A program made the translations under genes and the position numbers. The notes beneath the pieces were generated by a model, which was given only the letters and a program-made list of their open reading frames with translations, did not search any database and had not been told where the DNA came from. Shown here piece by piece: positions 1-64,000 of a stretch of 64,000 nt of DNA; position 1 is the first letter of the stretch, and each line of letters starts with the position of its first letter. The DNA is from Bifidobacterium catenulatum PV20-2 (lineage in GTDB: Bacteria > Actinomycetota > Actinomycetes > Actinomycetales > Bifidobacteriaceae), in assembly GCF_000800455.1 (NCBI RefSeq), contig NZ_CP007456.1:1240001-1304000 (forward strand), written 5' to 3'.

Positions 1-275
1 ACAAGATTGTGGATTCCAAGACCGTCGTGTGGAACGGCCCGATGGGCGTGTTCGAGGTTCCGGCATTCGCAGCCGGCACCGAAGCCGTGGCCCAGGGCTT
101 GGTCGACGCCACCACGGCTGGCGCGTTCACCATCGTCGGTGGCGGTGACTCCGCCTCCGCAGTGCGCAACCTCGGCTTCCCGGAGGATGGCTTCTCGCAC
201 ATCTCCACCGGTGGCGGCGCTTCCCTCGAGTTCCTCGAAGGCAAGGAACTGCCGGGCCTGAAGGTGCTCGACTGA
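1..275 (+). CDS. pgk: phosphoglycerate kinase, C-terminal part
   Basis: This is the last 90 codons of phosphoglycerate kinase, open from base 3 and cut by the left window edge. The visible part contains the C-domain stretch WNGPMGVFE and the glycine-rich nucleotide-binding segment GGGDSASAV, followed by [13 protein letters not shown], all hallmarks of the family. The enzyme transfers phosphate from 1,3-bisphosphoglycerate to ADP in the cytoplasm. It lies just upstream of tpiA, as in other bifidobacteria, so both serve lower glycolysis and the bifid shunt. A hairpin directly after the stop separates it from tpiA. The identification is firm; only the N-terminus is missing. Confidence 0.96.
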
Positions 276-295
276 TTATTTGACACATAATCTGG

Positions 296-335
296 AGGTG
301 CTCCCTTATCGACAAAGGTGGGGAGCACCTCTTGT
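296..335 (+). terminator. pgk terminator hairpin
   Basis: A perfect 10-bp stem (AGGTGCTCCC at 296-305 with GGGAGCACCT at 321-330) lies 20 bases after the pgk stop. The T-run behind it is weak (CTTGTTGT), so termination may be partial. Confidence 0.7.
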
Positions 336-400
336 TGTCAACAGCGCGAAACGCGACACATAAACACTGAACGGAAACAAGAACGGAGGCAGGCAAACAC

Positions 401-1195
401 ATGGTATCACAACGAATTCCACTGGTCGCCGGCAATTGGAAGATGAACTTCGATCATCTTGAAGCCACCTATTTCGTTCAGCAGCTTGCATGGAATCTCC
501 GTGACATTCATTTCGACTACCGTCATTGCGAAATCGCGTTGATGCCCTCCTTCACCTCATTACGTAGCGTTCAGGTGTTGGTCGAATCCGACAATTTAAA
601 GATTCGCTATGGCGCACAGGCTGTTTCCGTAACGTCGCAGGGTGCATTCACTGGTGACGTATCCGCAGATATGATCGCCCATCTCGGCTGCTCATATGTG
701 ATTGTCGGCCATTCTGAACGCCGCAAATACCATCCGGAAGACGATGCGAACATCGTGGATCAAGTGCGTGCGGTTTTGGCTGCAGGCATGCAACCGATTC
801 TTTGCGTCGGCGAAAGCTATGAGGAACGACGCAAGGGCATCGAACTCGATTTCGCCGTGGGACAGGTACATGACGTCACACGCGATCTTTCCGACGAGGA
901 AGCATCACGTCTGATTGTGGCATATGAACCGGTGTGGGCCATCGGCACCGGAATGGTAGCGACTCCGCAATCCGCGCAGGATGCTGCCAAGGCGATTCGA
1001 GACGATTTGTCCACAACCTTTGGCTCGCATGTAGGTGAGACCGTGCGTATTCTATATGGAGGTTCCGTTTCTTCGAAAAATGCCGTGGAACTGATCGGCG
1101 AGCCTGATGTGGACGGATTCCTTATCGGTGGTGCCGCGCTGAATGTGGATGAGCTCACCAGAATCTGCCAGCTCACCATAAAAGCAACTTTGTGA
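401..1195 (+). CDS. tpiA: triose-phosphate isomerase
   Basis: Triose-phosphate isomerase interconverts dihydroxyacetone phosphate and glyceraldehyde 3-phosphate. The 264-residue protein has the normal length and all catalytic signatures: N12 and K14 in AGNWKMN, the electrophile H104 in VGHSERR, the base E176 in AYEPVWAIGTG, and the phosphate-binding loop GGSVSSKN near the C-terminus. The ATG at 401 follows GGAGG with good spacing. It sits between pgk and secG on the same strand, separated from pgk by a hairpin, so it probably has its own promoter in the 125-base gap. The slightly AT-richer codon use than pgk is usual for this gene and gives no hint of transfer. Confidence 0.97.
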   Translation: MVSQRIPLVAGNWKMNFDHLEATYFVQQLAWNLRDIHFDYRHCEIALMPSFTSLRSVQVLVESDNLKIRYGAQAVSVTSQGAFTGDVSADMIAHLGCSYVIVGHSERRKYHPEDDANIVDQVRAVLAAGMQPILCVGESYEERRKGIELDFAVGQVHDVTRDLSDEEASRLIVAYEPVWAIGTGMVATPQSAQDAAKAIRDDLSTTFGSHVGETVRILYGGSVSSKNAVELIGEPDVDGFLIGGAALNVDELTRICQLTIKATL

Positions 1196-1299
1196 CGCCA
1201 CGTTTTTAAAGCAAATATTTCAAGGTGTGGTCAATACTCAATTTTCTCAATACCTTGCGCTATCGTTAACAACAGTGTTTACGAACTGGAGGTTCACTC

Positions 1300-1557
1300 G
1301 TGTCCGCTATGGCCATCGTTAAGCTTGTGCTGCAGATTGTTCTCGTTATTTTCAGCCTCTTGCTCACCCTGCTGATTCTGATGCACAAGGGCAAGGGCGG
1401 TGGCCTCTCCGATATGTTCGGAGGCGGCCTCACCCAGAATGCGGGTTCCTCTGGCGTCGCCGAAAAGAATCTGAACCGTTGGACCGTCATCATCGCACTG
1501 CTATGGGTGGCCATCATCATCGCCCTCGGTTTGATGACGAAGTTCAGCCTCATCTGA
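1300..1557 (+). CDS. secG: preprotein translocase subunit SecG
   Basis: SecG is the small auxiliary subunit of the SecYEG protein-export channel in the cytoplasmic membrane. The 85-residue product has the family's two-helix topology: a first hydrophobic segment at about residues 7-27, the conserved cytoplasmic loop HKGKGGGLSDMFGG, and a second membrane segment at about 62-80. The start is GTG at 1300, six bases after CTGGAGG; no other start fits. Its place next to tpiA is the usual actinobacterial arrangement. A strong terminator follows the stop directly, so the transcript ends here. Confidence 0.96.
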   Translation: MSAMAIVKLVLQIVLVIFSLLLTLLILMHKGKGGGLSDMFGGGLTQNAGSSGVAEKNLNRWTVIIALLWVAIIIALGLMTKFSLI

Positions 1558-1567
1558 TTGACTTTGT

Positions 1568-1612
1568 CACTTCGGCCCATGACTGGATACGGTCATGGGC
1601 CGAAGTGTTTTT
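1568..1612 (+). terminator. secG rho-independent terminator
   Basis: A 16-bp perfect stem (CACTTCGGCCCATGAC at 1568-1583 pairing with 1592-1607) has an 8-base loop and is followed by TTTTTA. This is a textbook intrinsic terminator 10 bases after the secG stop. It also shows that any start codon of the next gene upstream of about 1612 is unlikely. Confidence 0.92.
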
Positions 1613-1651
1613 ATCGTAGTATTGGCTGCAACATATGAGCGAAGGATTGAT

Positions 1652-2503
1652 TTGACGCCTTTGAAAATCGAGAAAAACCAAGAAACCACGATGGTCGTTG
1701 CGGATTTGGATGGCACGCTGCTGCATGACGGCGAAACGTTCGAGGAACGTTTCCTGACGCAATATTCCATCGATGTGATCAATCGCATGCACGACAATGG
1801 CATCGTTTTCGCTGTGGAAACGGCACGTCCGGTCAGCACAGGCTTTTCGTTCGTGGAAAAACTGCCTGTCGACGCCGTCGCTTATCTCAACGGTGCGTTG
1901 ATAGATTTCAATCCGGCATCATCGAATTATGAAATGCTTACTTCGCCGACGCTGCCGGAAGACGGCCATCTTAAGAAAATCGGTTTTTCATCGAAACGCG
2001 CCTGCGAAGTCTGCAAAAATCTATTAGCTGAGCTACCTGGCATGGAAGTCGGCATCGTCATGGATGACGTGCGGTACACCAATTTCGATGTCTCCAAATA
2101 CTGGAAGACGCAGACTTGGCGATACACTGACTTCGACGATGTTCCTGAAGGTATCGCCGATAAGCTCATTATCTTCCCTAACGATGAGCAGTGGAATCAG
2201 GTCGGTTCTCTTGTGCCCAGCGACTTTGACGTTCACATCTCTGAGGGATCGCTGTGGATGTTGATGAATCCCCAAGCCAACAAGGAACATGCATTGAATC
2301 TGCTGGCAGAACATTTTGAGACGCCAATGAGCAAAACCATCTCATTCGGTGATGATTTGGTCGACATTGCCATGCTATGCAAATCCGGAAGGGGAGTGGC
2401 GGTGGCGAACGCTAACCCGGATGTGTTGAACATCGCAGATGAAATCTGCCCATCCAATAACGATGACGGTGTGGCACAGTGGATTGAAGATAATCTGCTG
2501 TGA
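1652..2503 (+). CDS. Cof-type HAD hydrolase (sugar-phosphatase family)
   Basis: This is a haloacid-dehalogenase phosphatase of the Cof/IIB type. The nucleophile motif is VADLDGTLL at the N-terminus, and the acidic motif IV is FGDDLVDIAML near the C-terminus; a large cap domain lies between them. The substrate is probably a phosphorylated sugar or cofactor, but the sequence does not tell which. The frame is open from 1595, but that stretch lies inside the secG terminator. I chose TTG at 1652 because GAAGGA lies five bases upstream. A second possibility is ATG 1691, which would begin right at the nucleophile motif. It is alone on its transcript and about 283 residues long. Confidence 0.85.
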   Translation: MTPLKIEKNQETTMVVADLDGTLLHDGETFEERFLTQYSIDVINRMHDNGIVFAVETARPVSTGFSFVEKLPVDAVAYLNGALIDFNPASSNYEMLTSPTLPEDGHLKKIGFSSKRACEVCKNLLAELPGMEVGIVMDDVRYTNFDVSKYWKTQTWRYTDFDDVPEGIADKLIIFPNDEQWNQVGSLVPSDFDVHISEGSLWMLMNPQANKEHALNLLAEHFETPMSKTISFGDDLVDIAMLCKSGRGVAVANANPDVLNIADEICPSNNDDGVAQWIEDNLL

Positions 2504-2532
2504 TGTCTCGTGATGTTCAAGAATTACATGAG

Positions 2533-2659
2533 TTGAACTTCATGAATTGAACTTTTGTTGCAAAGGGATACGAAATGGTTACATTTGATATTGAACTTCT
2601 GCGATTTCAATGGGTAGCTTGTGCTAGGATTTGAACTAGTGTTTGATGAGAATTGAACT
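2533..2659 (+). repeat. five TTGAACT direct repeats upstream of the HTH-aminotransferase
   Basis: The 7-mer TTGAACT occurs five times in the same orientation, beginning at 2533, 2547, 2591, 2631 and 2653, within the 168-base gap before the aminotransferase gene. The last copy overlaps the region just before the ribosome-binding site (GAAAGGA). Spacings are 14, 44, 40 and 22 bases. This density is far above chance. It looks like an operator array or promoter-proximal regulatory region, although I see no clean -35/-10 pair. Confidence 0.6.
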
Positions 2660-2671
2660 GAAAGGACTGGT

Positions 2672-4207
2672 ATGACGGAATCATTCTCCAGCCGGTTGAA
2701 CGTTGCGATGGCGTTCCGCAATGTCAAACAAATTGATTTTGTGCATGCGGCTGAGAAGTTCAATATCAAACTTGGCAAAAGTCATATGAGTCAGTACGTG
2801 AGCGGCAAAACCGTGCCACGTGCCGATATCGCCCATTTCCTTGCGGCTTTTCTGCAGGTCAATGAGGACTGGCTGATGGGAAAGGACGTTCCCATGGAGC
2901 AGAACGCCGTCATCTTGCCTGAAATCGAGTCTGATGAAACCCAACCTGATAGCAATTCTGCATCAGCGCAACCAACAGAAGGAAAGACCATGCGTACCTT
3001 TACGAAATCCCATAAGCTCGACAATGTGCTCTACGACGTTCGTGGTCCGGTGGCGGACGAGGCGGCACGCATGGAAGCAGCGGGAACGCATATTCTGAAA
3101 CTCAATATCGGCAATCCTGCGCCATTCGGGTTCCGGACTCCGGATGAAGTTGTGTATGATATGGCGCAGCAGCTCCCTGAGACCGAAGGATATTCACCGT
3201 CCAAGGGTCTGTTCTCGGCGCGCAAGGCCATCATGCAGTATGCACAGCTCAAGAATATTCCGAACGTCTCCATCGACGATATCTTTACTGGCAATGGCGT
3301 CAGCGAGCTCATCAATCTGTCGCTGTCCGCATTGCTGGACAACGGCGACGAAGTGCTGGTGCCTTCGCCGGACTATCCTCTGTGGACAGCCTGTGTGAAT
3401 TTGGCTGGCGGCACCGCCGTGCATTATATCTGTGATGAGGAATCCGAATGGTATCCCGATATCGACGATATCCGCTCTAAAATCACGGATAAGACCAAGG
3501 CAATTGTCATCATCAATCCAAATAATCCGACCGGAGCGCTTTATCCGAAAGAACTGTTGCAGCAGATTGTCGATATTGCCCGGGAACATCAGCTCATTAT
3601 TTTCTCCGATGAGATTTATGATCGTCTAGTCATGGATGGGTTGGAGCATATTTCCATCGCATCGCTGGCTCCGGACCTGTTCTGTGTGACGTTCTCCGGT
3701 CTGTCGAAGTCGCATATGATTGCCGGATACCGCATTGGATGGATGATACTTTCCGGCAACAAGCGTATTGCAAAGGATTACATCGAGGGCTTGAACATGC
3801 TGGCGAACATGCGTATGTGCTCGAATGTCCCCGCTCAGTCGGTGGTGCAGACCGCTTTGGGTGGGCATCAGAGCGTCAAGGACTACATCAAACCAGGTGG
3901 CCGCGTGTACGAGCAGCGCGAACTGGTCTATCAGATGCTCAATGAAATTCCCGGCGTTACCGCAGTTAAACCGAAAGCGGCGTTCTATATCTTCCCGAAG
4001 CTGGATGTCAAAAAGTTCAATATTCACTCCGATGAGCAGTTCGCATTGGATCTGCTGCATGACAAGCATATTCTGATCAGTCATGGCGGTGCGTTCAATT
4101 GGCAGAATCCAGATCATTTCAGAGTGGTATATCTGCCGCGTATCACGATGCTGAAGGAAACCATAAGTGAGATCGCTGATTTCTTGAGCACATATCATCA
4201 GGCATAA
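2672..4207 (+). CDS. PLP aminotransferase with N-terminal Cro/CI-type HTH domain
   Basis: The 511-residue protein joins two parts. Residues 1-75 form a Cro/CI-like helix-turn-helix (SHMSQYVSGKTVPR, then NEDWLMG, the usual end of such domains). Residues 107-511 are a fold-type I aminotransferase resembling AlaA/AlaT (alanine-pyruvate type). Visible motifs are NPNNPTGAL, SDEIYDRL, the PLP lysine segment FSGLSKSHMIAGYRIGW and a C-terminal FRVVYLPR arginine. The linker at 76-106 is acidic and low in complexity. An internal ATG at 2990 (M107) has its own AGAAGGAAAG ribosome-binding site and could make the enzyme alone. Upstream TTGAACT repeats suggest autoregulation. The substrate is inferred from family resemblance only. 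Confidence 0.88.
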   Translation: MTESFSSRLNVAMAFRNVKQIDFVHAAEKFNIKLGKSHMSQYVSGKTVPRADIAHFLAAFLQVNEDWLMGKDVPMEQNAVILPEIESDETQPDSNSASAQPTEGKTMRTFTKSHKLDNVLYDVRGPVADEAARMEAAGTHILKLNIGNPAPFGFRTPDEVVYDMAQQLPETEGYSPSKGLFSARKAIMQYAQLKNIPNVSIDDIFTGNGVSELINLSLSALLDNGDEVLVPSPDYPLWTACVNLAGGTAVHYICDEESEWYPDIDDIRSKITDKTKAIVIINPNNPTGALYPKELLQQIVDIAREHQLIIFSDEIYDRLVMDGLEHISIASLAPDLFCVTFSGLSKSHMIAGYRIGWMILSGNKRIAKDYIEGLNMLANMRMCSNVPAQSVVQTALGGHQSVKDYIKPGGRVYEQRELVYQMLNEIPGVTAVKPKAAFYIFPKLDVKKFNIHSDEQFALDLLHDKHILISHGGAFNWQNPDHFRVVYLPRITMLKETISEIADFLSTYHQA

Positions 4208-4805
4208 TGGCCTTGGTTGCTCGAAGAACATTCATGGGGTGAAGCGTGCGCAGTATCGCGACACTCCACCCCAAAATATTTATAGTCACATTGACCATAA
4301 ATGGGGTTACGATGGCTCTGGCCTTAGGGTCGAGCAATCGTTCCGTCGTGAATTCGCAACGATCATACCCTCTCTGGGGGTACCGATTTGCTCCTGTCGC
4401 CATCATTGTGATTCGGCAGGAGCCTTTTGTTTTCAACGGGTTGCACCTGCCGGCGATGTGGCGTGCCAGGAGCATCGAGGTCAGCGCTGCCACCAACGAT
4501 GCACCTTTGCCCTCGTTCGTGTTCGTGTCGTCGTTGTTGACGATGTCGTACAGCGTGTCGTCGAGCAGTTCGGCCGGCGGCATGCCCAGGGTGACGGCCG
4601 CGGCCGCGATGGCGTTGAGGTCCCATGCGGCGTCGAGGTTCATTCTGGCCGATATGGTGGCCTTGGTCACGCCGGCCGCCTCGCACAGGGCCTGCTGTTC
4701 GAGTTCTTCCTTGGCCAGGTGCAGGCGCACGTTCCATGCGGCGACCTCACGCAGGTGCTCTCCCAGTTCGACGGCCTGTGTCCTTGCCGTGGTGTTGCCG
4801 GTCAT
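4143..4805 (-). CDS. HTH DNA-binding protein at the left end of the integrative element
   Basis: The N-terminal half is an xre-like DNA-binding region: a long helix, then QALCEAAGVTKATISARMNL, which is the recognition helix area, followed by AAAAVTLGMPPAELLDD. ATG 4805 is chosen because AAAGGA lies five bases upstream; the frame is open further but lacks a start signal. The C-terminal third (after about residue 110) looks unlike protein and runs 65 bases into the antisense of the aminotransferase end. It has probably been replaced by read-through across the element boundary. It faces away from the replication operon at 5060, so it may be that operon's divergent regulator. Confidence 0.6.
   Translation of the reverse strand: MTGNTTARTQAVELGEHLREVAAWNVRLHLAKEELEQQALCEAAGVTKATISARMNLDAAWDLNAIAAAAVTLGMPPAELLDDTLYDIVNNDDTNTNEGKGASLVAALTSMLLARHIAGRCNPLKTKGSCRITMMATGANRYPQRGYDRCEFTTERLLDPKARAIVTPFMVNVTINILGWSVAILRTLHPMNVLRATKAIMPDDMCSRNQRSHLWFPSAS
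4390..4433 (+). terminator. rightward terminator hairpin
   Basis: GCTCCTGTCG (4390-4399) pairs with CGGCAGGAGC (4414-4423) with one mismatch, and TTTTGTTTT follows at 4425-4433. It would stop transcription coming from the aminotransferase. It may be its native terminator or one brought by the element. Confidence 0.65.
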
Positions 4806-5059
4806 ATCCGTTCCTTTCGCTCGCGTGCCCTTGGGGGCTTGTGCGCACCATGCTATGGGCGGCGCGCTTGGTTGCGCAATACGACCGCCTCCCCGGTTCG
4901 GTCTGGTCGAACTGGGCCGGGAAAAACATGGAAAACGAAAGCGCTCCGCACCGTGTTGGCGCTTGGTGCGGGGCTGATCGACAACCTTGGGCGGGATTCC
5001 GAGCGATTCAAGTGACAAGAGTCCCGGGATTCGCCCTCCATTGAAAGAGAGTTATCGCA

Positions 5060-5209
5060 ATGACCAATCCTACCATCGCTTCCGCCCCGCGTGCGGCGGG
5101 AGCCATGAAAACCATCCCGTCGCTGCGCGTGCGGATCGCCCGCGCGCACCTGCTGGCGGTGCTGCTGCATCCCGCGCGCTCGTCGCGCCGTCGCCGCCGG
5201 AGCGCCTGA
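5060..5209 (+). CDS. small basic hypothetical protein (49 aa)
   Basis: This is a 49-residue ORF starting at ATG 5060, eleven bases after GAAAGAGA. It ends one base before the ATG of the next small gene. The product is strongly basic, finishing in a run of arginines and serines. No domain is recognised. It opens a tightly packed rightward operon in which neighbouring genes overlap or nearly touch, which supports it being translated. It could instead be a leader peptide for the operon. Confidence 0.45.
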   Translation: MTNPTIASAPRAAGAMKTIPSLRVRIARAHLLAVLLHPARSSRRRRRSA

Positions 5210-5210
5210 G

Positions 5211-5357
5211 ATGGGCCGGGCTGTGGCGGCGGTGGCCGTCGTCGCAATCGTCGTGTGTCTGCTGGCGGTGTGGGCGTTGTGCCGCGCGGCCGCGTTGGGC
5301 GACCGCATCGGCGAACGGCTCCATGATGCCAGGGGTCGCGAGGAGGATGCGCGATGA
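5211..5357 (+). CDS. single-pass membrane mini-protein (48 aa)
   Basis: ATG 5211 starts a 48-residue protein with one clear membrane helix at about residues 4-24 (AVAAVAVVAIVVCLLAVWAL). A charged tail of about 20 residues follows. Its stop codon overlaps the next start (ATGA at 5354-5357), so it is probably translationally coupled to the replication-type HTH gene. I do not recognise a family; small membrane proteins of this kind are common at the start of element operons. Confidence 0.5.
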   Translation: MGRAVAAVAVVAIVVCLLAVWALCRAAALGDRIGERLHDARGREEDAR

Positions 5358-6427
5358 GCGGGCCGGCGGAGCAGTGGGCGTGGCAGTTGCAGGACGAGCG
5401 GCTGAGCCTGTCGGAGAAGTTCGTGTTGGTGCATCTGGCGCGAAGGGCGTATTACGACGACGGGTGCGGCGCGTGGCCGTCGGTCAACACCATCGCGGCA
5501 CATTGCCATTGCACGCGCCGTTCCGTGCTGCGCGCGTTGAAACGTTTGCAGGAGCTGGGCTACTTGCGCGAGGGCGACCAAGAGCTGGCCGCGCGCAATC
5601 CCCGCAGCCACGAACCCATCCCCAGGGGCCATCGCTCCAAGGTATGGGACGTGGTGATGAAGGGCGCGCGGACCGAGCCGGAGGACATCACCGATCCCGG
5701 CGAGACCAGCGCGGGCAAGGGTGTTCCGGCGAAGCCTAGTGCGGCCGGACCATCGCGGAGCAAGGAGTGCGCGCGGGGTGACATGGTGTCACCTGACGCA
5801 GTGTCACCTGACACAATGTCACTCCAGGGCGATTCCGACGGTGGGGTGACATCCTGTCCGAAGAGAGGTGACGTCATGTCACCCAATAGACAAGTGATAA
5901 CCAATGCTCCCCTTGTCCCCTACGGGGACATTCCCCTCGCCGGGGAACAACCCGAAGAGGAACGAAGCGAGCATGATGCCCCGGATTGGCGTCTGGCGCT
6001 GCCACCTCGGGGAGTGCGCGACCCATTGTGGACGCCAGGGGCGGAGGATGCGGACGAGCGGGTGCGTTCCCGGGCCTTGCAGGAGGTTCGCGTGCTGACG
6101 CTGATCCATGACCGTGTGGCGGCCATCGACCCGAAGGCAGCCAGGCCGGCGTCGATGCGAGACCGACGCAAGGTCCACGAGCTGCTGATGGAACGCTCTC
6201 TGACGGAGGTCGAGACGATCCTTGATTGGGCGTATGGCAATCCGCGCTGGATCTCATGGCTGGTGGACGGCACGATGGTCGAACGCTACTTCGCGCAGGT
6301 CAGCCTCGACATGCGCACCAAGCGGGCACGAGGTCCGCAGCATTCCGCCGGTCACGCCTCCGCTACCGAACGCACGCTGGCCCATGATCCAGACCGGCCG
6401 GTGGCGGTTAGTTCGGGCTTGGCCTAG
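5354..6427 (+). CDS. helix-turn-helix replication-type protein of the element
   Basis: This 357-residue protein begins with a winged-helix domain (about residues 15-75) of the type found in plasmid and ICE replication proteins: SLSEKFVLVHLARRAYY, then WPSVNTIAAHCHCTRRSVL, then RALKRLQELGYL. The middle (about 85-200) is disordered, rich in S, P, D and E, and includes a GDMVSPDAVSPDTMS stretch with short repeats. The C-terminal part (about 210-330) has helical regions. The start overlaps the previous stop by four bases. It is likely the DNA-binding protein that controls replication or maintenance of the element, but this is inference from domain type and position. Confidence 0.65.
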   Translation: MSGPAEQWAWQLQDERLSLSEKFVLVHLARRAYYDDGCGAWPSVNTIAAHCHCTRRSVLRALKRLQELGYLREGDQELAARNPRSHEPIPRGHRSKVWDVVMKGARTEPEDITDPGETSAGKGVPAKPSAAGPSRSKECARGDMVSPDAVSPDTMSLQGDSDGGVTSCPKRGDVMSPNRQVITNAPLVPYGDIPLAGEQPEEERSEHDAPDWRLALPPRGVRDPLWTPGAEDADERVRSRALQEVRVLTLIHDRVAAIDPKAARPASMRDRRKVHELLMERSLTEVETILDWAYGNPRWISWLVDGTMVERYFAQVSLDMRTKRARGPQHSAGHASATERTLAHDPDRPVAVSSGLA

Positions 6428-6430
6428 CGG

Positions 6431-6616
6431 GTGCCGGTCTACGGCGGCGGCATCCTGTCGATCGCATTGTGCCAGGCGCACCTCGACGGCGAAACCAAGC
6501 AGGCAGAGTGTCCGGTGTGCGCCTACGACCGGCACAACCAAGCCACCCACGCCATCGGCCTAGAGAAAACCGGCCGTGCCGAAGACAAGGAATCCCACGG
6601 GGAGGCCAGGCCATGA
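6431..6616 (+). CDS. putative zinc-ribbon mini-protein (61 aa)
   Basis: GTG 6431 starts four bases after the previous stop, and the stop overlaps the whiB start (ATGA at 6613-6616). The product contains a Cys/His set that could hold one zinc ion: a Cys-x2-His near residue 14 (CQAH) and a CPVC knuckle near residue 28. The rest is polar and unrecognised. The perfect fit between two overlapping neighbours makes real translation likely. No function can be assigned. Confidence 0.55.
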   Translation: MPVYGGGILSIALCQAHLDGETKQAECPVCAYDRHNQATHAIGLEKTGRAEDKESHGEARP

Positions 6617-7200
6617 CCGGTATGGCGGATGCCGCGCCCCGTTCGCCGGAGGCGTGGAAGAGCATGGGATGCTGCGCGAATTTCCCGCAGCCGTGGGCCG
6701 ACCTGATGTGGGGTCTGGAGTTCGAGGACACGCATCCCTTGGCCCGCGTGTTCCGGCAGGCGGGCGCGTCGGTATGCGAGCACGACTGCCCGGTGAGGGC
6801 CGAATGCCTGGCCTACGCCGGTGCCGCCGGCTTGGAATGGGGCTTGTACGGCGGCCGCTCGTGCACCGACCGCCGTCAGATCGCCCGCCTGGCGGAGGCC
6901 GACGGCGTGCCCTGCCGCGACCGCACGGTGCCCTGGGTCCGCCGCTGGGGCCTGTTCGTCGACTGGATCCAAGCCCATCCCGAGGTCTTCGACACGGCCC
7001 GGGACAAGGCCAGCATGGAACGCGGGCAACGCCGATGGCGCGCCGCAGGCCGCGCCCAGCCCGGAGACGGGCCACATGACCGTCAAACCATCATGCAAGC
7101 AGACAATCAAACAATCCGACAACCAAGCAATCAAACAATCAACCATGCCGACGATCCGGCGAATGGTCCCGAATCCAAGGAGGAAGCATCATGCGAGTAG
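6613..7200 (+). CDS. WhiB-family transcriptional regulator
   Basis: WhiB-like proteins are actinobacterial iron-sulfur transcription factors that bind the principal sigma factor. The four cluster ligands are present: one in the GCC pair (residues 20/21), then C55, C59 and C65 in CEHDCPVRAEC, matching the C-x3-C-x5-C pattern. The WhiB turn motif GLYGG is at 77-81, followed by basic residues RRQIARL. ATG 6613 follows GGGGAGG. At 195 residues the protein is longer than many family members because of a repetitive C-terminal tail rich in Q, T and N. Its coding DNA holds two copies of a 13-mer just before parA. It probably regulates element genes. Confidence 0.85.
   Translation: MTGMADAAPRSPEAWKSMGCCANFPQPWADLMWGLEFEDTHPLARVFRQAGASVCEHDCPVRAECLAYAGAAGLEWGLYGGRSCTDRRQIARLAEADGVPCRDRTVPWVRRWGLFVDWIQAHPEVFDTARDKASMERGQRRWRAAGRAQPGDGPHDRQTIMQADNQTIRQPSNQTINHADDPANGPESKEEASCE
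7104..7140 (+). repeat. 24-bp-spaced direct repeat before parA
   Basis: CAATCAAACAATC occurs at 7104-7116 and again, identically, at 7128-7140, starting exactly 24 bases apart, with a partial copy between them. The repeats lie in the last codons of whiB, about 50 bases before parA. Arrays of this kind next to parA often serve as partition sites; here that is a positional guess. Confidence 0.45.
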
Positions 7201-7790
7201 CGTTGGCGAACGCAAAGGGCGGGGTGGCCAAAACCACCAGCTGCATCTATCTGGCCGCCGTGCTGGCCCGGCGCGGCATCAAGGTGGCAGTCTACGACGC
7301 GGACCCGCAGTCCAGCGCCAGCCTATGGGCGGCCGCCGCCGAACAGGCGGGAGACCTGCTACCATTCGACGTGCTGCCGGCCAACATGGCCACCCTCGCC
7401 CACCTGGGCGGCGCCCCGGCCACAAAGGAATGGTCGATCATCGACGCCCCTCCGCAAGGCCCGCTGCTCGACAAGACGCTGGCCGTGGCCGATTTCGTCA
7501 TCCTACCCACCTCGGACTCGCCGATGGACCTCCAGCAGGCATGGGACACGCTCGACCGCGCCCGACATGCCACCAGGGCAGCCCTGCTGCCGGTGCGCGT
7601 CGAGGCGAACACCAACGCCTGGGCCCAGACCCTAGCCACGTTGGAGCAAACCGACACCGCGCGCTTCGACACCTTCATCGCCAAACGACAACCGATCAAG
7701 ACCTCGCTCGGCATGAACCCCAAACAACTGTACGAATACCGGGAACTGGCCGACGAACTGACGCGCATCGCCAAGGAGGAACTGGCATGA
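7191..7790 (+). CDS. parA: ParA-family partition ATPase
   Basis: This ParA/MinD-type ATPase powers DNA segregation. The deviant Walker A motif KGGVAKTT spans residues 9-16, the switch I aspartate follows in YDADPQSSAS, and the Walker B-like segment is WSIIDAPPQGP. At 199 residues it belongs to the short ParA type without an N-terminal HTH, as found on plasmids and integrative elements. ATG 7191 lies inside the last codons of whiB, and its end overlaps the next gene by four bases. The expected partner is the RHH gene that follows, which is frameshifted here. The separate parB at 18106-18825 is a second candidate partner. Confidence 0.88.
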   Translation: MRVALANAKGGVAKTTSCIYLAAVLARRGIKVAVYDADPQSSASLWAAAAEQAGDLLPFDVLPANMATLAHLGGAPATKEWSIIDAPPQGPLLDKTLAVADFVILPTSDSPMDLQQAWDTLDRARHATRAALLPVRVEANTNAWAQTLATLEQTDTARFDTFIAKRQPIKTSLGMNPKQLYEYRELADELTRIAKEELA

Positions 7791-8034
7791 AAGGCAACTA
7801 CCAGCCACTGCCCCGACCCGTGCCCTTCGACAAAGTCCTCGACCAACAGGCCGAAGACAAACAACCCACCGGGAAGAACAACGCCGGCGAACCGCTGGTC
7901 ATGCTCTCCCTGCGCCTGCCCGTCCGGCTGAAGAACCGCCTCAAAATCGCCGCCGCCGAACACGGCACGCCATGCAACAGATCCTGCGCCACGCCATCGA
8001 ACACGAACTCGACCGACTCGCCAGCAACGACTGA
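7787..8034 (+). pseudogene. ParA partner, RHH-type protein, frameshifted
   Basis: The ATG at 7787 overlaps the parA stop. The reading frame looks normal through MLSLRLPVRLKNRLKIAAAE, a ribbon-helix-helix-like segment. At about 7970 it then switches to a run rich in S, T and C that does not look like protein and ends at 8038. Reading the neighbouring frame from 7972 gives MQQILRHAIEHELDRLASND and a stop at 8032-8034, the natural second and third helices of such a protein. One C appears to be missing in the CGCC-ATG context. The product would be the DNA-binding partner of ParA. A sequencing error is the alternative explanation. Confidence 0.7.
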
Positions 8035-8038
8035 ATAA

Positions 8039-8402
8039 GGGACACCGTACATGCCGAGATGCGAGGATTGAGGAATTGATAGTTGCTATGGTAAAATCCA
8101 ACTAAATTTGATGGAACACCTGACATGCCAAGGTGGTTCCGAAGCAGGAAGGCCTTAGAGCATTGGTGATTTGAGCAGTGGTGGATTGCATGAGGAGAGA
8201 TTCCGCGTGTTCTGCGCATTATCGCGCGTATCTGCCATTGTACCAATCGCAATGCCTGATTCGATGAAGTTCTCGTTAGCATAGCGACTTTCGGTGCCGT
8301 CACGAGGACTGCTTTCTGAATGCAGCTTGGCAATAAATGACACAGTCCGCCACTTTTCGATAGTCACAGTTTGATTAATGCGCCTTATCGAAAGAGGCTT
8401 CC
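8039..8402. other. intergenic stretch with possible gene remnant
   Basis: No convincing gene is seen. On the minus strand a 70-codon run (about 8155-8364) reads VTIEKWRTVSFIAKL and then about 50 polar residues. Its start is poor and I cannot name it. The base composition is lower in GC than the flanks. The ABC-F ribosome-binding site (AAAGAGG) lies at the right end. The stretch probably marks the join between partition genes and cargo. Confidence 0.35.
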
Positions 8403-9257
8403 ATGAGTCAGATATTGACACTAACCGATATTTCCTACTGCTATCCGGGCGCGCCGGAACCATTGTTCGAACATCTGTCCGCGACATTCGCGGCCGGCTG
8501 GGCCGCAGTGCTGGGAGACAATGGCATTGGCAAGACCACACTGGCCAAACTCGCCTGCGGCATGCTTTCCCCCGATTCGGGGACAGTCTCGCCGAACCCG
8601 TGCAAGATGGCAGTCGCCTACTGTCCGCAACGTACTGATGAAACGCCTACGAATCTGGATGATTTCGCGGCGGATTGGACGGGCGAGACCATCGCCATCC
8701 GCGACGCGCTGAACATCGGCGACGATTGGGCATACCGATACGAGACTCTCTCTGGAGGCGAAGCCAAGCGGCTGCAAATCGCTTGTGCGCTGGCCGGCGA
8801 TCCCGACGTGCTGGTGTTGGACGAGCCAACCAATCATGTGGACGGCAGGACGCGCCAAGCCATCACGCAGGCGATGCGTCGGTTCGATGGCATAGGCATC
8901 GTGATCTCCCATGATGTCGAACTGATCGACGCGACGTGTTCGCGCTGCGTGATGCTGGAGCGCCGACATGCGCGTGGGCGTAACATCACGGCGGCGAACA
9001 CCTATCAGGGTGGATATACCCAGGCCGCGCAGCAGATGCGCGACAATCAACGTGCCGATACGGCCGCCATACAGTCCACTCGAAAGGAGCTGCAACGCAT
9101 GCAGCGCATCAAGCGGGAGCGGGCGCAGCGTGCGCGCGAACTGGATATGCGGAAGAATCAGGGAATGCGCATCGATATCAAGGACATCGACGCTCGCAAA
9201 GCCCTGAAAAATCTGAAACCGGCTATCGGCACCACTGTCGCACAGACAAGCGCGTAA
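8403..9257 (+). CDS. ABC-F-type ATPase, N-terminal half (gene split by a stop codon)
   Basis: This is the first half of a double-ATPase protein with the ABC-F layout. ABC-F members act on ribosomes or give antibiotic resistance and have no membrane domain. Seen here: Walker A GDNGIGKTT (residues 38-46), signature LSGGE (116-120), Walker B DEPTNH (140-145), then the interdomain linker with a long basic coiled coil (QSTRKELQRMQRIKRERAQR). A TAA at 9255-9257 interrupts the frame, which continues unbroken on the other side into the second ATPase domain. CAA to TAA is the simplest cause. Start ATG 8403 follows AAAGAGG. The half-protein alone is unlikely to work. Confidence 0.8.
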   Translation: MSQILTLTDISYCYPGAPEPLFEHLSATFAAGWAAVLGDNGIGKTTLAKLACGMLSPDSGTVSPNPCKMAVAYCPQRTDETPTNLDDFAADWTGETIAIRDALNIGDDWAYRYETLSGGEAKRLQIACALAGDPDVLVLDEPTNHVDGRTRQAITQAMRRFDGIGIVISHDVELIDATCSRCVMLERRHARGRNITAANTYQGGYTQAAQQMRDNQRADTAAIQSTRKELQRMQRIKRERAQRARELDMRKNQGMRIDIKDIDARKALKNLKPAIGTTVAQTSA

Positions 9258-9338
9258 TTCGACGGGCGTATCGCCGCCGCCACCGACAGACTTGCTCACC
9301 TCAGCGAAGCGGCCAAACGCTACGACGGCACCATCTGG

Positions 9339-9914
9339 ATGAACGTCATGCCGAGCTCACGCAGGGAATTGACGCGCATCCCCAACGACCACGCCATCGC
9401 GGACCAACCCGATATGCTGAGCATCGGCCCGCGCGACCGCATCGGCATCAGCGGTCCAAATGGCAGCGGTAAAACCGCATTGATACGACGATTGATCGAA
9501 GCGCTGGAGCGTGATGAAGCGCAGCGGCATTCGGAGAGAATGCCATATCTCTATATTCCCCAAAATTCCAGCGACATGGATACCGCCAACGCAATGAACC
9601 GCTTGCATGCTTTGACGGACGAGCAACGCGCCATTGTGCTCAGCGCCTACGCCCAACTTAACGCCGACCCCGACAGACTGCTCGCCGGCGGCAATCCCTC
9701 GCCAGGCGAACTACGCAAACTTCTGTTGTGCCTCGGCATGATTGAACAGCCACAGCTCATCATCATGGATGAGCCGACCAACCACCTCGACCTGCACTCC
9801 AAACAGGCACTTGCTAATACGCTATCCTCCTATGCGGGCGCATTGGTCGCAGTCAGCCATGACGAATGGTTTCTGAATGCCGTCACATCGATTCGATGGC
9901 GATGCGCGTCATGA
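9339..9914 (+). CDS. ABC-F-type ATPase, C-terminal half (gene split by a stop codon)
   Basis: The second ATPase domain lies in the same frame as the first half; the frame is open from 9258 and the first ATG is 9339. It shows Walker A GPNGSGKTA, a degenerate signature region (GGNPSPGELRKLLLCLGM), Walker B MDEPTNHLDLHS and the switch histidine in VAVSHDEWFLNAV. There is no ribosome-binding site before ATG 9339, so independent translation is doubtful. The end is also odd: the frame stops soon after IRWR, while the next frame reads on as DARHDAIYEFTF, which looks like a natural C-terminal strand. A second, terminal frameshift is therefore possible. Confidence 0.7.
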   Translation: MNVMPSSRRELTRIPNDHAIADQPDMLSIGPRDRIGISGPNGSGKTALIRRLIEALERDEAQRHSERMPYLYIPQNSSDMDTANAMNRLHALTDEQRAIVLSAYAQLNADPDRLLAGGNPSPGELRKLLLCLGMIEQPQLIIMDEPTNHLDLHSKQALANTLSSYAGALVAVSHDEWFLNAVTSIRWRCAS

Positions 9915-10079
9915 CGCTATCTATGAGTTTACGTTCCTTCGTAAGACTTGGATATCGGCAAGACGCATTCCTTTTCGTATGAAGCTGTATCGATGGCAAT
10001 GACCGAGCAAGAGGACACCAGTATGACACGACCGATTATGCCGCGAGCACATGGCAAAAAACTTCACATGGAGGCGAAC

Positions 10080-10598
10080 ATGGCTCATGTTCCTTCGGCC
10101 ATCGCAATCACGGCGATGCGACCGGAGGAATATCCGTTGCTCGTCGAGTTCCTGTATCAGGCGATTCATGTATCGCCGGGAACCCCGGCACCGGACAGGA
10201 GCGTTGTCGAGCTGCCGGAATTGCGGCGATATATCGAGGGATTCGGACGGCCCGACGATGCCTGCATGGTTGCTCGCGCCGGACTACCGAACGGTCCGCA
10301 AATCGTGGGTGCCGCATGGGCCAGAATCTTCCCGAACAACTCCGCAGGCTACGGTACCATCGACACGGCAACGCCGGAAGTCTCCATATCCTTGCTTCCC
10401 GACTGGCGGAACCGAGGCATAGGGCACCGCCTGATGACGGCGTTACTGGACCGACTGCGAACCGATGGTCACGCCGCAGCCAGCCTCTCGGTCCAGCGCA
10501 CCAACGCCAACGCCCTCCATCTCTACGAGTCGCTTGGCTTCACCATCATTAGCGAACACGACGGTGAACTGGTCATGCGCGTGGCTCTCGCGGATTGA
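10080..10598 (+). CDS. GNAT-family N-acetyltransferase
   Basis: This acetyl-CoA-dependent transferase of the GNAT fold has 172 residues. Motif A, which binds the pyrophosphate of acetyl-CoA, is visible as LLPDWRNRGIGHRLM. Motif B follows as SLSVQRTNANALHLYESLGF, with a final strand ELVMRVAL. The frame is open from 9948, but ATG 10080 has GGAGG five bases upstream and begins where the fold begins, so I use it. The substrate is unknown. It directly follows the ABC-F gene and with it forms a cargo block of possible resistance or modification functions inside the element. Confidence 0.82.
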   Translation: MAHVPSAIAITAMRPEEYPLLVEFLYQAIHVSPGTPAPDRSVVELPELRRYIEGFGRPDDACMVARAGLPNGPQIVGAAWARIFPNNSAGYGTIDTATPEVSISLLPDWRNRGIGHRLMTALLDRLRTDGHAAASLSVQRTNANALHLYESLGFTIISEHDGELVMRVALAD

Positions 10599-10712
10599 GG
10601 CAGTGTCCCACACATCATCCGCATGGAGCCAGTGCGTAAGCCACCCACTGTGATATGTGCGGCTGCAAGTCCCGCATTCATACAAGCAAACAATCTGACA
10701 TACAGATGCAGT

Positions 10713-10859
10713 CTATTCCTTATTATGTTTTCGGCTTTGCTCTTGATAAGAGCCAGCACCACATCCATCCTCGATGAATGTGGGCAGGCTTTCGCAATGT
10801 GCCACATGACGCAACGTGTAGTCGGCGTGAACCGCACCACCGCGCAGGTGTTCACGCAT
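10713..10859 (-). other. possible gene remnant downstream of the HAD gene
   Basis: On the minus strand the HAD frame continues past its TGA (10947-10949) as 77 further codons with natural-looking composition, for example KLFEVVSFVSFMREHLRGG and TLRHVAHCESLPTFIEDGC, ending at a TAG at 10713-10715. The only in-frame ATG is at 10859. I do not recognise it. It may be the end of a lost gene or a short orphan. The rest of 10599-10946 shows no other gene. Confidence 0.3.
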
Positions 10860-10946
10860 GAAGCTCACGAATGATACGACCTCGAAAAGCTTTTTGGGAG
10901 GCTCGTTCCCAATCTTGTCCTCAGTGTGCAGCCTGTCAGTCTGAAG

Positions 10947-11594
10947 TCAGCTTTCAACTGGCAAATGTTCAAAGAGACGGGCTAGCGCAGTGGATAGATC
11001 CGCTCCTTCGAAAGCAAAAGTCGCAGCAGCACGTGTCTGCTTGTCCGCGTTGAAGGCAAGCGAGACACCGACGGCTTTGAACAGCGGTAGGTCAGAACGA
11101 CTGTCACCAATAGCGATGCAATTCGAAGCTTCAACTCCCAAGCATTCACATTGCTGCCTCATGAATGTTACTTTGGTTTGTTCATCGGCATATGCCGCTG
11201 TTTTACCAATAAACACGCCATCCTTGACAGCAAGTTCTGGACCGCACCATGCTTCAAATCCAAATCTCTGCGCAAGGCTCTCGGAAACGACTGTCCAAGC
11301 GCAGGATGCGAGGACTGGCTTGATTCCCCTCGACTTGCATTCCGCAACGGACTGTGCGATTCCTTGCACAAGCGGGAGATCGTTCAACCATCCGTGAATT
11401 TCACTTACCCGATGGCCAGTGTATCCACGAGCATCAATATCGCATACCGTGTCATTTCCGATCTCACCGCGTGCGTATCGATCCTCTGCATCTCGCATCC
11501 TGTCGCCGGTACCCAACCGGTCCGCAATAAATGCGCCAGAGCTAATGCCGTATGTGAGCGTTCCGTCGATATCAAAAAATGCAATTCCCGCCAT
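10947..11594 (-). CDS. SerB-like HAD phosphatase
   Basis: This 215-residue HAD-superfamily phosphatase is of the SerB/PSP type. It has the nucleophile motif FFDIDGTLT at residues 6-14, motif II ASCAWTVVSES, and motif IV IGDSRSDLPLF. A small helical cap lies between motifs I and II. ATG 11594 follows GAGGGATGA with good spacing. Related proteins remove phosphate from phosphoserine or similar small molecules; the substrate here is unknown. It is oriented against the flanking cargo genes, and its codon use is less GC-biased than the ParA operon, so it may have entered the element separately. Confidence 0.8.
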   Translation of the reverse strand: MAGIAFFDIDGTLTYGISSGAFIADRLGTGDRMRDAEDRYARGEIGNDTVCDIDARGYTGHRVSEIHGWLNDLPLVQGIAQSVAECKSRGIKPVLASCAWTVVSESLAQRFGFEAWCGPELAVKDGVFIGKTAAYADEQTKVTFMRQQCECLGVEASNCIAIGDSRSDLPLFKAVGVSLAFNADKQTRAAATFAFEGADLSTALARLFEHLPVES

Positions 11595-11818
11595 TCATCC
11601 CTCTTCATTTACTGGTTCAGCCCGAACCTCCCAGCCGGTAACTAAGCCAATAGCGTATCAAAAGGCACACATATCAGAAAAGAAAGGCAGATAGTCCCAT
11701 TAAACCGTTTCATGCGATTGCAGTTGTCCGCCGCTGGCTACGGCTGGCAGGGGGAAGCTGGGAAAGGCGTCCCGGCGGAAGGCCCGCCGGTGCGTTCTTC
11801 TTCCAGGGACAAGGAAGG

Positions 11819-11850
11819 ATGCGGGCGGCCGTGAATGGTCGCCCGCATTT
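11819..11850 (+). terminator. hairpin upstream of the adhesin gene
   Basis: ATGCGGGCG (11819-11827) pairs perfectly with CGCCCGCAT (11840-11848) and is followed by TTTTCC. It lies 35 bases before the adhesin start, so it may act as an attenuator or as a terminator of upstream transcription. Bases 11640-11818 show no gene. Confidence 0.55.
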
Positions 11851-11883
11851 TCCGTATCCGTGTGAAACGGGAGGGAGCGCATC

Positions 11884-12789
11884 ATGGGGCGCTTTCGACT
11901 GAAAGGACGGATACGTATGTCAGGTGGGAAGAAGAGCAGGCGCACGATGCTGATGGCTGCCCTGACCGCAGGGGCGTTGGCCTTGGGATATCTGGCGCCA
12001 GCCGCGTTCGCCGAGGGCGGTGGTGGCGGTTCCGGCGGGCAGGTTCCATCGCAGACCGCCGACGCGCATTGGATCTACAAGGATTCCTGGCCCGTCACTC
12101 TGGAGGGCATGAAGCAGGCGATACGTGATTCGGGCACCACCCTGTCTTCCGATTTGGAGGATGGGTCGAATCAGTTCGTGGATATGAATGCCATCCTTGC
12201 CGACGCGATCTCGGAGTGCAAGGCCTCATACACCGGGGAGGGTGACGCGGAATGCCGGATGGTCGCTGTCGGCTACGCGCGCCTCGGCAACGGCGTGTTC
12301 AGCGGTTCCTATGTCAGTTCGAACGCGCGTCAGCGTTGGGAGTCCCAATGGGCCGCCGAAGGGCGCGGCACCTACCAGTACCAAGGCCAGTCGTACACGA
12401 CCGGCACCACGTGGACCGATCGGCTTGGCGTGCGTTCGGTGGATAGCCTGGTGCAGGATTCCATCAACGCCAATCCCGATGCCTCGTTCCGTGTGGTCGT
12501 GCTGGCCAAGAACCAGCCGCCCGTCGATTATCCGTTGACCGTCACCACCTCGCACCGCCAGCAGACCGACATGCAGGTCGGCTCGACCACGCCGGTCGGC
12601 GACACCATCCACGCGAACAACGGCGGCTCGTCGATCAAGGAGACCCTGCACGGCACCGCGATCGTGCACTACGATGGCGGCCCCTACACGCCGACGGGCA
12701 GCGTGAGCAAGCCGATCAGCTTCGCCAACAGCGGCGACACCGTGATCGACAACCTGGCCTCGCCGGGTGATTTCGGCATGGATTCCTAG
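11884..12789 (+). CDS. sortase-type surface adhesin, N-terminal part (gene split by an amber codon)
   Basis: This is the first 301 residues of a large exported protein. A Sec signal peptide is clear: a basic start KKSRR, a hydrophobic core (LMAALTAGALALGYLAPA) and a likely cut after AFA. A glycine-rich spacer follows. GGGAGGG supports ATG 11884; ATG 11917 with GAAAGGA is almost equally good. A TAG at 12787-12789 ends this part, but the frame stays open on the other side and the fold continues (AEGTYWIDIQV). A single C-to-T change in a CAG codon would explain it. In related elements such proteins are the surface adhesins made by the host cell. Confidence 0.75.
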   Translation: MGRFRLKGRIRMSGGKKSRRTMLMAALTAGALALGYLAPAAFAEGGGGGSGGQVPSQTADAHWIYKDSWPVTLEGMKQAIRDSGTTLSSDLEDGSNQFVDMNAILADAISECKASYTGEGDAECRMVAVGYARLGNGVFSGSYVSSNARQRWESQWAAEGRGTYQYQGQSYTTGTTWTDRLGVRSVDSLVQDSINANPDASFRVVVLAKNQPPVDYPLTVTTSHRQQTDMQVGSTTPVGDTIHANNGGSSIKETLHGTAIVHYDGGPYTPTGSVSKPISFANSGDTVIDNLASPGDFGMDS

Positions 12790-12819
12790 GCCGAGGGCAC
12801 ATATTGGATCGACATCCAA

Positions 12820-15800
12820 GTGCCCAGGCAGGGAAGCATGCAGGCGGCCGTGGACACCACGGACCGGGATCCGGCGGAGACCTGGAAGGTCAGCGCCGTG
12901 CCGCCGGCCGATCCGGTCAAAAGCATCGAGGAAGGCGTCAGCGCCGACCGAATGACCAACCGCACCACCATCACGTATGGGACCGGCCGGGGCGGTTACG
13001 AGCTGAGTTTCAGGGACGTGATCGAACCCAACGGCGTCGATTACACGGTGGACGGCTTCACGCTCGTGGACGCCACCGACAACAATCGCGATGTCTCCAA
13101 CGAGTTCGAGATCGGTTGGGACCGCGCATCGAACACGGTCAGCGCGGTCCGTTCGGCCGACAAGGGCATGATGCCGTTCGACCACGAGTATGTGTTCGGC
13201 TTCGATGTGACCGTCAGCCTGCCATCCGATTACCAGAACATCAGCGACCATGCGTGGGGCAAGTGGAACCAGCTGCCCGAGGCCGACGCGGGAGAACGCG
13301 AGTTCGACACCTGGCGTCCCAATCCCGACAAAAGCTGGATCATGCTCGACACTAATGGCAAGTGGCAGGCCGTGATCGACCCCGACCGCACCAACCAGAC
13401 CGGCGGCGACGGCAAGGTGTTCCTCGACGGAGACCGCGTGGCCTCCGTGGTCAACGGCACCGTGCCGGCGAACCTGATCCAGGCTCCGCAGACGCTCACC
13501 TTGGTCGATGATTGGACAGCCGCCGATTACCTGTTCGACGCCGATGAAGCGGCGAACGTCCGAGTGTACGAGGCGGACGCGGGCACCGATCGTGCCAGCA
13601 GCGTGAGCGACATCGCCAACCGTGGCCGTGACATCACCGACCAGTGGGACATCACGATCGATGGCACCGTGGTCACCGCCACGACCAAGGCCTCCTACCT
13701 GACCGGGTTGAAGGACTTGGAGAAGGCCAGGCAGATCACGATGCTCGTGCCCGGCCGCGCGAACTACGCCAACGGGGCCGGGGCGGGCCAGGTGCGCGAT
13801 GACTTCGGCATCGAAGCGGACGACGAGATCACGTTCTGCACCGCCGGCAAGAACGGCGCGGAGCTGACCAACGCCGGCTCGCAGACCATCAACACCCACA
13901 CTGTCGAGACCAACGAGCCGAAGGTCTGCGGTTACGTGCCGCCCGTGGTCAAAGATGTGGTCGGGGAATCCTCCCAAGGCGGCGGCCAGGACAGCGTGGA
14001 CGGCAAGATCGTCTTCCCCGGCCAGCGTCTCGAATACCGTCTGGAGACCCAGCCGCATTTGCCCGACAGTCTTGCCTACACCATTGTCGAGGTGGCGGTC
14101 ACCGACACGTATGACGAGCACTTCCAGCCGGACAAGCAGACCCTGGAGGTCACCGACCTGACCACCGGCAAGTTCATCCCCAAGAGCCAGTACCGCAGCG
14201 AGTGGAACGACGCGAACCATGCCGTGCGTCTCGTGTTCGCCGACGACTATGTGCGGGCGAACTGGCTGGCGGGCACGAATCCCAGAATCATCATCAGATT
14301 CGAGGGCGTCGTGGCCGAAGACGCTCCGGCCGACACCGTGGTTGACAACCAGGGGGCGTTGACCTTGAACAACTCGGTCACACCAAGCAACAAGGTGTGG
14401 AACGATCCGCCCGACTTCCAGCCGGGCAAGGAGGACACCCAGGCCGACCCGTCCATTTCGATCGACGGCAAGACCGCGTTGCTTGGAGACCGCATCTACT
14501 ATCGGATCGACCTCGACGCCAAGCAGACGAACCATGCCTACAAGGTGTGGCGGCTGGGCATGGTCGATGACTGGGACGACGAATACCTCGAACTCGACGA
14601 GAGCCACATCACCGTGACTGACAAGGCCAACGGCAGGGATGTGACCGACCGGTTCAACATCCAGGCCATCGACGGCGTGGCATACGTGTTCGCCAAAACC
14701 GTTGACACCGAGGTTCCGGCGACGGGAGAGACCATCAAGGGCGACCCCCAGCCAGCCGATCTCAAGATCTACGCCGCACTTGGCGACAAGGACCACGACC
14801 CGTTGAAGGACCCGGCCATCGACCAGTCGCTTCTGGGCACCTCGTATGAGGTCACGCTGCCGATGACCGTCATCAAGGTCACCGACGATTACGTGGTCAC
14901 GAACACGGCCACCCAGCTGGTCAACGACGTGCGCAAGGACACCAACCAGGTTTCCAACCCCTTGAAGCCGATCAACCCGGCCAAGGATGTCGTGGTCAAG
15001 GTGGACGGGCAGAGCGTGGATGGCAAGAGCATCTATCTCAACAGCCTGTTCCTCTACCGGCTCGACAGCTCCACGCTGCCGCCCGACCGCGCCTACCCGC
15101 AGGTCTCCGACTGGTCCATCAGCGACCCGCTCGACACCCGGTACGACAAGTTCACCGGCCAATGGGCCGTCTACGCCGCCCGCGACCTCATCAAGGACTG
15201 CGAGACCCTGGCCGAGCGGGGCGAACGCATCGCCGGCTCCGACTTCGACGCCAGCCGTTTCGGCGGAGAACTCTTCGAGCTCGCCACCGACGAGCGCGGC
15301 GTGGTCACCGTGCGTGCCACGGAGCTGATGCTTGGACTCGTGTCGGCCGACACCGAGCATGAGCAGGCGTGGACCGCGTTCATCCAATGCCAGCGCATCG
15401 CCGTGGGCGGTCCCGTGGCCAACCAGTTCACCGAGACCATCAACGGGGTCGAACGGCCCTCGAACACCGTCACCACGCACACGCCCGACATGACGCCCCG
15501 GCTCACCATCGAGAAATGGGACGAGCAATCCGGCTGGCCCGACGGCGACCGTGACACCGTTGACGAGGCGCTGAACATGAACGGGAACGACACTCGCATC
15601 GTGTTCACCATCACCAACGCATCGCCCACCGACCCTGACGCCGGAGACGGCCCTTGGTTCAAGGCGAGCGAGCTGAGCCTCACCGACCAGCTCGTCGCCG
15701 GCGACGGCCAGATCGGCGAGTTCGAGTATCCCGATGACTGGCAGACGCTGATCCTCAAGCCCGGAGACAGCGTGGAGGTCAAGGCCACCCTCAGTGGCGT

Positions 15801-16245
15801 GAGCGAGCATCACACCGACCGCGCCATCGTCACCGGTGTGCCGCTCGTCCAATGCGTCGTCTCCGACCCCGACCCCTTCGACGGCAAAGACGAGGAGAAA
15901 CTGCCCGAGGACGCGGTGGAGATCGACGGGCGAACCCTGTGCGCGGACACCACCGTGACCAGCAACACCGACGACTGGAACGGCTACCAGCCCAAGGACA
16001 ATCTGGCGACCACCGGCACCAACATCGCCGGCCTCATCGCCGTCATCCTCGTCCTCGCGCTCCTCGGCACCGGTGCAACCGCCGCGATCCGCCTCACCCG
16101 CGCCAACGGCCGCCACACCGGGCACGAGAACGACGCGAATGATGATGGCGCTGGCCGTGATGGCAGTCCCAATGGAGATGGCCCCGAGCCGGACTTCGCC
16201 CAACTCGTCACCACTATCAATCCCAAGGAGCCGCCCATGAACTAA
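12820..16245 (+). CDS. sortase-type surface adhesin, C-terminal part (gene split by an amber codon)
   Basis: This continues the previous gene in the same frame (open from 12790; first ATG 12838, other starts weaker). It holds a run of beta-rich extracellular domains. Three related units begin near codons at 13990, 14455 and 15000, each with a GK/GQ-loop and a LxYRL(D/E)-type strand, resembling isopeptide-forming adhesin repeats of the antigen I/II type. At the C-terminus LATTG (16003-16017), a variant LPxTG sorting signal, precedes a membrane helix (IAGLIAVILVLALL) and arginines. An unusually long hydrophilic tail of about 45 residues follows. Without the signal peptide half it cannot be exported unless the amber codon is read through. 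Confidence 0.78.
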   Translation: MPRQGSMQAAVDTTDRDPAETWKVSAVPPADPVKSIEEGVSADRMTNRTTITYGTGRGGYELSFRDVIEPNGVDYTVDGFTLVDATDNNRDVSNEFEIGWDRASNTVSAVRSADKGMMPFDHEYVFGFDVTVSLPSDYQNISDHAWGKWNQLPEADAGEREFDTWRPNPDKSWIMLDTNGKWQAVIDPDRTNQTGGDGKVFLDGDRVASVVNGTVPANLIQAPQTLTLVDDWTAADYLFDADEAANVRVYEADAGTDRASSVSDIANRGRDITDQWDITIDGTVVTATTKASYLTGLKDLEKARQITMLVPGRANYANGAGAGQVRDDFGIEADDEITFCTAGKNGAELTNAGSQTINTHTVETNEPKVCGYVPPVVKDVVGESSQGGGQDSVDGKIVFPGQRLEYRLETQPHLPDSLAYTIVEVAVTDTYDEHFQPDKQTLEVTDLTTGKFIPKSQYRSEWNDANHAVRLVFADDYVRANWLAGTNPRIIIRFEGVVAEDAPADTVVDNQGALTLNNSVTPSNKVWNDPPDFQPGKEDTQADPSISIDGKTALLGDRIYYRIDLDAKQTNHAYKVWRLGMVDDWDDEYLELDESHITVTDKANGRDVTDRFNIQAIDGVAYVFAKTVDTEVPATGETIKGDPQPADLKIYAALGDKDHDPLKDPAIDQSLLGTSYEVTLPMTVIKVTDDYVVTNTATQLVNDVRKDTNQVSNPLKPINPAKDVVVKVDGQSVDGKSIYLNSLFLYRLDSSTLPPDRAYPQVSDWSISDPLDTRYDKFTGQWAVYAARDLIKDCETLAERGERIAGSDFDASRFGGELFELATDERGVVTVRATELMLGLVSADTEHEQAWTAFIQCQRIAVGGPVANQFTETINGVERPSNTVTTHTPDMTPRLTIEKWDEQSGWPDGDRDTVDEALNMNGNDTRIVFTITNASPTDPDAGDGPWFKASELSLTDQLVAGDGQIGEFEYPDDWQTLILKPGDSVEVKATLSGVSEHHTDRAIVTGVPLVQCVVSDPDPFDGKDEEKLPEDAVEIDGRTLCADTTVTSNTDDWNGYQPKDNLATTGTNIAGLIAVILVLALLGTGATAAIRLTRANGRHTGHENDANDDGAGRDGSPNGDGPEPDFAQLVTTINPKEPPMN

Positions 16246-16347
16246 TAACAACCACCCATCTGCTGCTTAGAGCCAACTTTCGTATTCCAGTTGGCAGTTA
16301 GACGGTGATACCATGCAACTGTCCCGGCAAAACGGGGCAGTGCATAC

Positions 16348-16382
16348 TAGGCCCGCAGGCGTAGTCCTGCGGGCCTATTTCG
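16348..16382 (+). terminator. adhesin terminator
   Basis: TAGGCCCGCAGG (16348-16359) pairs perfectly with CCTGCGGGCCTA (16366-16377), with a 6-base loop, then TTTC. It stands about 100 bases after the adhesin stop and 20 bases before the end of the convergent HNH gene. Confidence 0.85.
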
Positions 16383-16399
16383 TCTGTTCCCCATCGGCT

Positions 16400-17143
16400 T
16401 TAGCCAACGTTCCCCCATGACAGCGGACTATGATTCGCTGCTTTAAGCACTGGCAAGTGAAACTCGATGCCAGGTTTCTCTCCCCACGGCACTCTAGCTA
16501 AATCGGTTATGTTGCCTGGCCATTCAGGCACCTTATTACTAGAACTGAGATCAAACAAAGTGAAAGCGAATGGCGGTATCCTGATACATGCCATTTTGCA
16601 GCACGTGTAATCCGCAAATATGGGAACCATCCATCCGGTGAACAGCTTTTGTTCACGCAGGTTATCGACTATAAACATATGGAGTCTGTATCGCTGGGGG
16701 AAAACAGTGCTCTCCCTATCCAAGAGATAGTCCTTACAGTCATGCATATCACCAGCTGATACACAGAAGTTCGACATCACCTGCTTCACAAATGCAAGAG
16801 GCATGAGCCTATCTGTCTTGAAATGAATGGATTTATCCCCTTTCTGAAAGTCAGAGACAAGGATTTGCTGTCCAGTTGCACGATAGAACTCACTGAATGG
16901 CTTGACGTAGTTTTGACCAAGATAACTATTGCATGAGCTGCAAATCGTCTTGAATCCTTGACCTCTTTGCAATTGCCGATACTTCAGGCCTTCCATGTCA
17001 TCCTGCCCGGTCAAGCTGCTCTTCACGGCGTCAACGCCTGAATAGAGCTTCACCGTGTGATCATTACCCACAGATTGAGGAGGGATGTGTTCAAAGCTCA
17101 GCGGCCCTTCTTTACCGCAGATTCGGCAAATGTCATCTGCCAT
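16400..17143 (-). CDS. HNH-like nuclease-domain protein
   Basis: The 247-residue protein has a treble-clef HNH layout near the N-terminus: CRICGKEG (a CxxC pair), then FEHIPPQSVGN with the catalytic-type histidine, then CSSCNSYLGQNY (second CxxCN). This places a zinc-stabilised HNH nuclease core in residues 5-85. The remaining 160 residues are unrecognised, with a CC pair near residue 183. It is the second gene of a two-gene minus-strand operon, 19 bases after a three-helix membrane protein. Its composition is clearly AT-richer than the flanking element genes. A role in phage defence is a reasonable guess, not shown. Confidence 0.65.
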   Translation of the reverse strand: MADDICRICGKEGPLSFEHIPPQSVGNDHTVKLYSGVDAVKSSLTGQDDMEGLKYRQLQRGQGFKTICSSCNSYLGQNYVKPFSEFYRATGQQILVSDFQKGDKSIHFKTDRLMPLAFVKQVMSNFCVSAGDMHDCKDYLLDRESTVFPQRYRLHMFIVDNLREQKLFTGWMVPIFADYTCCKMACIRIPPFAFTLFDLSSSNKVPEWPGNITDLARVPWGEKPGIEFHLPVLKAANHSPLSWGNVG

Positions 17144-17162
17144 TTCACGTCATCTCCAAACG

Positions 17163-17579
17163 TTATTGCCACAGGCCGAGGAATGCTGCGGCAATGAAAT
17201 CGAGAAGCGCAGCACCGACCAGAATCAATGCATATAGGTTGAAATAACTGCGCATCAATTTAAGTTTTGCAACATGAAGTTTCTCGTTTGTTGATTCAAA
17301 GTATTCCATCGATCCCGACACGACTTTTTCTATCGCAGGAAAGACCGCGCCAATGATGGCGAGCGACGAAGTCACGAGTGTAGCCTTTGCGCCGTCTTGC
17401 AGAATGGTGAATGAGAGAATCCCCACACCAATAGCTAATCCGATGGCGATGATTGCGTACCATGCTGCTGCTTTCCGAAGGGAGACTCGATCGGCTTCGT
17501 CTAGTTCTTCCCAGTTTGAAGCAGCGCCGAGAGATTGCTTAATCCAAAGATCATTCTGCTGCTGGTCGTTATTTTGCAT
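17163..17579 (-). CDS. three-helix membrane protein paired with HNH gene
   Basis: ATG 17579 begins a 138-residue protein; AAAGGGA lies upstream, and a longer form from 17600 is possible. It has a polar N-terminal segment (about 1-35), membrane helices at about 38-60 and 66-86, a charged amphipathic stretch (EKVVSGSMEYFESTNEKLH), and a third helix at about 113-134. The layout recalls small SLATT-like effector membrane proteins of bacterial conflict systems, which are thought to form pores. No motif proves this. It precedes the HNH gene by 19 bases, so the pair is co-transcribed. Confidence 0.6.
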   Translation of the reverse strand: MQNNDQQQNDLWIKQSLGAASNWEELDEADRVSLRKAAAWYAIIAIGLAIGVGILSFTILQDGAKATLVTSSLAIIGAVFPAIEKVVSGSMEYFESTNEKLHVAKLKLMRSYFNLYALILVGAALLDFIAAAFLGLWQ

Positions 17580-17764
17580 TCTTTTCCCTTTCCCGGGCAT
17601 CTTTTGGCGAATACTATAGCGTCTTGATTTACCTATTTCTGTAAGTATGCTGAACGAATGCTGTGTGAATTTGTCCGCCGCTGATTCCACGGGACTGCAC
17701 GAGGATGGCCGTATGCGTAGGCATGGCGGTGGGCCGTGCCGTTCCTGTGCGGAGGAGTGCGGCT

Positions 17765-17971
17765 GTGGATTTGATGAACCAGGTGCTGGAGTTGTTCGTG
17801 AAGTTCGCGACGATTGGCGGTGGCTTGTGGCTGGTGTGGGGCGCGGTGACATTCGGTGGTGGTTTGAAGGATCATAACGGGCCGCAGACGCAGTCGGGCC
17901 TGTGGCAGATCGTGGGCGGCGGCATGATTATCGCGGCGGCGCAGATCTTCAGCGCCGTGGCGTTGGGCTGA
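17765..17971 (+). CDS. Maff2-family element membrane protein
   Basis: GTG 17765, eight bases after GGAGGA, starts a 68-residue protein. It has two hydrophobic helices (about residues 12-29 and 48-66) around a glycine-rich loop, with the pattern TIGGGLWLVWGAVTFGGGLK and then GLWQIVGGGMII. This matches the Maff2 family of small membrane proteins encoded beside TrbL in integrative conjugative elements. It is thought to belong to the mating channel. Here it survives just upstream of a broken trbL. The DNA before it (17640-17760) has no gene and is probably the scar of the insertion of the HNH pair. Confidence 0.75.
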   Translation: MDLMNQVLELFVKFATIGGGLWLVWGAVTFGGGLKDHNGPQTQSGLWQIVGGGMIIAAAQIFSAVALG

Positions 17972-17999
17972 GCCGGCTTGAGGCATCGGGGATCCCGGG

Positions 18000-18245
18000 A
18001 TGGAGGATTTCATCGTTGCGATGCTCAACATGATCGGGGCGGTGGCGCCGGTTCGATAGCCACTGGCATGCTGTCGCAGGGGCCGGAGACGTGGAATCCG
18101 GCGCTTTACCAGTTGGCCGTGAACGTGCATGACGTGGCGGTCAAGCCGTTGACCTCGGTGTTTCTGGCGGTGGTGTTTACCTTGGAGTTGGCGCGTAATT
18201 CCACGCGCATCGAGTCCGACCGCGAGTTGGGCGTGAAGATCGTGG
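18000..18245 (+). pseudogene. TrbL/VirB6-type conjugation membrane protein, frameshifted and truncated
   Basis: ATG 18000 opens MEDFIVAMLNMIG, then the frame runs into a TAG at 18057. The neighbouring frame, entered near 18036, reads on as GSIATGMLSQGPETWNP, then VAVKPLTSVFLAVVFTLEL and DRELGVKIVA, the typical N-terminus of element TrbL-like channel proteins. One base is missing in the GGGG stretch. At about 18245 the similarity stops because the DNA changes into antisense parB. Only about 75 of the usual several hundred residues remain, so the gene is dead twice over. Confidence 0.7.
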
Positions 18246-18825
18246 CGAGCCCTTCCTGCAAGTCCGGCCAAGCCTCGTAGTCGGCGATGGTCTCCCAATC
18301 CTCGATGGACAGCTGGGCCGCGCCCACATGTGAGCGCACATCATCGTCGATGGCCGCGACCTTGAGACGGCGGCGCAACAGCGACACCGAACGACCGGTC
18401 TTGCGCGCGGCCTCCTCGACGCTCGACCCCAAGCCCAACAATCCTTGGTAGCCATCGGCTTCCTCGACGACGGTCAGGTCGGTTCGCTGGCTGTTCTCGA
18501 CCAGCATCAGCTCGCGCTGTTCCCGTTCGTCCAGCTCGGCCACGACCGCCGGAACCCGTTCCAATCCCGCCAGTTTCGCGGCCGCCAGCCGCCGATGGCC
18601 GATGACCAGCGTGAACCGTCCCTCCGGCGCGGGCACGACCAGCAGGTTCTGTCGGATGCCTTGGGCGCGGATTGAATCGGCCAGCTCGCCCACATCGCCC
18701 ACGTCGCGGCGGGGATTCGCCGGATTCGGGTCGATAAGCGCCGTTTCGAGCATGACCACCCCGCCGGCGGCTGGCGCAAGGCCGGTGGTTTCATTGATGG
18801 CGGCGATGGTGTTTGCGGTTTCCAT
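18106..18825 (-). CDS. parB: ParB-like nuclease/partition protein, C-terminally truncated
   Basis: The ParB N-domain is intact: LIDPNPANPRRDVGD, then IRAQGIRQNLLVVP, the conserved GHRRLAAAKLAG and the arginine-rich binding box, followed by an HTH (SVEEAARKTGRSVSLLRRRL). ATG 18825 follows AAAGGA. After about residue 193 (near 18245) the sequence stops being ParB-like and is antisense to the trbL stub, so the C-terminal dimerisation part is lost. ParB would bind parS-like sites and work with ParA. It starts the minus-strand group that runs from the right end of the element. Confidence 0.75.
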   Translation of the reverse strand: METANTIAAINETTGLAPAAGGVVMLETALIDPNPANPRRDVGDVGELADSIRAQGIRQNLLVVPAPEGRFTLVIGHRRLAAAKLAGLERVPAVVAELDEREQRELMLVENSQRTDLTVVEEADGYQGLLGLGSSVEEAARKTGRSVSLLRRRLKVAAIDDDVRSHVGAAQLSIEDWETIADYEAWPDLQEGLATIFTPNSRSDSMRVELRANSKVNTTARNTEVNGLTATSCTFTANW

Positions 18826-18902
18826 GATGGGTTTCCTTTCGAAAAAGAGTTGTCTGAGTGATTGAAGTGGGAAGCGGCGGGCCGCCGGAATCATGTCGTT
18901 GT

Positions 18903-19517
18903 TCAGAGCGCCCAATCGGGCAGCATTCCGTGCTCGCAGGCCGTGACCACGAGGGCGGCCAGCGTGCATTCCTCGTCCGCCAGCAGGGCCTTGAGCCCCC
19001 ATTCCGCCGCGCGGCCGACATGGCCGGCCGACCACGACAGGTAGGCGCACACCGTCAGCAACTGGGCCCGCCTGCTCTGGGGCACGCGCTCGACGAACCC
19101 GGCGAGGATGTCCACCGCGAGGTCGAGGCGTGACGTGTCGGGCTTCTGGCCGGCGTGGAACCAACCCTCCAACACGCGCTCCAGCAGCGCCGTCGATTTC
19201 AGCGAATATCGTTCCTCGACCATGACGCGCAGTTGCTTCATGGAAACCTCCGGGCTGATTGCGGTCACGATAAGCGTGTCGCGAGAACGAAGGTCGGCGT
19301 CCAGCGTCACGGCCAACGCCAATTGCTCGCGGGCCGTGAAGCCCTCGCCTTTGCCAGCCAGCAGCCTGCGCCACTTCCTCAGCAAGGGCGTGAACCATTC
19401 GGCCGCCGCCTCACGCGGCCCCATATCGATGCGCGCCTGCCGGTATTCCTCGGCCAGTCGCTCCACCAGCCGCTCGTCGGCCGGACGCACTGGGGCAATG
19501 GTGCCAGTCATATCCAT
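18903..19517 (-). CDS. DUF4192-like protein
   Basis: The start ATG 19517 follows GGAAAGGACC. The 204-residue product matches the general pattern of the actinobacterial DUF4192 family: an early arginine-rich helical part, FTAREQLALAVTLDADLRSRDT in the middle, and a C-terminal block RRAQLLTVCAYLSWSAGHVG with AAEWGLKALLADE. The function of the family is unknown. It precedes parB in the same minus-strand operon (77 bases between them). DUF4192 genes are often found beside partition genes on actinobacterial elements, which supports the call. The exact family membership needs a profile search. Confidence 0.55.
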   Translation of the reverse strand: MDMTGTIAPVRPADERLVERLAEEYRQARIDMGPREAAAEWFTPLLRKWRRLLAGKGEGFTAREQLALAVTLDADLRSRDTLIVTAISPEVSMKQLRVMVEERYSLKSTALLERVLEGWFHAGQKPDTSRLDLAVDILAGFVERVPQSRRAQLLTVCAYLSWSAGHVGRAAEWGLKALLADEECTLAALVVTACEHGMLPDWAL

Positions 19518-19895
19518 CGGTCCTTTCCGTGGTGTCCGAACCCCCAAGTCCGCTTCCACGCGGCCCATGCCCGCGAGCCATGCGAGCGGCCAAGAGCAAT
19601 GTCATGCGCTGCAAGCGCATGGCCCAGGGCCGCGATCCGCCCGACGATGGAGGAGAGTATGTCGCGCAGCCCCGTCTGAAGCATTCTCTCCGCAATCAGC
19701 GGGCGTCACCCGACGACCACAGCCAAACGTCAATGTCGCTATGGTTGTTGCATGGCACGCAGATATGGAAAAGTCCCGGCGATTGTCGCCGGGGCCAAGT
19801 GTTTAGGAACTTTTCGACAGACCGCAGCCGCGTTGCTGTATCAGTCCCGCATCAATCAGCCGAAAACCGAATGACAGATGAATTGGTTCATCCGA
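19518..19895 (-). terminator. gene-free stretch with a hairpin
   Basis: No gene is supported in these 378 bases. The only clear structure is a hairpin at 19775-19793 (CCCGGCGA pairing with TCGCCGGG, three-base loop). Read on the minus strand it is followed by ACTTTTCC. It would terminate transcription from the nucleotidyltransferase gene to the right. Confidence 0.45.
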
Positions 19896-20561
19896 TCATA
19901 GGGATCGCATAACGGCTGAGCACCATTGCTGCAATGCCGAGTAATCCTCTTCTCGGGCTTCGCTAGGGTCGATGCTGTGCGCGAGCAGCATGCGCTCCGA
20001 TGGGTCGTCCAGAGCGGCAAGCAGTTCACACTTGGTCGGGACGAACACGCCGGCACGGACTGCGTGGACGATCTGCAAGGAGAAGAAGAACCCCTTGAGC
20101 ATGGCGCGTAAAGCGTCCAGACGGGCATCCGCAGACAGCTCCCGCGTCGTCAGATACGTGTGATTGGTCATGTGATAAAGGTTCGCCACGCTCACCCTCG
20201 CGCCCAGCCGGACATCGGCCGGACCATAGGCGGGAAGCAAAGCGCACAGGTTGCCATGCCAGACCTGGGTGCCATGCTCGAACTGCGCGAGCTCATAGGC
20301 GGGCCATGCGGCCAGTTCGTCGCGCCCGCAGGTGAAGCCGACGGCCTTGTCTCCCTCCGGCACCGTGCGCATCGCCTCGTGGAAGTGGTCAAGATCGGTC
20401 AGATCCACATGGTCGAGCACCACCAGCAAGTCGATGTCGCTGTCCGGCCGGACCTCGCCACGCAGATAACTACCCTGCAATCCCATGCACAGCAAGCGTT
20501 CGCCGAACGCCTCTCGCAATGCCGCCATCGCCAGCGGCTTCCATTCACCTAGATCAATCAT
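19896..20561 (-). CDS. nucleotidyltransferase-domain protein
   Basis: The N-terminal half is a DNA polymerase-beta-like nucleotidyltransferase fold: GSYLRGEVRPDSDIDLLVVL contains the GS and DxD metal-binding motif. The C-terminal half is helical with DALRAMLKGFFFSLQIVHAV and resembles HEPN-type or kanamycin-nucleotidyltransferase-like domains. ATG 20561 is chosen; a TTG at 20588 would add nine residues. It may add a nucleotide to a small molecule, as aminoglycoside nucleotidyltransferases do, or to a partner protein, as MNT antitoxins do. The sequence does not decide between these. It lies between DUF4192 and the integrase. Confidence 0.7.
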   Translation of the reverse strand: MIDLGEWKPLAMAALREAFGERLLCMGLQGSYLRGEVRPDSDIDLLVVLDHVDLTDLDHFHEAMRTVPEGDKAVGFTCGRDELAAWPAYELAQFEHGTQVWHGNLCALLPAYGPADVRLGARVSVANLYHMTNHTYLTTRELSADARLDALRAMLKGFFFSLQIVHAVRAGVFVPTKCELLAALDDPSERMLLAHSIDPSEAREEDYSALQQWCSAVMRSL

Positions 20562-20685
20562 CGTCAAACTCTCGCAATCATCAGCCAATGTTAAAAGGGC
20601 AAAGAAAGTTCAGTCTAGCAAAGAACAGTTCCCCGATTAGGCGTGCCGTCATCGCGGGATGCCTTGTCGGGGTACTGTCCGTCTT

Positions 20686-22050
20686 TCAGCTGGCCAGGTT
20701 GAGCTCGTCGATGGCTTGCTTGAAGTCCGCGATCATCCGGGTCAGTTCGCGCACCCTTTGCTCGGTGATATTGACGATGTCTTCCAAACTGTCCGTCGGC
20801 GTTCCCTCCGCATAGGCTTCCTGAAGGAACTCGTCGGCCAGTAGGTTGACGATTTGGCGTTGGTGCTCCGCGACGACGCGCTGGTAATGCTTGATGGCGA
20901 CCTTTTCGCTGGCGTGGCCTAGCTGGTTCATCACCTCGCGTAATGTGCCGCCCTTGAGCATCAGGAGGGTGGCGTGGCTGGCGCGCAGGTCGTGCAACAT
21001 CAGATCGGAGCGTCCTGCCTTCTTGCACGCCCGAGCGAACTGCGCCTCCAGCGTGGTCTGGCTCATGACTTTGACCCTTCTGGGCACGAACACCGGCGAA
21101 GTGGGGTCATCCAGATCGCAGAACGTGTGCAGGTGCTCGCGAATCATATCGACCAAGGCGTCCGGGATGGGAAGGTCCCGGACGCTGCGCCTGGTCTTGG
21201 TCTTGGCGAACCTTGCCTCTCCTCGATCCAGATGTCCCCGGTTGACCGATCTGCGCACACGCAGAACCTTGTTGTCCAGGTCGATGTCACCGACCTGCAG
21301 GCCGCAGAGTTCCCCGCATCGCAATCCGCCGGCAAGCGTGGAGAGGAACACCGTCAGCCGCGTGTAATCCGGCATGTTCTCGGCCAGCACGCGCAGTTGC
21401 TTGGGTGTGACCGGTGGTATGTCCTCCCTTGCGGAATCCGGCTCCGGCGGTATCGGAAAGATGAACGGATTGTCCTTAAGCAATGGCAGGGATCCATCCA
21501 GGCTCATGGTCGTGGCCGAGCGGAACACGGCCTTGAGCCGCATGCAGGCCCGTCGGAACGACCACTGCCCCTCGGGATGCGGGCCGTCATACCAGCTTTT
21601 GATATGTCTGGGCTTGATTTCCGTCAGGCGCAGCCCTTCGAACGCGGGCATGAAATGGGCGATGTCCAGGTACAGGTTGCGTCTGGTTCCTCCGGCTATC
21701 CGTTCGCCGTTGGGCAGCGTGTATTCGGCGGCCCATTGCTCGACATACTCCTTGAACATCATCTGGTTGGCTCGTTCCCGCCTCATGCGGTCACGGGGAT
21801 GAACCCACGTTTGGATGCCTTTGGTATGTAGATCGACCAGATGATGCTCGTTCTCCAACCACACATGAGCCTCGTGCTCCTGATGTGGCTTGAATTGCTT
21901 CTGCACCTTCTTGCCATGATCCACGGGGTTCGGATAACGAACCTGCCATGCGCTGAGGCTACCGGAATCGTCGTATCGGGGAATGACGGTACCCCATTGG
22001 CTACGCGGCTTGGACATGACTTTCCCCACTGGAATGTTAGTTTTTGGCAT
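20686..22050 (-). CDS. int: tyrosine recombinase (integrase)
   Basis: This site-specific recombinase catalyses insertion and excision of the element. All catalytic residues of the tyrosine family are present (numbering from ATG 22050): R244 in GGLRCGELCGL, the beta-hairpin lysine near 283, H353 and R356 in LHDLRASHATLL, H379 in LGHAS and the nucleophile Y389 in KHYQRV. The N-terminal part holds an arm-type and a SAM-like core-binding domain. A coiled C-terminal tail follows. AAGGGAG precedes ATG 22050. It is 454 residues long and appears intact, while nearly everything else in the element is damaged. The attachment site could not be located with confidence. Confidence 0.92.
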   Translation of the reverse strand: MPKTNIPVGKVMSKPRSQWGTVIPRYDDSGSLSAWQVRYPNPVDHGKKVQKQFKPHQEHEAHVWLENEHHLVDLHTKGIQTWVHPRDRMRRERANQMMFKEYVEQWAAEYTLPNGERIAGGTRRNLYLDIAHFMPAFEGLRLTEIKPRHIKSWYDGPHPEGQWSFRRACMRLKAVFRSATTMSLDGSLPLLKDNPFIFPIPPEPDSAREDIPPVTPKQLRVLAENMPDYTRLTVFLSTLAGGLRCGELCGLQVGDIDLDNKVLRVRRSVNRGHLDRGEARFAKTKTRRSVRDLPIPDALVDMIREHLHTFCDLDDPTSPVFVPRRVKVMSQTTLEAQFARACKKAGRSDLMLHDLRASHATLLMLKGGTLREVMNQLGHASEKVAIKHYQRVVAEHQRQIVNLLADEFLQEAYAEGTPTDSLEDIVNITEQRVRELTRMIADFKQAIDELNLAS

Positions 22051-22241
22051 GATTGCTCTCCCTTGAACAAAAAGTGCACCCAAATATGCACTTAAGGGAG
22101 ATTGAAGAAAACCTGCATATGCAGCTCAACACAAGGCGGCAAGTCTGCGCGATTTCGGTACGCGGCTAGAGCGTCCTTGGTTACTTCGGCTACGATAAAG
22201 CCAAGCCTAGGAACCTTGAAATACCGCCCAAGCTAGGGTGT

Positions 22242-22269
22242 TTGCGACGGTGCAACCCTATGCTATAGT
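22242..22269 (+). promoter_or_regulatory. promoter at the right end of the element
   Basis: TTGCGA (22242-22247), a 16-base spacer and TATAGT (22264-22269) with a TGC just before it form a good sigma-70-type promoter pointing right. An imperfect inverted repeat (TAGGGT at 22235 with ACCCTA at 22255) overlaps the -35 box and could be an operator. Confidence 0.6.
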
Positions 22270-22324
22270 GGCATCCAGAATTGAAGTTGAATCATGCACC
22301 ACTTCCGGAGAGGAGGTAGGGCGC

Positions 22325-22438
22325 ATGAGCGGTGATGTTGTTGCCCCCCCTTGGAGGGTGCGACGCGCAGGCGATTCAAGCGATTCGGCAGGCTACCGGT
22401 TTTACGCCTCGTGTGGAATAAACATGAAAGACATGTAG
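22325..22438 (+). CDS. putative 37-residue protein or untranslated RNA
   Basis: A 38-codon ORF starts at ATG 22325 behind a very strong ribosome-binding site (GGAGAGGAGG) and ends at 22438, eight bases before a strong terminator. Together with the promoter at 22242 this makes a complete transcription unit of about 215 bases. The product MSGDVVAPPWRVRRAGD... has no recognised motif. It could instead be a small RNA. It is the only thing between the integrase and tal, and whether it belongs to the element or the chromosome is unclear. Confidence 0.4.
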   Translation: MSGDVVAPPWRVRRAGDSSDSAGYRFYASCGINMKDM

Positions 22439-22445
22439 AACAATA

Positions 22446-22489
22446 AAAGAAGTTCCCCCTGCCAGAACTCTGGCAGGGGGAACTTCTTT
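22446..22489. terminator. bidirectional terminator between the small unit and tal
   Basis: AAAGAAGTTCCCCCTGCCA (22446-22464) pairs perfectly over 19 bp with 22471-22489, with a 6-base loop. A-tract and T-tract on either side make it active in both directions. It ends tal (minus) and the small unit at 22325 (plus). Confidence 0.9.
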
Positions 22490-22522
22490 AGCTTAAATCG
22501 CTCTAACGCCTAAGCAAGAAGC

Positions 22523-23626
22523 TCAGCCGTTGACACGGTCGATGCCGGCCTGGACGTCGGTGAGGACGGAATCCCAGGACTTGATGAAGGAAGCGACGCC
22601 GTCGGCTTCCAGCTTGTCAGTGACAGCCTTGAAGTCGATGCCCAGCTCAGCGAGCTTGGCCATGATGGCGTGGGACTCTTCGTAGGTGCCCTTGATGGTC
22701 GGGGCGCCGTTGCCGTGATCGGCGAGAGCGTTCAGGGTCTTCTCCGGCATGGTGTTCACGATGAGCGGAGCGACGAGCTCGTCAACGTAGACGCAATCGG
22801 AGTAGGCCGGGTTCTTGGTGCCAGTGGAGGCCCACAGCGGACGCTGCTTCTTGGCACCCTTGGCTTCGAGAGCAGCCCAACGCGGATCGTTGGCGAACTT
22901 GTTCTCGAACAGCTCGTAAGCGAGGCGAGCGTTGGCGATAGCGGCCTTGCCCTCGAGAGCCTTGGCCTCATCGGAGCCGATCTCCTCAAGCTTGTTGTCG
23001 ACGGCGGTGTCCACGCGGGACACGAAGAAGGAAGCGACGGAACCGATGTGCTTCAGGTCATGGCCGTTGGCGTCAGCCTGAGCGATGCCTTCGATGAAGG
23101 CGTCGATGACCTGCTCGTAACGCTCGAGCGAGAAGATCAGGGTGACGTTGACGGAGATGCCCTTGGCCAGGGTTGCGGTGATTGCCGGCAAGCCTTCGAG
23201 GGTTGCCGGGATCTTGATCATGGCGTTCGGACGGTTGACCTTCTCCCAGAGCTCGACAGCCTGCTTCTCAGTGGCTTCAGTCTCGTGGGCCAGACGCGGA
23301 TCAACTTCGATGGAGACGCGGCCATCGACGAAATCGGTGGCTTCGGCGATCTCACGGAAGATGTCGGTGGCGTTACGCACGTCGGTGGTGGTGAGCTCGC
23401 GGATAGCGGTCTCAACGTCAACCTTGCCGAGCTCCTTGAGCTGTGCATCGTACGGGCCGACCTGGCTCAGAGCCTTCTGGAAGATGGACGGGTTGGTGGT
23501 GACGCCAACGACGTTCTTGTCCTTGATGAGCTCCTGCAGGTTGCCGGACTCAATACGGGTGCGGGACAGGTCGTCCAGCCAGATCGAGACACCGGAGTCA
23601 GAGGTGCGCTGAGTTGCTTCAGTCAT
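22523..23626 (-). CDS. tal: transaldolase
   Basis: Transaldolase moves a dihydroxyacetone unit between sugar phosphates in the bifid shunt and pentose pathway. The 367-residue length and sequence fit the TalC/TalB type II family of actinobacteria. The Schiff-base lysine is K138 in MIKIPATLEGL, with the early motif GVTTNPSIF at 41-49 and DxD-like WLDDLSR at 16-22. ATG 23626 follows GGAGAAAAAC. It lies downstream of tkt with a terminator in between, so each may be made separately. High, uniform codon bias suggests strong expression, as expected for a central pathway enzyme. Confidence 0.97.
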   Translation of the reverse strand: MTEATQRTSDSGVSIWLDDLSRTRIESGNLQELIKDKNVVGVTTNPSIFQKALSQVGPYDAQLKELGKVDVETAIRELTTTDVRNATDIFREIAEATDFVDGRVSIEVDPRLAHETEATEKQAVELWEKVNRPNAMIKIPATLEGLPAITATLAKGISVNVTLIFSLERYEQVIDAFIEGIAQADANGHDLKHIGSVASFFVSRVDTAVDNKLEEIGSDEAKALEGKAAIANARLAYELFENKFANDPRWAALEAKGAKKQRPLWASTGTKNPAYSDCVYVDELVAPLIVNTMPEKTLNALADHGNGAPTIKGTYEESHAIMAKLAELGIDFKAVTDKLEADGVASFIKSWDSVLTDVQAGIDRVNG

Positions 23627-23675
23627 TGTTTTTCTCCTTGATACCTTTTTGGATCAAATCTTTATCTATTGTGCG

Positions 23676-23712
23676 GTAAAAGGGGAGAGGCACATGCATT
23701 GTGCCCCTCCCC
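23676..23712 (-). terminator. tkt terminator
   Basis: GGGGAGAGGCAC (23682-23693) pairs with GTGCCCCTCCCC (23701-23712) with one mismatch. Read on the minus strand it is followed by TTTTACC. It stands just after the tkt stop. Confidence 0.8.
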
Positions 23713-23718
23713 GTCGAA

Positions 23719-25827
23719 TCACTTGGCGGCTTCGACTTCCGCGATGGAGGCCTTGGCGGCTTCGACAACATGCTCGGCGGTGATGCCCAGATCGATCATG
23801 TTCTGAGCGCCGTCGCCCTGCAGGCCGAACTGCTCGATGGAAACCGGCTTGCCGTAGGAGCCGAGGTACTTGTACCACGGCATGGCAACGCCAGCCTCAA
23901 CGGAGACACGAGCCTTGACGGAGGCCGGAAGCACGGCTTCCTTGTACTCGGCGTCCTGCTCCTCGAACCATTCGAGGGACGGAGCGGACACAACGCGAGC
24001 CTTGATGCCTTCGTCAGTCAGGGTCTTGGCTGCGGACACGGCCCACTGCACTTCGGAACCGGTGGCCATGATGATGACATCCGGGGTGCCTTCAGTATCG
24101 ACGAGCACGTAGGCGCCCTTCTTGACGCCGTCCTTGGCCTTCTCGGCGGTCTCAGCGAGAACCGGAACGCCCTGACGGGTCAGCACCATGGCTGCCGGCA
24201 GAGTGTTCTTCTTCTCGAAGAAGTAGCGGTAGGCTTCGGCGGTCTCGTAAGCATCGGCCGGACGAACGACCTCAAGCTGCGGGATGGCGCGGAAGGAGGC
24301 CAGATGCTCCACCGGCTGGTGGGTCGGGCCATCTTCGCCGACGGCGACGGAGTCGTGGGACCACACATACAGGTTCGGAATCTGCATGAGGGCGGCCAGA
24401 CGCACGGCGGAACGCTCGTAGTCGGAGAACATGAAGAAGGTGCCGCCGAACGGACGGGTGTGGGAGCCCAGAAGGATGCCGTTGGTGATGGTACCCATGG
24501 TGAATTCGCGCACGCCGAAGTGCAGCTGACGGCCGTACGGGCTGCAGACCGGCCACTGCTTGGTGGCGCACTCGGCGGGAGCGAAGGTGGCAGCGCCCTT
24601 CAGATCGGTCTTGTTGGAGCCACCGAGGTCGGCGGAGCCGCCCCAGAGTTCCGGCATGACAGCGGCGATGGCATTCAGCACGGAGCCGGACGCGCCACGG
24701 GTTGCAACGCCCTTGCCGACTTCGAAAGTGGCTTCGAGGTCATCAATGGCCTTGTCGAAGCCTTCCGGCAGCTCGCCGGCCTTGAGGCGGTCGTACAGAG
24801 CGGCGTTGTCCGGGTTGGCCTTGCGCCATGCGTTGTACTTCTCGTCCCATTCCTTGTGGGCTTCGAGACCGCGCTCAGCAACCTTGCGTGCGTGAGCCAG
24901 AGCCTCTTCGTCGACGTGGAAGGACTCTTCCGGATCGTAGCCGAGCAGTTCCTTGAGGCCTGCGACGGCTTCGGCGCCCAGCTTGGAGCCATGAGAAGAC
25001 GGATCGTTGGTCTTGCCCGGGGTCGGCCAAGCGATCAAGGTGTCGACCTTGATGAGCTTCGGCTGGTTCGGGGCAGCCTCACGAGCCTTGGCGATGGTGT
25101 CGGCCAGACCCTCGACATCCTCCTTGTAGGAGCCGTCAGGCTGAATGAAGCTGAACTCGTCGGTGTACCAGCCGTAGGCCTGGAAGCGCTTGAGCACGTC
25201 TTCAGCCAGAACCAGGTTGGTGTCGCCTTCGATCTGGATGCGGTTGGCATCGAAGATCACGGTCAGGTTGCCCAGCTGCTGGTTGGCAGCGAGAGATGCA
25301 GCTTCGCCGGAGATACCTTCTTCGATATCGCCTTCGCCGCAGATGACCCAGATGTTGTGGTCGAACGGGGACTCGCCTGCCGGAGTTTCCGGATCAAGCA
25401 GGCCACGCTGGAAGCGCTGGCCATAGGCGAAACCGATGGCGGAAGCGAAGCCCTGGCCCAGCGGACCAGTGGTCATTTCGATGCCCGGGGTCAGGCCGTA
25501 TTCTGGATGACCCGGGGTACGGGTGTCAGCGCCGCCACGGAAGTTCTTCAGATCGTCCAGGGTCAGGCCGTAGCCGGAGAAGTACAGCTGGACGTACTGG
25601 GTGAGGGAGGCGTGGCCACCGGAAAGGATGAAGCGGTCGCGACCTTCCCAGTTGGGATCGTTCGGATCATGCTTGATGAAATGCTGATACAGGGTGTAGG
25701 CGATAGGCGCCAGGGAGACGGGGGAACCCGGGTGGCCGTGTCCCGCACGCTCAACCGCGTCGGCCGACAGGACCTTGGCCATCTTGATGGCGCGCTCGTC
25801 CAGCTCGGTCTCCTTGAATTCGGTCAT
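23719..25827 (-). CDS. tkt: transketolase
   Basis: Transketolase transfers two-carbon units between sugar phosphates with thiamine diphosphate. The 702-residue length is standard. Visible signatures are GHGHPGSPVSLAP near the N-terminus, the diphosphate-binding motif VICGEGDIEEGISGEAASLA, TGPLGQGFASAIG, and the second-domain segment HDSVAVGEDGPTHQPVEHL. Start ATG 25827 is preceded by AAGGAAAG. It lies divergent to hrcA across a 390-base gap. The gap contains a LacI-type operator-like motif, fitting control by a sugar-responsive regulator. Together with tal it provides the pentose interconversions of the bifid shunt. Confidence 0.98.
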   Translation of the reverse strand: MTEFKETELDERAIKMAKVLSADAVERAGHGHPGSPVSLAPIAYTLYQHFIKHDPNDPNWEGRDRFILSGGHASLTQYVQLYFSGYGLTLDDLKNFRGGADTRTPGHPEYGLTPGIEMTTGPLGQGFASAIGFAYGQRFQRGLLDPETPAGESPFDHNIWVICGEGDIEEGISGEAASLAANQQLGNLTVIFDANRIQIEGDTNLVLAEDVLKRFQAYGWYTDEFSFIQPDGSYKEDVEGLADTIAKAREAAPNQPKLIKVDTLIAWPTPGKTNDPSSHGSKLGAEAVAGLKELLGYDPEESFHVDEEALAHARKVAERGLEAHKEWDEKYNAWRKANPDNAALYDRLKAGELPEGFDKAIDDLEATFEVGKGVATRGASGSVLNAIAAVMPELWGGSADLGGSNKTDLKGAATFAPAECATKQWPVCSPYGRQLHFGVREFTMGTITNGILLGSHTRPFGGTFFMFSDYERSAVRLAALMQIPNLYVWSHDSVAVGEDGPTHQPVEHLASFRAIPQLEVVRPADAYETAEAYRYFFEKKNTLPAAMVLTRQGVPVLAETAEKAKDGVKKGAYVLVDTEGTPDVIIMATGSEVQWAVSAAKTLTDEGIKARVVSAPSLEWFEEQDAEYKEAVLPASVKARVSVEAGVAMPWYKYLGSYGKPVSIEQFGLQGDGAQNMIDLGITAEHVVEAAKASIAEVEAAK

Positions 25828-25966
25828 GGATTACTTTCCTTCCAATTGGTCGGGCCGCGTATCCGGCTTGTGCCGAGCGCTCGACGCCCTCACATTGCGT
25901 TTTCCATAGTAGCGACGTGAGGTGACGTTGTGATGGATTTTTGGCGTGTTTTGGTAGTTTGTGTTA

Positions 25967-25984
25967 TGTTAACGCTCACAATTA
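25967..25984. promoter_or_regulatory. LacI-type operator-like motif upstream of tkt
   Basis: TGTTAACGCTCACAATTA lies 140 bases upstream of tkt in the tkt-hrcA gap. It resembles the TGTTxxCGCTxACA operators of LacI-type regulators and matches 16 of 18 bases of a second site at 38831. Global LacI-type regulators of carbohydrate use are known in bifidobacteria; the regulator here is inference. Confidence 0.5.
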
Positions 25985-26085
25985 ACATTCTCGTGCGATT
26001 GTTTTGTTCGATTGGTGGTATGACGAGCATTTCGGGAGATTGCTATCGGAAAAAACGAGAAACGAGTACTCTGGAAGCGAACGTA

Positions 26086-26112
26086 TTAGCACTCGCGCCG
26101 CGCGAGTGCTAA
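26086..26112 (+). promoter_or_regulatory. CIRCE operator (HrcA binding site)
   Basis: TTAGCACTC, nine bases, GAGTGCTAA: a perfect 9-9-9 CIRCE element. It lies 106 bases before hrcA and predicts that hrcA and dnaJ are repressed by HrcA and released on heat shock. Confidence 0.97.
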
Positions 26113-26218
26113 TACAATGGGAGGAACATTTACGGAAGACGGTTTCGCCTAATATCGCAGATATTCCGAAAACCGGATTCCGCTGAGTCGTATCGCGTAT
26201 GTAGGAGAGGAGGCACGC

Positions 26219-27352
26219 ATGACGCAGTCAAGACGTATGTTGATACTGCGTGCCGTCGTCGAGGACTATATTCGCTCGCAGGAGCCAGTTGGTTCGACCA
26301 CCTTGACCAAAGATCATGATCTGGGCGTCAGCTCGGCCACTGTCCGTAATGATATGGCCGCCTTGGAAGATGAGGGATACCTTATTCAACCCCATACATC
26401 GGCAGGGCGCATACCAACGGAAAAAGGGTACCGATACTTCGTGGACCGTTTGGCCACGGTGGTGCCGATGTCCGAAGCGCAACGTCGTGGCATCAATAGC
26501 TTTTTGTCGGGATCCGTCAATCTGCAGGACACCTTGCAGCGCGCAGCCCGTCTTCTGGCGCAGATCACCGGTCAGGTCGCGGTCGTGGCGGCACCGTCGT
26601 TGGCGAAATCGACGTTACGGCATATAGAAATCGTTCCCGTATCAATCAACACCTTGTTGGCCGTCGTCATCACCGATACCGGCCGAGTGGCGCAGCATAT
26701 GCTCAACGTTTCCGAGTTGCCGAATACCACGGTGCTGTCGCATCTGGTCAACGAAATCAACGCGCAGTGTGCCAGCGTTTCTTTGACTCGAACCGCGGAC
26801 TATGTCAGGCAGATGTCGTCTCGCAAGGAATACCACTCCATCAGCAAATTGGCGGAAACGCTTGCTCAAGCTTTCGATGGTATGGCCGACGACGAGCGCG
26901 CGAGCGAACTCTATATGGCAGGAACCTCACGGCTCGCGCACCAGCGTACCGTGGCCGATCTCGCACCATTGTTCGATGCGTTGGAGGAGCAAGTCGTGCT
27001 CATGAAACTCATGAGCTCGTTGAGCGAAGCCACGCAATCCAATGGAGTCGGGGTGGCCATCGGATCCGAAACGCACACGCCCGGTCTACTGCATGCATCC
27101 GTGGTGACCAGCGGATACGGTCGAACCTCGGCAACCGTCGACGACACCACAAAAGGCGAGACTGCAGAAGAACAGGGGAGAGAGGCCAGCGATCGCACCA
27201 CTACAGCGCAGAATTCCAGCGAGCCCATTGCCTTCGTCGGGTCCATTGGACCGACGCATATGGACTACGCGGCAACCATGGCTGCAGTGCGTGCCGTCGC
27301 CAGATATCTGACCGCATTCGTGGCGCACGACGAAAACCAAACCAACAGCTGA
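26219..27352 (+). CDS. hrcA: heat-inducible transcription repressor HrcA
   Basis: HrcA is the repressor of class I heat-shock genes. The N-terminal winged helix is clear (RRMLILRAVVEDYIRSQEPVG, then LGVSSATVRNDMAALEDEGYL), and PHTSAGRIPTEKGYRYFVD is the family signature. The C-terminal domain is of the usual length. At 377 residues it carries a low-complexity insertion (about 305-345) rich in T, E and S, as bifidobacterial HrcA often does. ATG 26219 follows AGGAGAGGAGG. A CIRCE site lies upstream, so it represses itself, and dnaJ follows within 53 bases. Confidence 0.96.
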   Translation: MTQSRRMLILRAVVEDYIRSQEPVGSTTLTKDHDLGVSSATVRNDMAALEDEGYLIQPHTSAGRIPTEKGYRYFVDRLATVVPMSEAQRRGINSFLSGSVNLQDTLQRAARLLAQITGQVAVVAAPSLAKSTLRHIEIVPVSINTLLAVVITDTGRVAQHMLNVSELPNTTVLSHLVNEINAQCASVSLTRTADYVRQMSSRKEYHSISKLAETLAQAFDGMADDERASELYMAGTSRLAHQRTVADLAPLFDALEEQVVLMKLMSSLSEATQSNGVGVAIGSETHTPGLLHASVVTSGYGRTSATVDDTTKGETAEEQGREASDRTTTAQNSSEPIAFVGSIGPTHMDYAATMAAVRAVARYLTAFVAHDENQTNS

Positions 27353-27405
27353 CCCCGCCTTATGGCACAATGACACGCGAAAAGCAATAGGGAAAAGGAA
27401 CAACC

Positions 27406-28557
27406 GTGACGGACTATTACGAAGTGCTGGGCGTAGACCGCTCCGCAAGCGACGACGAGATCAAAAAAGCTTATCGAAAGATGAGCCGCAAATATCATCC
27501 CGATATCGCAGGTCCGGAATTCGAAGACAAGTTCAAGGAAGTTAATAACGCCTATGAAGTGTTGTCCGACCCGCAGAAGCGTCAGATGTTCGACGCCGGT
27601 GTGGACCCGAACGATCCAAATGCCGGAGGTATGAGCGGCAGCGGATTCGGTGGCGGGTTCGGCGACATGGGAGACATCTTCAGCATGTTCACCGGAGGTG
27701 CCTTCGGCGGTGGTAATGGCGGACCGACCCCGCGTACGCAGCCAGGACGTGATTCACTTGCCACGGTAACCATCGACTTGAAGACGGCGGTGTTCGGCGA
27801 CACCGCGCATGTTGAGATCAAGACGTTCGGTCTATGTCAGGAATGCGCCGGCACAGGATGCCAGAAAGGCACCCAGCCCGCGCAATGCCCTGACTGCCAT
27901 GGACAAGGCTATGCCCAGCGCGTGGTACGCACCATGCTCGGCCAAATGATGACCACTGCGCCATGCGAACGCTGCGAAGGGCACGGTACCGTTATAGAAA
28001 ATCCGTGTCCATCCTGCCTTGGTCATGGTCGCGTGCGCGTCACCCGTAATGTCGGCGTGTCCGTGCCTGCCGGCGTGACGAACAATACTCGTCTTCGTCT
28101 CGCCAATCAGGGCGAAGTGGGTGAAAACGGCGGTGTTGCCGGCGACCTGTATGTCGATATCCGTATCGCTCAGGACGACACCTTCACTCGTGACGGTGAT
28201 GATTTACACTGCTGGATCCAAGTGCCGATGAGCTGGGCCGTGCTGGGGCATGATCTGGAAATCGACACGTTCGACGGCAAGCAGTCGGTGAGCGTGCCAG
28301 CAGGAAGCCAGCCTGACGACACTGTGACCTTGAAGAATCTGGGTGTCACGCATCTTAACAACAAGAACGAGCGTGGCGATCTAGTGGCGCATATCGCAGT
28401 GAAGATTCCGACAAAGCTCACTGACGACGAACGTACCTTGATGGAACGGTTCGCAGAAAAACATGACACAGATGCCCAACATGTTGCGGTAAGCGCACGC
28501 CCGGCCTCCGGGACGAAGAAGGGCTTCTTCTCCAAGTTAAAGGATGCGTTGCGCTGA
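27406..28557 (+). CDS. dnaJ: chaperone DnaJ
   Basis: DnaJ is the co-chaperone of DnaK. The J-domain has the HPD motif at 31-33. A glycine-rich region follows (about 74-105), then the zinc-binding domain with four CxxC pairs at 144/147, 161/164, 187/190 and 201/204, each in a CxxCxGxG setting, and the C-terminal substrate-binding domain. GTG 27406 is the start, with AAAAGGAAC upstream. It lies in the CIRCE-controlled hrcA operon. The length (383) is normal. A second DnaJ usually exists elsewhere in bifidobacteria, next to dnaK. Confidence 0.96.
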
Positions 28558-28613
28558 ATCTGCCTGTTCTAATGCCGTACGTCCGATGAGAAAACAGCGT
28601 TAGATCGCATATC

Positions 28614-28657
28614 AAATAGCCGGTTGCTTCACAAAAATCGAGGCAACCGGCTATTTT
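28614..28657 (+). terminator. hrcA-dnaJ terminator
   Basis: AAATAGCCGGTTGC (28614-28627) pairs perfectly over 14 bp with GCAACCGGCTATTT (28643-28656), followed by TG. It is also T-rich on the minus strand side and may act both ways. Confidence 0.85.
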
Positions 28658-28729
28658 GTCAATGTTTCTGCTGTAGCAAGCGGATCGCCTCACGCCTACA
28701 ACAGCCAATCATCAGACATATCTACGTGT

Positions 28730-29521
28730 TTATTTGAGCAATGACCGGCACATGGCGCGATACTGGCTCACATATCCGCCGCCGAAGAAAACGCAATGGC
28801 CGGCGATGGGGTAGAGCTGCCACAATGTGGTGCGCTCCTGCCATCCCGCTTTCAACGGGTGCACGGACTGGTATCCGTCGAGAATGTCCCGCAGATACGA
28901 CATGCCGAATAGGTCAAGCATGGCGAGATCCTCTTCACGATGCCCGCCATGCGCTGCCGGATCGATAAGCACCGCTTCCACGGATCCGGAATCGGCTGAC
29001 CACATGACATTGCCGCTCCACAGATCGCCATGCACACGCGCAGGCTTATCGTTAGCCGCTTTGCCCAGAATTTCAGGCAGCGCTTCAATGACAGCTTCAG
29101 TCAATTCCATATCGTAGTCGGTCAGTTCGCGACGTTGAATACCGAGCCGTACCATCGGTCGGAGCCTGCCCTCAGCCAAATATGTGGCCACGTCATCCCA
29201 TTCGCCGGTATCCATAGGAACGGGATCCTGCAGGGGGCCGAAATAGCAGGTTCCCGTATAGCCGGCCGGGGCGGATCCGAAATAATCAGCGCCGGCATCG
29301 TGCATGCGGGCGAGGGACGCGCCGAAATCATGCGCGGCCTGCAGTGTCGGCCCGCAGGCGTTCACACGTTCGATATCGAGATAATCCTTGCCCCAATCGT
29401 ATACGTCCACAACACGCGAACCTCCCTTAGAGCTCGCTTCACCAAGCCATTGCAGGCCACGGCCTTCACATTCGAAGAAACCTTCCGGGCTGAATGCTCT
29501 GCTTTTACGGTATTTGCTCAT
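28730..29521 (-). CDS. fructosamine-kinase-family protein
   Basis: This member of the protein-kinase-like fold used by fructosamine/ketosamine kinases phosphorylates glycated amines so that they break down. The catalytic loop VHGDLWSGNVMWS and the metal-binding IDPAAHGGHREEDLAMLDLFG are typical. The N-terminal SPEGFFECEGRGLQWL is the family's lysine-containing strand region. ATG 29521 gives 263 residues, the family length. The frame is open to 29629, but the added residues have no family character, and GAAAGG lies before 29521. It stands alone on the minus strand between dnaJ and uppP. Confidence 0.82.
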   Translation of the reverse strand: MSKYRKSRAFSPEGFFECEGRGLQWLGEASSKGGSRVVDVYDWGKDYLDIERVNACGPTLQAAHDFGASLARMHDAGADYFGSAPAGYTGTCYFGPLQDPVPMDTGEWDDVATYLAEGRLRPMVRLGIQRRELTDYDMELTEAVIEALPEILGKAANDKPARVHGDLWSGNVMWSADSGSVEAVLIDPAAHGGHREEDLAMLDLFGMSYLRDILDGYQSVHPLKAGWQERTTLWQLYPIAGHCVFFGGGYVSQYRAMCRSLLK

Positions 29522-29721
29522 AATGCCGGGCCTTTCTTTTGCATCATGCGCCACGTTTGCGAGACTATGTAGAGTCGCTGGCGAGATTCCGATAGATTTT
29601 GGCACCATTGTGTGCATGGTTTGAGACAACTCAAGGATCCATAGCGAAAAATTAGGCCCCTCTCGCTAGTCTTAGATGCGGAAAAGCAGACGAAACCATT
29701 AATACATGTAAAAGAGGGTTC

Positions 29722-30606
29722 ATGAATTTCTTCCAAGCGATTTTCCTTGGGCTGGTGCAGGCATTGACCGAGTACCTGCCGGTTTCTTCCAGTGCCCATA
29801 TCCGCATCATCGGCGATTTGATGCTGGGATCTGACCCGGGCGCCGCGTTTACCGCCATTATTCAGATCGGCACCGAGCTTGCCGTGATTTTGTATTTCCG
29901 TCACGACATCATCCGTATTCTCGGTGCTTGGTTTGGCTCCCTGTTCGGCAAGGAGGGCAAGGATTTCAAAAGCCGCATGGGCGCGCACAATCCGGATACC
30001 CAGATGGGCTGGTTCATTATCCTCGGCACCATGCCGATTCTGATTGCGGGCCTGCTGTTCAAGCATGCCATCGAAGGATCGCTGCGCAATCTGTGGATCA
30101 CCGTCACCGTGCTTGTGCTGTTCGGCGTGTTGCTGTGGGTGGTCGATGCTCGTTCCAAGCAGGTCAAGACCATGAAGGAAATGACTTGGAAGGACGCGTT
30201 GATCTTCGGCATCGGCCAGATGCTCGCCTTAATTCCAGGCGTTTCCCGTTCCGGCGGCACCATCACCTTCGGACGTGCTATGGGGTACACCCGTGAGGCA
30301 GCCGTTCGCGTGAGCTTCCTTATGGCCATTCCCGCCGTGTTCGGCGCAGGCATTCTAGAAGCCGTATCGGCCGTTAAGGACGTTGCGGCAGGGGATGCCG
30401 GCATGTTCCCAGGCTGGGGTCCGACCATCGCCGCAGCCGTCGTGGCGTTCGTAGTCGGCTACGTGGTGATCATCGGCTTCCTGAAGTTCGTATCCACATT
30501 CTCGTACAAGGCGTTCGCCATCTACCGCATCGGCTTGGCTGTCGTCGTGGCACTGCTGCTGATCACAGGCGTGCTCTCTCCGCTGGAAGCCGTGGCTGCA
30601 GCGTGA
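29722..30606 (+). CDS. uppP: undecaprenyl-diphosphatase
   Basis: UppP (BacA) removes phosphate from undecaprenyl diphosphate, recycling the lipid carrier of cell-wall synthesis. It is an integral membrane protein of 294 residues with about eight helices. Signatures are LGLVQALTEYLPVSSSAH (N-terminal motif), IQIGTELAV and the second motif IGQMLALIPGVSRSGGTI, whose arginine and serines form the active site. ATG 29722 follows AAAAGAGGG. It is transcribed alone. Overproduction of this protein is known to give bacitracin tolerance in other bacteria. Confidence 0.96.
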   Translation: MNFFQAIFLGLVQALTEYLPVSSSAHIRIIGDLMLGSDPGAAFTAIIQIGTELAVILYFRHDIIRILGAWFGSLFGKEGKDFKSRMGAHNPDTQMGWFIILGTMPILIAGLLFKHAIEGSLRNLWITVTVLVLFGVLLWVVDARSKQVKTMKEMTWKDALIFGIGQMLALIPGVSRSGGTITFGRAMGYTREAAVRVSFLMAIPAVFGAGILEAVSAVKDVAAGDAGMFPGWGPTIAAAVVAFVVGYVVIIGFLKFVSTFSYKAFAIYRIGLAVVVALLLITGVLSPLEAVAAA

Positions 30607-30634
30607 ACCTAATTCGATAAGCGAACAACAAACA

Positions 30635-30676
30635 AAAAGTTGGGCCGACCATCCTGTGATGATTGGCCCAACTTGT
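30635..30676 (-). terminator. terminator between uppP and the PAC2 gene
   Basis: AAGTTGGGCC (30637-30646) pairs perfectly with GGCCCAACTT (30665-30674). On the minus strand it is followed by TTTTTGTTTGTT. It ends the PAC2 gene and may also stop uppP transcripts. Confidence 0.8.
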
Positions 30677-30705
30677 ATATTGGCAGCCTATCGTCAGTCG
30701 CAACG

Positions 30706-31530
30706 TCAATTGCCGCGCAAGAACGATTCGGCCTCGCGGATCAATTCCTCACATGCCGGCATGCCATTCGACGCGATACGTTGTGCCTGAGCGTTCAAAT
30801 CGTAATCCCGCTCCAAACAGGCAAGATAATCTCCAGAGTGCGTCTGCTCAACAATCTCATCGGCATTCTTGCGCCATTCTGCGGCCTTCCTATTCAAATC
30901 ACCCTCGATAAGCGGATGCTCCAACAGAAGCGACAATGCGCGAACCAGCTCAAGCGTGCCCTGCAAACATTCCGTATTGGCGCAATAATGAGGCACGGAG
31001 ACCCACATGGACGTGGTTCGGAATCCCGCATCCGACGCAAAAGCGTCAAGAATGTTGGGAATGCCCACAGGGCCGTTATATTCCTTGTCAGGCTCGCTTT
31101 CGCAGCCATTCTTGGAAATATCAAGCGGCAAAGGCCTCGTATGAGGGCAGTCGTCGAACATGGATCCTAGCGTGACAATATCGCTCACATCATAATCCTC
31201 TGCGATGCGCAATGTTTGTCTGCAGTATTCCTCCCAACGATAATTCGGCTCGGGGGCAATCTGCGCAAGAAAATGCAGCGTAGGGGAGACGTCAATGTCA
31301 TAAAACGTGGTCTGCGGCCAAATGATTCGCTTACGTCCCTGTACCGAGCAGATCATCGGACGAGCCACCTGATAATCATAAAAACCCTCGTTGTCGATAT
31401 GACGAACCTCCTGTGAATCATATCGCGATACAAGATGCCGTATGACATTCGTCGCGGCCTGGCAGGCATCATTCCAACCCTCGAATGCGGCGATCAATAT
31501 CGTCGTTCGTCTTGTCGTCTCCTCACACAT
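30706..31530 (-). CDS. PAC2-family protein
   Basis: This 274-residue protein belongs to the PAC2 family, named for a eukaryotic proteasome assembly chaperone. Visible family features are LIAAFEGWNDACQAATNVI near the N-terminus, the acidic IDNEGFYDYQVARP and the conserved VTLGSMFDDCPHTRP block, followed by SMWVSVPHYC. PAC2 proteins in actinobacteria have no known enzymatic role. ATG 31530 has no clear ribosome-binding site, so the transcript may be leaderless. It is followed by its own terminator and stands apart from other genes. Confidence 0.85.
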   Translation of the reverse strand: MCEETTRRTTILIAAFEGWNDACQAATNVIRHLVSRYDSQEVRHIDNEGFYDYQVARPMICSVQGRKRIIWPQTTFYDIDVSPTLHFLAQIAPEPNYRWEEYCRQTLRIAEDYDVSDIVTLGSMFDDCPHTRPLPLDISKNGCESEPDKEYNGPVGIPNILDAFASDAGFRTTSMWVSVPHYCANTECLQGTLELVRALSLLLEHPLIEGDLNRKAAEWRKNADEIVEQTHSGDYLACLERDYDLNAQAQRIASNGMPACEELIREAESFLRGN

Positions 31531-31871
31531 GTCTTAAATGTATAACGAAACCGAAGAGGCTGCGACACGCTTTTGCCGTCGGTGAATGACGAGCATTTGC
31601 GATATCACTGCAGACAGTCAACGAAACAGTTAACGGTCTATTTTCACAGCACCTTCAGCCGTTTATCATTTTGTCCGATAATGTACGCTGTGCGACAGTG
31701 TTTCGATCGGGCTGCAAGAATGGCTTTATTTCAACGGTTTGAAGCCATGTTAATCAGCGGTTTGGACCGAGGCCTGCCAAAAGGTAGCCAAACCCGTATA
31801 TGACAATTGGCTATGGAGATGAAGTGACCCATGGCCTCGGTTTGCATTGCCCTTGCCGTGGGTCGGTTTCA

Positions 31872-32504
31872 TCATACCCGGCATCCCTGCCCGGCGAGTT
31901 TCGCCAAGCTGGCGTCGGGCGCATCGAACCACACCCCGCGCTTGGCGGGCGACACCAGCTCCGCGCCCAGCCCGTGCCCCGGCGTCCATCTGCGGACGAA
32001 CCCCGATGCGTCGCGGTAGGCCACCATGCCGCACTCCGACCTCCAGAAGCCCTGCCATTCCGGCGTCTCGCGGCTCTTGTCGAAGTCGAAGCAGCCGTCC
32101 CTCAGAAGGGCCAAGAGATCGGGTTCGACGGGTTCGCCGGTCACAGGGTCGTTGACGACCAGACACAGGTCGGCGGCGTTGCGCCTCACGGCGGAGATTC
32201 GCCATGACTTCGGCAGACCGCCGGGCTCGAACGTCACGAGGCGGTCGTCCGGCACCACGCGCCATGCGTCCGTCAGGCCATTGCGCGGGTCGCGGTCGGG
32301 CAGGTCGGCGGACGGGCGCACGTCGTCGGGGTCGATTCTCCCGAACGGCCCCTCGACCTTCCGGCTTTCGCCCAGCAGGAGGTCGTCCGGCGAGGCGTCC
32401 GTTCTCGTCAGCCAGTTCCACGGTCGTTCCGGCCTGTCCCGCCCCAACCACAGTCCGCCGCCCCCGTCGCGCCACAGCACCACGGTCTCCGGCTCCCTCG
32501 ACAT
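31872..32504 (-). CDS. unknown protein of the prophage remnant
   Basis: A 210-residue protein starts at ATG 32504, behind AAAGG at eleven bases. The composition is rich in D, R, W and G, with regular alternation and a plausible globular character (for example ETVVLWRDGGGGLWLG, NDPVTGEPVEPDLLALL, FWRSECGMVAYRDASGFV). I do not recognise a family. It lies inside the repeat-bounded remnant, opposite to a RusA-like stub. Its GC content is markedly higher than that of the neighbouring core genes. Confidence 0.5.
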   Translation of the reverse strand: MSREPETVVLWRDGGGGLWLGRDRPERPWNWLTRTDASPDDLLLGESRKVEGPFGRIDPDDVRPSADLPDRDPRNGLTDAWRVVPDDRLVTFEPGGLPKSWRISAVRRNAADLCLVVNDPVTGEPVEPDLLALLRDGCFDFDKSRETPEWQGFWRSECGMVAYRDASGFVRRWTPGHGLGAELVSPAKRGVWFDAPDASLAKLAGQGCRV

Positions 32505-32580
32505 ATGCTCGCCAACCTTTCGTCGTTGTTTTCCTATCCATCTAAGGCATGGCGCGGAAACCGGCGGGACAGCCAAGGGC

Positions 32581-32862
32581 ATGACTGGTTACGCGGTGGA
32601 GTTCCATATCCCGACGGAGCATTTCATGTCCTCACTGACCAAGGTGTCCTCCACGACGAGGGCGAGGCACAGGGCTTGGATACGCAGGTACGCGCGTGGC
32701 GTCTGGCGAGCCGCAATCGAAGCGGGCGCATACAGAACGGAGCGCTTCGTCGCCTTGGCGATGGTGCAGTGGCCGGGGCCCTCGATCTACCCGACGATGT
32801 CCTGCGCGGAGACGCTGAAGTCAGAGGAACCGGGAGAATTGAAGGGTGCGGAGAGGAAATAG
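32581..32862 (+). pseudogene. RusA-like Holliday-junction resolvase, truncated
   Basis: The first 65 residues from ATG 32581 resemble phage RusA-type resolvases: AVEFHIPTEHFMSSLTK, then RHRAWIRRYARGVWRAAI and FVALAMVQWPGPSIY. The family's catalytic aspartates normally follow the last motif within about 15 residues (DxDN). Instead the frame changes to unrelated residues and ends at 32862. The gene has lost its catalytic half, probably by a deletion near 32790. It shows that the remnant comes from a phage. Confidence 0.5.
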
Positions 32863-32893
32863 GTTCGACCGAGCCGTTTCTTCCTCCGGGATG

Positions 32894-32928
32894 CAAGCGC
32901 GAACAACGGTTTGTTGTACCCGCGCTTG
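32894..32928. repeat. two-step inverted repeat before the regulator pair
   Basis: CAAGCGCG (32894-32901) pairs with CGCGCTTG (32921-32928), and within it AACAA pairs with TTGTT. The hairpin stands 80 bases before the HTH gene. It could be a terminator remnant or an operator for the HTH protein. Confidence 0.4.
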
Positions 32929-33010
32929 GCGAACGGGCCATGCCCTTAGAATGGAATCAGCAAGCGCACAGCGAGGCGCTCGAATCGTTTTCCGATGTCG
33001 GGAGGTAGTC

Positions 33011-33496
33011 ATGTCGATCGGTCAGGTTATCAAAGTCGTGCGCGAGGAGCGAGGTCTTACGCAGTCGCAGTTCGCGCACGAGCTGTTCGTCACCCAACAG
33101 GCGCTTTCCCGCTGGGAGAAGGGAACGGCAGATCCGAGCATCGACATGATTCGGCTTATCAGCACTCGTTTTGAGGTGCCGATGGCGAGGCTTATGGAGA
33201 TGCCGGACAACGGTTTTTGCCAAAGTTGCGCCATGCCGTTCTATCGCCCGGAAGACCATGGCACCGAACCGGATGGAACGCGAAGCGGAGATTATTGCAA
33301 CTACTGCTATGACGACGGCGTTTTTCTTCAGGACTATGCCAATAGCGATGAATTGGTCGCCGCGTGTGCGCCGATGATGGCGGAATCCTGCCATATCAGC
33401 GTCGAACAGGCCGAGGATTGCATGTCGGCGCTGCTGCCAAACCTCAAGCGGTGGCGGCGTCAGGACGAGATCGATGCGGTGGCGGAAGGGGAATGA
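33011..33496 (+). CDS. HTH regulator with C-terminal zinc-ribbon domain
   Basis: The 161-residue protein joins an XRE-type helix-turn-helix (residues 1-65: VIKVVREERGLTQSQFAHE, TQQALSRWEKGTADPS) to a four-cysteine domain (about 72-108: CQSCAMPF, then CNYCYDDGVFLQDY) and a helical end. The cysteine part matches the putative zinc-ribbon domain often fused to HTH or GyrI-like proteins. ATG 33011 follows GGAGGT four bases upstream. The next gene starts three bases after its stop, so the two are co-transcribed. It probably senses a signal through the cysteines and regulates its operon. Confidence 0.8.
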   Translation: MSIGQVIKVVREERGLTQSQFAHELFVTQQALSRWEKGTADPSIDMIRLISTRFEVPMARLMEMPDNGFCQSCAMPFYRPEDHGTEPDGTRSGDYCNYCYDDGVFLQDYANSDELVAACAPMMAESCHISVEQAEDCMSALLPNLKRWRRQDEIDAVAEGE

Positions 33497-33499
33497 GCG

Positions 33500-34150
33500 A
33501 TGGCGTTCGATTATAAGAAGGAGTATAAGGACCTGTATCAGCCGAAGACCATGCCGGCCATCGTCATGGTACCGGCGATGCGGTTCGTCGCGGTGGACGG
33601 TGTGGGCGACCCGAACGAAGAAGGCGGCGATTACGCCAAGGCGATGCAACTGCTTTACGGCATTTCGTTCACCGTCAAAATGAGCAAGAAGTCAAAGAAC
33701 CCGGCCGAGCATATCGACGGGTACTTCGACTACACCGTGCCTCCGCTGGAGGGCTTATGGAGCATGGGGGAGGGTGTGCCCGGCGTCGATTACGCGCACA
33801 AAGCCGACTTCCATTGGACTTCGATGATTCGTCTGCCGGAATTCGTGACCGATAAGGTCTTTGCGTGGGCCAAGGCATCGTTTGCCGCCAAACACCCGGA
33901 ATCCGACGTCGATCGCGCATATCTCTTCGATTTCGATGAAGGCGTGGTCGCGCAGGTCATGCACAAGGGCCCGTACGACGACGAGCCCGCAACCGTGGCG
34001 ATTCTGGATGACTACGCGCGCTCGCAAGGCTACGAGCTCGACCTCTCCGACGCCCGCCGACATCACGAAATCTACATATCCGATCCGCGCCGAGCAAAAC
34101 CGGAAAACCTCAAAACCGTCATCCGTCATCCGGTAGTGAAGGTGGGTTGA
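33500..34150 (+). CDS. GyrI-like small-molecule-binding protein
   Basis: This 216-residue protein has the GyrI-like fold, a two-repeat alpha/beta sandwich that binds hydrophobic drugs. Family features are MPAIVMVPAMRFVAVDGVGDPN at the start of the fold, the second-repeat segment FHWTSMIRLPEFVT, HKGPYDDEPATVAIL and the C-terminal HHEIYISDPRRAKPENL. ATG 33500 is close to the previous stop. It has the same orientation as, and is coupled to, the HTH-zinc-ribbon gene, so a drug or metabolite sensor/sequestration role is likely. Its 3' end overlaps the truncated integrase antisense by 32 bases, marking a deletion boundary. Confidence 0.82.
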   Translation: MAFDYKKEYKDLYQPKTMPAIVMVPAMRFVAVDGVGDPNEEGGDYAKAMQLLYGISFTVKMSKKSKNPAEHIDGYFDYTVPPLEGLWSMGEGVPGVDYAHKADFHWTSMIRLPEFVTDKVFAWAKASFAAKHPESDVDRAYLFDFDEGVVAQVMHKGPYDDEPATVAILDDYARSQGYELDLSDARRHHEIYISDPRRAKPENLKTVIRHPVVKVG

Positions 34151-34667
34151 CTTTCAGCGAACTGCTCGAAGCGCTCACCGGGCGGACCATCTTGGCCGAG
34201 TTCCTCCGTATGAGGTTTTCGTCACGCGCGGCCTCAAGCGCGTTCTTCAGGACGGACCAAGTGATTGTGGCCGTCTTCGGGCTGTAGCACTTCAGGCCGT
34301 CCTGAATGTCGGCCATATCCTTATGGCCCAGCGAGTTGATGCGCCTCGCGCCGGCTATCCTGTTCAGCCGCACGATGGCGTTCTCGTAGCTTCGCCTGCT
34401 GTTCGGACGCAGGTTGGCCTCGGCCCGCTCGTGGTACCAAGTCTCCAGCCAGTCCATGAGGCGCGGCGACGGCGAGTTCGGCGTGAAGCCCTTGCGCACG
34501 TATGCGTCCAGCTTCATCCTGAGCCTCGCGTTCGCCACCGCCTTGGTCTTGCCTTGGGCCGTGAGCCGCCGCCTGCGCCCGGTGGCCCTGTCGGGCTCTA
34601 TGTCTATCGCGGCGTGCCAGATTCCATCGGTGCTTCTGTATGTCGAGCCGCCGCCACCCATTGCCAT
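34119..34667 (-). pseudogene. tyrosine integrase, C-terminal catalytic domain missing
   Basis: From ATG 34667 (GGGAG upstream) the product begins with an arm-type domain (GGGGSTYRSTDGIWHAAIDI, GKTKAVANARLRMKLDAYV) and a core-binding SAM-like domain (LMDWLETWYHERAEANLRP, NSLGHKDMADIQDGL). It stops at about residue 165, where the sequence becomes unrelated and soon ends at 34119. The catalytic domain with R, H, R and Y is absent, so it cannot recombine. It lies next to the right 13-bp repeat. Confidence 0.8.
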
Positions 34668-34869
34668 CGTTGGTCTCCCGTCGTGTGAAATGCGTAGCCA
34701 AATGCGTAGCCACAACGGGCCACCCAGAGGCATCCACAGTTACCAGTGCGAAATGAAGACCGTTGAAATTAAGCCGTTTCTAAGATTCCCGAATAGTTAG
34801 CCGATAATGTACGTTATGTCAGAAAAGTGCGGAAACCTTCGATTGACACTCTTTTCCGTACATAACATC

Positions 34870-34924
34870 GTTGGATTATGCCAGCACGTCCCCTCTTTAG
34901 GGACTTTGCTCGACATAATCCAAC
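34870..34924. repeat. long inverted repeat just outside the prophage remnant
   Basis: GTTGGATTATG (34870-34880) pairs perfectly over 11 bp with CATAATCCAAC (34914-34924). Inside, GTCCC (34888-34892) pairs with GGGAC (34900-34904), giving a two-part hairpin without a T-tract. It lies between the right attachment repeat and the membrane-protein gene. A second, imperfect repeat (CGATAATGTACG with CGTACATAACATCG) spans 34802-34870. The function is unknown. Confidence 0.5.
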
Positions 34925-34968
34925 GGTATGGCCGGTGGCGTCTTCGCCGCGCTGGACGCCTTTTACGG

Positions 34969-35337
34969 TCAGCCTTTGATGACCCGTCTGAGTTTTCTTT
35001 CCATTTCGCTTTTCATGCCATTTCTGGCCTGCAGATACATAAACACCAGCTCCGCGGCGGTCAGCAAAATCATCAGCGCGGCTGACGGCCATCCTACTTG
35101 CTCGTAGAAATGCTGGAATTTTGCTGAAAAGCCAGATTCGAACATCGCATATACCGGGTATGGTAAAGCGCCAATAACCAATGAGGTGAAGTGCAAACCG
35201 ACAATCGACCAACGTACTGGGTATACGTCTCGCTTGGTTTTTGAGAAGATATTTCCACGAATCGCGGTAATCGAACAAATGTTCACCGCAATGACTGCCG
35301 CGACAATCCACAGCAATGCCGGCAGGATATCAAGCAT
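34969..35337 (-). CDS. small integral membrane protein
   Basis: This 122-residue protein has three or four membrane helices: about 3-24 (ILPALLWIVAAVIAVNICSI), 45-66 (IVGLHFTSLVIGALPYPVYA) and 85-103 (SAALMILLTAAELVFMYLQA). A basic cytoplasmic tail ends RKLRRVIKG. No family is recognised. ATG 35337 has AGGGGGAG upstream. It is alone, and its GC content resembles the core genome rather than the prophage remnant. Confidence 0.65.
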   Translation of the reverse strand: MLDILPALLWIVAAVIAVNICSITAIRGNIFSKTKRDVYPVRWSIVGLHFTSLVIGALPYPVYAMFESGFSAKFQHFYEQVGWPSAALMILLTAAELVFMYLQARNGMKSEMERKLRRVIKG

Positions 35338-35445
35338 GCGACACTCCCCCTGTTGTAATCTGTCTCTACATATCTACCGTATATCGATGACCATGTAACC
35401 CGATTTGGCCTGTTCAACCTATGCGGTATGCGCCAAACCTGTATA

Positions 35446-36069
35446 TTACAGTGAAACCGCGGTGCGTGCCTGCCGCTTCGCATCAAGCTTCTTTTTCATG
35501 CGCATCGCAGCGATGTCGTCGACAGAACAGGTCGAGTCCGCAGTGGAAGGCATCGTAGATAAATCGACATACTCCTCGTGTTCAAGAGCATCCCTGATTT
35601 GCTTCCACAAGGATCCCATGGATACTCCGAACACCGCCCTACCGCTTTGCAACAGCGCCACCATTTGCTCGCTGTCCGTGCATTCATGCACCTGCTGTCC
35701 ATCGCACATAATAGTGATGTTCTCCAGCTGCTCAGCAGTGCATTGCACTAGAAAACCGATGGCAGCCGTCACATTCTGCAGATTGATGCCCGCATCAAGC
35801 AGTTTTTTCGACACAGCAAGAATCACCACATCCTTGAACGAATACAGTCTACGTGACCCAGACCCATGCGATGGAGTGATAGAAGGCTCCACAATCTGTC
35901 TGCGCGCCCAATAATCAAGCTGACGATAAGTGATGCCAGCTACCCTCGACGCCACTGAACCCTTATAGCCACGTATCACCGGCTGCGCATCGCTTGTGGG
36001 AAACAACTCCCCCTGTACCGCAGTCGGCACATGCAGATGCAACCGCAGTGTTGGCTCTGCCTCATTCAT
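35446..36069 (-). CDS. MerR-family transcriptional regulator
   Basis: The 207-residue protein has a MerR-type winged helix at about residues 42-110: ASRVAGITYRQLDYWARRQIV, then GSGSRRLYSFKDVVILAVSKKLLDAGINLQNV. The C-terminal part (about 110-170) differs from metal-sensing MerR proteins and lacks ligand cysteines in a binding pattern. The gene follows garA, as in mycobacteria where the corresponding MerR-type gene (Rv1828) follows garA (Rv1827). A terminator-like hairpin separates the two here. The regulon is not visible from sequence. Confidence 0.88.
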   Translation of the reverse strand: MNEAEPTLRLHLHVPTAVQGELFPTSDAQPVIRGYKGSVASRVAGITYRQLDYWARRQIVEPSITPSHGSGSRRLYSFKDVVILAVSKKLLDAGINLQNVTAAIGFLVQCTAEQLENITIMCDGQQVHECTDSEQMVALLQSGRAVFGVSMGSLWKQIRDALEHEEYVDLSTMPSTADSTCSVDDIAAMRMKKKLDAKRQARTAVSL

Positions 36070-36085
36070 CGCATTCTCCTACGAC

Positions 36086-36129
36086 ATATAAACAGCGCCC
36101 ATGAGCCTCCGTATGAAGCCCATGGGCGC
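36086..36129 (-). terminator. hairpin between garA and merR
   Basis: GCGCCCATG (36095-36103) pairs perfectly with CATGGGCGC (36121-36129). On the minus strand TGTTTATATG follows. It may end garA transcripts or attenuate merR. Confidence 0.7.
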
Positions 36130-36166
36130 GAAGCTGCTGTACACAGTTTATCCCGTATCACGCGGA

Positions 36167-36625
36167 TCAACCAGCAATGACAGCCTTGTTATCGAAATAA
36201 ACCAGACGGAACTTGCCAAGAATGATTTCATCGCCATTCTTAAGTTCCTGCTGATCAACACGCTGACGGTTCACATACGTGCCATTCAAGCTTCCCGCAT
36301 CGATGACGCAATACCTACCATTCAACCTTCGGAACACCGCGTGGGAACGGGAAACCGTGGAATCATCCAAAAGAATATCGGCGCTTGGATCACGGCCGAC
36401 GGTAATCTCATCCTCATCGAGAAGATACCGCGACCCCGACACCGCTCCCCTAGTCGAGATCAGCAGCGCCGTGCCGTCGGCAAGACGCATAATGGTTTCA
36501 AGGTCCTCCTTCGTCAGAGGACGGTCTCCGGTGGAAGTAACCGGTACAGTTATTGCAGGAAGGCCAATGATGGTCGTTTCACCTGCGCTTGGAATCGGAT
36601 CAGTCATAGTCGCCATTCTAGTCAT
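36167..36625 (-). CDS. garA: FHA-domain signalling protein (GarA-like)
   Basis: GarA-type proteins bind and control metabolic enzymes; phosphorylation of an N-terminal threonine motif switches them off. The protein has the N-terminal GETTIIGLPAI segment with T17/T18, corresponding to the ETT phospho-motif. A forkhead-associated domain follows (about 52-145) with G77-R78 in VGRDPSADILLDD, S94-H95 in SRSHAVF and N114 in GSLNGTYVNR. These are the phosphothreonine-binding loops. The length (152) and partner gene (merR) match mycobacterial GarA. In bifidobacteria the target enzymes are not known to me. ATG 36625 is used; ATG 36607 is an alternative. Confidence 0.88.
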   Translation of the reverse strand: MTRMATMTDPIPSAGETTIIGLPAITVPVTSTGDRPLTKEDLETIMRLADGTALLISTRGAVSGSRYLLDEDEITVGRDPSADILLDDSTVSRSHAVFRRLNGRYCVIDAGSLNGTYVNRQRVDQQELKNGDEIILGKFRLVYFDNKAVIAG

Positions 36626-36689
36626 TACCCTTGCAAATAGCCGGCATTGAGACCGGCATAGTCACGAATCATACACCGTAAAGCGGGTT

Positions 36690-36881
36690 TCACCCCTCAG
36701 CTTTGTCAATAATCGACACGAACTGGTCGTGCGGCAGCATGTCGTCATAGCTGCGCCAACGGCGTTCCAGCTCACGATTTGCCTCGTCATGCTGCTGTTT
36801 ACTAAGCTTGGCGTAAGCCCTCAGCTCGTTCGGCCCCATGTCTTTGACCGGCTGATTGAGATTCAATGCTTTGTCATTCAC
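36690..36881 (-). CDS. small hypothetical protein (63 aa)
   Basis: The frame is open to 36959, but its first codons lie inside the terminator at 36922-36951. I therefore use GTG 36881. The 63-residue product is hydrophilic and helical (LRAYAKLSKQQHDEANRELERRWRSYDD), with no recognised domain and no strong ribosome-binding site. It lies between garA and the 43-residue mini-gene. It could be a small regulatory or structural protein. Confidence 0.45.
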   Translation of the reverse strand: MNDKALNLNQPVKDMGPNELRAYAKLSKQQHDEANRELERRWRSYDDMLPHDQFVSIIDKAEG

Positions 36882-36921
36882 AGACCGCCATTGTAGCCGC
36901 ACACCCTGAAAGAGTATGAAA

Positions 36922-36951
36922 AAGCCCGGATACAGCGTGTACACCGGGCTC
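36922..36951 (-). terminator. terminator of the 43-residue mini-gene
   Basis: On the minus strand GAGCCCGG, a short loop, CCGGGCTTTTTC form a terminator 40 bases after the stop of the mini-gene at 36991. Confidence 0.8.
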
Positions 36952-36990
36952 AAATTCACATTTAAAGATTTATTATTACAAAGAATGATT

Positions 36991-37122
36991 TCAGCGCTGC
37001 TCGTCGATCATTTCCTGCAGTGCCTTGTTGACGGACGGAGAACCGGCCGCCATGGACAGGGCGTTGATGCCGCTGATTTCGAAACCACGCTTGATTGCGG
37101 AGAAAATCTGATTCTTGTTCAT
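36991..37122 (-). CDS. 43-residue conserved-looking mini-protein
   Basis: ATG 37122 with AAGGA nine bases upstream starts a 43-residue ORF ending at TGA 36991-36993. The product begins MNKNQIFSAIKRGFEISGIN and continues ALSMAAGSPSVNKALQEM. Codon choice is natural, with GC-biased third positions. A terminator follows at 36922-36951. The upstream region has a hairpin (GACGCA/TGCGTC at 37151-37167). It has its own transcription unit, so I take it as a real gene. It has no recognised family; the amphipathic helix 3-15 and small size would suit a regulatory peptide or toxin-like peptide. Confidence 0.6.
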   Translation of the reverse strand: MNKNQIFSAIKRGFEISGINALSMAAGSPSVNKALQEMIDEQR

Positions 37123-37533
37123 GTTATTTCCTTAGTACTTGTTTTCCTTGACGCACCTTGCGTCTTACCATCTTCTGTTGTTGACAAGTACCAATATAGC
37201 GATTGGTCAGATTGAAATCATTGCCCAACCATTCGTTTTATAGCAAAATCATCGTCTATTCTTGAATTGGGAGCACTGGTCGGAGTGTATGGGACTCGGC
37301 CACCGCGTCACTTTGTTGCGTCATCCCACAGCCGTCTCCTTGCATAGAATCAATCTGGGATTTATCCCCACCCATGTATTTCACCGCATAGGAATTGACT
37401 GAGGCCTGAACCCGATGTTCGACCAGATCGGCTTCAACGGGTTGGACACTTTGTGAGAACCACCGTTCAGACACGACGGTCTCCCACCATTTCCGACACG
37501 CCGGACGAAGGCGCGGAACCCCAGTGAAACCAA
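37123..37533. other. gene-free stretch
   Basis: No gene is supported in these 411 bases. The long minus-strand frame here overlaps tRNA-Val and is a shadow. It holds the upstream region of the mini-gene, including the short GACGCACCTTGCGTC inverted repeat near 37151-37166. The tRNA terminator follows at 37534. Confidence 0.5.
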
Positions 37534-37560
37534 CAAAAAAAGGCGGCACGTCGTGCCGCC
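37534..37560 (-). terminator. terminator of the tRNA operon
   Basis: GGCGGCAC (37542-37549) pairs perfectly with GTGCCGCC (37553-37560), and on the minus strand TTTTTTT follows. It lies three bases after the last tRNA gene. Confidence 0.92.
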
Positions 37561-37563
37561 CGA

Positions 37564-37639
37564 TGGTGGGTGATATAGGAATCGAACCTATGACCCCTTC
37601 CGTGTGAAGGAAGTGCGCTAGCCGCTGCGCCAATCACCC
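37564..37639 (-). tRNA. tRNA-Val (anticodon CAC)
   Basis: The sequence folds into a cloverleaf: acceptor GGGTGAT with ATCACCC, anticodon stem CTTCC/GGAAG around TTCACAC, giving anticodon CAC, and the T-arm GGTTCGATTCC. The discriminator A is followed by an encoded CCA. It is the last of four tRNA genes in one minus-strand operon. Confidence 0.95.
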
Positions 37640-37671
37640 AATATTGGTTTATATAGGAACTCACGTTCCAG

Positions 37672-37743
37672 TGGGCGATACAAGATTCGAACTTGTGACC
37701 CCTTCCGTGTCAGGGAAGTGCGCTACCTCTGCGCCAACCGCCC
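37672..37743 (-). tRNA. tRNA-Val (anticodon GAC)
   Basis: Acceptor GGGCGGT pairs with ATCGCCC (one G-T pair), and the anticodon stem CTTCC/GGAAG encloses CTGACAC, anticodon GAC. The T-loop is GTTCGAATC. CCA is not encoded. It is closely related to the neighbouring tRNA-Val(CAC), probably a duplication. Confidence 0.95.
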
Positions 37744-37782
37744 AGGTTATTCATCACACCAACTTACGTCAAGCACAATGAG

Positions 37783-37853
37783 AGGTGGGTACGAGAGTCG
37801 AACTCGTCTATACGGCTTTGCAGGCCGCTGCCTAACCGCTTGGCTAACCCACC
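37783..37853 (-). tRNA. tRNA-Cys (anticodon GCA)
   Basis: Acceptor GGTGGGT pairs with ACCCACC, and the anticodon loop CTGCAAA sits between GCGGC and GCCGT, anticodon GCA. The T-loop is GTTCGACTC, discriminator T. CCA is not encoded. Confidence 0.95.
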
Positions 37854-37883
37854 TTAAAGGTCGATAATCAATCGGAACCTTAG

Positions 37884-37956
37884 AGCGGACAACGGGACTC
37901 GAACCCGCGGTCTCAACCTTGGCAAGGTTGCGCTTTACCAACTAAGCTATGTCCGC
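37884..37956 (-). tRNA. tRNA-Gly (anticodon GCC)
   Basis: Acceptor GCGGACA pairs with TGTCCGC, and the anticodon stem CAACC/GGTTG encloses TTGCCAA, anticodon GCC. The T-arm is GGGTTCGAGTCCC. It is the first gene of the operon, about 35 bases after the promoter. Confidence 0.95.
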
Positions 37957-37994
37957 ATGTGCCCTGCAGTATCACTGCCTGAGCACGAGTATCT

Positions 37995-38022
37995 ACTATA
38001 ATCACATTTCCGTAATTTGCAA
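37995..38022 (-). promoter_or_regulatory. promoter of the tRNA operon
   Basis: On the minus strand TTGCAA (38022-38017), a 16-base spacer and TATAGT (38000-37995) form a good sigma-70-type promoter. It stands about 38 bases before the first tRNA. Confidence 0.65.
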
Positions 38023-38023
38023 A

Positions 38024-38779
38024 TCAGCGTGTCGCACCTTTTCGGGGCGCACTGTCAGCCCCGAAATACTCTTCGACGGACTGCGCAAGTTGGCTTACGT
38101 TATCGATGACTCGGTATGCGCCATGCTCCTTGAGCTCACCCGGCTCAGCATAGCCCCATCCGCAGCCCAAGCAATCCAGACCGCATGCCTTGGCCCCATC
38201 GGCATCGGTCCAGCGATCGCCAACCATCAACGCACGATCACCAGCAGCCTCATCAAAATTGATATGCTCAAACGCCCAACGAATCACCTGATCCTTGTCA
38301 AGGCGGGAATTATCGGTGCTTGCGCCATAAATGCCGTCGACCATGGCGTCCAAGTGGAAATGCTCACAAATCGGAATGCACTGATACTGCGGTTTGCAAC
38401 TGGCGATCGCCAGATAATATCCATCAGCACGCAACTTGGCCAGCTGCTCCGGAATACCATCGTAGATGGTGTTGTTTAAACGCCCCGGCACTTTCTGTCC
38501 AGGATTGTTGGGATCGTCGAACACAGCCTCATCCGCATAATACCTGCGATAAATAGCAATGCCCTCATCAAGACGATCTTCAGGAATATCGTTGCGCTGC
38601 AGGGATTCAATAATCGCTGGACCGATGAATCGCTGCAACTCCTCATCATCCGGAACCGGATACCCCAATTCCTCGAACACCTTGACCACACAGCCGATGA
38701 TTCCCGGATCGGATTTGGTCAGCGTGCCGTCGAGGTCAAGCAGAACGACTTTCTTGGATTGCCTGGTCTGTTCGGACAT
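38024..38779 (-). CDS. HAD phosphatase of the phosphoglycolate-phosphatase type
   Basis: This 251-residue HAD IA hydrolase has motif I LLDLDGTLT (residues 13-21), motif II AIASCKPQYQC, motif III lysine region LDKDQVI and motif IV MVGDRWTDADGAKACG. The cap domain of helices lies between motifs I and II. Family members clear phosphoglycolate or other small phosphate esters. A LacI-type operator-like site lies 52 bases upstream, suggesting control by a sugar regulator. The substrate is unknown. Confidence 0.82.
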   Translation of the reverse strand: MSEQTRQSKKVVLLDLDGTLTKSDPGIIGCVVKVFEELGYPVPDDEELQRFIGPAIIESLQRNDIPEDRLDEGIAIYRRYYADEAVFDDPNNPGQKVPGRLNNTIYDGIPEQLAKLRADGYYLAIASCKPQYQCIPICEHFHLDAMVDGIYGASTDNSRLDKDQVIRWAFEHINFDEAAGDRALMVGDRWTDADGAKACGLDCLGCGWGYAEPGELKEHGAYRVIDNVSQLAQSVEEYFGADSAPRKGATR

Positions 38780-38830
38780 GAATTGGTTCTCCCTTTATTC
38801 CTATCGATTCGTTTTCGTCGATGTGATATC

Positions 38831-38848
38831 TGTTGACGCTAACAATTA
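38831..38848. promoter_or_regulatory. LacI-type operator-like motif
   Basis: TGTTGACGCTAACAATTA matches the site at 25967 upstream of tkt in 16 of 18 bases. It lies 52 bases upstream of the HAD gene and partly overlaps the rbpA terminator. Confidence 0.5.
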
Positions 38849-38875
38849 TGCCCAGCCATACTGACTGGGCATAAT
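38845..38875 (-). terminator. rbpA terminator
   Basis: ATTATGCCCAG (38845-38855) pairs perfectly over 11 bp with CTGGGCATAAT (38865-38875), 25 bases after the rbpA stop. The minus-strand T-run is short (TTGTT). Confidence 0.7.
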
Positions 38876-38899
38876 GTTCAAGTGTCGTTCAACTGCAAG

Positions 38900-39247
38900 T
38901 CACTCGTAGTCTGGGAACCAACCGTCACGATGCATCTGCAGTCGCTTCTCAAGCAGCGTCTTCAGCTCGTCTTCGGTACGACGTTCCAGCAGCATATCCC
39001 AGTGCGTACGAGTCGGCTTGGAGATTTCGTCGTCCTCACGATCCTTGTCGCCTTCACGACGCGCGGTCATGCCACAACGGCATTCCCATTCCTCAGGAAT
39101 CTCCGCGCCCTCAGCGAACGGCAGAATCGTACGGTGCCCTTTAGGGCACACATATGCGACGTCGTTTCGTGCCGCGAAATCCACATTGTCATCGGATTCC
39201 AACGACTTTGCGCCGATGCTCATGCCTCGCAGGCTGCGTTCTGCCAT
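38900..39247 (-). CDS. rbpA: RNA polymerase-binding protein RbpA
   Basis: RbpA is an actinobacterial transcription factor that binds the principal sigma factor and helps open promoters. The 115-residue protein has the family features: basic N-terminal tail (MAERSLRGMSIGAKS), core with CPKGHRTILPFAEGAEIP and EWECRCGMTA, and the sigma-interaction end PTRTHWDMLLERRTEDELK. The three visible Cys residues (CPKGH, CRC) are typical of a zinc-type core. It is transcribed alone with a terminator. Confidence 0.95.
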   Translation of the reverse strand: MAERSLRGMSIGAKSLESDDNVDFAARNDVAYVCPKGHRTILPFAEGAEIPEEWECRCGMTARREGDKDREDDEISKPTRTHWDMLLERRTEDELKTLLEKRLQMHRDGWFPDYE

Positions 39248-39341
39248 ATTGCCTTTGCCTCCTTGGGATTGTCTGCTCTTTCTAAGCTACAGAACAGTTC
39301 GGACGTGTTTTTTATTCCCTATTCGTCTGCTGATTGCCATT

Positions 39342-41939
39342 TTAGTCGACGCCAGAGTATGCGACGATACCACGATTAACACGATCGTATGCTTGCCTTG
39401 CGATTGATGGCAATGTTCCGGCACGTTCAGCAAGATAAGGTCCGACCACGGCTATCTGTTGAAGCACGTCGGCAAGTCGCTTACAGTTGCGTACGAAGTC
39501 TCCGCCAGTCAGCTCAGTGCCATACAACACCTGTGAAAGGCTTTCACCCTGCGCCCACTCGTAGACGATGTCGGTGATGCCGAAATCGAGCTGGCGTGGT
39601 TCTTCGAGCATATGATCCTCACATAACATGGCGATCGACGCATGTATGCCTTTAAGCTGTGCGGCACACACTGCCACATTCCCCTGGATGCCTCCGGGAT
39701 AACGACGCGGCTCTCCTCCGCTTCCCCTGCGGGCTTCGAATACTAGCGATGCGACAACGCTGGCCAATTCACAGGCATTCAATCCGTCGAATGCACCAGC
39801 CTCGATCGCTTGGGCCAATACCAAGTCAAGCTCGCTGTACAGATGCCGCAGCAGCTGGCCCCGCTCCGTGAGCTGATAATCGTCATAGCTTGCGGATGCC
39901 CGCACCTGCTGAAGATAGCCAAGATCAGCAAGTACCGTGCAGATATGGTCGAACTGACGAGCCACGGAGCCTGTACGTGAATCATAGCGATGCTGCACAC
40001 GTTCTAATTCACGCGTCTCACGTGCCCAACGATGTCCCCATTTCAAGTGCTTCTGCACGTCTGGACACTTGCGGCACGGGTGGTCACGGTCTTCTTCACG
40101 AAGTTTTTTAATGCGTTGGTCAAGCTCCATGAACGCCTGGCTACGGGCTTTCTGCGTGCGGAACACCTCATGCTTAAGCTTGCGGCGTTCGTTCTTCTCC
40201 AAATCGCTCAGACGCATCCTCAGACGCATGAATTCTTTGAAATCACCAAACTCACATTGGAAGGCCTGTTCGTACCCTTCCAAAGCCTTGCGCAGGGTTT
40301 CCATTTGCGCTTCAAGCTGCCAAGCCGACTCGTTGGCCTCCCACTGCGCGAAGGAATGGTCGAGCGTCACGCGGGCGGTCTCGTAATCGCTGGTATTCAA
40401 CAGGTTCACAGCCATGTTGAAAGTCGGTCTGAAGCTTGAATGCAACGGATACACGCGCTTGCTGGACAGCGCGGCCGCGGTAGCGGGTACAAAACCATGG
40501 TGATCCACCACAACGGCATGTCCAATGGTGTCGATGCCTCGACGTCCTGCGCGACCGGTCAGCTGGGTGAACTCGCCAGGGGTCAAGCCTACGTGTCCAG
40601 TGCCATCGAATTTCTCGAGTTTTTCAACCACCACGCAACGCGCCGGCATATTGATGCCCAGTGCCAGCGTTTCTGTTGCGAAAACCATCTTGACCAAGCC
40701 CTCTTCAAACAAACGTTCGACAATCTGCCGGAACAATGCGACCATTCCCGCATGGTGTGGGGCAAATCCCTCTTCCAAAGCAAAACGGAATTGCGAGAAA
40801 TGCAGCGCTTTCAAATCCTCTTGGCTTAGCTGTCCTTCGACCATTTCATCGACGATCCGTCTGATCTTACGTACTTCATCGCTGGTGGTGAGTTCCAAAC
40901 CGGCATTGATGCATTGGTCGACCGCCTGATCGCAACCATTCCTTGAGAAAATGAAATAGATTCCCGGAAGCATGTCAAGAAAATTCAGTTCATCCACAAC
41001 AGCCCAACGTCGAGGCGTATGACGTTCGGCTTTGTGGGGACGCTCATTCCACCGTCCGCCTTTGCCTTTGGACCTACGCCTGTCGGGACGCTCCTCTCCT
41101 CTGCGGCGTGCCGCCTGACGGTCTAGCTGATCAAGCCTGTTCACCAATTGCGCATTGAGTTTGACCGTCTGTTCACCATTGGCGTCACGGCGGTACAGGT
41201 CGATAAGCTCCGGTTCGGTATGGTCGTCCGCCTGCACGAGCACATGCTGTTCCAGTGGTACCGGACGCTTCTCCGATACGACCAGCGTGGTTTTGCCACG
41301 GACGGATTCAATCCACTCGGAAAAATCCTCGACATTGGAGACTGTTGCGGAAAGACCGATTATTTTCACGTTCTCCGGCAAGTGGATGATGACTTCTTCC
41401 CATACCGGACCTCGGAAACGGTCGGCAAGATAATGCACTTCATCAAGAATCACATAACGAAGCGCTTCAAGCGTTACGGAATGCTCATACAGCATATTGC
41501 GCAGCACTTCGGTGGTCATAACCACAATGTTCGCTTCGGAATTGATGGATGTGTCTCCGGTCAGCAATCCAACCTTATCTGCACCGTACTGGGCAACCAG
41601 ATCATGATACTTCTGATTGCTCAACGCCTTGATTGGCGTGGTATAGAAAGCTTTGACGTTCCGTGTCTGCGCCAAATAGATGGCAAAATCCGCCACGACC
41701 GTTTTGCCAGCTCCGGTTGGTGCCGCCACAAGCACATTGTTTCCCGCTTCCAACGCCTCGTTGGCCCGCAACTGAAATTCATCAAGTTCAAACAACATGG
41801 ATCTGGCGAACTCGACGGCAACAGTGCGCTGTTTGGCCTGCGCCCGTTTGAATGCGGCGTATCGTTGTGCAGGAGACAATTCAGCCTCATTGGTATCCGA
41901 CGTGCCAGTGCCGTTACTACGGCGACGATGATGGGTCAT
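39342..41939 (-). CDS. DEAD/DEAH-box RNA helicase (HelY/Ski2 type)
   Basis: A large 865-residue helicase of superfamily 2 with Ski2/Mtr4-like architecture. Motif Q precedes motif I AAPTGAGKTVV, motif II is LDEVHYLAD (DEVH), motif III GLSATVSN, and the second RecA domain has FATETLALGINMPAR and QLTGRAGRRGID. A long C-terminal part (about 520-865) is helical, with a Lys-rich linker near 290-320. In actinobacteria this family (HelY) is thought to act in RNA turnover. ATG 41939 is used. It stands 22 bases from a small membrane-protein gene and follows the WYL regulator. Confidence 0.9.
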   Translation of the reverse strand: MTHHRRRSNGTGTSDTNEAELSPAQRYAAFKRAQAKQRTVAVEFARSMLFELDEFQLRANEALEAGNNVLVAAPTGAGKTVVADFAIYLAQTRNVKAFYTTPIKALSNQKYHDLVAQYGADKVGLLTGDTSINSEANIVVMTTEVLRNMLYEHSVTLEALRYVILDEVHYLADRFRGPVWEEVIIHLPENVKIIGLSATVSNVEDFSEWIESVRGKTTLVVSEKRPVPLEQHVLVQADDHTEPELIDLYRRDANGEQTVKLNAQLVNRLDQLDRQAARRRGEERPDRRRSKGKGGRWNERPHKAERHTPRRWAVVDELNFLDMLPGIYFIFSRNGCDQAVDQCINAGLELTTSDEVRKIRRIVDEMVEGQLSQEDLKALHFSQFRFALEEGFAPHHAGMVALFRQIVERLFEEGLVKMVFATETLALGINMPARCVVVEKLEKFDGTGHVGLTPGEFTQLTGRAGRRGIDTIGHAVVVDHHGFVPATAAALSSKRVYPLHSSFRPTFNMAVNLLNTSDYETARVTLDHSFAQWEANESAWQLEAQMETLRKALEGYEQAFQCEFGDFKEFMRLRMRLSDLEKNERRKLKHEVFRTQKARSQAFMELDQRIKKLREEDRDHPCRKCPDVQKHLKWGHRWARETRELERVQHRYDSRTGSVARQFDHICTVLADLGYLQQVRASASYDDYQLTERGQLLRHLYSELDLVLAQAIEAGAFDGLNACELASVVASLVFEARRGSGGEPRRYPGGIQGNVAVCAAQLKGIHASIAMLCEDHMLEEPRQLDFGITDIVYEWAQGESLSQVLYGTELTGGDFVRNCKRLADVLQQIAVVGPYLAERAGTLPSIARQAYDRVNRGIVAYSGVD

Positions 41940-41961
41940 AATTCCTTACAATTTAGTCAGG

Positions 41962-42279
41962 TCAATCATTAAAATGACGCCATTGCGCCCACTGTTGGGC
42001 ATGGCGATTGCGTTTCGCCTCACGCCTTTCGATGACTTCAGCATGGGCATTCGCGTAGCGATCGGCAGCATCCTGCAAAGGCCTAGTGAAAAAGGGCGTG
42101 TCGTTCTCGTTTTGGCGAGGAAATAGCTTACCCATCGCGTCAATCCGCTTCGCTGCGCATTCGCCCAGTTTCGCCACATCCTTGAACGCATGGTAACCAT
42201 GCAGACACGCATAGACAATCCCGGAAACAATCATCATCAGCATGAATAGAACGAGTACTAGCCAAACCCACCAAGGCAT
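41962..42279 (-). CDS. single-pass membrane protein, unknown function
   Basis: ATG 42279 (GGGAG upstream) starts a 105-residue protein with one membrane helix (about 2-25, PWWVWLVLVLFMLMMIVSGIVY). A polar, helical C-terminal part follows, which may form a coiled coil (NAHAEVIERREAKRNRHAQ). A longer frame to 42318 would overlap the preceding gene and lacks a start signal. No family is recognised. It lies between the WYL regulator and helY in the same operon. Confidence 0.65.
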   Translation of the reverse strand: MPWWVWLVLVLFMLMMIVSGIVYACLHGYHAFKDVAKLGECAAKRIDAMGKLFPRQNENDTPFFTRPLQDAADRYANAHAEVIERREAKRNRHAQQWAQWRHFND

Positions 42280-42292
42280 AGAACCACTCCCG

Positions 42293-44206
42293 TCAGTTCT
42301 CGTTCTCACGATCGCCAATACTCAACTCATGCTGAGCACGGGCAACGATCATGGTACGCAACGTCTCAGGAGCTACGGCGGTGATATGTCGCGCATGTGC
42401 AATACAGAACGCGACATACCAGGAATCGGACGAGACGATCAGATGCACTTTCTCGCCTTCTCCGCACTTTTCGACCGTCGCTCCCGACAATCCGTCGATA
42501 AACGACAAATTGTCCTGATTGGTGACGAACACAGCCGGAGTTCCATTATCAAAGCTCCACTTACGCAATTCGGATGCGGGCACATCAGGAATGTCAATCT
42601 TTGCAATCGGCTCGACTAATTCAGCCTTCTCAATGCGGGAGATACGTAGCACCTGCCAGATGCGAGGCTTGCCCGTAGCCTTGTTAATCGTGGTGTCTTT
42701 CTTCACATACTTGGCCTTATCCGCCGGTGCCTCAGCAGCGACATCAGTCCATACAGCAACGTAGAAAACACCCTCGTCAACGAAGATCTTGTCTGGAGCG
42801 ACAAGCTTACGCTGGGTTCGTCCTGCGCCATCCGTGTATTCCATGTCAAGCAGCGAACTCCTGGAAATCGCGCTCTTCACGATGGAGAAGTTGCGCGGCT
42901 CCATTTCATAGCCAGTCAGGCTCAACCAAGGCATATCCCCCGGCTCAACATGCTGGCGAAGACGGCTGTACAATGATTCGGCCTGCTCGCGAAGCTTGTC
43001 CGGCAGCAACGACGAATGCGCGAGATAGCTTACGGATGCGGTAAGCATACTCAGATACTGCTGTGAAATGCCCGCCAAGCGTTCCAAACCAAGCGAATTC
43101 GTGGCGGAAACAATGCTTTCCGCGTCAAGCAGCGACCAATCGATATCGAAGAATTGGCTTCCCGCCATCTCCCCATCATCGGAAACCGTGGTCAGCGTGT
43201 TGATGTCTTTATGAATGACGTTGACGAACTTCTTCAGCTCATCATCGGACTTAGGTTTGCCGATGAAACGTTCCGCAAGCTCCTCAAGCGAATACTCCTC
43301 GCCAAGGTGCGCCGAAAGGAACAGCATCAAACGCAAGCGACGGTCGACTTCGCTACCGGTCTGGAATGCGGAATTCTTCTTCGGACGTCCTTTGCTTTCC
43401 TCGACATCGTCATCGTCTGCGCTATTGCGATTGATCTCCATGGCAGCGACGGTGGAACTGTCATCTCCCGTGGATTCGTCGGCAGGCACGAACTGCGTGG
43501 CTGCATTCAGGCGACGGTTGAACGCGTCAACGGCTTCCTGCGGACTGACGATGGACGCGCCTGGATGGGACAGCACGAACATGGCCAGGTCATCGGAATC
43601 AGTATAGGCGACATTCAGATGCTCGCCATCAACATCCACCGTGGCCGCGAAACGACGCTGGTCGACGACTTTGACCAATTCGTCGGGAATGGACTGGGTT
43701 CCCAGTCCAGGAGCGATGGAGTCAAGACCAAGTCCCGGAATAGGCGTTTGAGGAACACGCGGCGCGGTACGAGACGCATGTTGCGTCTCATGCGCAGGAG
43801 CCGAGGAAATCGACATGGAACGAGCCAAGTAGTTGGCGGCAGCCAAAATCGGCAGATCCTCATCCCCGAACAGCAGACGAACACGAGGCTCGTCACCAAG
43901 CTGCAGACGGTAGGACGCGAAGTCCTGCCCCTCCGACTTGGATGAATATTCCGGCTGCCTTGATTCGATGGCAATGCCCATGGCCGCAAGCTTGGCGCGG
44001 TCACGCTGGAATTGCTTGGCAAAAGCTGCCTTCGCCGCCTGATCTGCCAGTTCTCCATAGGAATCGGCATACGCCTTCACGCGCTGAGCAATCTGACGGG
44101 AAGTGAGCCATTGCGGAAAAGCTGAGGAAAGCACAGCCAACACATCAAGTTCGTGCTTGCCCCATTTGTCGGAGAAACGACGCCTTCCGTTACTGCCCTC
44201 TGCCAT
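42293..44206 (-). CDS. WYL-domain regulator, PafBC-like fused protein
   Basis: This 637-residue protein appears to join two units. An N-terminal HTH-like part (ELDVLAVLSSAFPQWLTSRQIAQRV) is followed by a ligand-binding WYL-type region. After a low-complexity linker (about 255-290, rich in D, E and S) a second HTH-like part (RLRLMLFLSAHLGEEYSLEELAERF) and a second WYL-type region follow. In other actinobacteria pafB and pafC are two adjacent genes that activate DNA-damage responses independently of LexA; here they look fused. The regulatory role in bifidobacteria is an inference. ATG 44206 is the only reasonable start. Confidence 0.75.
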   Translation of the reverse strand: MAEGSNGRRRFSDKWGKHELDVLAVLSSAFPQWLTSRQIAQRVKAYADSYGELADQAAKAAFAKQFQRDRAKLAAMGIAIESRQPEYSSKSEGQDFASYRLQLGDEPRVRLLFGDEDLPILAAANYLARSMSISSAPAHETQHASRTAPRVPQTPIPGLGLDSIAPGLGTQSIPDELVKVVDQRRFAATVDVDGEHLNVAYTDSDDLAMFVLSHPGASIVSPQEAVDAFNRRLNAATQFVPADESTGDDSSTVAAMEINRNSADDDDVEESKGRPKKNSAFQTGSEVDRRLRLMLFLSAHLGEEYSLEELAERFIGKPKSDDELKKFVNVIHKDINTLTTVSDDGEMAGSQFFDIDWSLLDAESIVSATNSLGLERLAGISQQYLSMLTASVSYLAHSSLLPDKLREQAESLYSRLRQHVEPGDMPWLSLTGYEMEPRNFSIVKSAISRSSLLDMEYTDGAGRTQRKLVAPDKIFVDEGVFYVAVWTDVAAEAPADKAKYVKKDTTINKATGKPRIWQVLRISRIEKAELVEPIAKIDIPDVPASELRKWSFDNGTPAVFVTNQDNLSFIDGLSGATVEKCGEGEKVHLIVSSDSWYVAFCIAHARHITAVAPETLRTMIVARAQHELSIGDRENEN

Positions 44207-44353
44207 TAGTCCTCACGTCTCGTTAACGTTTCATTTTAAGTGCGTAACCAGTATAGGCTTCCGCACACACCTCTCCATGATAGAGGGTTTTCACTCAGAT
44301 TGTGCCTATTTTACGAAAAAATACAGTTTTTCGTGTTGAGAACATCCCTCGAA

Positions 44354-45811
44354 TCAGACCCAATCGTCAGGTTCCACGCCTTGCGGGCCTACGTATTCGC
44401 CGTTCGGAACATAACTCGGCTCGCCGGTGTCAGGCAACCGCGCGTCGCCAAACAGTATTACATCCCTGCCAAAGGTCCAGTCGCCCTCAATATCGACGGA
44501 ATTTGCCGCGGCGAGCGATGGAACTCCATACGGGAATCTCGTATCGAAATCATGAATGTTTTTGTAGTACCGTGCATCCAAATGGACGTCCGGGAAAATG
44601 TAGTTACCGTCCTCCATCTCATACTGGTCCGTCAGATGGAATCGATCAGACCGCATAATGAACAAATCGTCGGTGGTTTTCACTGGCAGGAAACGCATAC
44701 GGTCCACGCACACGCAAGTGGCACCATCAAACAACGTCACTGCGGCTCCCATGGCCGTTTCCAGCTGAATGACCGGCTCGCTCGTCGGATCAGTGGGATC
44801 AACGGTCTTTTTATTACGGATCACTGGCAACGGCAGTACGCCGTCATATGCGGACAGCTTGGCCTTCAAAGCGTCGATCCGCACCCAGATGCTGTTCGTG
44901 TTGAAGTACGGGTGTTTTTCAATATTCTGAGCATCGTCTTTGTCATTTGGATGCACCTGACTCATTTCACGCAGCATCAAACGGCCCGTCGCCTTGTCAC
45001 GCACGATATGGCCGCCCTTGCGGTCGGCGGGAGTGCGCTTGGCGACTTCGATCATGACCGGAGCACCGGTATTTTCGAAATGTTGGGCTAGCGTACGCGA
45101 AGGTCGCGCACCGAGATTGTCGGAATTCGAGATGAACAAATACTTGAAACCATGTTCCTCGAGCACGTCTAGCAATCCGGATTCCCAGATGGTTGAAAAC
45201 AGGTCACCGTGGCCTGGCGGGCACCATTCAAGTTCAGGATTTGCCGAGAAGCTGACAGGAAGGCCCGTTTCCGCGCTGATCTTTGGTTCCTGATGCTGCA
45301 CAATCTCCAGAGGAATATCCTCCTGATGGAATTTCTTGTTGGCTCTCAGCACCTTCATGGTGTCGTTCGAAGTGCGGAATGAATTCATCAGCGTCAACGG
45401 CAGCTCCACACCCAGACGCGTGCGTGCGGTCAGCACCTGGCCGATGATGATGTCGATGAAACGCATCTGACGGGCCTTGTGGCGACGCACGGGCAAGAGA
45501 GACTTGGCGCAATCCAGTCCCATGGAGGTGCCAAGCCCACCATTGAGCTTAAGGAATGCGGTTTTTGCGAACGCATCAACGGCTTTGTCGTGGTTGATGG
45601 TCTCGTAAACGTCATGGAAGCTTGGCACCCCCACCAACGGTTCCACCTCATCCTCACGAATCCAGCTGCTTGCCTCCTCGTTACGCCAAACCTCATATAG
45701 ACGCTTGAACTGCGCGATAGCCATATCGGTCATCCCATTTTTCCGCATCTTTGCGGCGGAGTATTCGAATACGTCCTCAGTCAATGTCTTTCCCTTTCGT
45801 GCGGGCGCCAT
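44354..45811 (-). CDS. UTP-glucose-1-phosphate uridylyltransferase (eukaryote type)
   Basis: This makes UDP-glucose from UTP and glucose 1-phosphate, feeding galactose use and polysaccharide synthesis. At 485 residues it is of the eukaryotic-type UGPase family, not the bacterial GalU type. The nucleotide-binding motif LNGGLGTSMGLDCAKSLLPV is at about residue 62, with NSFRTSNDT, the glucose-site region WCPPGHGDL and a C-terminal beta-helix-like part. ATG 45811 gives the family length; the frame opens 28 codons earlier without family similarity. Bifidobacteria use this enzyme in the galactose-scavenging pathway together with GalT. Confidence 0.93.
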   Translation of the reverse strand: MAPARKGKTLTEDVFEYSAAKMRKNGMTDMAIAQFKRLYEVWRNEEASSWIREDEVEPLVGVPSFHDVYETINHDKAVDAFAKTAFLKLNGGLGTSMGLDCAKSLLPVRRHKARQMRFIDIIIGQVLTARTRLGVELPLTLMNSFRTSNDTMKVLRANKKFHQEDIPLEIVQHQEPKISAETGLPVSFSANPELEWCPPGHGDLFSTIWESGLLDVLEEHGFKYLFISNSDNLGARPSRTLAQHFENTGAPVMIEVAKRTPADRKGGHIVRDKATGRLMLREMSQVHPNDKDDAQNIEKHPYFNTNSIWVRIDALKAKLSAYDGVLPLPVIRNKKTVDPTDPTSEPVIQLETAMGAAVTLFDGATCVCVDRMRFLPVKTTDDLFIMRSDRFHLTDQYEMEDGNYIFPDVHLDARYYKNIHDFDTRFPYGVPSLAAANSVDIEGDWTFGRDVILFGDARLPDTGEPSYVPNGEYVGPQGVEPDDWV

Positions 45812-45950
45812 ATTCTCGTTGTACCTAGGTAATACTACGACATATTTCCCGTAACGGGGGCTTTTGGATGTTAAAAAAGATATTTTTTGACACAAACGAC
45901 ATCTTTACGCACCCTTCATCACGTTTCATTGACTACGCGACACGATGTAT

Positions 45951-45979
45951 TTGAAAAAAACCACAGACTATGCTATGTT
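45951..45979 (+). promoter_or_regulatory. promoter of tRNA-Pro
   Basis: TTGAAA (45951-45956), a 17-base spacer and TATGTT (45974-45979) preceded by TGC form an extended promoter. It stands 25 bases before the tRNA. Confidence 0.65.
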
Positions 45980-46004
45980 TCATTTTCGGTGCTTTTGCAT
46001 CGTT

Positions 46005-46078
<74 letters not shown>

Positions 46079-46084
46079 CCCGAG

Positions 46085-46119
46085 AAACCCGGATTCGTAT
46101 GATTTCGGGTTTTCTTTTT
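46085..46119 (+). terminator. tRNA-Pro terminator
   Basis: AAACCCG (46085-46091) pairs with CGGGTTT (46106-46112), followed by TCTTTTT. Confidence 0.8.
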
Positions 46120-46151
46120 AAGGTTGTCAGTCTTACACATGCAGGTAAGGG

Positions 46152-46574
46152 GTGATTGTCTTGAAGTCGAGGGACGCCCAGCCACAGTTTGACGATGTTG
46201 ATGATCTTGCCCACGTGTTCGACTCTTCCGTGCCTGAAGATGAATGGAAGATTCGCCTGCCCCGGGAACTTGGCGTGGAAGCCAGGGAACGTGCGAAACA
46301 TGATGGTATCACTCTTACCGAGTTGACACGAAGAGCGCTTAAAAGCGATAACCTGAGTGACACAGCCGACACCATTCGTCCAGGACGAAAGCCAAAGAAT
46401 ACCGATGGGCGCGAACAGCTTGGCGACGAATGGAAAATCAAACTCCCCTATGCCATCGGCAAAATGGCACGAGAACGTGCAACGGAAGAGGGCATATCCT
46501 TGAGCTCTCTCGCCCGACGTGCAATCAGCGGATATCTACGCCAAAGAGACGCCGAGGAACAGCCGCTTTTCTAA
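46152..46574 (+). CDS. duplicated ribbon-helix-helix-like DNA-binding protein
   Basis: The 140-residue protein contains two copies of the same unit: DEWKIRLPRELGVEARERAKHDGITLTELTRRALK (about 30-64) and DEWKIKLPYAIGKMARERATEEGISLSSLARRAISG (about 92-127). Quoting only key parts, each has a short strand, then RERA, G-I-(T/S)-L-(T/S)-x-L-(T/A)-RRA, the ribbon-helix-helix pattern. The two copies would allow a single chain to act as a whole dimer. GTG 46152 or TTG 46161 (better spaced from AAGGGG) are possible starts. It follows tRNA-Pro with its own start region. Confidence 0.65.
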   Translation: MIVLKSRDAQPQFDDVDDLAHVFDSSVPEDEWKIRLPRELGVEARERAKHDGITLTELTRRALKSDNLSDTADTIRPGRKPKNTDGREQLGDEWKIKLPYAIGKMARERATEEGISLSSLARRAISGYLRQRDAEEQPLF

Positions 46575-46646
46575 GACGCCCGGTCAAATAGCGTGCCGCA
46601 CATTAGCTACACAGATCGGTAGATATTATATTCCTTACAAACATTT

Positions 46647-46687
46647 CTTGGGGGTGCACGCCACGAATAATGGTGCACACCCCCAAG
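46647..46687. terminator. hairpin between the RHH gene and cmk-der
   Basis: CTTGGGGGTGCAC (46647-46659) pairs with GTGCACACCCCCAAG (46673-46687) with a two-base bulge. No clear T-run on either side; it may end both convergent genes. Confidence 0.55.
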
Positions 46688-46697
46688 AAAAAGTGGA

Positions 46698-48827
46698 CTA
46701 CTTGCGCTTTTTCTTTTCTCGGATGTTCACCGAAATCTGAATCGGGGAACCCTCAAAACCGAACTCCTCACGCAGGCAACGTTCGATGTAACGACGATAA
46801 CCGTGCTCAAGGAAGCCAGTAGCGAAAATCACGAAGCGCGGTGGACGCGTCGAAGCTTGGGTCGCGAAAAGAATGCGCGGCTGCTTGCCACCACGAAGCG
46901 GATGCGGATGCGCAGCCTGGATCTTTCCCAGGAAAGCGTTGAGTTTGCCGGTCGGGATGCGCTTGTCCCACGACTCCAAGGCGCCACGCATAGCTCTAGC
47001 CAGACGATTCGTATGCCATCCGGTCTTAGCCGATAGATTCACGCGCTGGGCCCACGTCACGCGGTCAAACTCGGTCTTCCACAAGCGTTCCATGCGCTGG
47101 CGATCGAAATCATCCATCAAATCCCACTTGTTGAATACCAAAACAACGCATCGACCAGCATCCACGGCTTGACTCATCACCTTCAGATCCTGATCGGAGA
47201 TCGGTTGGGAGGCGTCGAACAGCACCAACGCAAGCTCCGAACGCTCAATCGCGGCCTGCGTGCGCAACGACGAGAAATACTCGGCGCCGGACAACTTGTG
47301 CAGGCGACGCTTGATTCCGGCGGTATCGATGAACAGCCAATCCTCACCATCAACCGTCACCACCTCATCGACAGGGTCGCGGGTGGTTCCCGCCAGATCG
47401 TTGACTACGGTGCGCTCTTCATGTGCCAGCTGGTTCAGCAAGGACGACTTGCCGACGTTCGGACGTCCGACCAGTGCCACACGACGAAGATGCGACGGAG
47501 TGAGGAACCCGGAAGTCTTCTCAGCCTTCTTCAACGAATCCAAAGCCGCGTCAAGCAGTTCGCCTATGCCGCGGCCATGCATGGCGGAAATGCCGTATGG
47601 CTCCCCCAAACCCATCTTCCAGAATTCGGCGGTCAGATACTCGCTCTCACGATCGTCGACCTTGTTCACCGCAAGCGTGACCGGCTTCCCAGAGGCTCGC
47701 AGCATTTTTACGATACGCTCGTCAGTATTGGTAAGTCCAACCTGACCATCCACCACCAGCACCACGGCGTCAGCAAGCTGGACGGCGATCTGCGCCTGCG
47801 ACGCGATGGCGGATTCGATGCCTTCGACATCGGCTTCCCAGCCACCGGTATCGACCAGCTTGAAATCAGTGCCGGCCCATTCAGCATCGTAGCTCACACG
47901 GTCTCGGGTCACGCCTGGAGTATCTTCCACGACGGCTGCACGACGTCCGAGAATACGATTCACCAGCGTGGACTTGCCGACATTCGGACGTCCAACAACG
48001 GCAAGCACGCCGACCGGCTTCGGGCCGGACTGGCGTTCGCCACCAACAAAAGACGATCCATCAATCAGCCCTTCATCGCCCTCATCCAACTCATAATCAT
48101 CAAGATTGGATGCATATTGGCGGTATTGCTGCTCTTCAATGGCGTCATCGACGATGCGTACAAGCATGTCGAGGGTTTCGCCGAAATCCAAATCGGAATT
48201 GTCAACGGTCAACACACCTTCCGCTGCGGACATGAAATTCGTGACCTTGGAATCAGCCTTGTCTCGTGCCGCAACATTTTCCGTGCCAACTCCGGAAGCT
48301 GACTGCCCTGCTCGACGGGCTTGGCGGACTTCCTCACGAGCGGTAAGCAATACACGCACTTCGGCATCCGGCGCAACGACCGTGGTGATGTCACGGCCTT
48401 CGGCAACCACGCCAGCACCTTCGGAAAAGGAATCGGAAGCCGCTTCACGAGCAATATACGCGCGTTGTGCGGCAATAAGCACATGACGAACCGGAATGAT
48501 GTTCGACACCTTGGACACATGGGAAGACACTTCAGAGGAACGAATCACCTCACTGATGTCTTCGCCATCGGCATACACCTTCGGATCGTCCGGATCGACA
48601 CTGATATCAAAATGACCTTCGGTGAAGAACTCGCCCACGGTTTCAGTGACTAGCTGTTCGTCGACAGTCTCCGTATCGAGGTCGATACCCTTGTTCATGC
48701 ACCACCATGCGCAGGCACGATACATGGCTCCGGTATCGAGATAGGCGAAACCGTAATACTTAGCCAGAGCCTTGGACGTGGAAGACTTGCCGACGCCCGC
48801 AGGCCCATCAATAGCTACGCGGATCAC
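46698..48827 (-). CDS. bifunctional cytidylate kinase / GTPase Der
   Basis: Residues 1-225 are cytidylate kinase: P-loop GPAGVGKSS (8-16), then [13 protein letters not shown] and [12 protein letters not shown], which bind CMP. After a short linker the rest is Der, the double-GTPase needed for ribosome assembly: first G1 GRPNVGKST and second GRPNVGKSS, each with its NKxD (NKVDD, NKWDL), and a C-terminal KH-like domain ([19 protein letters not shown]). The fusion is a known actinobacterial arrangement. It overlaps the pseudouridine-synthase gene by four bases, so they are co-translated. Confidence 0.95.
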
Positions 48828-49597
48828 AGGCCCACCGCCTTGGACAGGGAACGCACCTCAGTCTGCGAAAGCACACGGTACGATCCGGACTTCAGATCGC
48901 CAAGTTTGATCGGGCCGATCTGAGTGCGCACCAAGCGCCTGACCGGGAAACCAATCGAGCCGAAGATACGACGAACAATACGATTCTTGCCGGAGTGCAG
49001 CACTACCTTGACCAGAGTGCTATCGCGGCTGGCATCAAGAATCGCGCAACGGTCAAGCTTAATCCAACCGTCGTCAAGCTGCACGCCGGTGGTGACCAGT
49101 CGGCGGCACACCTGACCGCTGATGCGACCTTCCAACGTGGCAATATAGGTCTTCTCGACCTCATATTTTGGGTGCATGACATGCTGGCTCAACTCGCCGT
49201 CGTTCGTCATGAGAATCAGGCCTTCTGAATCGTAATCCAAACGACCCATGTGGAAAATACGGTCATACTTGTCACCGACGATGTCGCTCAGGGTGTAACG
49301 TCCCTTCGGATCTTCCATGGCGCTGAGCACGCGCTTCGGCTTGTTCAAGGCAAGCGTGACATGATTGGGGTTCACACGAACACGGGAGCCGTCCACACGG
49401 ACTTCCTGATGTTTCGGGTCGACGCGAGTCCCCAACTCGGTGACAAGCTCACCGTCGATTTCGACGCGTCCTTCAGTAATGATCTCTTCACATTTGCGAC
49501 GGGACCCAAAACCTGCCTGAGCAAGAAGCTTCTGCAGGCGGATACCCTCATTGTCATGTGTATGCGCCTTCGCGGCGCGGGAATATGCGTTTGGCAT
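48824..49597 (-). CDS. RluB/RsuA-type rRNA pseudouridine synthase
   Basis: The 257-residue enzyme has an N-terminal S4 RNA-binding domain ([21 protein letters not shown]) and the pseudouridine synthase core with catalytic aspartate in [19 protein letters not shown] (GRLDxxTxG type). KTYIATLEG and [19 protein letters not shown] are further family motifs. It modifies a uridine in ribosomal RNA, probably in 23S. ATG 49597 has weak signals. It forms a coupled pair with cmk-der, both serving ribosome maturation. Confidence 0.93.
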
Positions 49598-49708
49598 CGT
49601 TCTCCCAACGTGGCCGGATAATACTTATAGGGACTGCTGGTACTATGGCAGTCGTTTGGCGATTTCCAAAAAATCGCAACTTGTCCACTATATGACAGAG
49701 GAAAGACT

Positions 49709-50644
49709 ATGACTGCTGTTGAAGCAACGTCCATAACTAAGGAAGAGCAAAGCAAGCCACTGGCACTTCGTGTCGGAGCGGAACTTGTGGGAAGCTTCAT
49801 CATCTGCTTCGCGATTTACGCGATCTGCTCGCTTGGCTCCGCAGTGTACGGCATCAATATGGCGTTCATCGCCCTGCTGACGGGCATCGTGTATGCCGCG
49901 TCCACCGTGATCTTTGGATCCATCTCCGGAGCACAATTCAATCCGGCCGTATCCGTCGCCGCCATGCTCACCGGCAAGATCCATGTGCTTGATGGCATTC
50001 TGTATATCATTGCCCAAGTGCTCGGCGGCATTGGCGCCGGCGCTGCCATCCGATTCCTTCTGCCAGCTTCCGAGCAGGTGACGTTCAAGATCTGGATGAC
50101 GCCGACGATCAACGGCTTCGATAAGAACTCCGTCTCCTACTCCACACTTGGCAACTATGGCGTGACGTTCAGCATCACCTTGGCCATCGCTGTCGAAGTC
50201 ATCGCAGGCATCGTCATTGTTGCCGCCGCGCTTCGCACCACGGGCGAGCATGGCGAGTCCGATACGAACCATGCCGTCGCCATGGGGCTTGCCTACGGCG
50301 TCGGCACCGCCATCGCCTACCCGGTGACCGGAGCTGCATTGAACCCGGCACGCGCTACTGGCATCGCCATTTTCGCGCAAAACCAGGGTCTGAATGAGGA
50401 ACCACTGCAGCAGCTGTGGGTCTTCTGGATCTGCCCCGTTCTCGCCGCTGCCGTCGTTGCCCTTATCGTCATTATCTCCGGTATGGTAGGCACGAAGAAG
50501 AATACGCCGGATGCCGAAGCTGCCGATGAAATCGAAAACGACACTGTTCTCGACGAAGCGTCAGTTTCCGACAGGAACGATGGTGAGGAGAATGAGCAAT
50601 CCAGCGCCCAAACCTACCCCCATGAAGGCGTCGAAAGCGACTGA
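49709..50644 (+). CDS. MIP-family channel (aquaporin/glycerol facilitator)
   Basis: A six-helix channel of 311 residues with both NPA half-helices: QFNPAVS (about 76) and ALNPARA (about 212). This gives water or small neutral solute transport. Which solute cannot be told; the second NPA is followed by A rather than D in ALNPARA, a feature closer to aquaporins than to GlpF (NPARD). The N-terminal tail and the C-terminal acidic tail (about 265-311) are long and hydrophilic. ATG 49709 follows GAGGAAAG. Its 3' end overlaps the convergent DUF3017 gene by 84 bases. Confidence 0.9.
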   Translation: MTAVEATSITKEEQSKPLALRVGAELVGSFIICFAIYAICSLGSAVYGINMAFIALLTGIVYAASTVIFGSISGAQFNPAVSVAAMLTGKIHVLDGILYIIAQVLGGIGAGAAIRFLLPASEQVTFKIWMTPTINGFDKNSVSYSTLGNYGVTFSITLAIAVEVIAGIVIVAAALRTTGEHGESDTNHAVAMGLAYGVGTAIAYPVTGAALNPARATGIAIFAQNQGLNEEPLQQLWVFWICPVLAAAVVALIVIISGMVGTKKNTPDAEAADEIENDTVLDEASVSDRNDGEENEQSSAQTYPHEGVESD

Positions 50645-50842
50645 CCGGACCTTCCATGGGCTGCGTTCACGCAATACCAGTCTGACCAGCCCAGTCACTA
50701 TGGCCGTCACCGCGATCGCAGCGGTGGCGGTCTTTGTATATCCTGCGACCGCAAGCACCGTCGCAATAATCACTACAACTGCGACAATCCATTCGAACCA
50801 CGGCTTGCCCTCATGATCTTCGGAAACGTAAGGATGGCTCAT
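50561..50842 (-). CDS. DUF3017 membrane protein
   Basis: ATG 50842 (GAAAGG six bases upstream) starts a 93-residue protein with three membrane helices (about 16-35, 38-60 and 70-90) beginning MSHPYVSEDHEGKPWFEW. It fits the DUF3017 family of actinobacteria, often next to purine or folate genes. A longer frame to 50938 is possible but less likely. It follows purH on the same strand. Its end overlaps the aquaporin gene antisense. Confidence 0.75.
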   Translation of the reverse strand: MSHPYVSEDHEGKPWFEWIVAVVVIIATVLAVAGYTKTATAAIAVTAIVTGLVRLVLRERSPWKVRSVAFDAFMGVGLGAGLLILLTIVPVGN

Positions 50843-50965
50843 TCCGAGGCCTTTCATATCTCGCTTGCCTGCAACAATCGTAATCATAATAAGCATGGCG
50901 TCCGAAACCAATACGGAATCGGACGCCACGCTAATCACAATATCCTCGTATGAGGGGTGGAACGA

Positions 50966-52594
50966 TCAGTGGAAGAAGTGGCGGGTGCCGGTCACATACA
51001 TGGTGACGCCGGCCTTGCGGGCCGCTTCGAACACTTCCTCATCGCGGATGGAACCACCCGGCTGGACGATGGCCTTGACACCTGCGTTGATAAGAATCTC
51101 CGCACCATCGGCGAACGGGAAGAACGCGTCGGATGCCGCAACAGCGCCCTGGGTGCGATTTGCACCATCAGCCAGCGTATTCGCACGTTCAACGGACAAG
51201 TTGGCGGAATCGACACGATTCACCTGACCCATGCCGATGCCGACCGTGGCCTGATCATGGGCGATCAGGATAGCGTTGGACTTGACGCAACGGATGGCTC
51301 GCCAAGCGAAAACCAGATCCTTGATGGTCTGCTCGTCCGCAGGCTCGCCGGAAACCAGCTTCCACGCATCCGGAGCGTCGCCCGGAGCGTCGATGAGATC
51401 AGTGGACTGCACCAACAGACCACCGTCGATCTGACGGAACTGTGTCTTGGACTTCGGCGGTTCGGTAACCTTCAGAATGCGAAGATTCTTCTTCTTGGTC
51501 TGCAACAGCTCAAGGGCATCGGCATCATAGTCGGGAGCGACGATCACTTCGGTGAAGATCGGACGAACGCTTTCTGCCATTTCCATGGTGACCTTGCTGT
51601 TCGCAGCGATCACGCCACCATAGGCGCTCATCGGGTCGCAGGCATGCGCCTTCTTGTGCGCCTCAGCGACGGTGGCTCCAACGGCAAGGCCGCACGGATT
51701 GTTGTGCTTGACCACGGCAACCGCAATCTGCGGAGCGAAATCCCACACGGCACGCCAAGCTGCATCGGCATCAACATAGTTGTTGTAGCTCATCGGCTTG
51801 CCACCGAGCTGTTCAGCATGTGCGAAGCCGTTCTGGTTCAGCGGATCGAGATACAACGCGGCCTGCTGGTGAGGATTCTCGCCATAACGCAGAACATGGG
51901 CGCGATCCCAAGTACGGGTGAATGCGGCCGGGAACTTGGCCTCATTCAATTCCGCCTCACCTTCGGCAGTCGGCTGATCGACGGTAGCCGGCTTCGGCCA
52001 ATGCTTCGCGGTCCACTCATTGATGGTGGCATCATAAGACGCCGTGTGCGCGAATGCTTTGCCGGCCAGCCAGCGACGTTCCTCAAGGGAGAAACCTTCA
52101 CCGTTCTCGATACGGGCCGCGACCAACGCATAATCGTTCGGATCCGTGATGATGGCCACGGTGGCGTTGTTCTTCGCCGCTCCGCGAACCATGGACGGGC
52201 CTCCGATATCGATCTTTTCAATAGTGGCAGCTTCGTCCGCACCGGAACGAACCGTATCAGCGAACGGATATAGGTTGACGACCACCAAATCGAACGGTTT
52301 GATGCCAAACTTTTCCAGTTGAGCCGCGTGGTTCTCATTGGTCATATCAGCGAGGATACCTGCGTGGATATGTGGGTCGAGGGTTTTGACACGGCCATCG
52401 AGACACTCGGGAAAACCAGTGACTTCCGAGACTTCCGTCACCTTGACACCGAGTTCCGCAAGACGCTTTGCAGTGGAACCAGTGGAAACCACTTCAGTGC
52501 CGGCCTTGATGAACGCCTCGGCAAGAACTTCTATGCCTTCCTTATGGAAGACCGATACCAGAGCTCGACGTATCGGTCGATTCGTTGTTGTCAC
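50966..52594 (-). CDS. purH: bifunctional AICAR transformylase / IMP cyclohydrolase
   Basis: PurH catalyses the last two steps of IMP synthesis: formyl transfer to AICAR, then ring closure. Length 542 is normal. The N-terminal cyclohydrolase has [49 protein letters not shown] and [12 protein letters not shown]. The C-terminal transformylase has [11 protein letters not shown], the catalytic K-H pair segment, and [15 protein letters not shown] 52594 follows AAGGAGGAGC. It overlaps the previous gene by 53 bases, an unusually long overlap. Confidence 0.96.
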
Positions 52595-53933
52595 CCTGCT
52601 CCTCCTTATTGTTAATGGTTGAGGTCACTGTGCGGGCCGCATCGGCGATCTCACGATTATTTGGTTCAAGGACCGCAGCGGATGTACCGCTCCTGCCCTC
52701 GCGGACACGCTTTATGCCCCAGCGTATTCCGAAAAACATGGATACAGCCACCAAAGTCAGCAGCCACGATGAGAACAGCCCGACTGCAGTGGGCTGCCCA
52801 ACCTTACGTGTCGACGCAATTACATCGACACCGACATGCGCAAGATGTTTCGATCCCAGTGCCCCGTTGGAGATGGCGAACAGCAAACTCGAGCCTACCG
52901 TTACGATCACGCAGGACATACAGAATGTTCCTGCAGGATAGGCGAGTCCGAACACCACCCGCTTGACGTCAATCTGGTAATCAGCATCATCAGCTCTGAT
53001 ATGGAATCCCTTGTTGAACAACATGACGATTATGCCTGCGATACAGGGCAACGCCAAGGGGATGCACATTAATGCGATTCGAGCCCAATCCGTTTCAATT
53101 GCCGACGGAAGCAGACCGAATATCGGCAGCGAAGGCAATGCCGTTCCCTGACCGCTCCACATAGTGAATTCAGCAAGGTCGCCAATCGAAAAGCCTGCTC
53201 CGAACGCCCAGGAAACCGCCCAAATCGCAATGTTCGGAATCCACGCGAGCATAGCGATCGTCGTAAGTATACGAGAACCGTTCTGCATTCCCGACAACTC
53301 ATACAGCTTCACCATGGCCGACTGATTGCTAAACACCCAATACACGACCACAATCAGGCCAATGACCAGATAGACTGCAATCAACAACAGACCAAGAACT
53401 AAGCCTATGGTGATTGTCTTACGGACCGGCAACGAGACATGCTTGCCAATCCATTCCAAGCCTCGCTCGGTCAGCGACGCCTCGGGAATCAAGGCAATGG
53501 CATAGCCCAGTATGAAGACGACCGCCGTTTTCACGATAATCATGCCGGTCGTGTCAACAAGCTCGGTATCGACGCTGTTGGCAAAGAATATGTTAATCAG
53601 TACCCAGCCAACAGTCCCCGTCACACATCCGGAGAAACTGGTTCCAATACGCTTGGCAAGCGATGAAATAAGCGCAATCAACATAACCGTCAGCAACAAC
53701 GGCATAATCGTCAGTGTGATAGATCCGGTTTTGAACCCGGATCCTTGGCTGAGAAGCACGACCGCTTCAGTCAAAGGAACGGAGCAGGCGGACAGATTGT
53801 CTCCGCCTTCTTCCATGGAGATGATCAGAAGCATCAGCGCGATATAGCAGCCGAGGGCGACAGCATAGATAATCATGGACGCTGCCGCTACGGCAAGCCC
53901 TTTCAACCAATACTTCAGGTTCTTTGCCATCAT
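52542..53933 (-). CDS. DUF6350-type multi-pass membrane protein
   Basis: A 463-residue integral membrane protein with about ten to twelve helices (for example [22 protein letters not shown] near residue 14, [26 protein letters not shown] near 175). A short hydrophilic C-terminal tail rich in N, T and S follows. In actinobacteria this family (DUF6350) lies just upstream of purine genes, as here. The function is unknown; a transport role is possible. It overlaps purH at the end and abuts sucD with a four-base overlap at the start. Confidence 0.75.
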
Positions 53934-54853
53934 ATCGACTTGGAAGCGAGCACCTCGCGCATGATTTCAGCAGTCTGCCCCGGAGTACGTCCAACACGGA
54001 TGCCCACGGCTTCGAGCGCTTCCTTCTTGTCTTGCGCAGTTCCCTTACCACCTGAAACGATGGCTCCAGCATGGCCCATCTGCTTGCCTTCCGGCGCCGT
54101 GAAGCCAGCGATGTAGGCGACGACAGGCTTGGTCATATGCTCGGATGCCCACTTTGCAGCATCCTGCTCGGCGCTACCGCCAATTTCACCAATCATCACG
54201 ACGGCCTTGGTGGCATCATCGTTTTCAAATGCTTCAAGGGCTTCCTGCAACGTGGTGCCAACGATGGGATCGCCGCCAGCGCCCAAGCATGCGGTGAAGC
54301 CGATGTCGGACAGCTCCCCCATCAGCTGATAGGTAAGAGTGCCGGACTTGGACACCAATCCCAAAGGTCCACGGGAGACGATGCCGTCCGGAATGATGCC
54401 GAGATTGCAACCCTGCGCACCTTCCGTCGAAGAAAGCGTAAGCAATCCAGGGCAGTTCGGCCCAACGATGCGCACGCCCTTGCGCAATGCGAGCTCAACG
54501 AAATACGCACTGTCGGCAACCGGAATACCTTCGGTTATGACCACAATCAGCTTGATACCGGCTTCAATGGCCTCAACCACGGCATCCTTAGCAAAACGCG
54601 GCGGCACGAACACAACACTCGCCTGTGCACCGGTAGTTTCAACAGCTTCGGAACAGCTACCAAAAACACGTAGAGTAACGTCTTCACCGTTTTTTGCTTC
54701 AGGGAAATTGACTTCCTGGCCGGCCTTGCGAGCATTGACGCCGCCGACGATATTGGTACCGGCCTTCAGCATGCGCGCGGTATGGGTCATACCCTGGTGT
54801 CCAGTCATGCCCTGCACAATGACAGGTGTACCATCCTCAATGAAAAGCGTCAT
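53930..54853 (-). CDS. sucD: succinyl-CoA synthetase alpha subunit
   Basis: This is the alpha subunit of succinyl-CoA ligase, which makes ATP from succinyl-CoA. The 307-residue protein has the CoA-binding Rossmann motif GTVIVQGMTGHQGMTHTARML, GGVNARKAGQEVNFPEA, and the phosphohistidine region LGAGGDPIVGTTLQEALEAF. The active-site histidine lies in the C-terminal MGHAGAIVSGGKGTAQDK. It is directly downstream of sucC (two bases apart), so the two form the enzyme. In a genus without a full TCA cycle, the enzyme probably supplies succinyl-CoA or drives ATP formation. Confidence 0.96.
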   Translation of the reverse strand: MTLFIEDGTPVIVQGMTGHQGMTHTARMLKAGTNIVGGVNARKAGQEVNFPEAKNGEDVTLRVFGSCSEAVETTGAQASVVFVPPRFAKDAVVEAIEAGIKLIVVITEGIPVADSAYFVELALRKGVRIVGPNCPGLLTLSSTEGAQGCNLGIIPDGIVSRGPLGLVSKSGTLTYQLMGELSDIGFTACLGAGGDPIVGTTLQEALEAFENDDATKAVVMIGEIGGSAEQDAAKWASEHMTKPVVAYIAGFTAPEGKQMGHAGAIVSGGKGTAQDKKEALEAVGIRVGRTPGQTAEIMREVLASKSI

Positions 54854-54855
54854 TT

Positions 54856-56049
54856 TTAGCGAACCTCCTTGCCGTTGGCCGCAAGGCGTGCGGCCTGCTG
54901 TGCGGCTTCTTCCATGGTCTGTGCGACATGCAGATTGACTCGATTGGCTTGAGCCAGAATGCGCAGGCCCTCAGCAGCGGCGTTGCCATCGAAACGGACT
55001 ACCAGAGGCTTGGAGCTGCCAAGCTTGTCAAGAGCTTCCAGAATGCCCTTCGCCACCTGTTCGCAGGATGTGATGCCACCATACACGTTGACCAGCACCG
55101 ATTCGACCTGAGGATCAGAGAGTACAATCTCCAGACTGCTGCACATCACTTCGGCAGACGCGCCGCCACCAATATCAAGGAAGTTTGCAGGCTTGACATT
55201 AGTTCCCTGATCCTCACCGGCACCGGAAATGGCGTCGAGCGAACTCATCACCAAACCGGCACCGTTGCCGATGACGCCAACGGAACCTTGAAGATGCACA
55301 TAATGCAAGCCATGCTCACGTGCCTTCTGCTCAAACGGATCGACATGCACCGGATCCGCGAACCGATTCCACCCATCGTGACGGAACGCCGCATTGTCGT
55401 CCAGAGAGATCTTGGCGTCCAACGCACACAACGTCTTAGACGATTCGTCATCCGGATCACCGATCTTGGCAAGCGGGTTAATCTCAACAAGTGTAGCGTC
55501 ATTGTCTTTGAAGCACTGCCACATCTTCAACAGAATCTGTGCGGCCTGATTAACATCGGCATGGTAGAAACCAATGCTTTCAGCCATTTTGGTGGCCGCT
55601 TCGAGGTCGAAATCCTCAAGCGCGTCAATATGCAGACGCTTAACGGATTCCGGATGCTCCTTGGCGATCTCCTCAACCTCGGTACCGCCATTCGCTGTGG
55701 CAAGCACATCGAAATCACGGGAGGAACGATCCACAGAAATGGAGACATAGTACTCGTGAAGAATATTCTTTGCCTCGGCCACCAACACACCGCTGACCTT
55801 GTGCTTGTGAATGGTCATCGGCAGGATGTCTTCGGATGCAAGAATAGCCTCATCGCGATTCTTCGCTAGCTTGACACCGCCAGCCTGACCGCGATGGCCA
55901 ATCTTCACCTGAGCCTTGATCACATTGGGGTAGCCAATCTGCTCGGCAGCCTCAGCCACTTCGTGAGAGTTCTGTGCGAACACTGCCTTAGGCGTTGGAA
56001 TACCCTGCTCTTCAAGCAGTTCCCTAGCCTGGTACTCATAGAGATCCAT
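54856..56049 (-). CDS. sucC: succinyl-CoA synthetase beta subunit
   Basis: The beta subunit holds the ATP-grasp nucleotide-binding domain. Visible motifs are MDLYEYQARELLEEQGIP at the start, KAQVKIGHRGQAGGVKLAK, the magnesium-binding VEINPLAKIGD and the C-terminal CoA-ligase domain with VYGGITSCEQVAKGIL and PLVVRFDGNAAAEG. The length (397) is standard. ATG 56049 follows AAAGGGAAAAGAATCC. Together with sucD it forms a complete operon unit. Confidence 0.96.
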   Translation of the reverse strand: MDLYEYQARELLEEQGIPTPKAVFAQNSHEVAEAAEQIGYPNVIKAQVKIGHRGQAGGVKLAKNRDEAILASEDILPMTIHKHKVSGVLVAEAKNILHEYYVSISVDRSSRDFDVLATANGGTEVEEIAKEHPESVKRLHIDALEDFDLEAATKMAESIGFYHADVNQAAQILLKMWQCFKDNDATLVEINPLAKIGDPDDESSKTLCALDAKISLDDNAAFRHDGWNRFADPVHVDPFEQKAREHGLHYVHLQGSVGVIGNGAGLVMSSLDAISGAGEDQGTNVKPANFLDIGGGASAEVMCSSLEIVLSDPQVESVLVNVYGGITSCEQVAKGILEALDKLGSSKPLVVRFDGNAAAEGLRILAQANRVNLHVAQTMEEAAQQAARLAANGKEVR

Positions 56050-56099
56050 GGATTCTTTTCCCTTGATGCTATTGGTTATTTACAAAGAATATACTTAAA

Positions 56100-56681
56100 T
56101 CACGCAGGCATGGTAATCAACGAACTGGCTGGATACCCCTGCAGGGACTTCATGCCGTCGATGCCAGTAAGTTCCATAACGAAACTGAAACCAGCCACCT
56201 TGCCACCGCATTTTTCGATCAGTGCACTGGCTGCATGAGCAGTTCCACCGGTGGCGATCAAATCATCAACGATGAGCACACGTTCGCCCTCATGCACGGC
56301 GCTGGTTTCGATTTCCACGGCAGCCTGACCATATTCAAGATCATAATTCTGCGACACAGTCTCAGGCGGAAGCTTACCCGCCTTGCGCACGGCGATGAAT
56401 CCTTTGCCAAGACGCGCGGCCAATGCAGGGCCAAACAAAAAACCTCGCGCTTCAAGACCTGCAACGGCGTCGAAATCATTGAAATTCACTGGCAACGCGG
56501 CCTCAAGTGCGTCCAAGAGAACACCAAAGGCACGAGCATCAGCCAATACCGGCATGAAATCACGGAAAAGAATACCTTCTTTCGGGAAACCGGGAATCGT
56601 GCGAATTTTAGAAATAAGGTACTCGGCGTTTTCAGCTCCGACCCTGCTTAAACCGGAAACGGTGATATCCGTTGATGCCAT
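56100..56681 (-). CDS. apt: adenine phosphoribosyltransferase
   Basis: This salvages adenine to AMP with PRPP. The type I phosphoribosyltransferase signature VLIVDDLIATGGTAHAA (PRPP loop) is present, together with the FRDFMPVLAD and GLEARGFLFGPALAAR segments. ATG 56681 gives 193 residues; the frame opens to 56762 but the family starts here. It stands between yajC and sucC in the minus-strand run. Confidence 0.95.
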   Translation of the reverse strand: MASTDITVSGLSRVGAENAEYLISKIRTIPGFPKEGILFRDFMPVLADARAFGVLLDALEAALPVNFNDFDAVAGLEARGFLFGPALAARLGKGFIAVRKAGKLPPETVSQNYDLEYGQAAVEIETSAVHEGERVLIVDDLIATGGTAHAASALIEKCGGKVAGFSFVMELTGIDGMKSLQGYPASSLITMPA

Positions 56682-56738
56682 GGCGGTAGTTTCCTTCTCC
56701 TTCAATATGCGGCATTTCGCATTATAGGATTTCGACGC

Positions 56739-56779
56739 GAAAAAGAACGGCGAAAATCCCAAAAATGAGATTCTCGCCG
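56739..56779 (-). terminator. terminator after yajC
   Basis: CGGCGAAAATC (56748-56758) pairs with GATTCTCGCCG (56769-56779) with one mismatch. On the minus strand TTCTTTTT follows. It separates yajC from apt. Confidence 0.85.
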
Positions 56780-56796
56780 ATATCTTTTATATGTTG

Positions 56797-57198
56797 TCAG
56801 TTGTTCTTCTGTTCGGTCTCAGTCTGTGCCGCTTCGATCTCACCCTCAATCGGCTCCTGGGCAGCCTGATCTTCATCTGCAGAATCGGTGGGAAGCGGGT
56901 TGCCATTCTCATCGACCTCGTCATCATGCACATATGCGGGACGCACATATTCACGACTGATGGCGTTGAAGCCGAAACGAATCTGGGAGCCTTCGGAATC
57001 GATAACGATCTCCTCGTATTCGGTATCGACGGAAACAACCTTGCCGATCACGCCGCCGATAGTAATGACCTCGGTGCCAGGCTGAAGATTGGCACGAAAA
57101 TCCTGGCGCTCGGCCTGCTGCTGCTTAGCCTTCTTGGACTGCCAGAACATCATGCCAAACATGACGACCATGATGACGATGAGAAAAATGTAATTCAA
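56797..57198 (-). CDS. yajC: preprotein translocase accessory subunit YajC
   Basis: YajC is a small membrane protein of the SecDF-YajC complex. The N-terminal helix (YIFLIVIMVVMFGMMFWQS) is followed by the conserved soluble domain: RANLQPGTEVITIGGVIGKVVSVD and the ending EEIVIDSEGSQIRFG. A long acidic tail (about 90-133, rich in D, E and Q) replaces the short usual end. In other actinobacteria secD and secF come next; here apt follows instead, so the membrane partners are either lost or elsewhere. Confidence 0.93.
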   Translation of the reverse strand: MNYIFLIVIMVVMFGMMFWQSKKAKQQQAERQDFRANLQPGTEVITIGGVIGKVVSVDTEYEEIVIDSEGSQIRFGFNAISREYVRPAYVHDDEVDENGNPLPTDSADEDQAAQEPIEGEIEAAQTETEQKNN

Positions 57199-57254
57199 AG
57201 CACAACTCCTTGAGGTGGACGCTCAAACGGGACCTTATGTCCAAGACAACGAGT

Positions 57255-58328
57255 CTAAGCTAGCTTGCTGACATCAACCTGAGATTCGTCAGGCACCAAA
57301 CCGAGATGTTCCCATGCCTTACGTGTCGCCACACGCCCCTTCGGCGTGCGCATGAGGAACCCCTCACGAACCAAATATGGCTCGCAAACCGTTTCCACGG
57401 TTTCCGATTCCTCGCCGACCATGGCCGACAGATTGTTCAGCCCGACCGGTCCTCCGTTGAAATTGGTGACAATGGCTTTTAGCACCGCGATATCCAAGCG
57501 GTCCAGACCTTCAGTATCGATCTGGTACAACGCCAAGGCCTCCTTGACATCGTTCGGATGCACGGTGTCAAGATCATGTACGATTGCCCAATCCCTTACG
57601 CGGCGAAGCAATCGGTTGGCGATACGCGGCGTCCCCCTCGAACGCATGGCAAGCTGGGGGGCAGCACCATCCTCGAGACGGACGCCAAGCACAGCCGAAG
57701 ATCGTTCGATAAGCTTTTCAAGCTCCTCATGCGGATAAAAGTCGAGATGCGCGGTGAAACCGAAACGAGCCCTCAACGGCGACGGCAGCATGCCTTCACG
57801 AGTGGTGGCACCGATTACTGTAAACCGCGGCAAAGTAAGAGGGATGGAAGAAGCGCCCGGTCCTTTGCCGACCATTACGTCAACACGAAAATCTTCCATG
57901 GCTATATACAACAATTCCTCGGCCGCCCGCGGAAGACGATGAATCTCGTCGATGAAGAGCACTTCCCCGGCATCCAAAGAACTCAGAATGGAAGCCAGAT
58001 CGCCGGCATGTTGAATGGCCGGACCGGAAGTGACTCTGATCGACACTCCAAGCTCGTTGGCAACAATCATGGCCAACGTGGTCTTGCCCAAGCCCGGAGG
58101 CCCCGCCAAAAGAATATGATCTGGAGGAACGTCGCGCTTGCGGGCAGCGTCCAAAAACAACTGCAGCTGCGCTTTGAGCCTTGGCTGTCCGATGAAACCG
58201 TCAAGAGCATGGGGCCGCAGTTCCTCGTCGCTCACCGGCTCGTTACCGACGGGCGATGCAGAAACCATGCGGAGTGATTCCTCGTTGGCACCAGTATTCG
58301 ACTGGTCGAATGCAGAGTCGTTCGTCAT
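57255..58328 (-). CDS. ruvB: Holliday-junction helicase RuvB
   Basis: RuvB is the AAA+ motor that drives branch migration with RuvA. Motifs: Walker [13 protein letters not shown], Walker [10 protein letters not shown], sensor [14 protein letters not shown], arginine finger in SPLRARFGF and the C-terminal winged helix [20 protein letters not shown] 58328 is used; GTG 58343 would add five residues and lies just after GAGGT, with little room. It is the last gene of ruvC-ruvA-ruvB. Confidence 0.96.
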
Positions 58329-58339
58329 GATGGTGCGAT

Positions 58340-58957
58340 TCACCTACCTCGATCAAGGGACGCCAACGCAAGTCTGAGCACACGAGGCACGTCATCGTCT
58401 CCCAGTGGAATATCGATATGGTTGCTCTCGCAGACCGCTTGCACGGCATGAACGGCATCCTGTTGACGCCATCCAAGAGACATCAGACCTTCCACCACCC
58501 GTTCCGAACCAGTATCTTCCGTGGAACGTGTTTCAGGAGAAGCGCCTTCGATCTGACTAAGGTCAATGGACCCTTTAAGCTCAAGGATGATTTTTTGCGC
58601 ACCTTTTTTACCTAATCCCGGCGCCTTCGCCAGCGCAGCGGCATCGCCGTCCGCCACGACCCTCGCCAAACGTTCCGGAGGCAACGTCGAAAGCAAGGAA
58701 AGGGCAACCTTCGGTCCAATGCCACTGACCTTCTGCAATTGCAGGAACATACGTTTCGAAGCAAGCGAGGAAAAACCATACAGCGTGATCGCATCCTGCG
58801 AAACATTCAACGACGTGTACACCTTCACCGTTTGACCGGCATGCATGGAAGTCAGATCCGCCGAAGGCATCCTGGTCTCATAACCGACTCCCCCGACCTC
58901 AATGATCGCCGAAGCCACGTCAATGGAATCGACTTGGCCATGCAACATGCCTATCAT
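58340..58957 (-). CDS. ruvA: Holliday-junction DNA-binding protein RuvA
   Basis: RuvA binds the four-way junction and loads RuvB. The 205-residue protein has the OB-fold start [12 protein letters not shown], the helix-hairpin-helix pairs ([19 protein letters not shown] and [19 protein letters not shown]) and the small C-terminal three-helix domain. ATG 58957 follows GGGAGG. It is 11 bases from ruvB and 44 from ruvC. Confidence 0.95.
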
Positions 58958-59001
58958 GCCGTCACCTCCCATAAACAATCATAGAACATCTGTTCGAGAG
59001 T

Positions 59002-59583
59002 CTACATTCCTCTGCGGACGCCACGCCGCCGTGCCGCATTCTGCGAGGCAAGCGCCCATTGACGTTGCGCATCAGTGAGATGCTGTTCACGTTCACCCCC
59101 TTGCAGTGCGCCCGCAGGACGAAGGGCATGGCAGATCGCAATAGCCAACGCGTCGGCCGCGTCAGCAGGTTTGGGCAGGGTATTCAGCCCCAGAATACGG
59201 GCGACCATACGTTCCATCTGAATCTTTTCGGCCTTGCCGTTGCCAGTGATCGCCATTTTCGATTCAGTCGGCGTGTGCAAGGCAACGGGAATTCCACGCT
59301 GGGCTGCGGCCAACATGGCCAGTCCGGCTGCCTGCGCGGTCCCTAACACAGTGTTGCGATTCTCTTGTGCGAACACACGTTCAATGGACACGGTATCCGG
59401 CGCAAACCGTTCTATTTTTTCAACCAAACCATTGTATATGGCCAACAGGCGCAGATCCTGCGACATTTTCGGATCAGACCGCACCACATCCACATGAATA
59501 AAAGAAAGCCGGCGATATGCGCCGGCTTCGATCACGCCGACCCCGCAGCGAGTCAGCCCGGGGTCGACGCCAAGAATAATCAC
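59002..59583 (-). CDS. ruvC: Holliday-junction resolvase RuvC
   Basis: RuvC cuts Holliday junctions. It has the catalytic acidic residues in [15 protein letters not shown] (D7), [19 protein letters not shown] (E), and [17 protein letters not shown] (two D). The length (193) is normal, with a basic C-terminal tail ([10 protein letters not shown]). The gene precedes ruvA, and follows yebC by six bases. Confidence 0.96.
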
Positions 59584-59589
59584 GCTCGA

Positions 59590-60345
59590 TTACTCCTCGT
59601 CAAGCTGAGCCATGACCTCATCGGAGGCGGTCCAGTTGGAGTAGATGTTCTGCACATCGTCCAAATCGTCGAGGTTGTCGATGAGCCTAGACACCTTCTG
59701 GGCATCCTCGAGAGTCAATTCAACCTCGTTCTTCGGCATCATGACCAAATCGGCGGAATCGTAATCGAAACCGGCGTCCTGCAGAGCCTTACGAACATCG
59801 ATCATTTCGGAAGGATCGGTGACAACGGTGAACACATCGCCATCTTCGGTCACATCCTCGGCACCAGCTTCAGCGGCCTTTTCGAACAGATCGTCGAAAT
59901 CAACGCCTTCGGCAGGAACGATGATCTGACCCTTGCGTTCGAAATTGAAGCTCACAGAACCAGAGGTGGCCAAGGAACCATTGCCCTTGGTCAGGGTGGA
60001 ACGCACTTCGGCGGCCGCACGATTACGGTTGTCGGTAAGGCATTCGATGATCAGACCGACGCCTGCGGGAGCATAGCCCTCATAGACGATATCTTCGTAG
60101 TTGGCACCGCCGGCCTCTTCACCAGAACCACGCTTGACAGCGCGCTTGATGTTATCGGCAGGCATGGAAGCCTTCTTGGCCTTGTAGATGGCGTCATACA
60201 GGGACGGATTGCCGTCAGGATCGCCGCCACCCATACGTGCTGCGATCTCGATATTCTTGATCAGCTTGGCGAACAGCTTGCCACGCTTCGCGTCGATGGC
60301 GGCCTTCTTGTGCTTGGTGGTCGCCCACTTGGAATGACCTGACAT
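59590..60345 (-). CDS. YebC/PmpR-family protein
   Basis: A 251-residue member of the YebC family, small cytoplasmic proteins that act on transcription or on translation of proline-rich stretches. [23 protein letters not shown] is the conserved start, followed by [22 protein letters not shown] and the middle region [22 protein letters not shown]. The gene heads the ruvCAB operon, as in many actinobacteria. Confidence 0.94.
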
Positions 60346-60459
60346 AATGCTCCTAGGCAGGTTGCGGATGTTTCAAACGAAACGATTCTAAAGCGGTTCT
60401 AAGACAAAGCACCTGACATACGGTTGTCAAGCACGTCAGCATCCGCCGTTTATAGGCAG

Positions 60460-61122
60460 TTATAGCTGATATGTCCTATGGCCGGCAGCCATCTGTCGAC
60501 GCGCTTCGAGAACGCGCTGGAACACTGTGACCACACCTAAAACCGCAAGCAATACCATGTCAATGGCCAGCCATAGGCCGTGATGTGTCAGACCAGTGAT
60601 CGCCATGCCCACCAGAATGATGACCAGTCTGTCAGCGCGAGTTGCGATGCCGTTCTTCACCTCGAAACCAACGGATTCCGCACGGGCACGCGCATACGAC
60701 GTCACAAACGACGTCATCATCGACACCATGGCCGCGCCGACGCCGACCCAACCAATGTAATCCGGGCTTGACTGGCTGATGTCATACCACCAATCGGCGT
60801 GCAAGATGAAGAAGACAATCACTCCGGCGAGCAACGCCCAATCGGCGATACGATCCAACGTGGAATCCAAAAAAGCGCCAAACTGGGTGCCTCCCGTGGT
60901 CAGCTTCGCAATCGAACCGTCCAGGGAATCGGCCAGCACCAGCAATGTCAGTACTACGGCTCCAGCGAAAAGCCATCCTGTGATGCCAGTGACGAAGGCA
61001 ACAACAATGGTTCCGATAGTGCCTATGACCGTCACCGTATTTGCGGTCAAACCAATGGATATCAACGCTTTGGCAAGTGGCTCTATGAGTTTTTTGAATG
61101 GTGTGCGAAGATGTTCCAGCAT
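60460..61122 (-). CDS. CDP-alcohol phosphatidyltransferase (phosphatidylinositol-phosphate synthase-like)
   Basis: A six-helix membrane enzyme that joins an alcohol head group to CDP-diacylglycerol. The family motif is present with all four aspartates: D65, D68 with G69, A72, then G82, D86 and D90 (DSLDGSIAK, FGAFLDSTLDR). The residue after A72 is K73, where most family members have R. The actinobacterial location downstream of thrS fits phosphatidylinositol-phosphate synthase. ATG 61122 is the best start. The substrate is inferred from gene order. Confidence 0.85.
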   Translation of the reverse strand: MLEHLRTPFKKLIEPLAKALISIGLTANTVTVIGTIGTIVVAFVTGITGWLFAGAVVLTLLVLADSLDGSIAKLTTGGTQFGAFLDSTLDRIADWALLAGVIVFFILHADWWYDISQSSPDYIGWVGVGAAMVSMMTSFVTSYARARAESVGFEVKNGIATRADRLVIILVGMAITGLTHHGLWLAIDMVLLAVLGVVTVFQRVLEARRQMAAGHRTYQL

Positions 61123-61148
61123 GCGGATTCCTGTTCCTAGAAAACGAA

Positions 61149-61187
61149 AAGGGCGCGCAAGCGTCAATATGATGCTCGTGCGCCCTT
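61149..61187 (-). terminator. thrS terminator
   Basis: AAGGGCGC (61149-61156) pairs with GCGCCCTT (61180-61187). On the minus strand TTCGTTTT follows, about 45 bases after the thrS stop. Confidence 0.8.
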
Positions 61188-61230
61188 ATATGACCCATAA
61201 TCTTATAAGACCGAATGCACGCGAATCGGC

Positions 61231-63264
61231 TCAGTCTGCGATGGCGGCCTTGAAGTCGTCGACGTTGTTGACCTGAACACGCTTCTTGAGCACGGTCATA
61301 ATCTGCGCCTTGGCTTCATCGACCGGCACTCCGTTCAGCTGGCTGCCATCACGGAAGCGGAAGCTCACCGCATTGTTGTTCATGTCTTCCTCGCCAACGA
61401 TGAGGATGAACGGAACCTTGGACTTGGATGCGTTGCGGATCTTCTTGCCGAAACGATCGTCGGACATGTCGATTTCACAACGAACCGTTTCTTCTTCGAG
61501 GCTGGCGATGAACTGCTGCAGGTGCGGAGCGAATTCATCGGCAACCGGCACGCCGAGCACCTGAACCGGAGCGAGCCATGCCGGGAAAGCACCGGCATAA
61601 TGCTCAAGAAGCACGGCGAAGAAGCGTTCGATGGAGCCGAACAGCGCGCGGTGGATCATCACCGGACGCTGGTGGGTGCCGTCTGCAGCGATGTATTCCA
61701 AGCCGAAACGTTCCGGAAGATTGAAATCAAGCTGGATGGTAGACACCTGCCAGGTACGGCCGATGGCATCACGGGCCTGCACGGAAATCTTTGGACCGTA
61801 GAAGGCTGCGCCACACGGATCGTCAACCAGTTCAAGGCCAGATTCCTTGGCAACTTCGGCCAGCGTATTGGTGGCCTCCTCCCAGATCTCGTCAGAACCG
61901 ACGTACTTGTGCGGATCCTTGGTGGACAGCTCCAGATAGAAGTCGTCCAGGCCGAAGTCCTTCAATAGGCCAAGCACGAAGGTCAGCAGGTTCTTCAACT
62001 CGTCCTTCATCTGCTCGCGGGTGCAGTAGATGTGGGAATCATCCTGAGTCAAGCCGCGCACGCGGGTCAGACCATGCACCTCGCCGGACTTCTCGTAGCG
62101 ATACACCGTGCCGAATTCAAACAGGCGCAATGGCAGCTCGCGGTAGGAACGCTGGCGGGACTTGAAGATCAGGTTGTGCATCGGGCAGTTCATTGGCTTC
62201 AGGTAGTAGTCGAAGCCCTGCTTGATGACGTTGCCGTTTTCGTCCTTTTCCTCATCCAGACGCATTGCGGGATACATGCCATCCTTATACCAATGCAGGT
62301 GGCCGGAAGTCTCGTACAGACCGCCCTTGGTGATGTGCGGAGTCTGTACGAAGCTGTAGTGGTGCTTGCGATGCATTTCGCGGGAGTAATCCTCCATCGC
62401 GTTGATAACGGCAGCACCCTTCGGATGGAACACAGCCAGACCCGGACCAATCTCATCCGGGAAGGAGAACAGATCCATTTCCGCGCCAAGCTTGCGGTGG
62501 TCACGCTTGGCGGCCTCCTCAAGACGAGTCTGATAGGTCTTGAGATCTTCTTTGGTAGCGAAAGCCGCGCCATAAATACGCTGCAACATCGGATTGGCTT
62601 CGCTGCCACGCCAATACGCGGCTGCGGAACGCTCGATCTTGAACGCCTTGATATAGCGAGTATTCGGCAGGTGCGGTCCGCGGCACAGGTCCTTCCAAAC
62701 CACATTGCCGTCACGGTCGACATTATCGTAGAAGCTCAGTTCCTTGCCACTGATTTCAGTGGCGGCCTCCGGATCGAGGTGGGCTTCCTTGTCTTTGATC
62801 AGCTCCAGCTTGTACGGTTGATCAGCCTCTTCCGCCAAAGCCTCCTCTTCGGTCACCACGCGGCGACGGAAGGACTGGGACGACTTGATGATGCGCTGCA
62901 TGCGCTTTTCAATCTCTTTGAGATCGTCAGGAGTGAACGGAGTCTCAACATCGAAATCGTAGTAGAAACCGTCTTTGATGACCGGGCCGACGCCAAGCTT
63001 GGCGTCCGGGCGGATCTCCTGCACGGCTTGTGCCATGACGTGGGTCGCGGAGTGACGCATAATGGCCAAACCGTCTTCGCTATCAAGCGCGATTGGTTCC
63101 ACAACATCGCCGTCATGCAGTTCGGTATACAAATCGCGAGGTTCGCCGTTAAGGCGCACCGCGATGATGTTCTTGTCTTCCGCAAAGAGCTGGACGCCAG
63201 TCTGGTCTGCTGCCACCTCCTTCGCTTCGCCGTTGAGTATGATGGAGATGGTCTGTTCAGCCAT
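61231..63264 (-). CDS. thrS: threonyl-tRNA synthetase
   Basis: Charges tRNA-Thr. The 677-residue enzyme has the N-terminal TGS domain ([15 protein letters not shown]), the editing domain ([14 protein letters not shown]), the class II core (motif 2 [23 protein letters not shown]) and the C-terminal anticodon-binding domain. [11 protein letters not shown] and motif 3 [20 protein letters not shown] are clear. ATG 63264 follows AAAGGA. The frame opens further upstream without similarity. It stands just before the pgsA-like gene. Confidence 0.96.
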
Positions 63265-63434
63265 GGGTTGTCCTTTGCTATCGGGGTCCGCGTTACTAAT
63301 GTGCAGGCCTGGACTGTATGTCAACGATGAACAAGATAGGGTTGAGGGCAGACATCGGCACGCTGAAAAGGTGAACGGCACGCTGCAACACAATTACTTT
63401 TAGGATCGACCAAAAGAAAACGCTACTTAAGGCG

Positions 63435-64000
63435 TTATTCGACGACATGCGCATACGTGTACTGCGGCGCGCTTCGCGTCGACGTGATTTCCACCTTGTC
63501 GGAAGGCGCAATCGACACGGTGGAGCCGTACTTCACCTTCAAACGTGAACCGACACCGCCCGCAAGATTGACGGCGTTCTGCAGATTGTCACTATCCCCT
63601 ATCGCCTTGATGATGAATGGCGCCTTGATATTCGTGCCATCGCAGCTGAGACCGTCTGTGGAATCGCTGATATACGTACTGGTAATCACACGAATATCGT
63701 TGATTTCAATGACCTCCGCACCGCTATTGCGTAATTCTTCAAGTAGCGTGAACAGAATCGACGCATCAATATCCTGCTTTGTTCCTTTGGGAATACGGAT
63801 GACCACGCCTTCTCCAGATACCGGCAGACGTCCGGAAAGAATTCCATTCGATTCGGCATTCTGTTTGGCGATTTCCGCCGCCTTTTCGTTCTTGTCGGCC
63901 GTGTCCTTCAGCGAGTCAAGCTGGCTGGAAAGCTCACTTTTGCGCTGCTCAAGCTTTTGGACTTGAGTGCTGGTTTCACTGATGAGTTTGGTTAGTTCGT
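63435..64000 (-). CDS. DUF881-type protein, cut by the window edge
   Basis: The minus-strand frame runs to the right edge. The visible part begins with a coiled coil (LDSLKDTADKNEKAAEIAK) and then has the DUF881 core: GEGVVIRIPKGTKQDIDA, EELRNSGAEVIEINDIRV, then APFIIKAIGD and GSRLKVKYGSTVSIAP. DUF881 proteins in actinobacteria are membrane-anchored, with an N-terminal helix that would lie beyond the window. They are encoded near cell-division genes. The function is unknown. Confidence 0.8.
   Translation of the reverse strand, partial: ELTKLISETSTQVQKLEQRKSELSSQLDSLKDTADKNEKAAEIAKQNAESNGILSGRLPVSGEGVVIRIPKGTKQDIDASILFTLLEELRNSGAEVIEINDIRVITSTYISDSTDGLSCDGTNIKAPFIIKAIGDSDNLQNAVNLAGGVGSRLKVKYGSTVSIAPSDKVEITSTRSAPQYTYAHVVE

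Follow-up and report, generated by a model that had tools for sequence, protein, structure and literature searches.

The window is the whole stretch of DNA that was analysed, 64,000 nucleotides of Bifidobacterium catenulatum PV20-2 (contig NZ_CP007456.1, positions 1,240,001 to 1,304,000). Two adjacent genes on its reverse strand, referred to below as the module, lie between an adhesin gene and the remains of a conjugation region. The features in and around the module are as follows, in window coordinates.

12820–16245, plus strand: cell-surface antigen I/II-type adhesin (Antigen_C and AgI_II_C2 by Pfam), the left neighbour
16348–16377, plus strand: terminator-like hairpin with a 12-bp perfect stem, between the adhesin and the module
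16400–17143, minus strand: gene for an HNH_5-type protein of 247 aa (open reading frame call and Pfam)
17163–17579, minus strand: gene for a small membrane protein of 138 aa (open reading frame call, three hydrophobic segments)
17765–17971, plus strand: small protein of 68 aa, kept in related elements, the right neighbour
18012–18262, plus strand: TrbL-like remnant, truncated and frame-shifted (gene named by eye)
20686–22083, minus strand: tyrosine integrase, presumably the element's own

The membrane gene lies upstream of the HNH gene on the same strand, and the gap between them (17144–17162) measured 19 bp, the spacing given in the first-pass annotation; the two genes are probably co-transcribed. 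The open reading frame ending at 17163 has a longest reading of 229 aa from a start at 17852, and the 138-aa protein corresponds to an inner ATG at 17579, a putative start kept from that annotation. Both genes are AT-rich compared with their surroundings, as had also been pointed out, with a GC content of 47.0% for the HNH gene and 47.7% for the membrane gene (GC3 0.52 and 0.49, respectively) versus 64% for the adjoining adhesin gene (GC3 0.87). As judged from their like composition and 19-bp spacing, the membrane gene arrived together with the HNH gene. A 1341-aa open frame runs antisense to the adhesin (12226–16251, minus strand); it is probably artefactual, produced by GC-rich third positions.

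The flanks of the module were then compared across 112 Bifidobacterium genomes, in which the right flank was matched in 36 and the left flank in 50, many of the latter partially. In two related genomes (G424 and G434) about 0.2 kb separates the matched flanks and the module is absent; the insertion is therefore real. The pair had been described as inserted between the adhesin and conjugation channel genes, and the insertion part of this description stands, whereas the channel genes turned out to be a remnant: the TrbL-like frame matches a relative over residues 14–88 of 281 only, with its first residues in another frame, and a ParB-like frame on the opposite strand comes next. The 68-aa right neighbour had no Pfam match and is linked to conjugation by its position. 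No direct repeats were found around the module. In B. catenulatum subsp. kashiwanohense (L006), about 860 bp are missing just past the conjugation remnant.

Other elements hold sugar-use genes at the same junction, which is therefore a general, variable cargo spot. Cargo intervals were compared using 15 further genomes chosen from among the flank matches, and 15 of 15 intervals (the query counted in) shared a common stretch of 8.6–9 kb with genes identified by eye as beta-galactosidase and sugar genes. The intervals are longer, about 15–16 kb, in some of the Bifidobacterium elements compared (L056–L073 in all, the two empty sites included), and one of the longer ones (L061) also carries ABC-transporter-like and two-component-like genes by eye. 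The idea that the site is a shared hotspot collecting defence genes was rejected, given the metabolic stretch common to all 15 intervals. The module itself is cargo of a decayed integrative element.

Pfam HNH_5 (PF14279) matched the HNH protein with an E value of 9.2e-8 and 32.3 bits against a cut-off of 27.5. The model spans the N-terminal part only, and shares with it the layout CxxC ... EH ... P ... CxxCN ... G. The residues of this zinc/HNH part read C6xxC9, H19-I-P-P and C68xxC71N72xxxG76. An alignment of 12 sequences including distant relatives showed C6, C9, H19, P21, G61, C68, C71, N72, G76 and G170 to be invariant, and C6, C9, H19, C68, C71 and N72 were likewise invariant in a second set of seven sequences. 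The original reading of the protein as HNH-like is thus upheld by the family model and by residues conserved in distant homologues. When 10 relatives were scanned, a single one, the 38% identical protein of genome G478, exceeded the HNH_5 cut-off, eight fell below it and one had no match, which places the family at the edge of the model.

Folding of the HNH protein from its single sequence gave a mean pLDDT of 34, and AlphaFold2 with the seven sequences gave a mean pLDDT of 73.9 and a pTM of 0.80. In the latter model, residues 21–60 of the N-terminal part have a pLDDT of 58–64, a long helix spans residues 69–96, and the conserved C-terminal part (approximately residues 105–235) is helical and beta-rich. 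Foldseek comparison of the model with the PDB returned nothing at E ≤ 0.001 (best E 0.15). HNH proteins were absent from the best 50 of its 482 matches, and since the N-terminal HNH part thus also went unmatched there, the result does not establish a new fold. A search of PADLOC-DB 2.0.0 with E values up to 10 found no family matching either the HNH protein or the membrane protein.

The membrane protein, previously described as having three helices, has three hydrophobic segments at residues 42–60, 66–84 and 118–136. The profile search proposed for both proteins produced HNH_5 for the HNH protein and nothing above the Pfam cut-off for the membrane protein, which also matched no PDB sequence at E < 0.2. 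NCBIfam SLATT_4 (NF033632) aligned with residues 33–83 at an E value of 0.15, and a SLATT reading is not supported: the score of 11.9 bits falls short of the 55-bit cut-off, and hhalign gave a probability of 0.6% with a set of six Bifidobacterium SLATT_4 sequences, one of them a fragment and with a near copy left out. SLATT_4 genes above the cut-off occur in 7 of the 112 genus genomes, and the window's protein is not among them. DUF4231 was rejected too, being above its cut-off in one of the 112 genomes and not in the window's protein; one report (PMC10799925) mentions DUF4231 and HNH domains on either side of an anti-CRISPR gene. In G478, a membrane protein encoded at a distance of 1.1 kb from the HNH relative is not related to the one in the window.

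To see who carries the pair, genomes, plasmids and phages were searched with both proteins. The membrane protein was found in three of the 112 Bifidobacterium genomes, in the same three of 189 family genomes, and in one of 336 genomes of the phylum, namely the window's own; no plasmid record, no phage record and no confirmed viral contig in the searched sets carried it. The HNH protein was found in five of the 112 genus genomes. The window's genome and G431 carry it intact; in G413, where the membrane gene is intact, a one-base deletion splits it; G478 has a solitary relative with 38% identity, and G448 a C-terminal remnant. A class sample of 394 genomes added no further carrier. All three carriers of the membrane gene thus hold the HNH gene as well, intact or broken, and near-identical stretches are found in Bifidobacterium sp. 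N4G05 and B. catenulatum subsp. kashiwanohense JCM 15439. Identity among the three carriers is 98–99% across the aligned region and 99.7% within the module, and they therefore represent one event.

The HNH protein has a much wider distribution than this lineage, with distant relatives in 18 plasmid records from several phyla (Actinomycetota, Bacillota, Cyanobacteriota and Pseudomonadota), in one Oenococcus phage (two records), where the gene lies in a replication module, in 8 of 396 phylum genomes (the window's among them), and on seven viral contigs; viral contigs queried with the Lactiplantibacillus plantarum HNH protein alone gave no confirmed relative. The plasmid relatives have the same motifs and are 22–32% identical to the window's protein, with a query coverage of at least 80% in 6 of the 18 records. 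Unlike the window's protein, they are without a membrane partner in the 16 records opened; an example is WP_211758655.1 of L. plantarum, annotated as a hypothetical protein.

A uniform count of same-strand open reading frames of at least 60 aa with at least two hydrophobic segments near the HNH gene was made at 32 loci, after reading 16 of the 18 plasmid records, one of the two phage records, seven other phylum loci and seven viral loci. The membrane gene was present at 19 bp in the window and in L005, and none of the 30 other loci had such a frame within 200 bp, the number of independent loci being below 30 because of near copies (L008/L096/L097, L090/L094 and L092/L093). At 3 of the 30 a multi-helix frame lay at 208–279 bp (L085, 405 aa; L086, 87 aa; L090, where it is antisense to an integrase-like gene), and we judged all three to be unrelated or spurious. 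The contig of L091 starts at the HNH gene, leaving its upstream side outside the count, and L007 shows 264 bp. With no such frame counted within 200 bp at the 30 loci, the HNH family, whose members sit on plasmids and prophages, is solitary as a rule. The first-pass annotation had proposed a two-gene system and co-occurrence of the pair in other genomes as its check; in the sets searched the two genes were found together in one lineage only, and no conserved pairing emerged, an outcome that the annotation itself had listed as a refutation. The membrane gene is a lineage-specific neighbour and no constant part of an HNH system.

Some of the HNH relatives lie in neighbourhoods with mobile or defence-like genes. 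An integrase adjoins the relative in L007 by annotation and in L090, L093 and L095 by eye, and in L090 the relative sits between lysin-like and integrase-like genes, also by eye. The relative in L084 adjoins a type IIG enzyme, that in L098 adjoins both a type II enzyme and a PDC-S50 protein, and that in L008 a PD-T4-7-like protein; type I restriction-modification (R-M) genes are near the relatives in L012 and L100, and a TIR protein in L091. Other relatives stand among ordinary genes (L010 and L102). In L084 the relative (3474–4262) starts in the final codons of the type IIG restriction enzyme-methyltransferase gene, with an overlap of 17 bp. The neighbours named in L084, L098 and L008 and the TIR protein of L091 belong to a set of ten proteins hand-picked as promising, of which five matched PADLOC at E ≤ 0.001.

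A same-plasmid control was set up with the annotated genes within about 4 kb of the HNH gene at 12 of the 16 plasmid loci read, the control regions lying half a plasmid away in ten cases and where space allowed in two. At E ≤ 1e-15, the 72 neighbours matched 179 PADLOC models (25 of them listed, per set rather than per protein) and the 92 controls matched 10, counts that are inflated by one R-M protein matching many models and that come from asymmetric sets, the HNH set including four edge-cut genes (two of these encode a cytosine methyltransferase and a helicase) and the control set excluding cut genes. R-M genes were near about 4 of the 12 HNH loci and 0 of the 12 control regions (one-sided Fisher p 0.047, uncorrected), with complete genes in L098 and L100, a cut annotated gene in L009 and, in L011, a cut gene whose type III match was attributed by hand; absence from the control regions was by annotation, cut genes included. 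The control regions also matched defence models (DpdF, PDC-M68A, SAVED_HNH/Effector and mad8). Because one R-M protein matches many models and cut genes were treated asymmetrically, the control is weak, and it favours defence-like neighbourhoods in a suggestive way only.

Taken as a whole, we consider the core of the module to be one gene, a solitary, probably restriction-like nuclease of HNH_5 type carried as cargo by a decayed Bifidobacterium integrative element, and assign this reading a probability of about 0.5. The zinc/HNH signature, the conserved C-terminal part, the mobile distribution and the AT-rich insertion in a variable spot were observed, and the nuclease activity, the target and any anti-phage effect are inferred. 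The N-terminal part would cut DNA, and the C-terminal part would recognize a target or trigger, for example modified or incoming DNA; the enzyme would then act as a one-protein restriction factor, shielding element and host from phages or competing elements. Since the HNH gene usually stands alone and the membrane gene belongs to a single lineage, the HNH gene is probably a one-gene accessory, perhaps an anti-phage one, rather than a proven two-gene system. Of the initial proposal of a phage-defence system made of a nuclease and a membrane protein, the HNH reading survives, together with the defence-like or mobile surroundings of some relatives, but not the conserved pair; as the pairing does not generalize, the two-gene claim matters less. 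If the one-gene restriction factor is real, it would represent a scattered family with plasmid relatives in four phyla and a C-terminal part lacking a PDB match at E ≤ 0.001, whose member in the window is missed by PADLOC-DB 2.0.0. Among the titles listed by our literature searches, none dealt with the HNH/membrane pair or with the HNH family.

The same solitary, scattered occurrence on mobile DNA would suit a homing or otherwise selfish free-standing HNH endonuclease with no protective role, HNH being a usual homing fold. Frequent decay points the same way (the frameshift in G413, the remnant in G448, and stops in G606 and G512), but the long conserved C-terminal part does not, and no conserved insertion target was seen, the neighbours varying across nearly all loci read, near copies apart. 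We regard this explanation as possible, though rather unlikely.

Somewhat less likely again is a true two-gene system, in which the membrane protein would tether or restrain the HNH protein at the membrane so that it cuts entering DNA, like SNIPE. SNIPE is a single chain with both a transmembrane part and a GIY-YIG nuclease, and offers a precedent in that tethering of a nuclease can give self/non-self discrimination (PMC13190303). With Pfam and the structural model as the basis, no membrane segment is predicted in the window's HNH chain itself; an anchor could be the neighbouring protein, which is not conserved. The membrane-bound SNIPE (DUF4041 plus GIY-YIG) and the module share the concept of pairing a nuclease with a membrane component; SNIPE differs in its nuclease fold and its single chain, and the word HNH is absent from the PMC13190303 text. 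The same strand, the 19-bp gap, the like foreign composition and the presence of the HNH gene, intact or broken, in 3 of 3 membrane-gene carriers would fit such a system, but none of the other 30 HNH loci shows a multi-helix membrane frame within 200 bp, and one carrier keeps an intact membrane gene beside a broken HNH gene. A more specific version is doubtful: a two-protein HNH counterpart of SNIPE, with a small membrane partner gained in this lineage that would tether the HNH protein, a defence nuclease in this version, to the envelope, where phage or plasmid DNA would be cut on entry, and with a recognition domain that has no PDB fold match.

A toxin with a membrane-bound immunity protein, or another pairing with the membrane protein as antidote or effector, is improbable: the operon-like layout agrees with it, and G413, which keeps the membrane gene without an intact HNH gene, fits an antidote, but the relatives read have neither a membrane partner nor any other constant neighbour. 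Least probable is that both are passenger genes of a decaying element with no present function, as the truncated conjugation region and the HNH frameshift in one of three carriers might suggest, against both frames being intact in two carriers and the HNH signature being complete.

In three Lactiplantibacillus plasmids (L008, L096 and L097), the HNH relative is found downstream of a fimbrial, isopeptide-forming surface protein. This surface-protein neighbour parallels the position of the window's HNH gene beside the adhesin, perhaps by chance.
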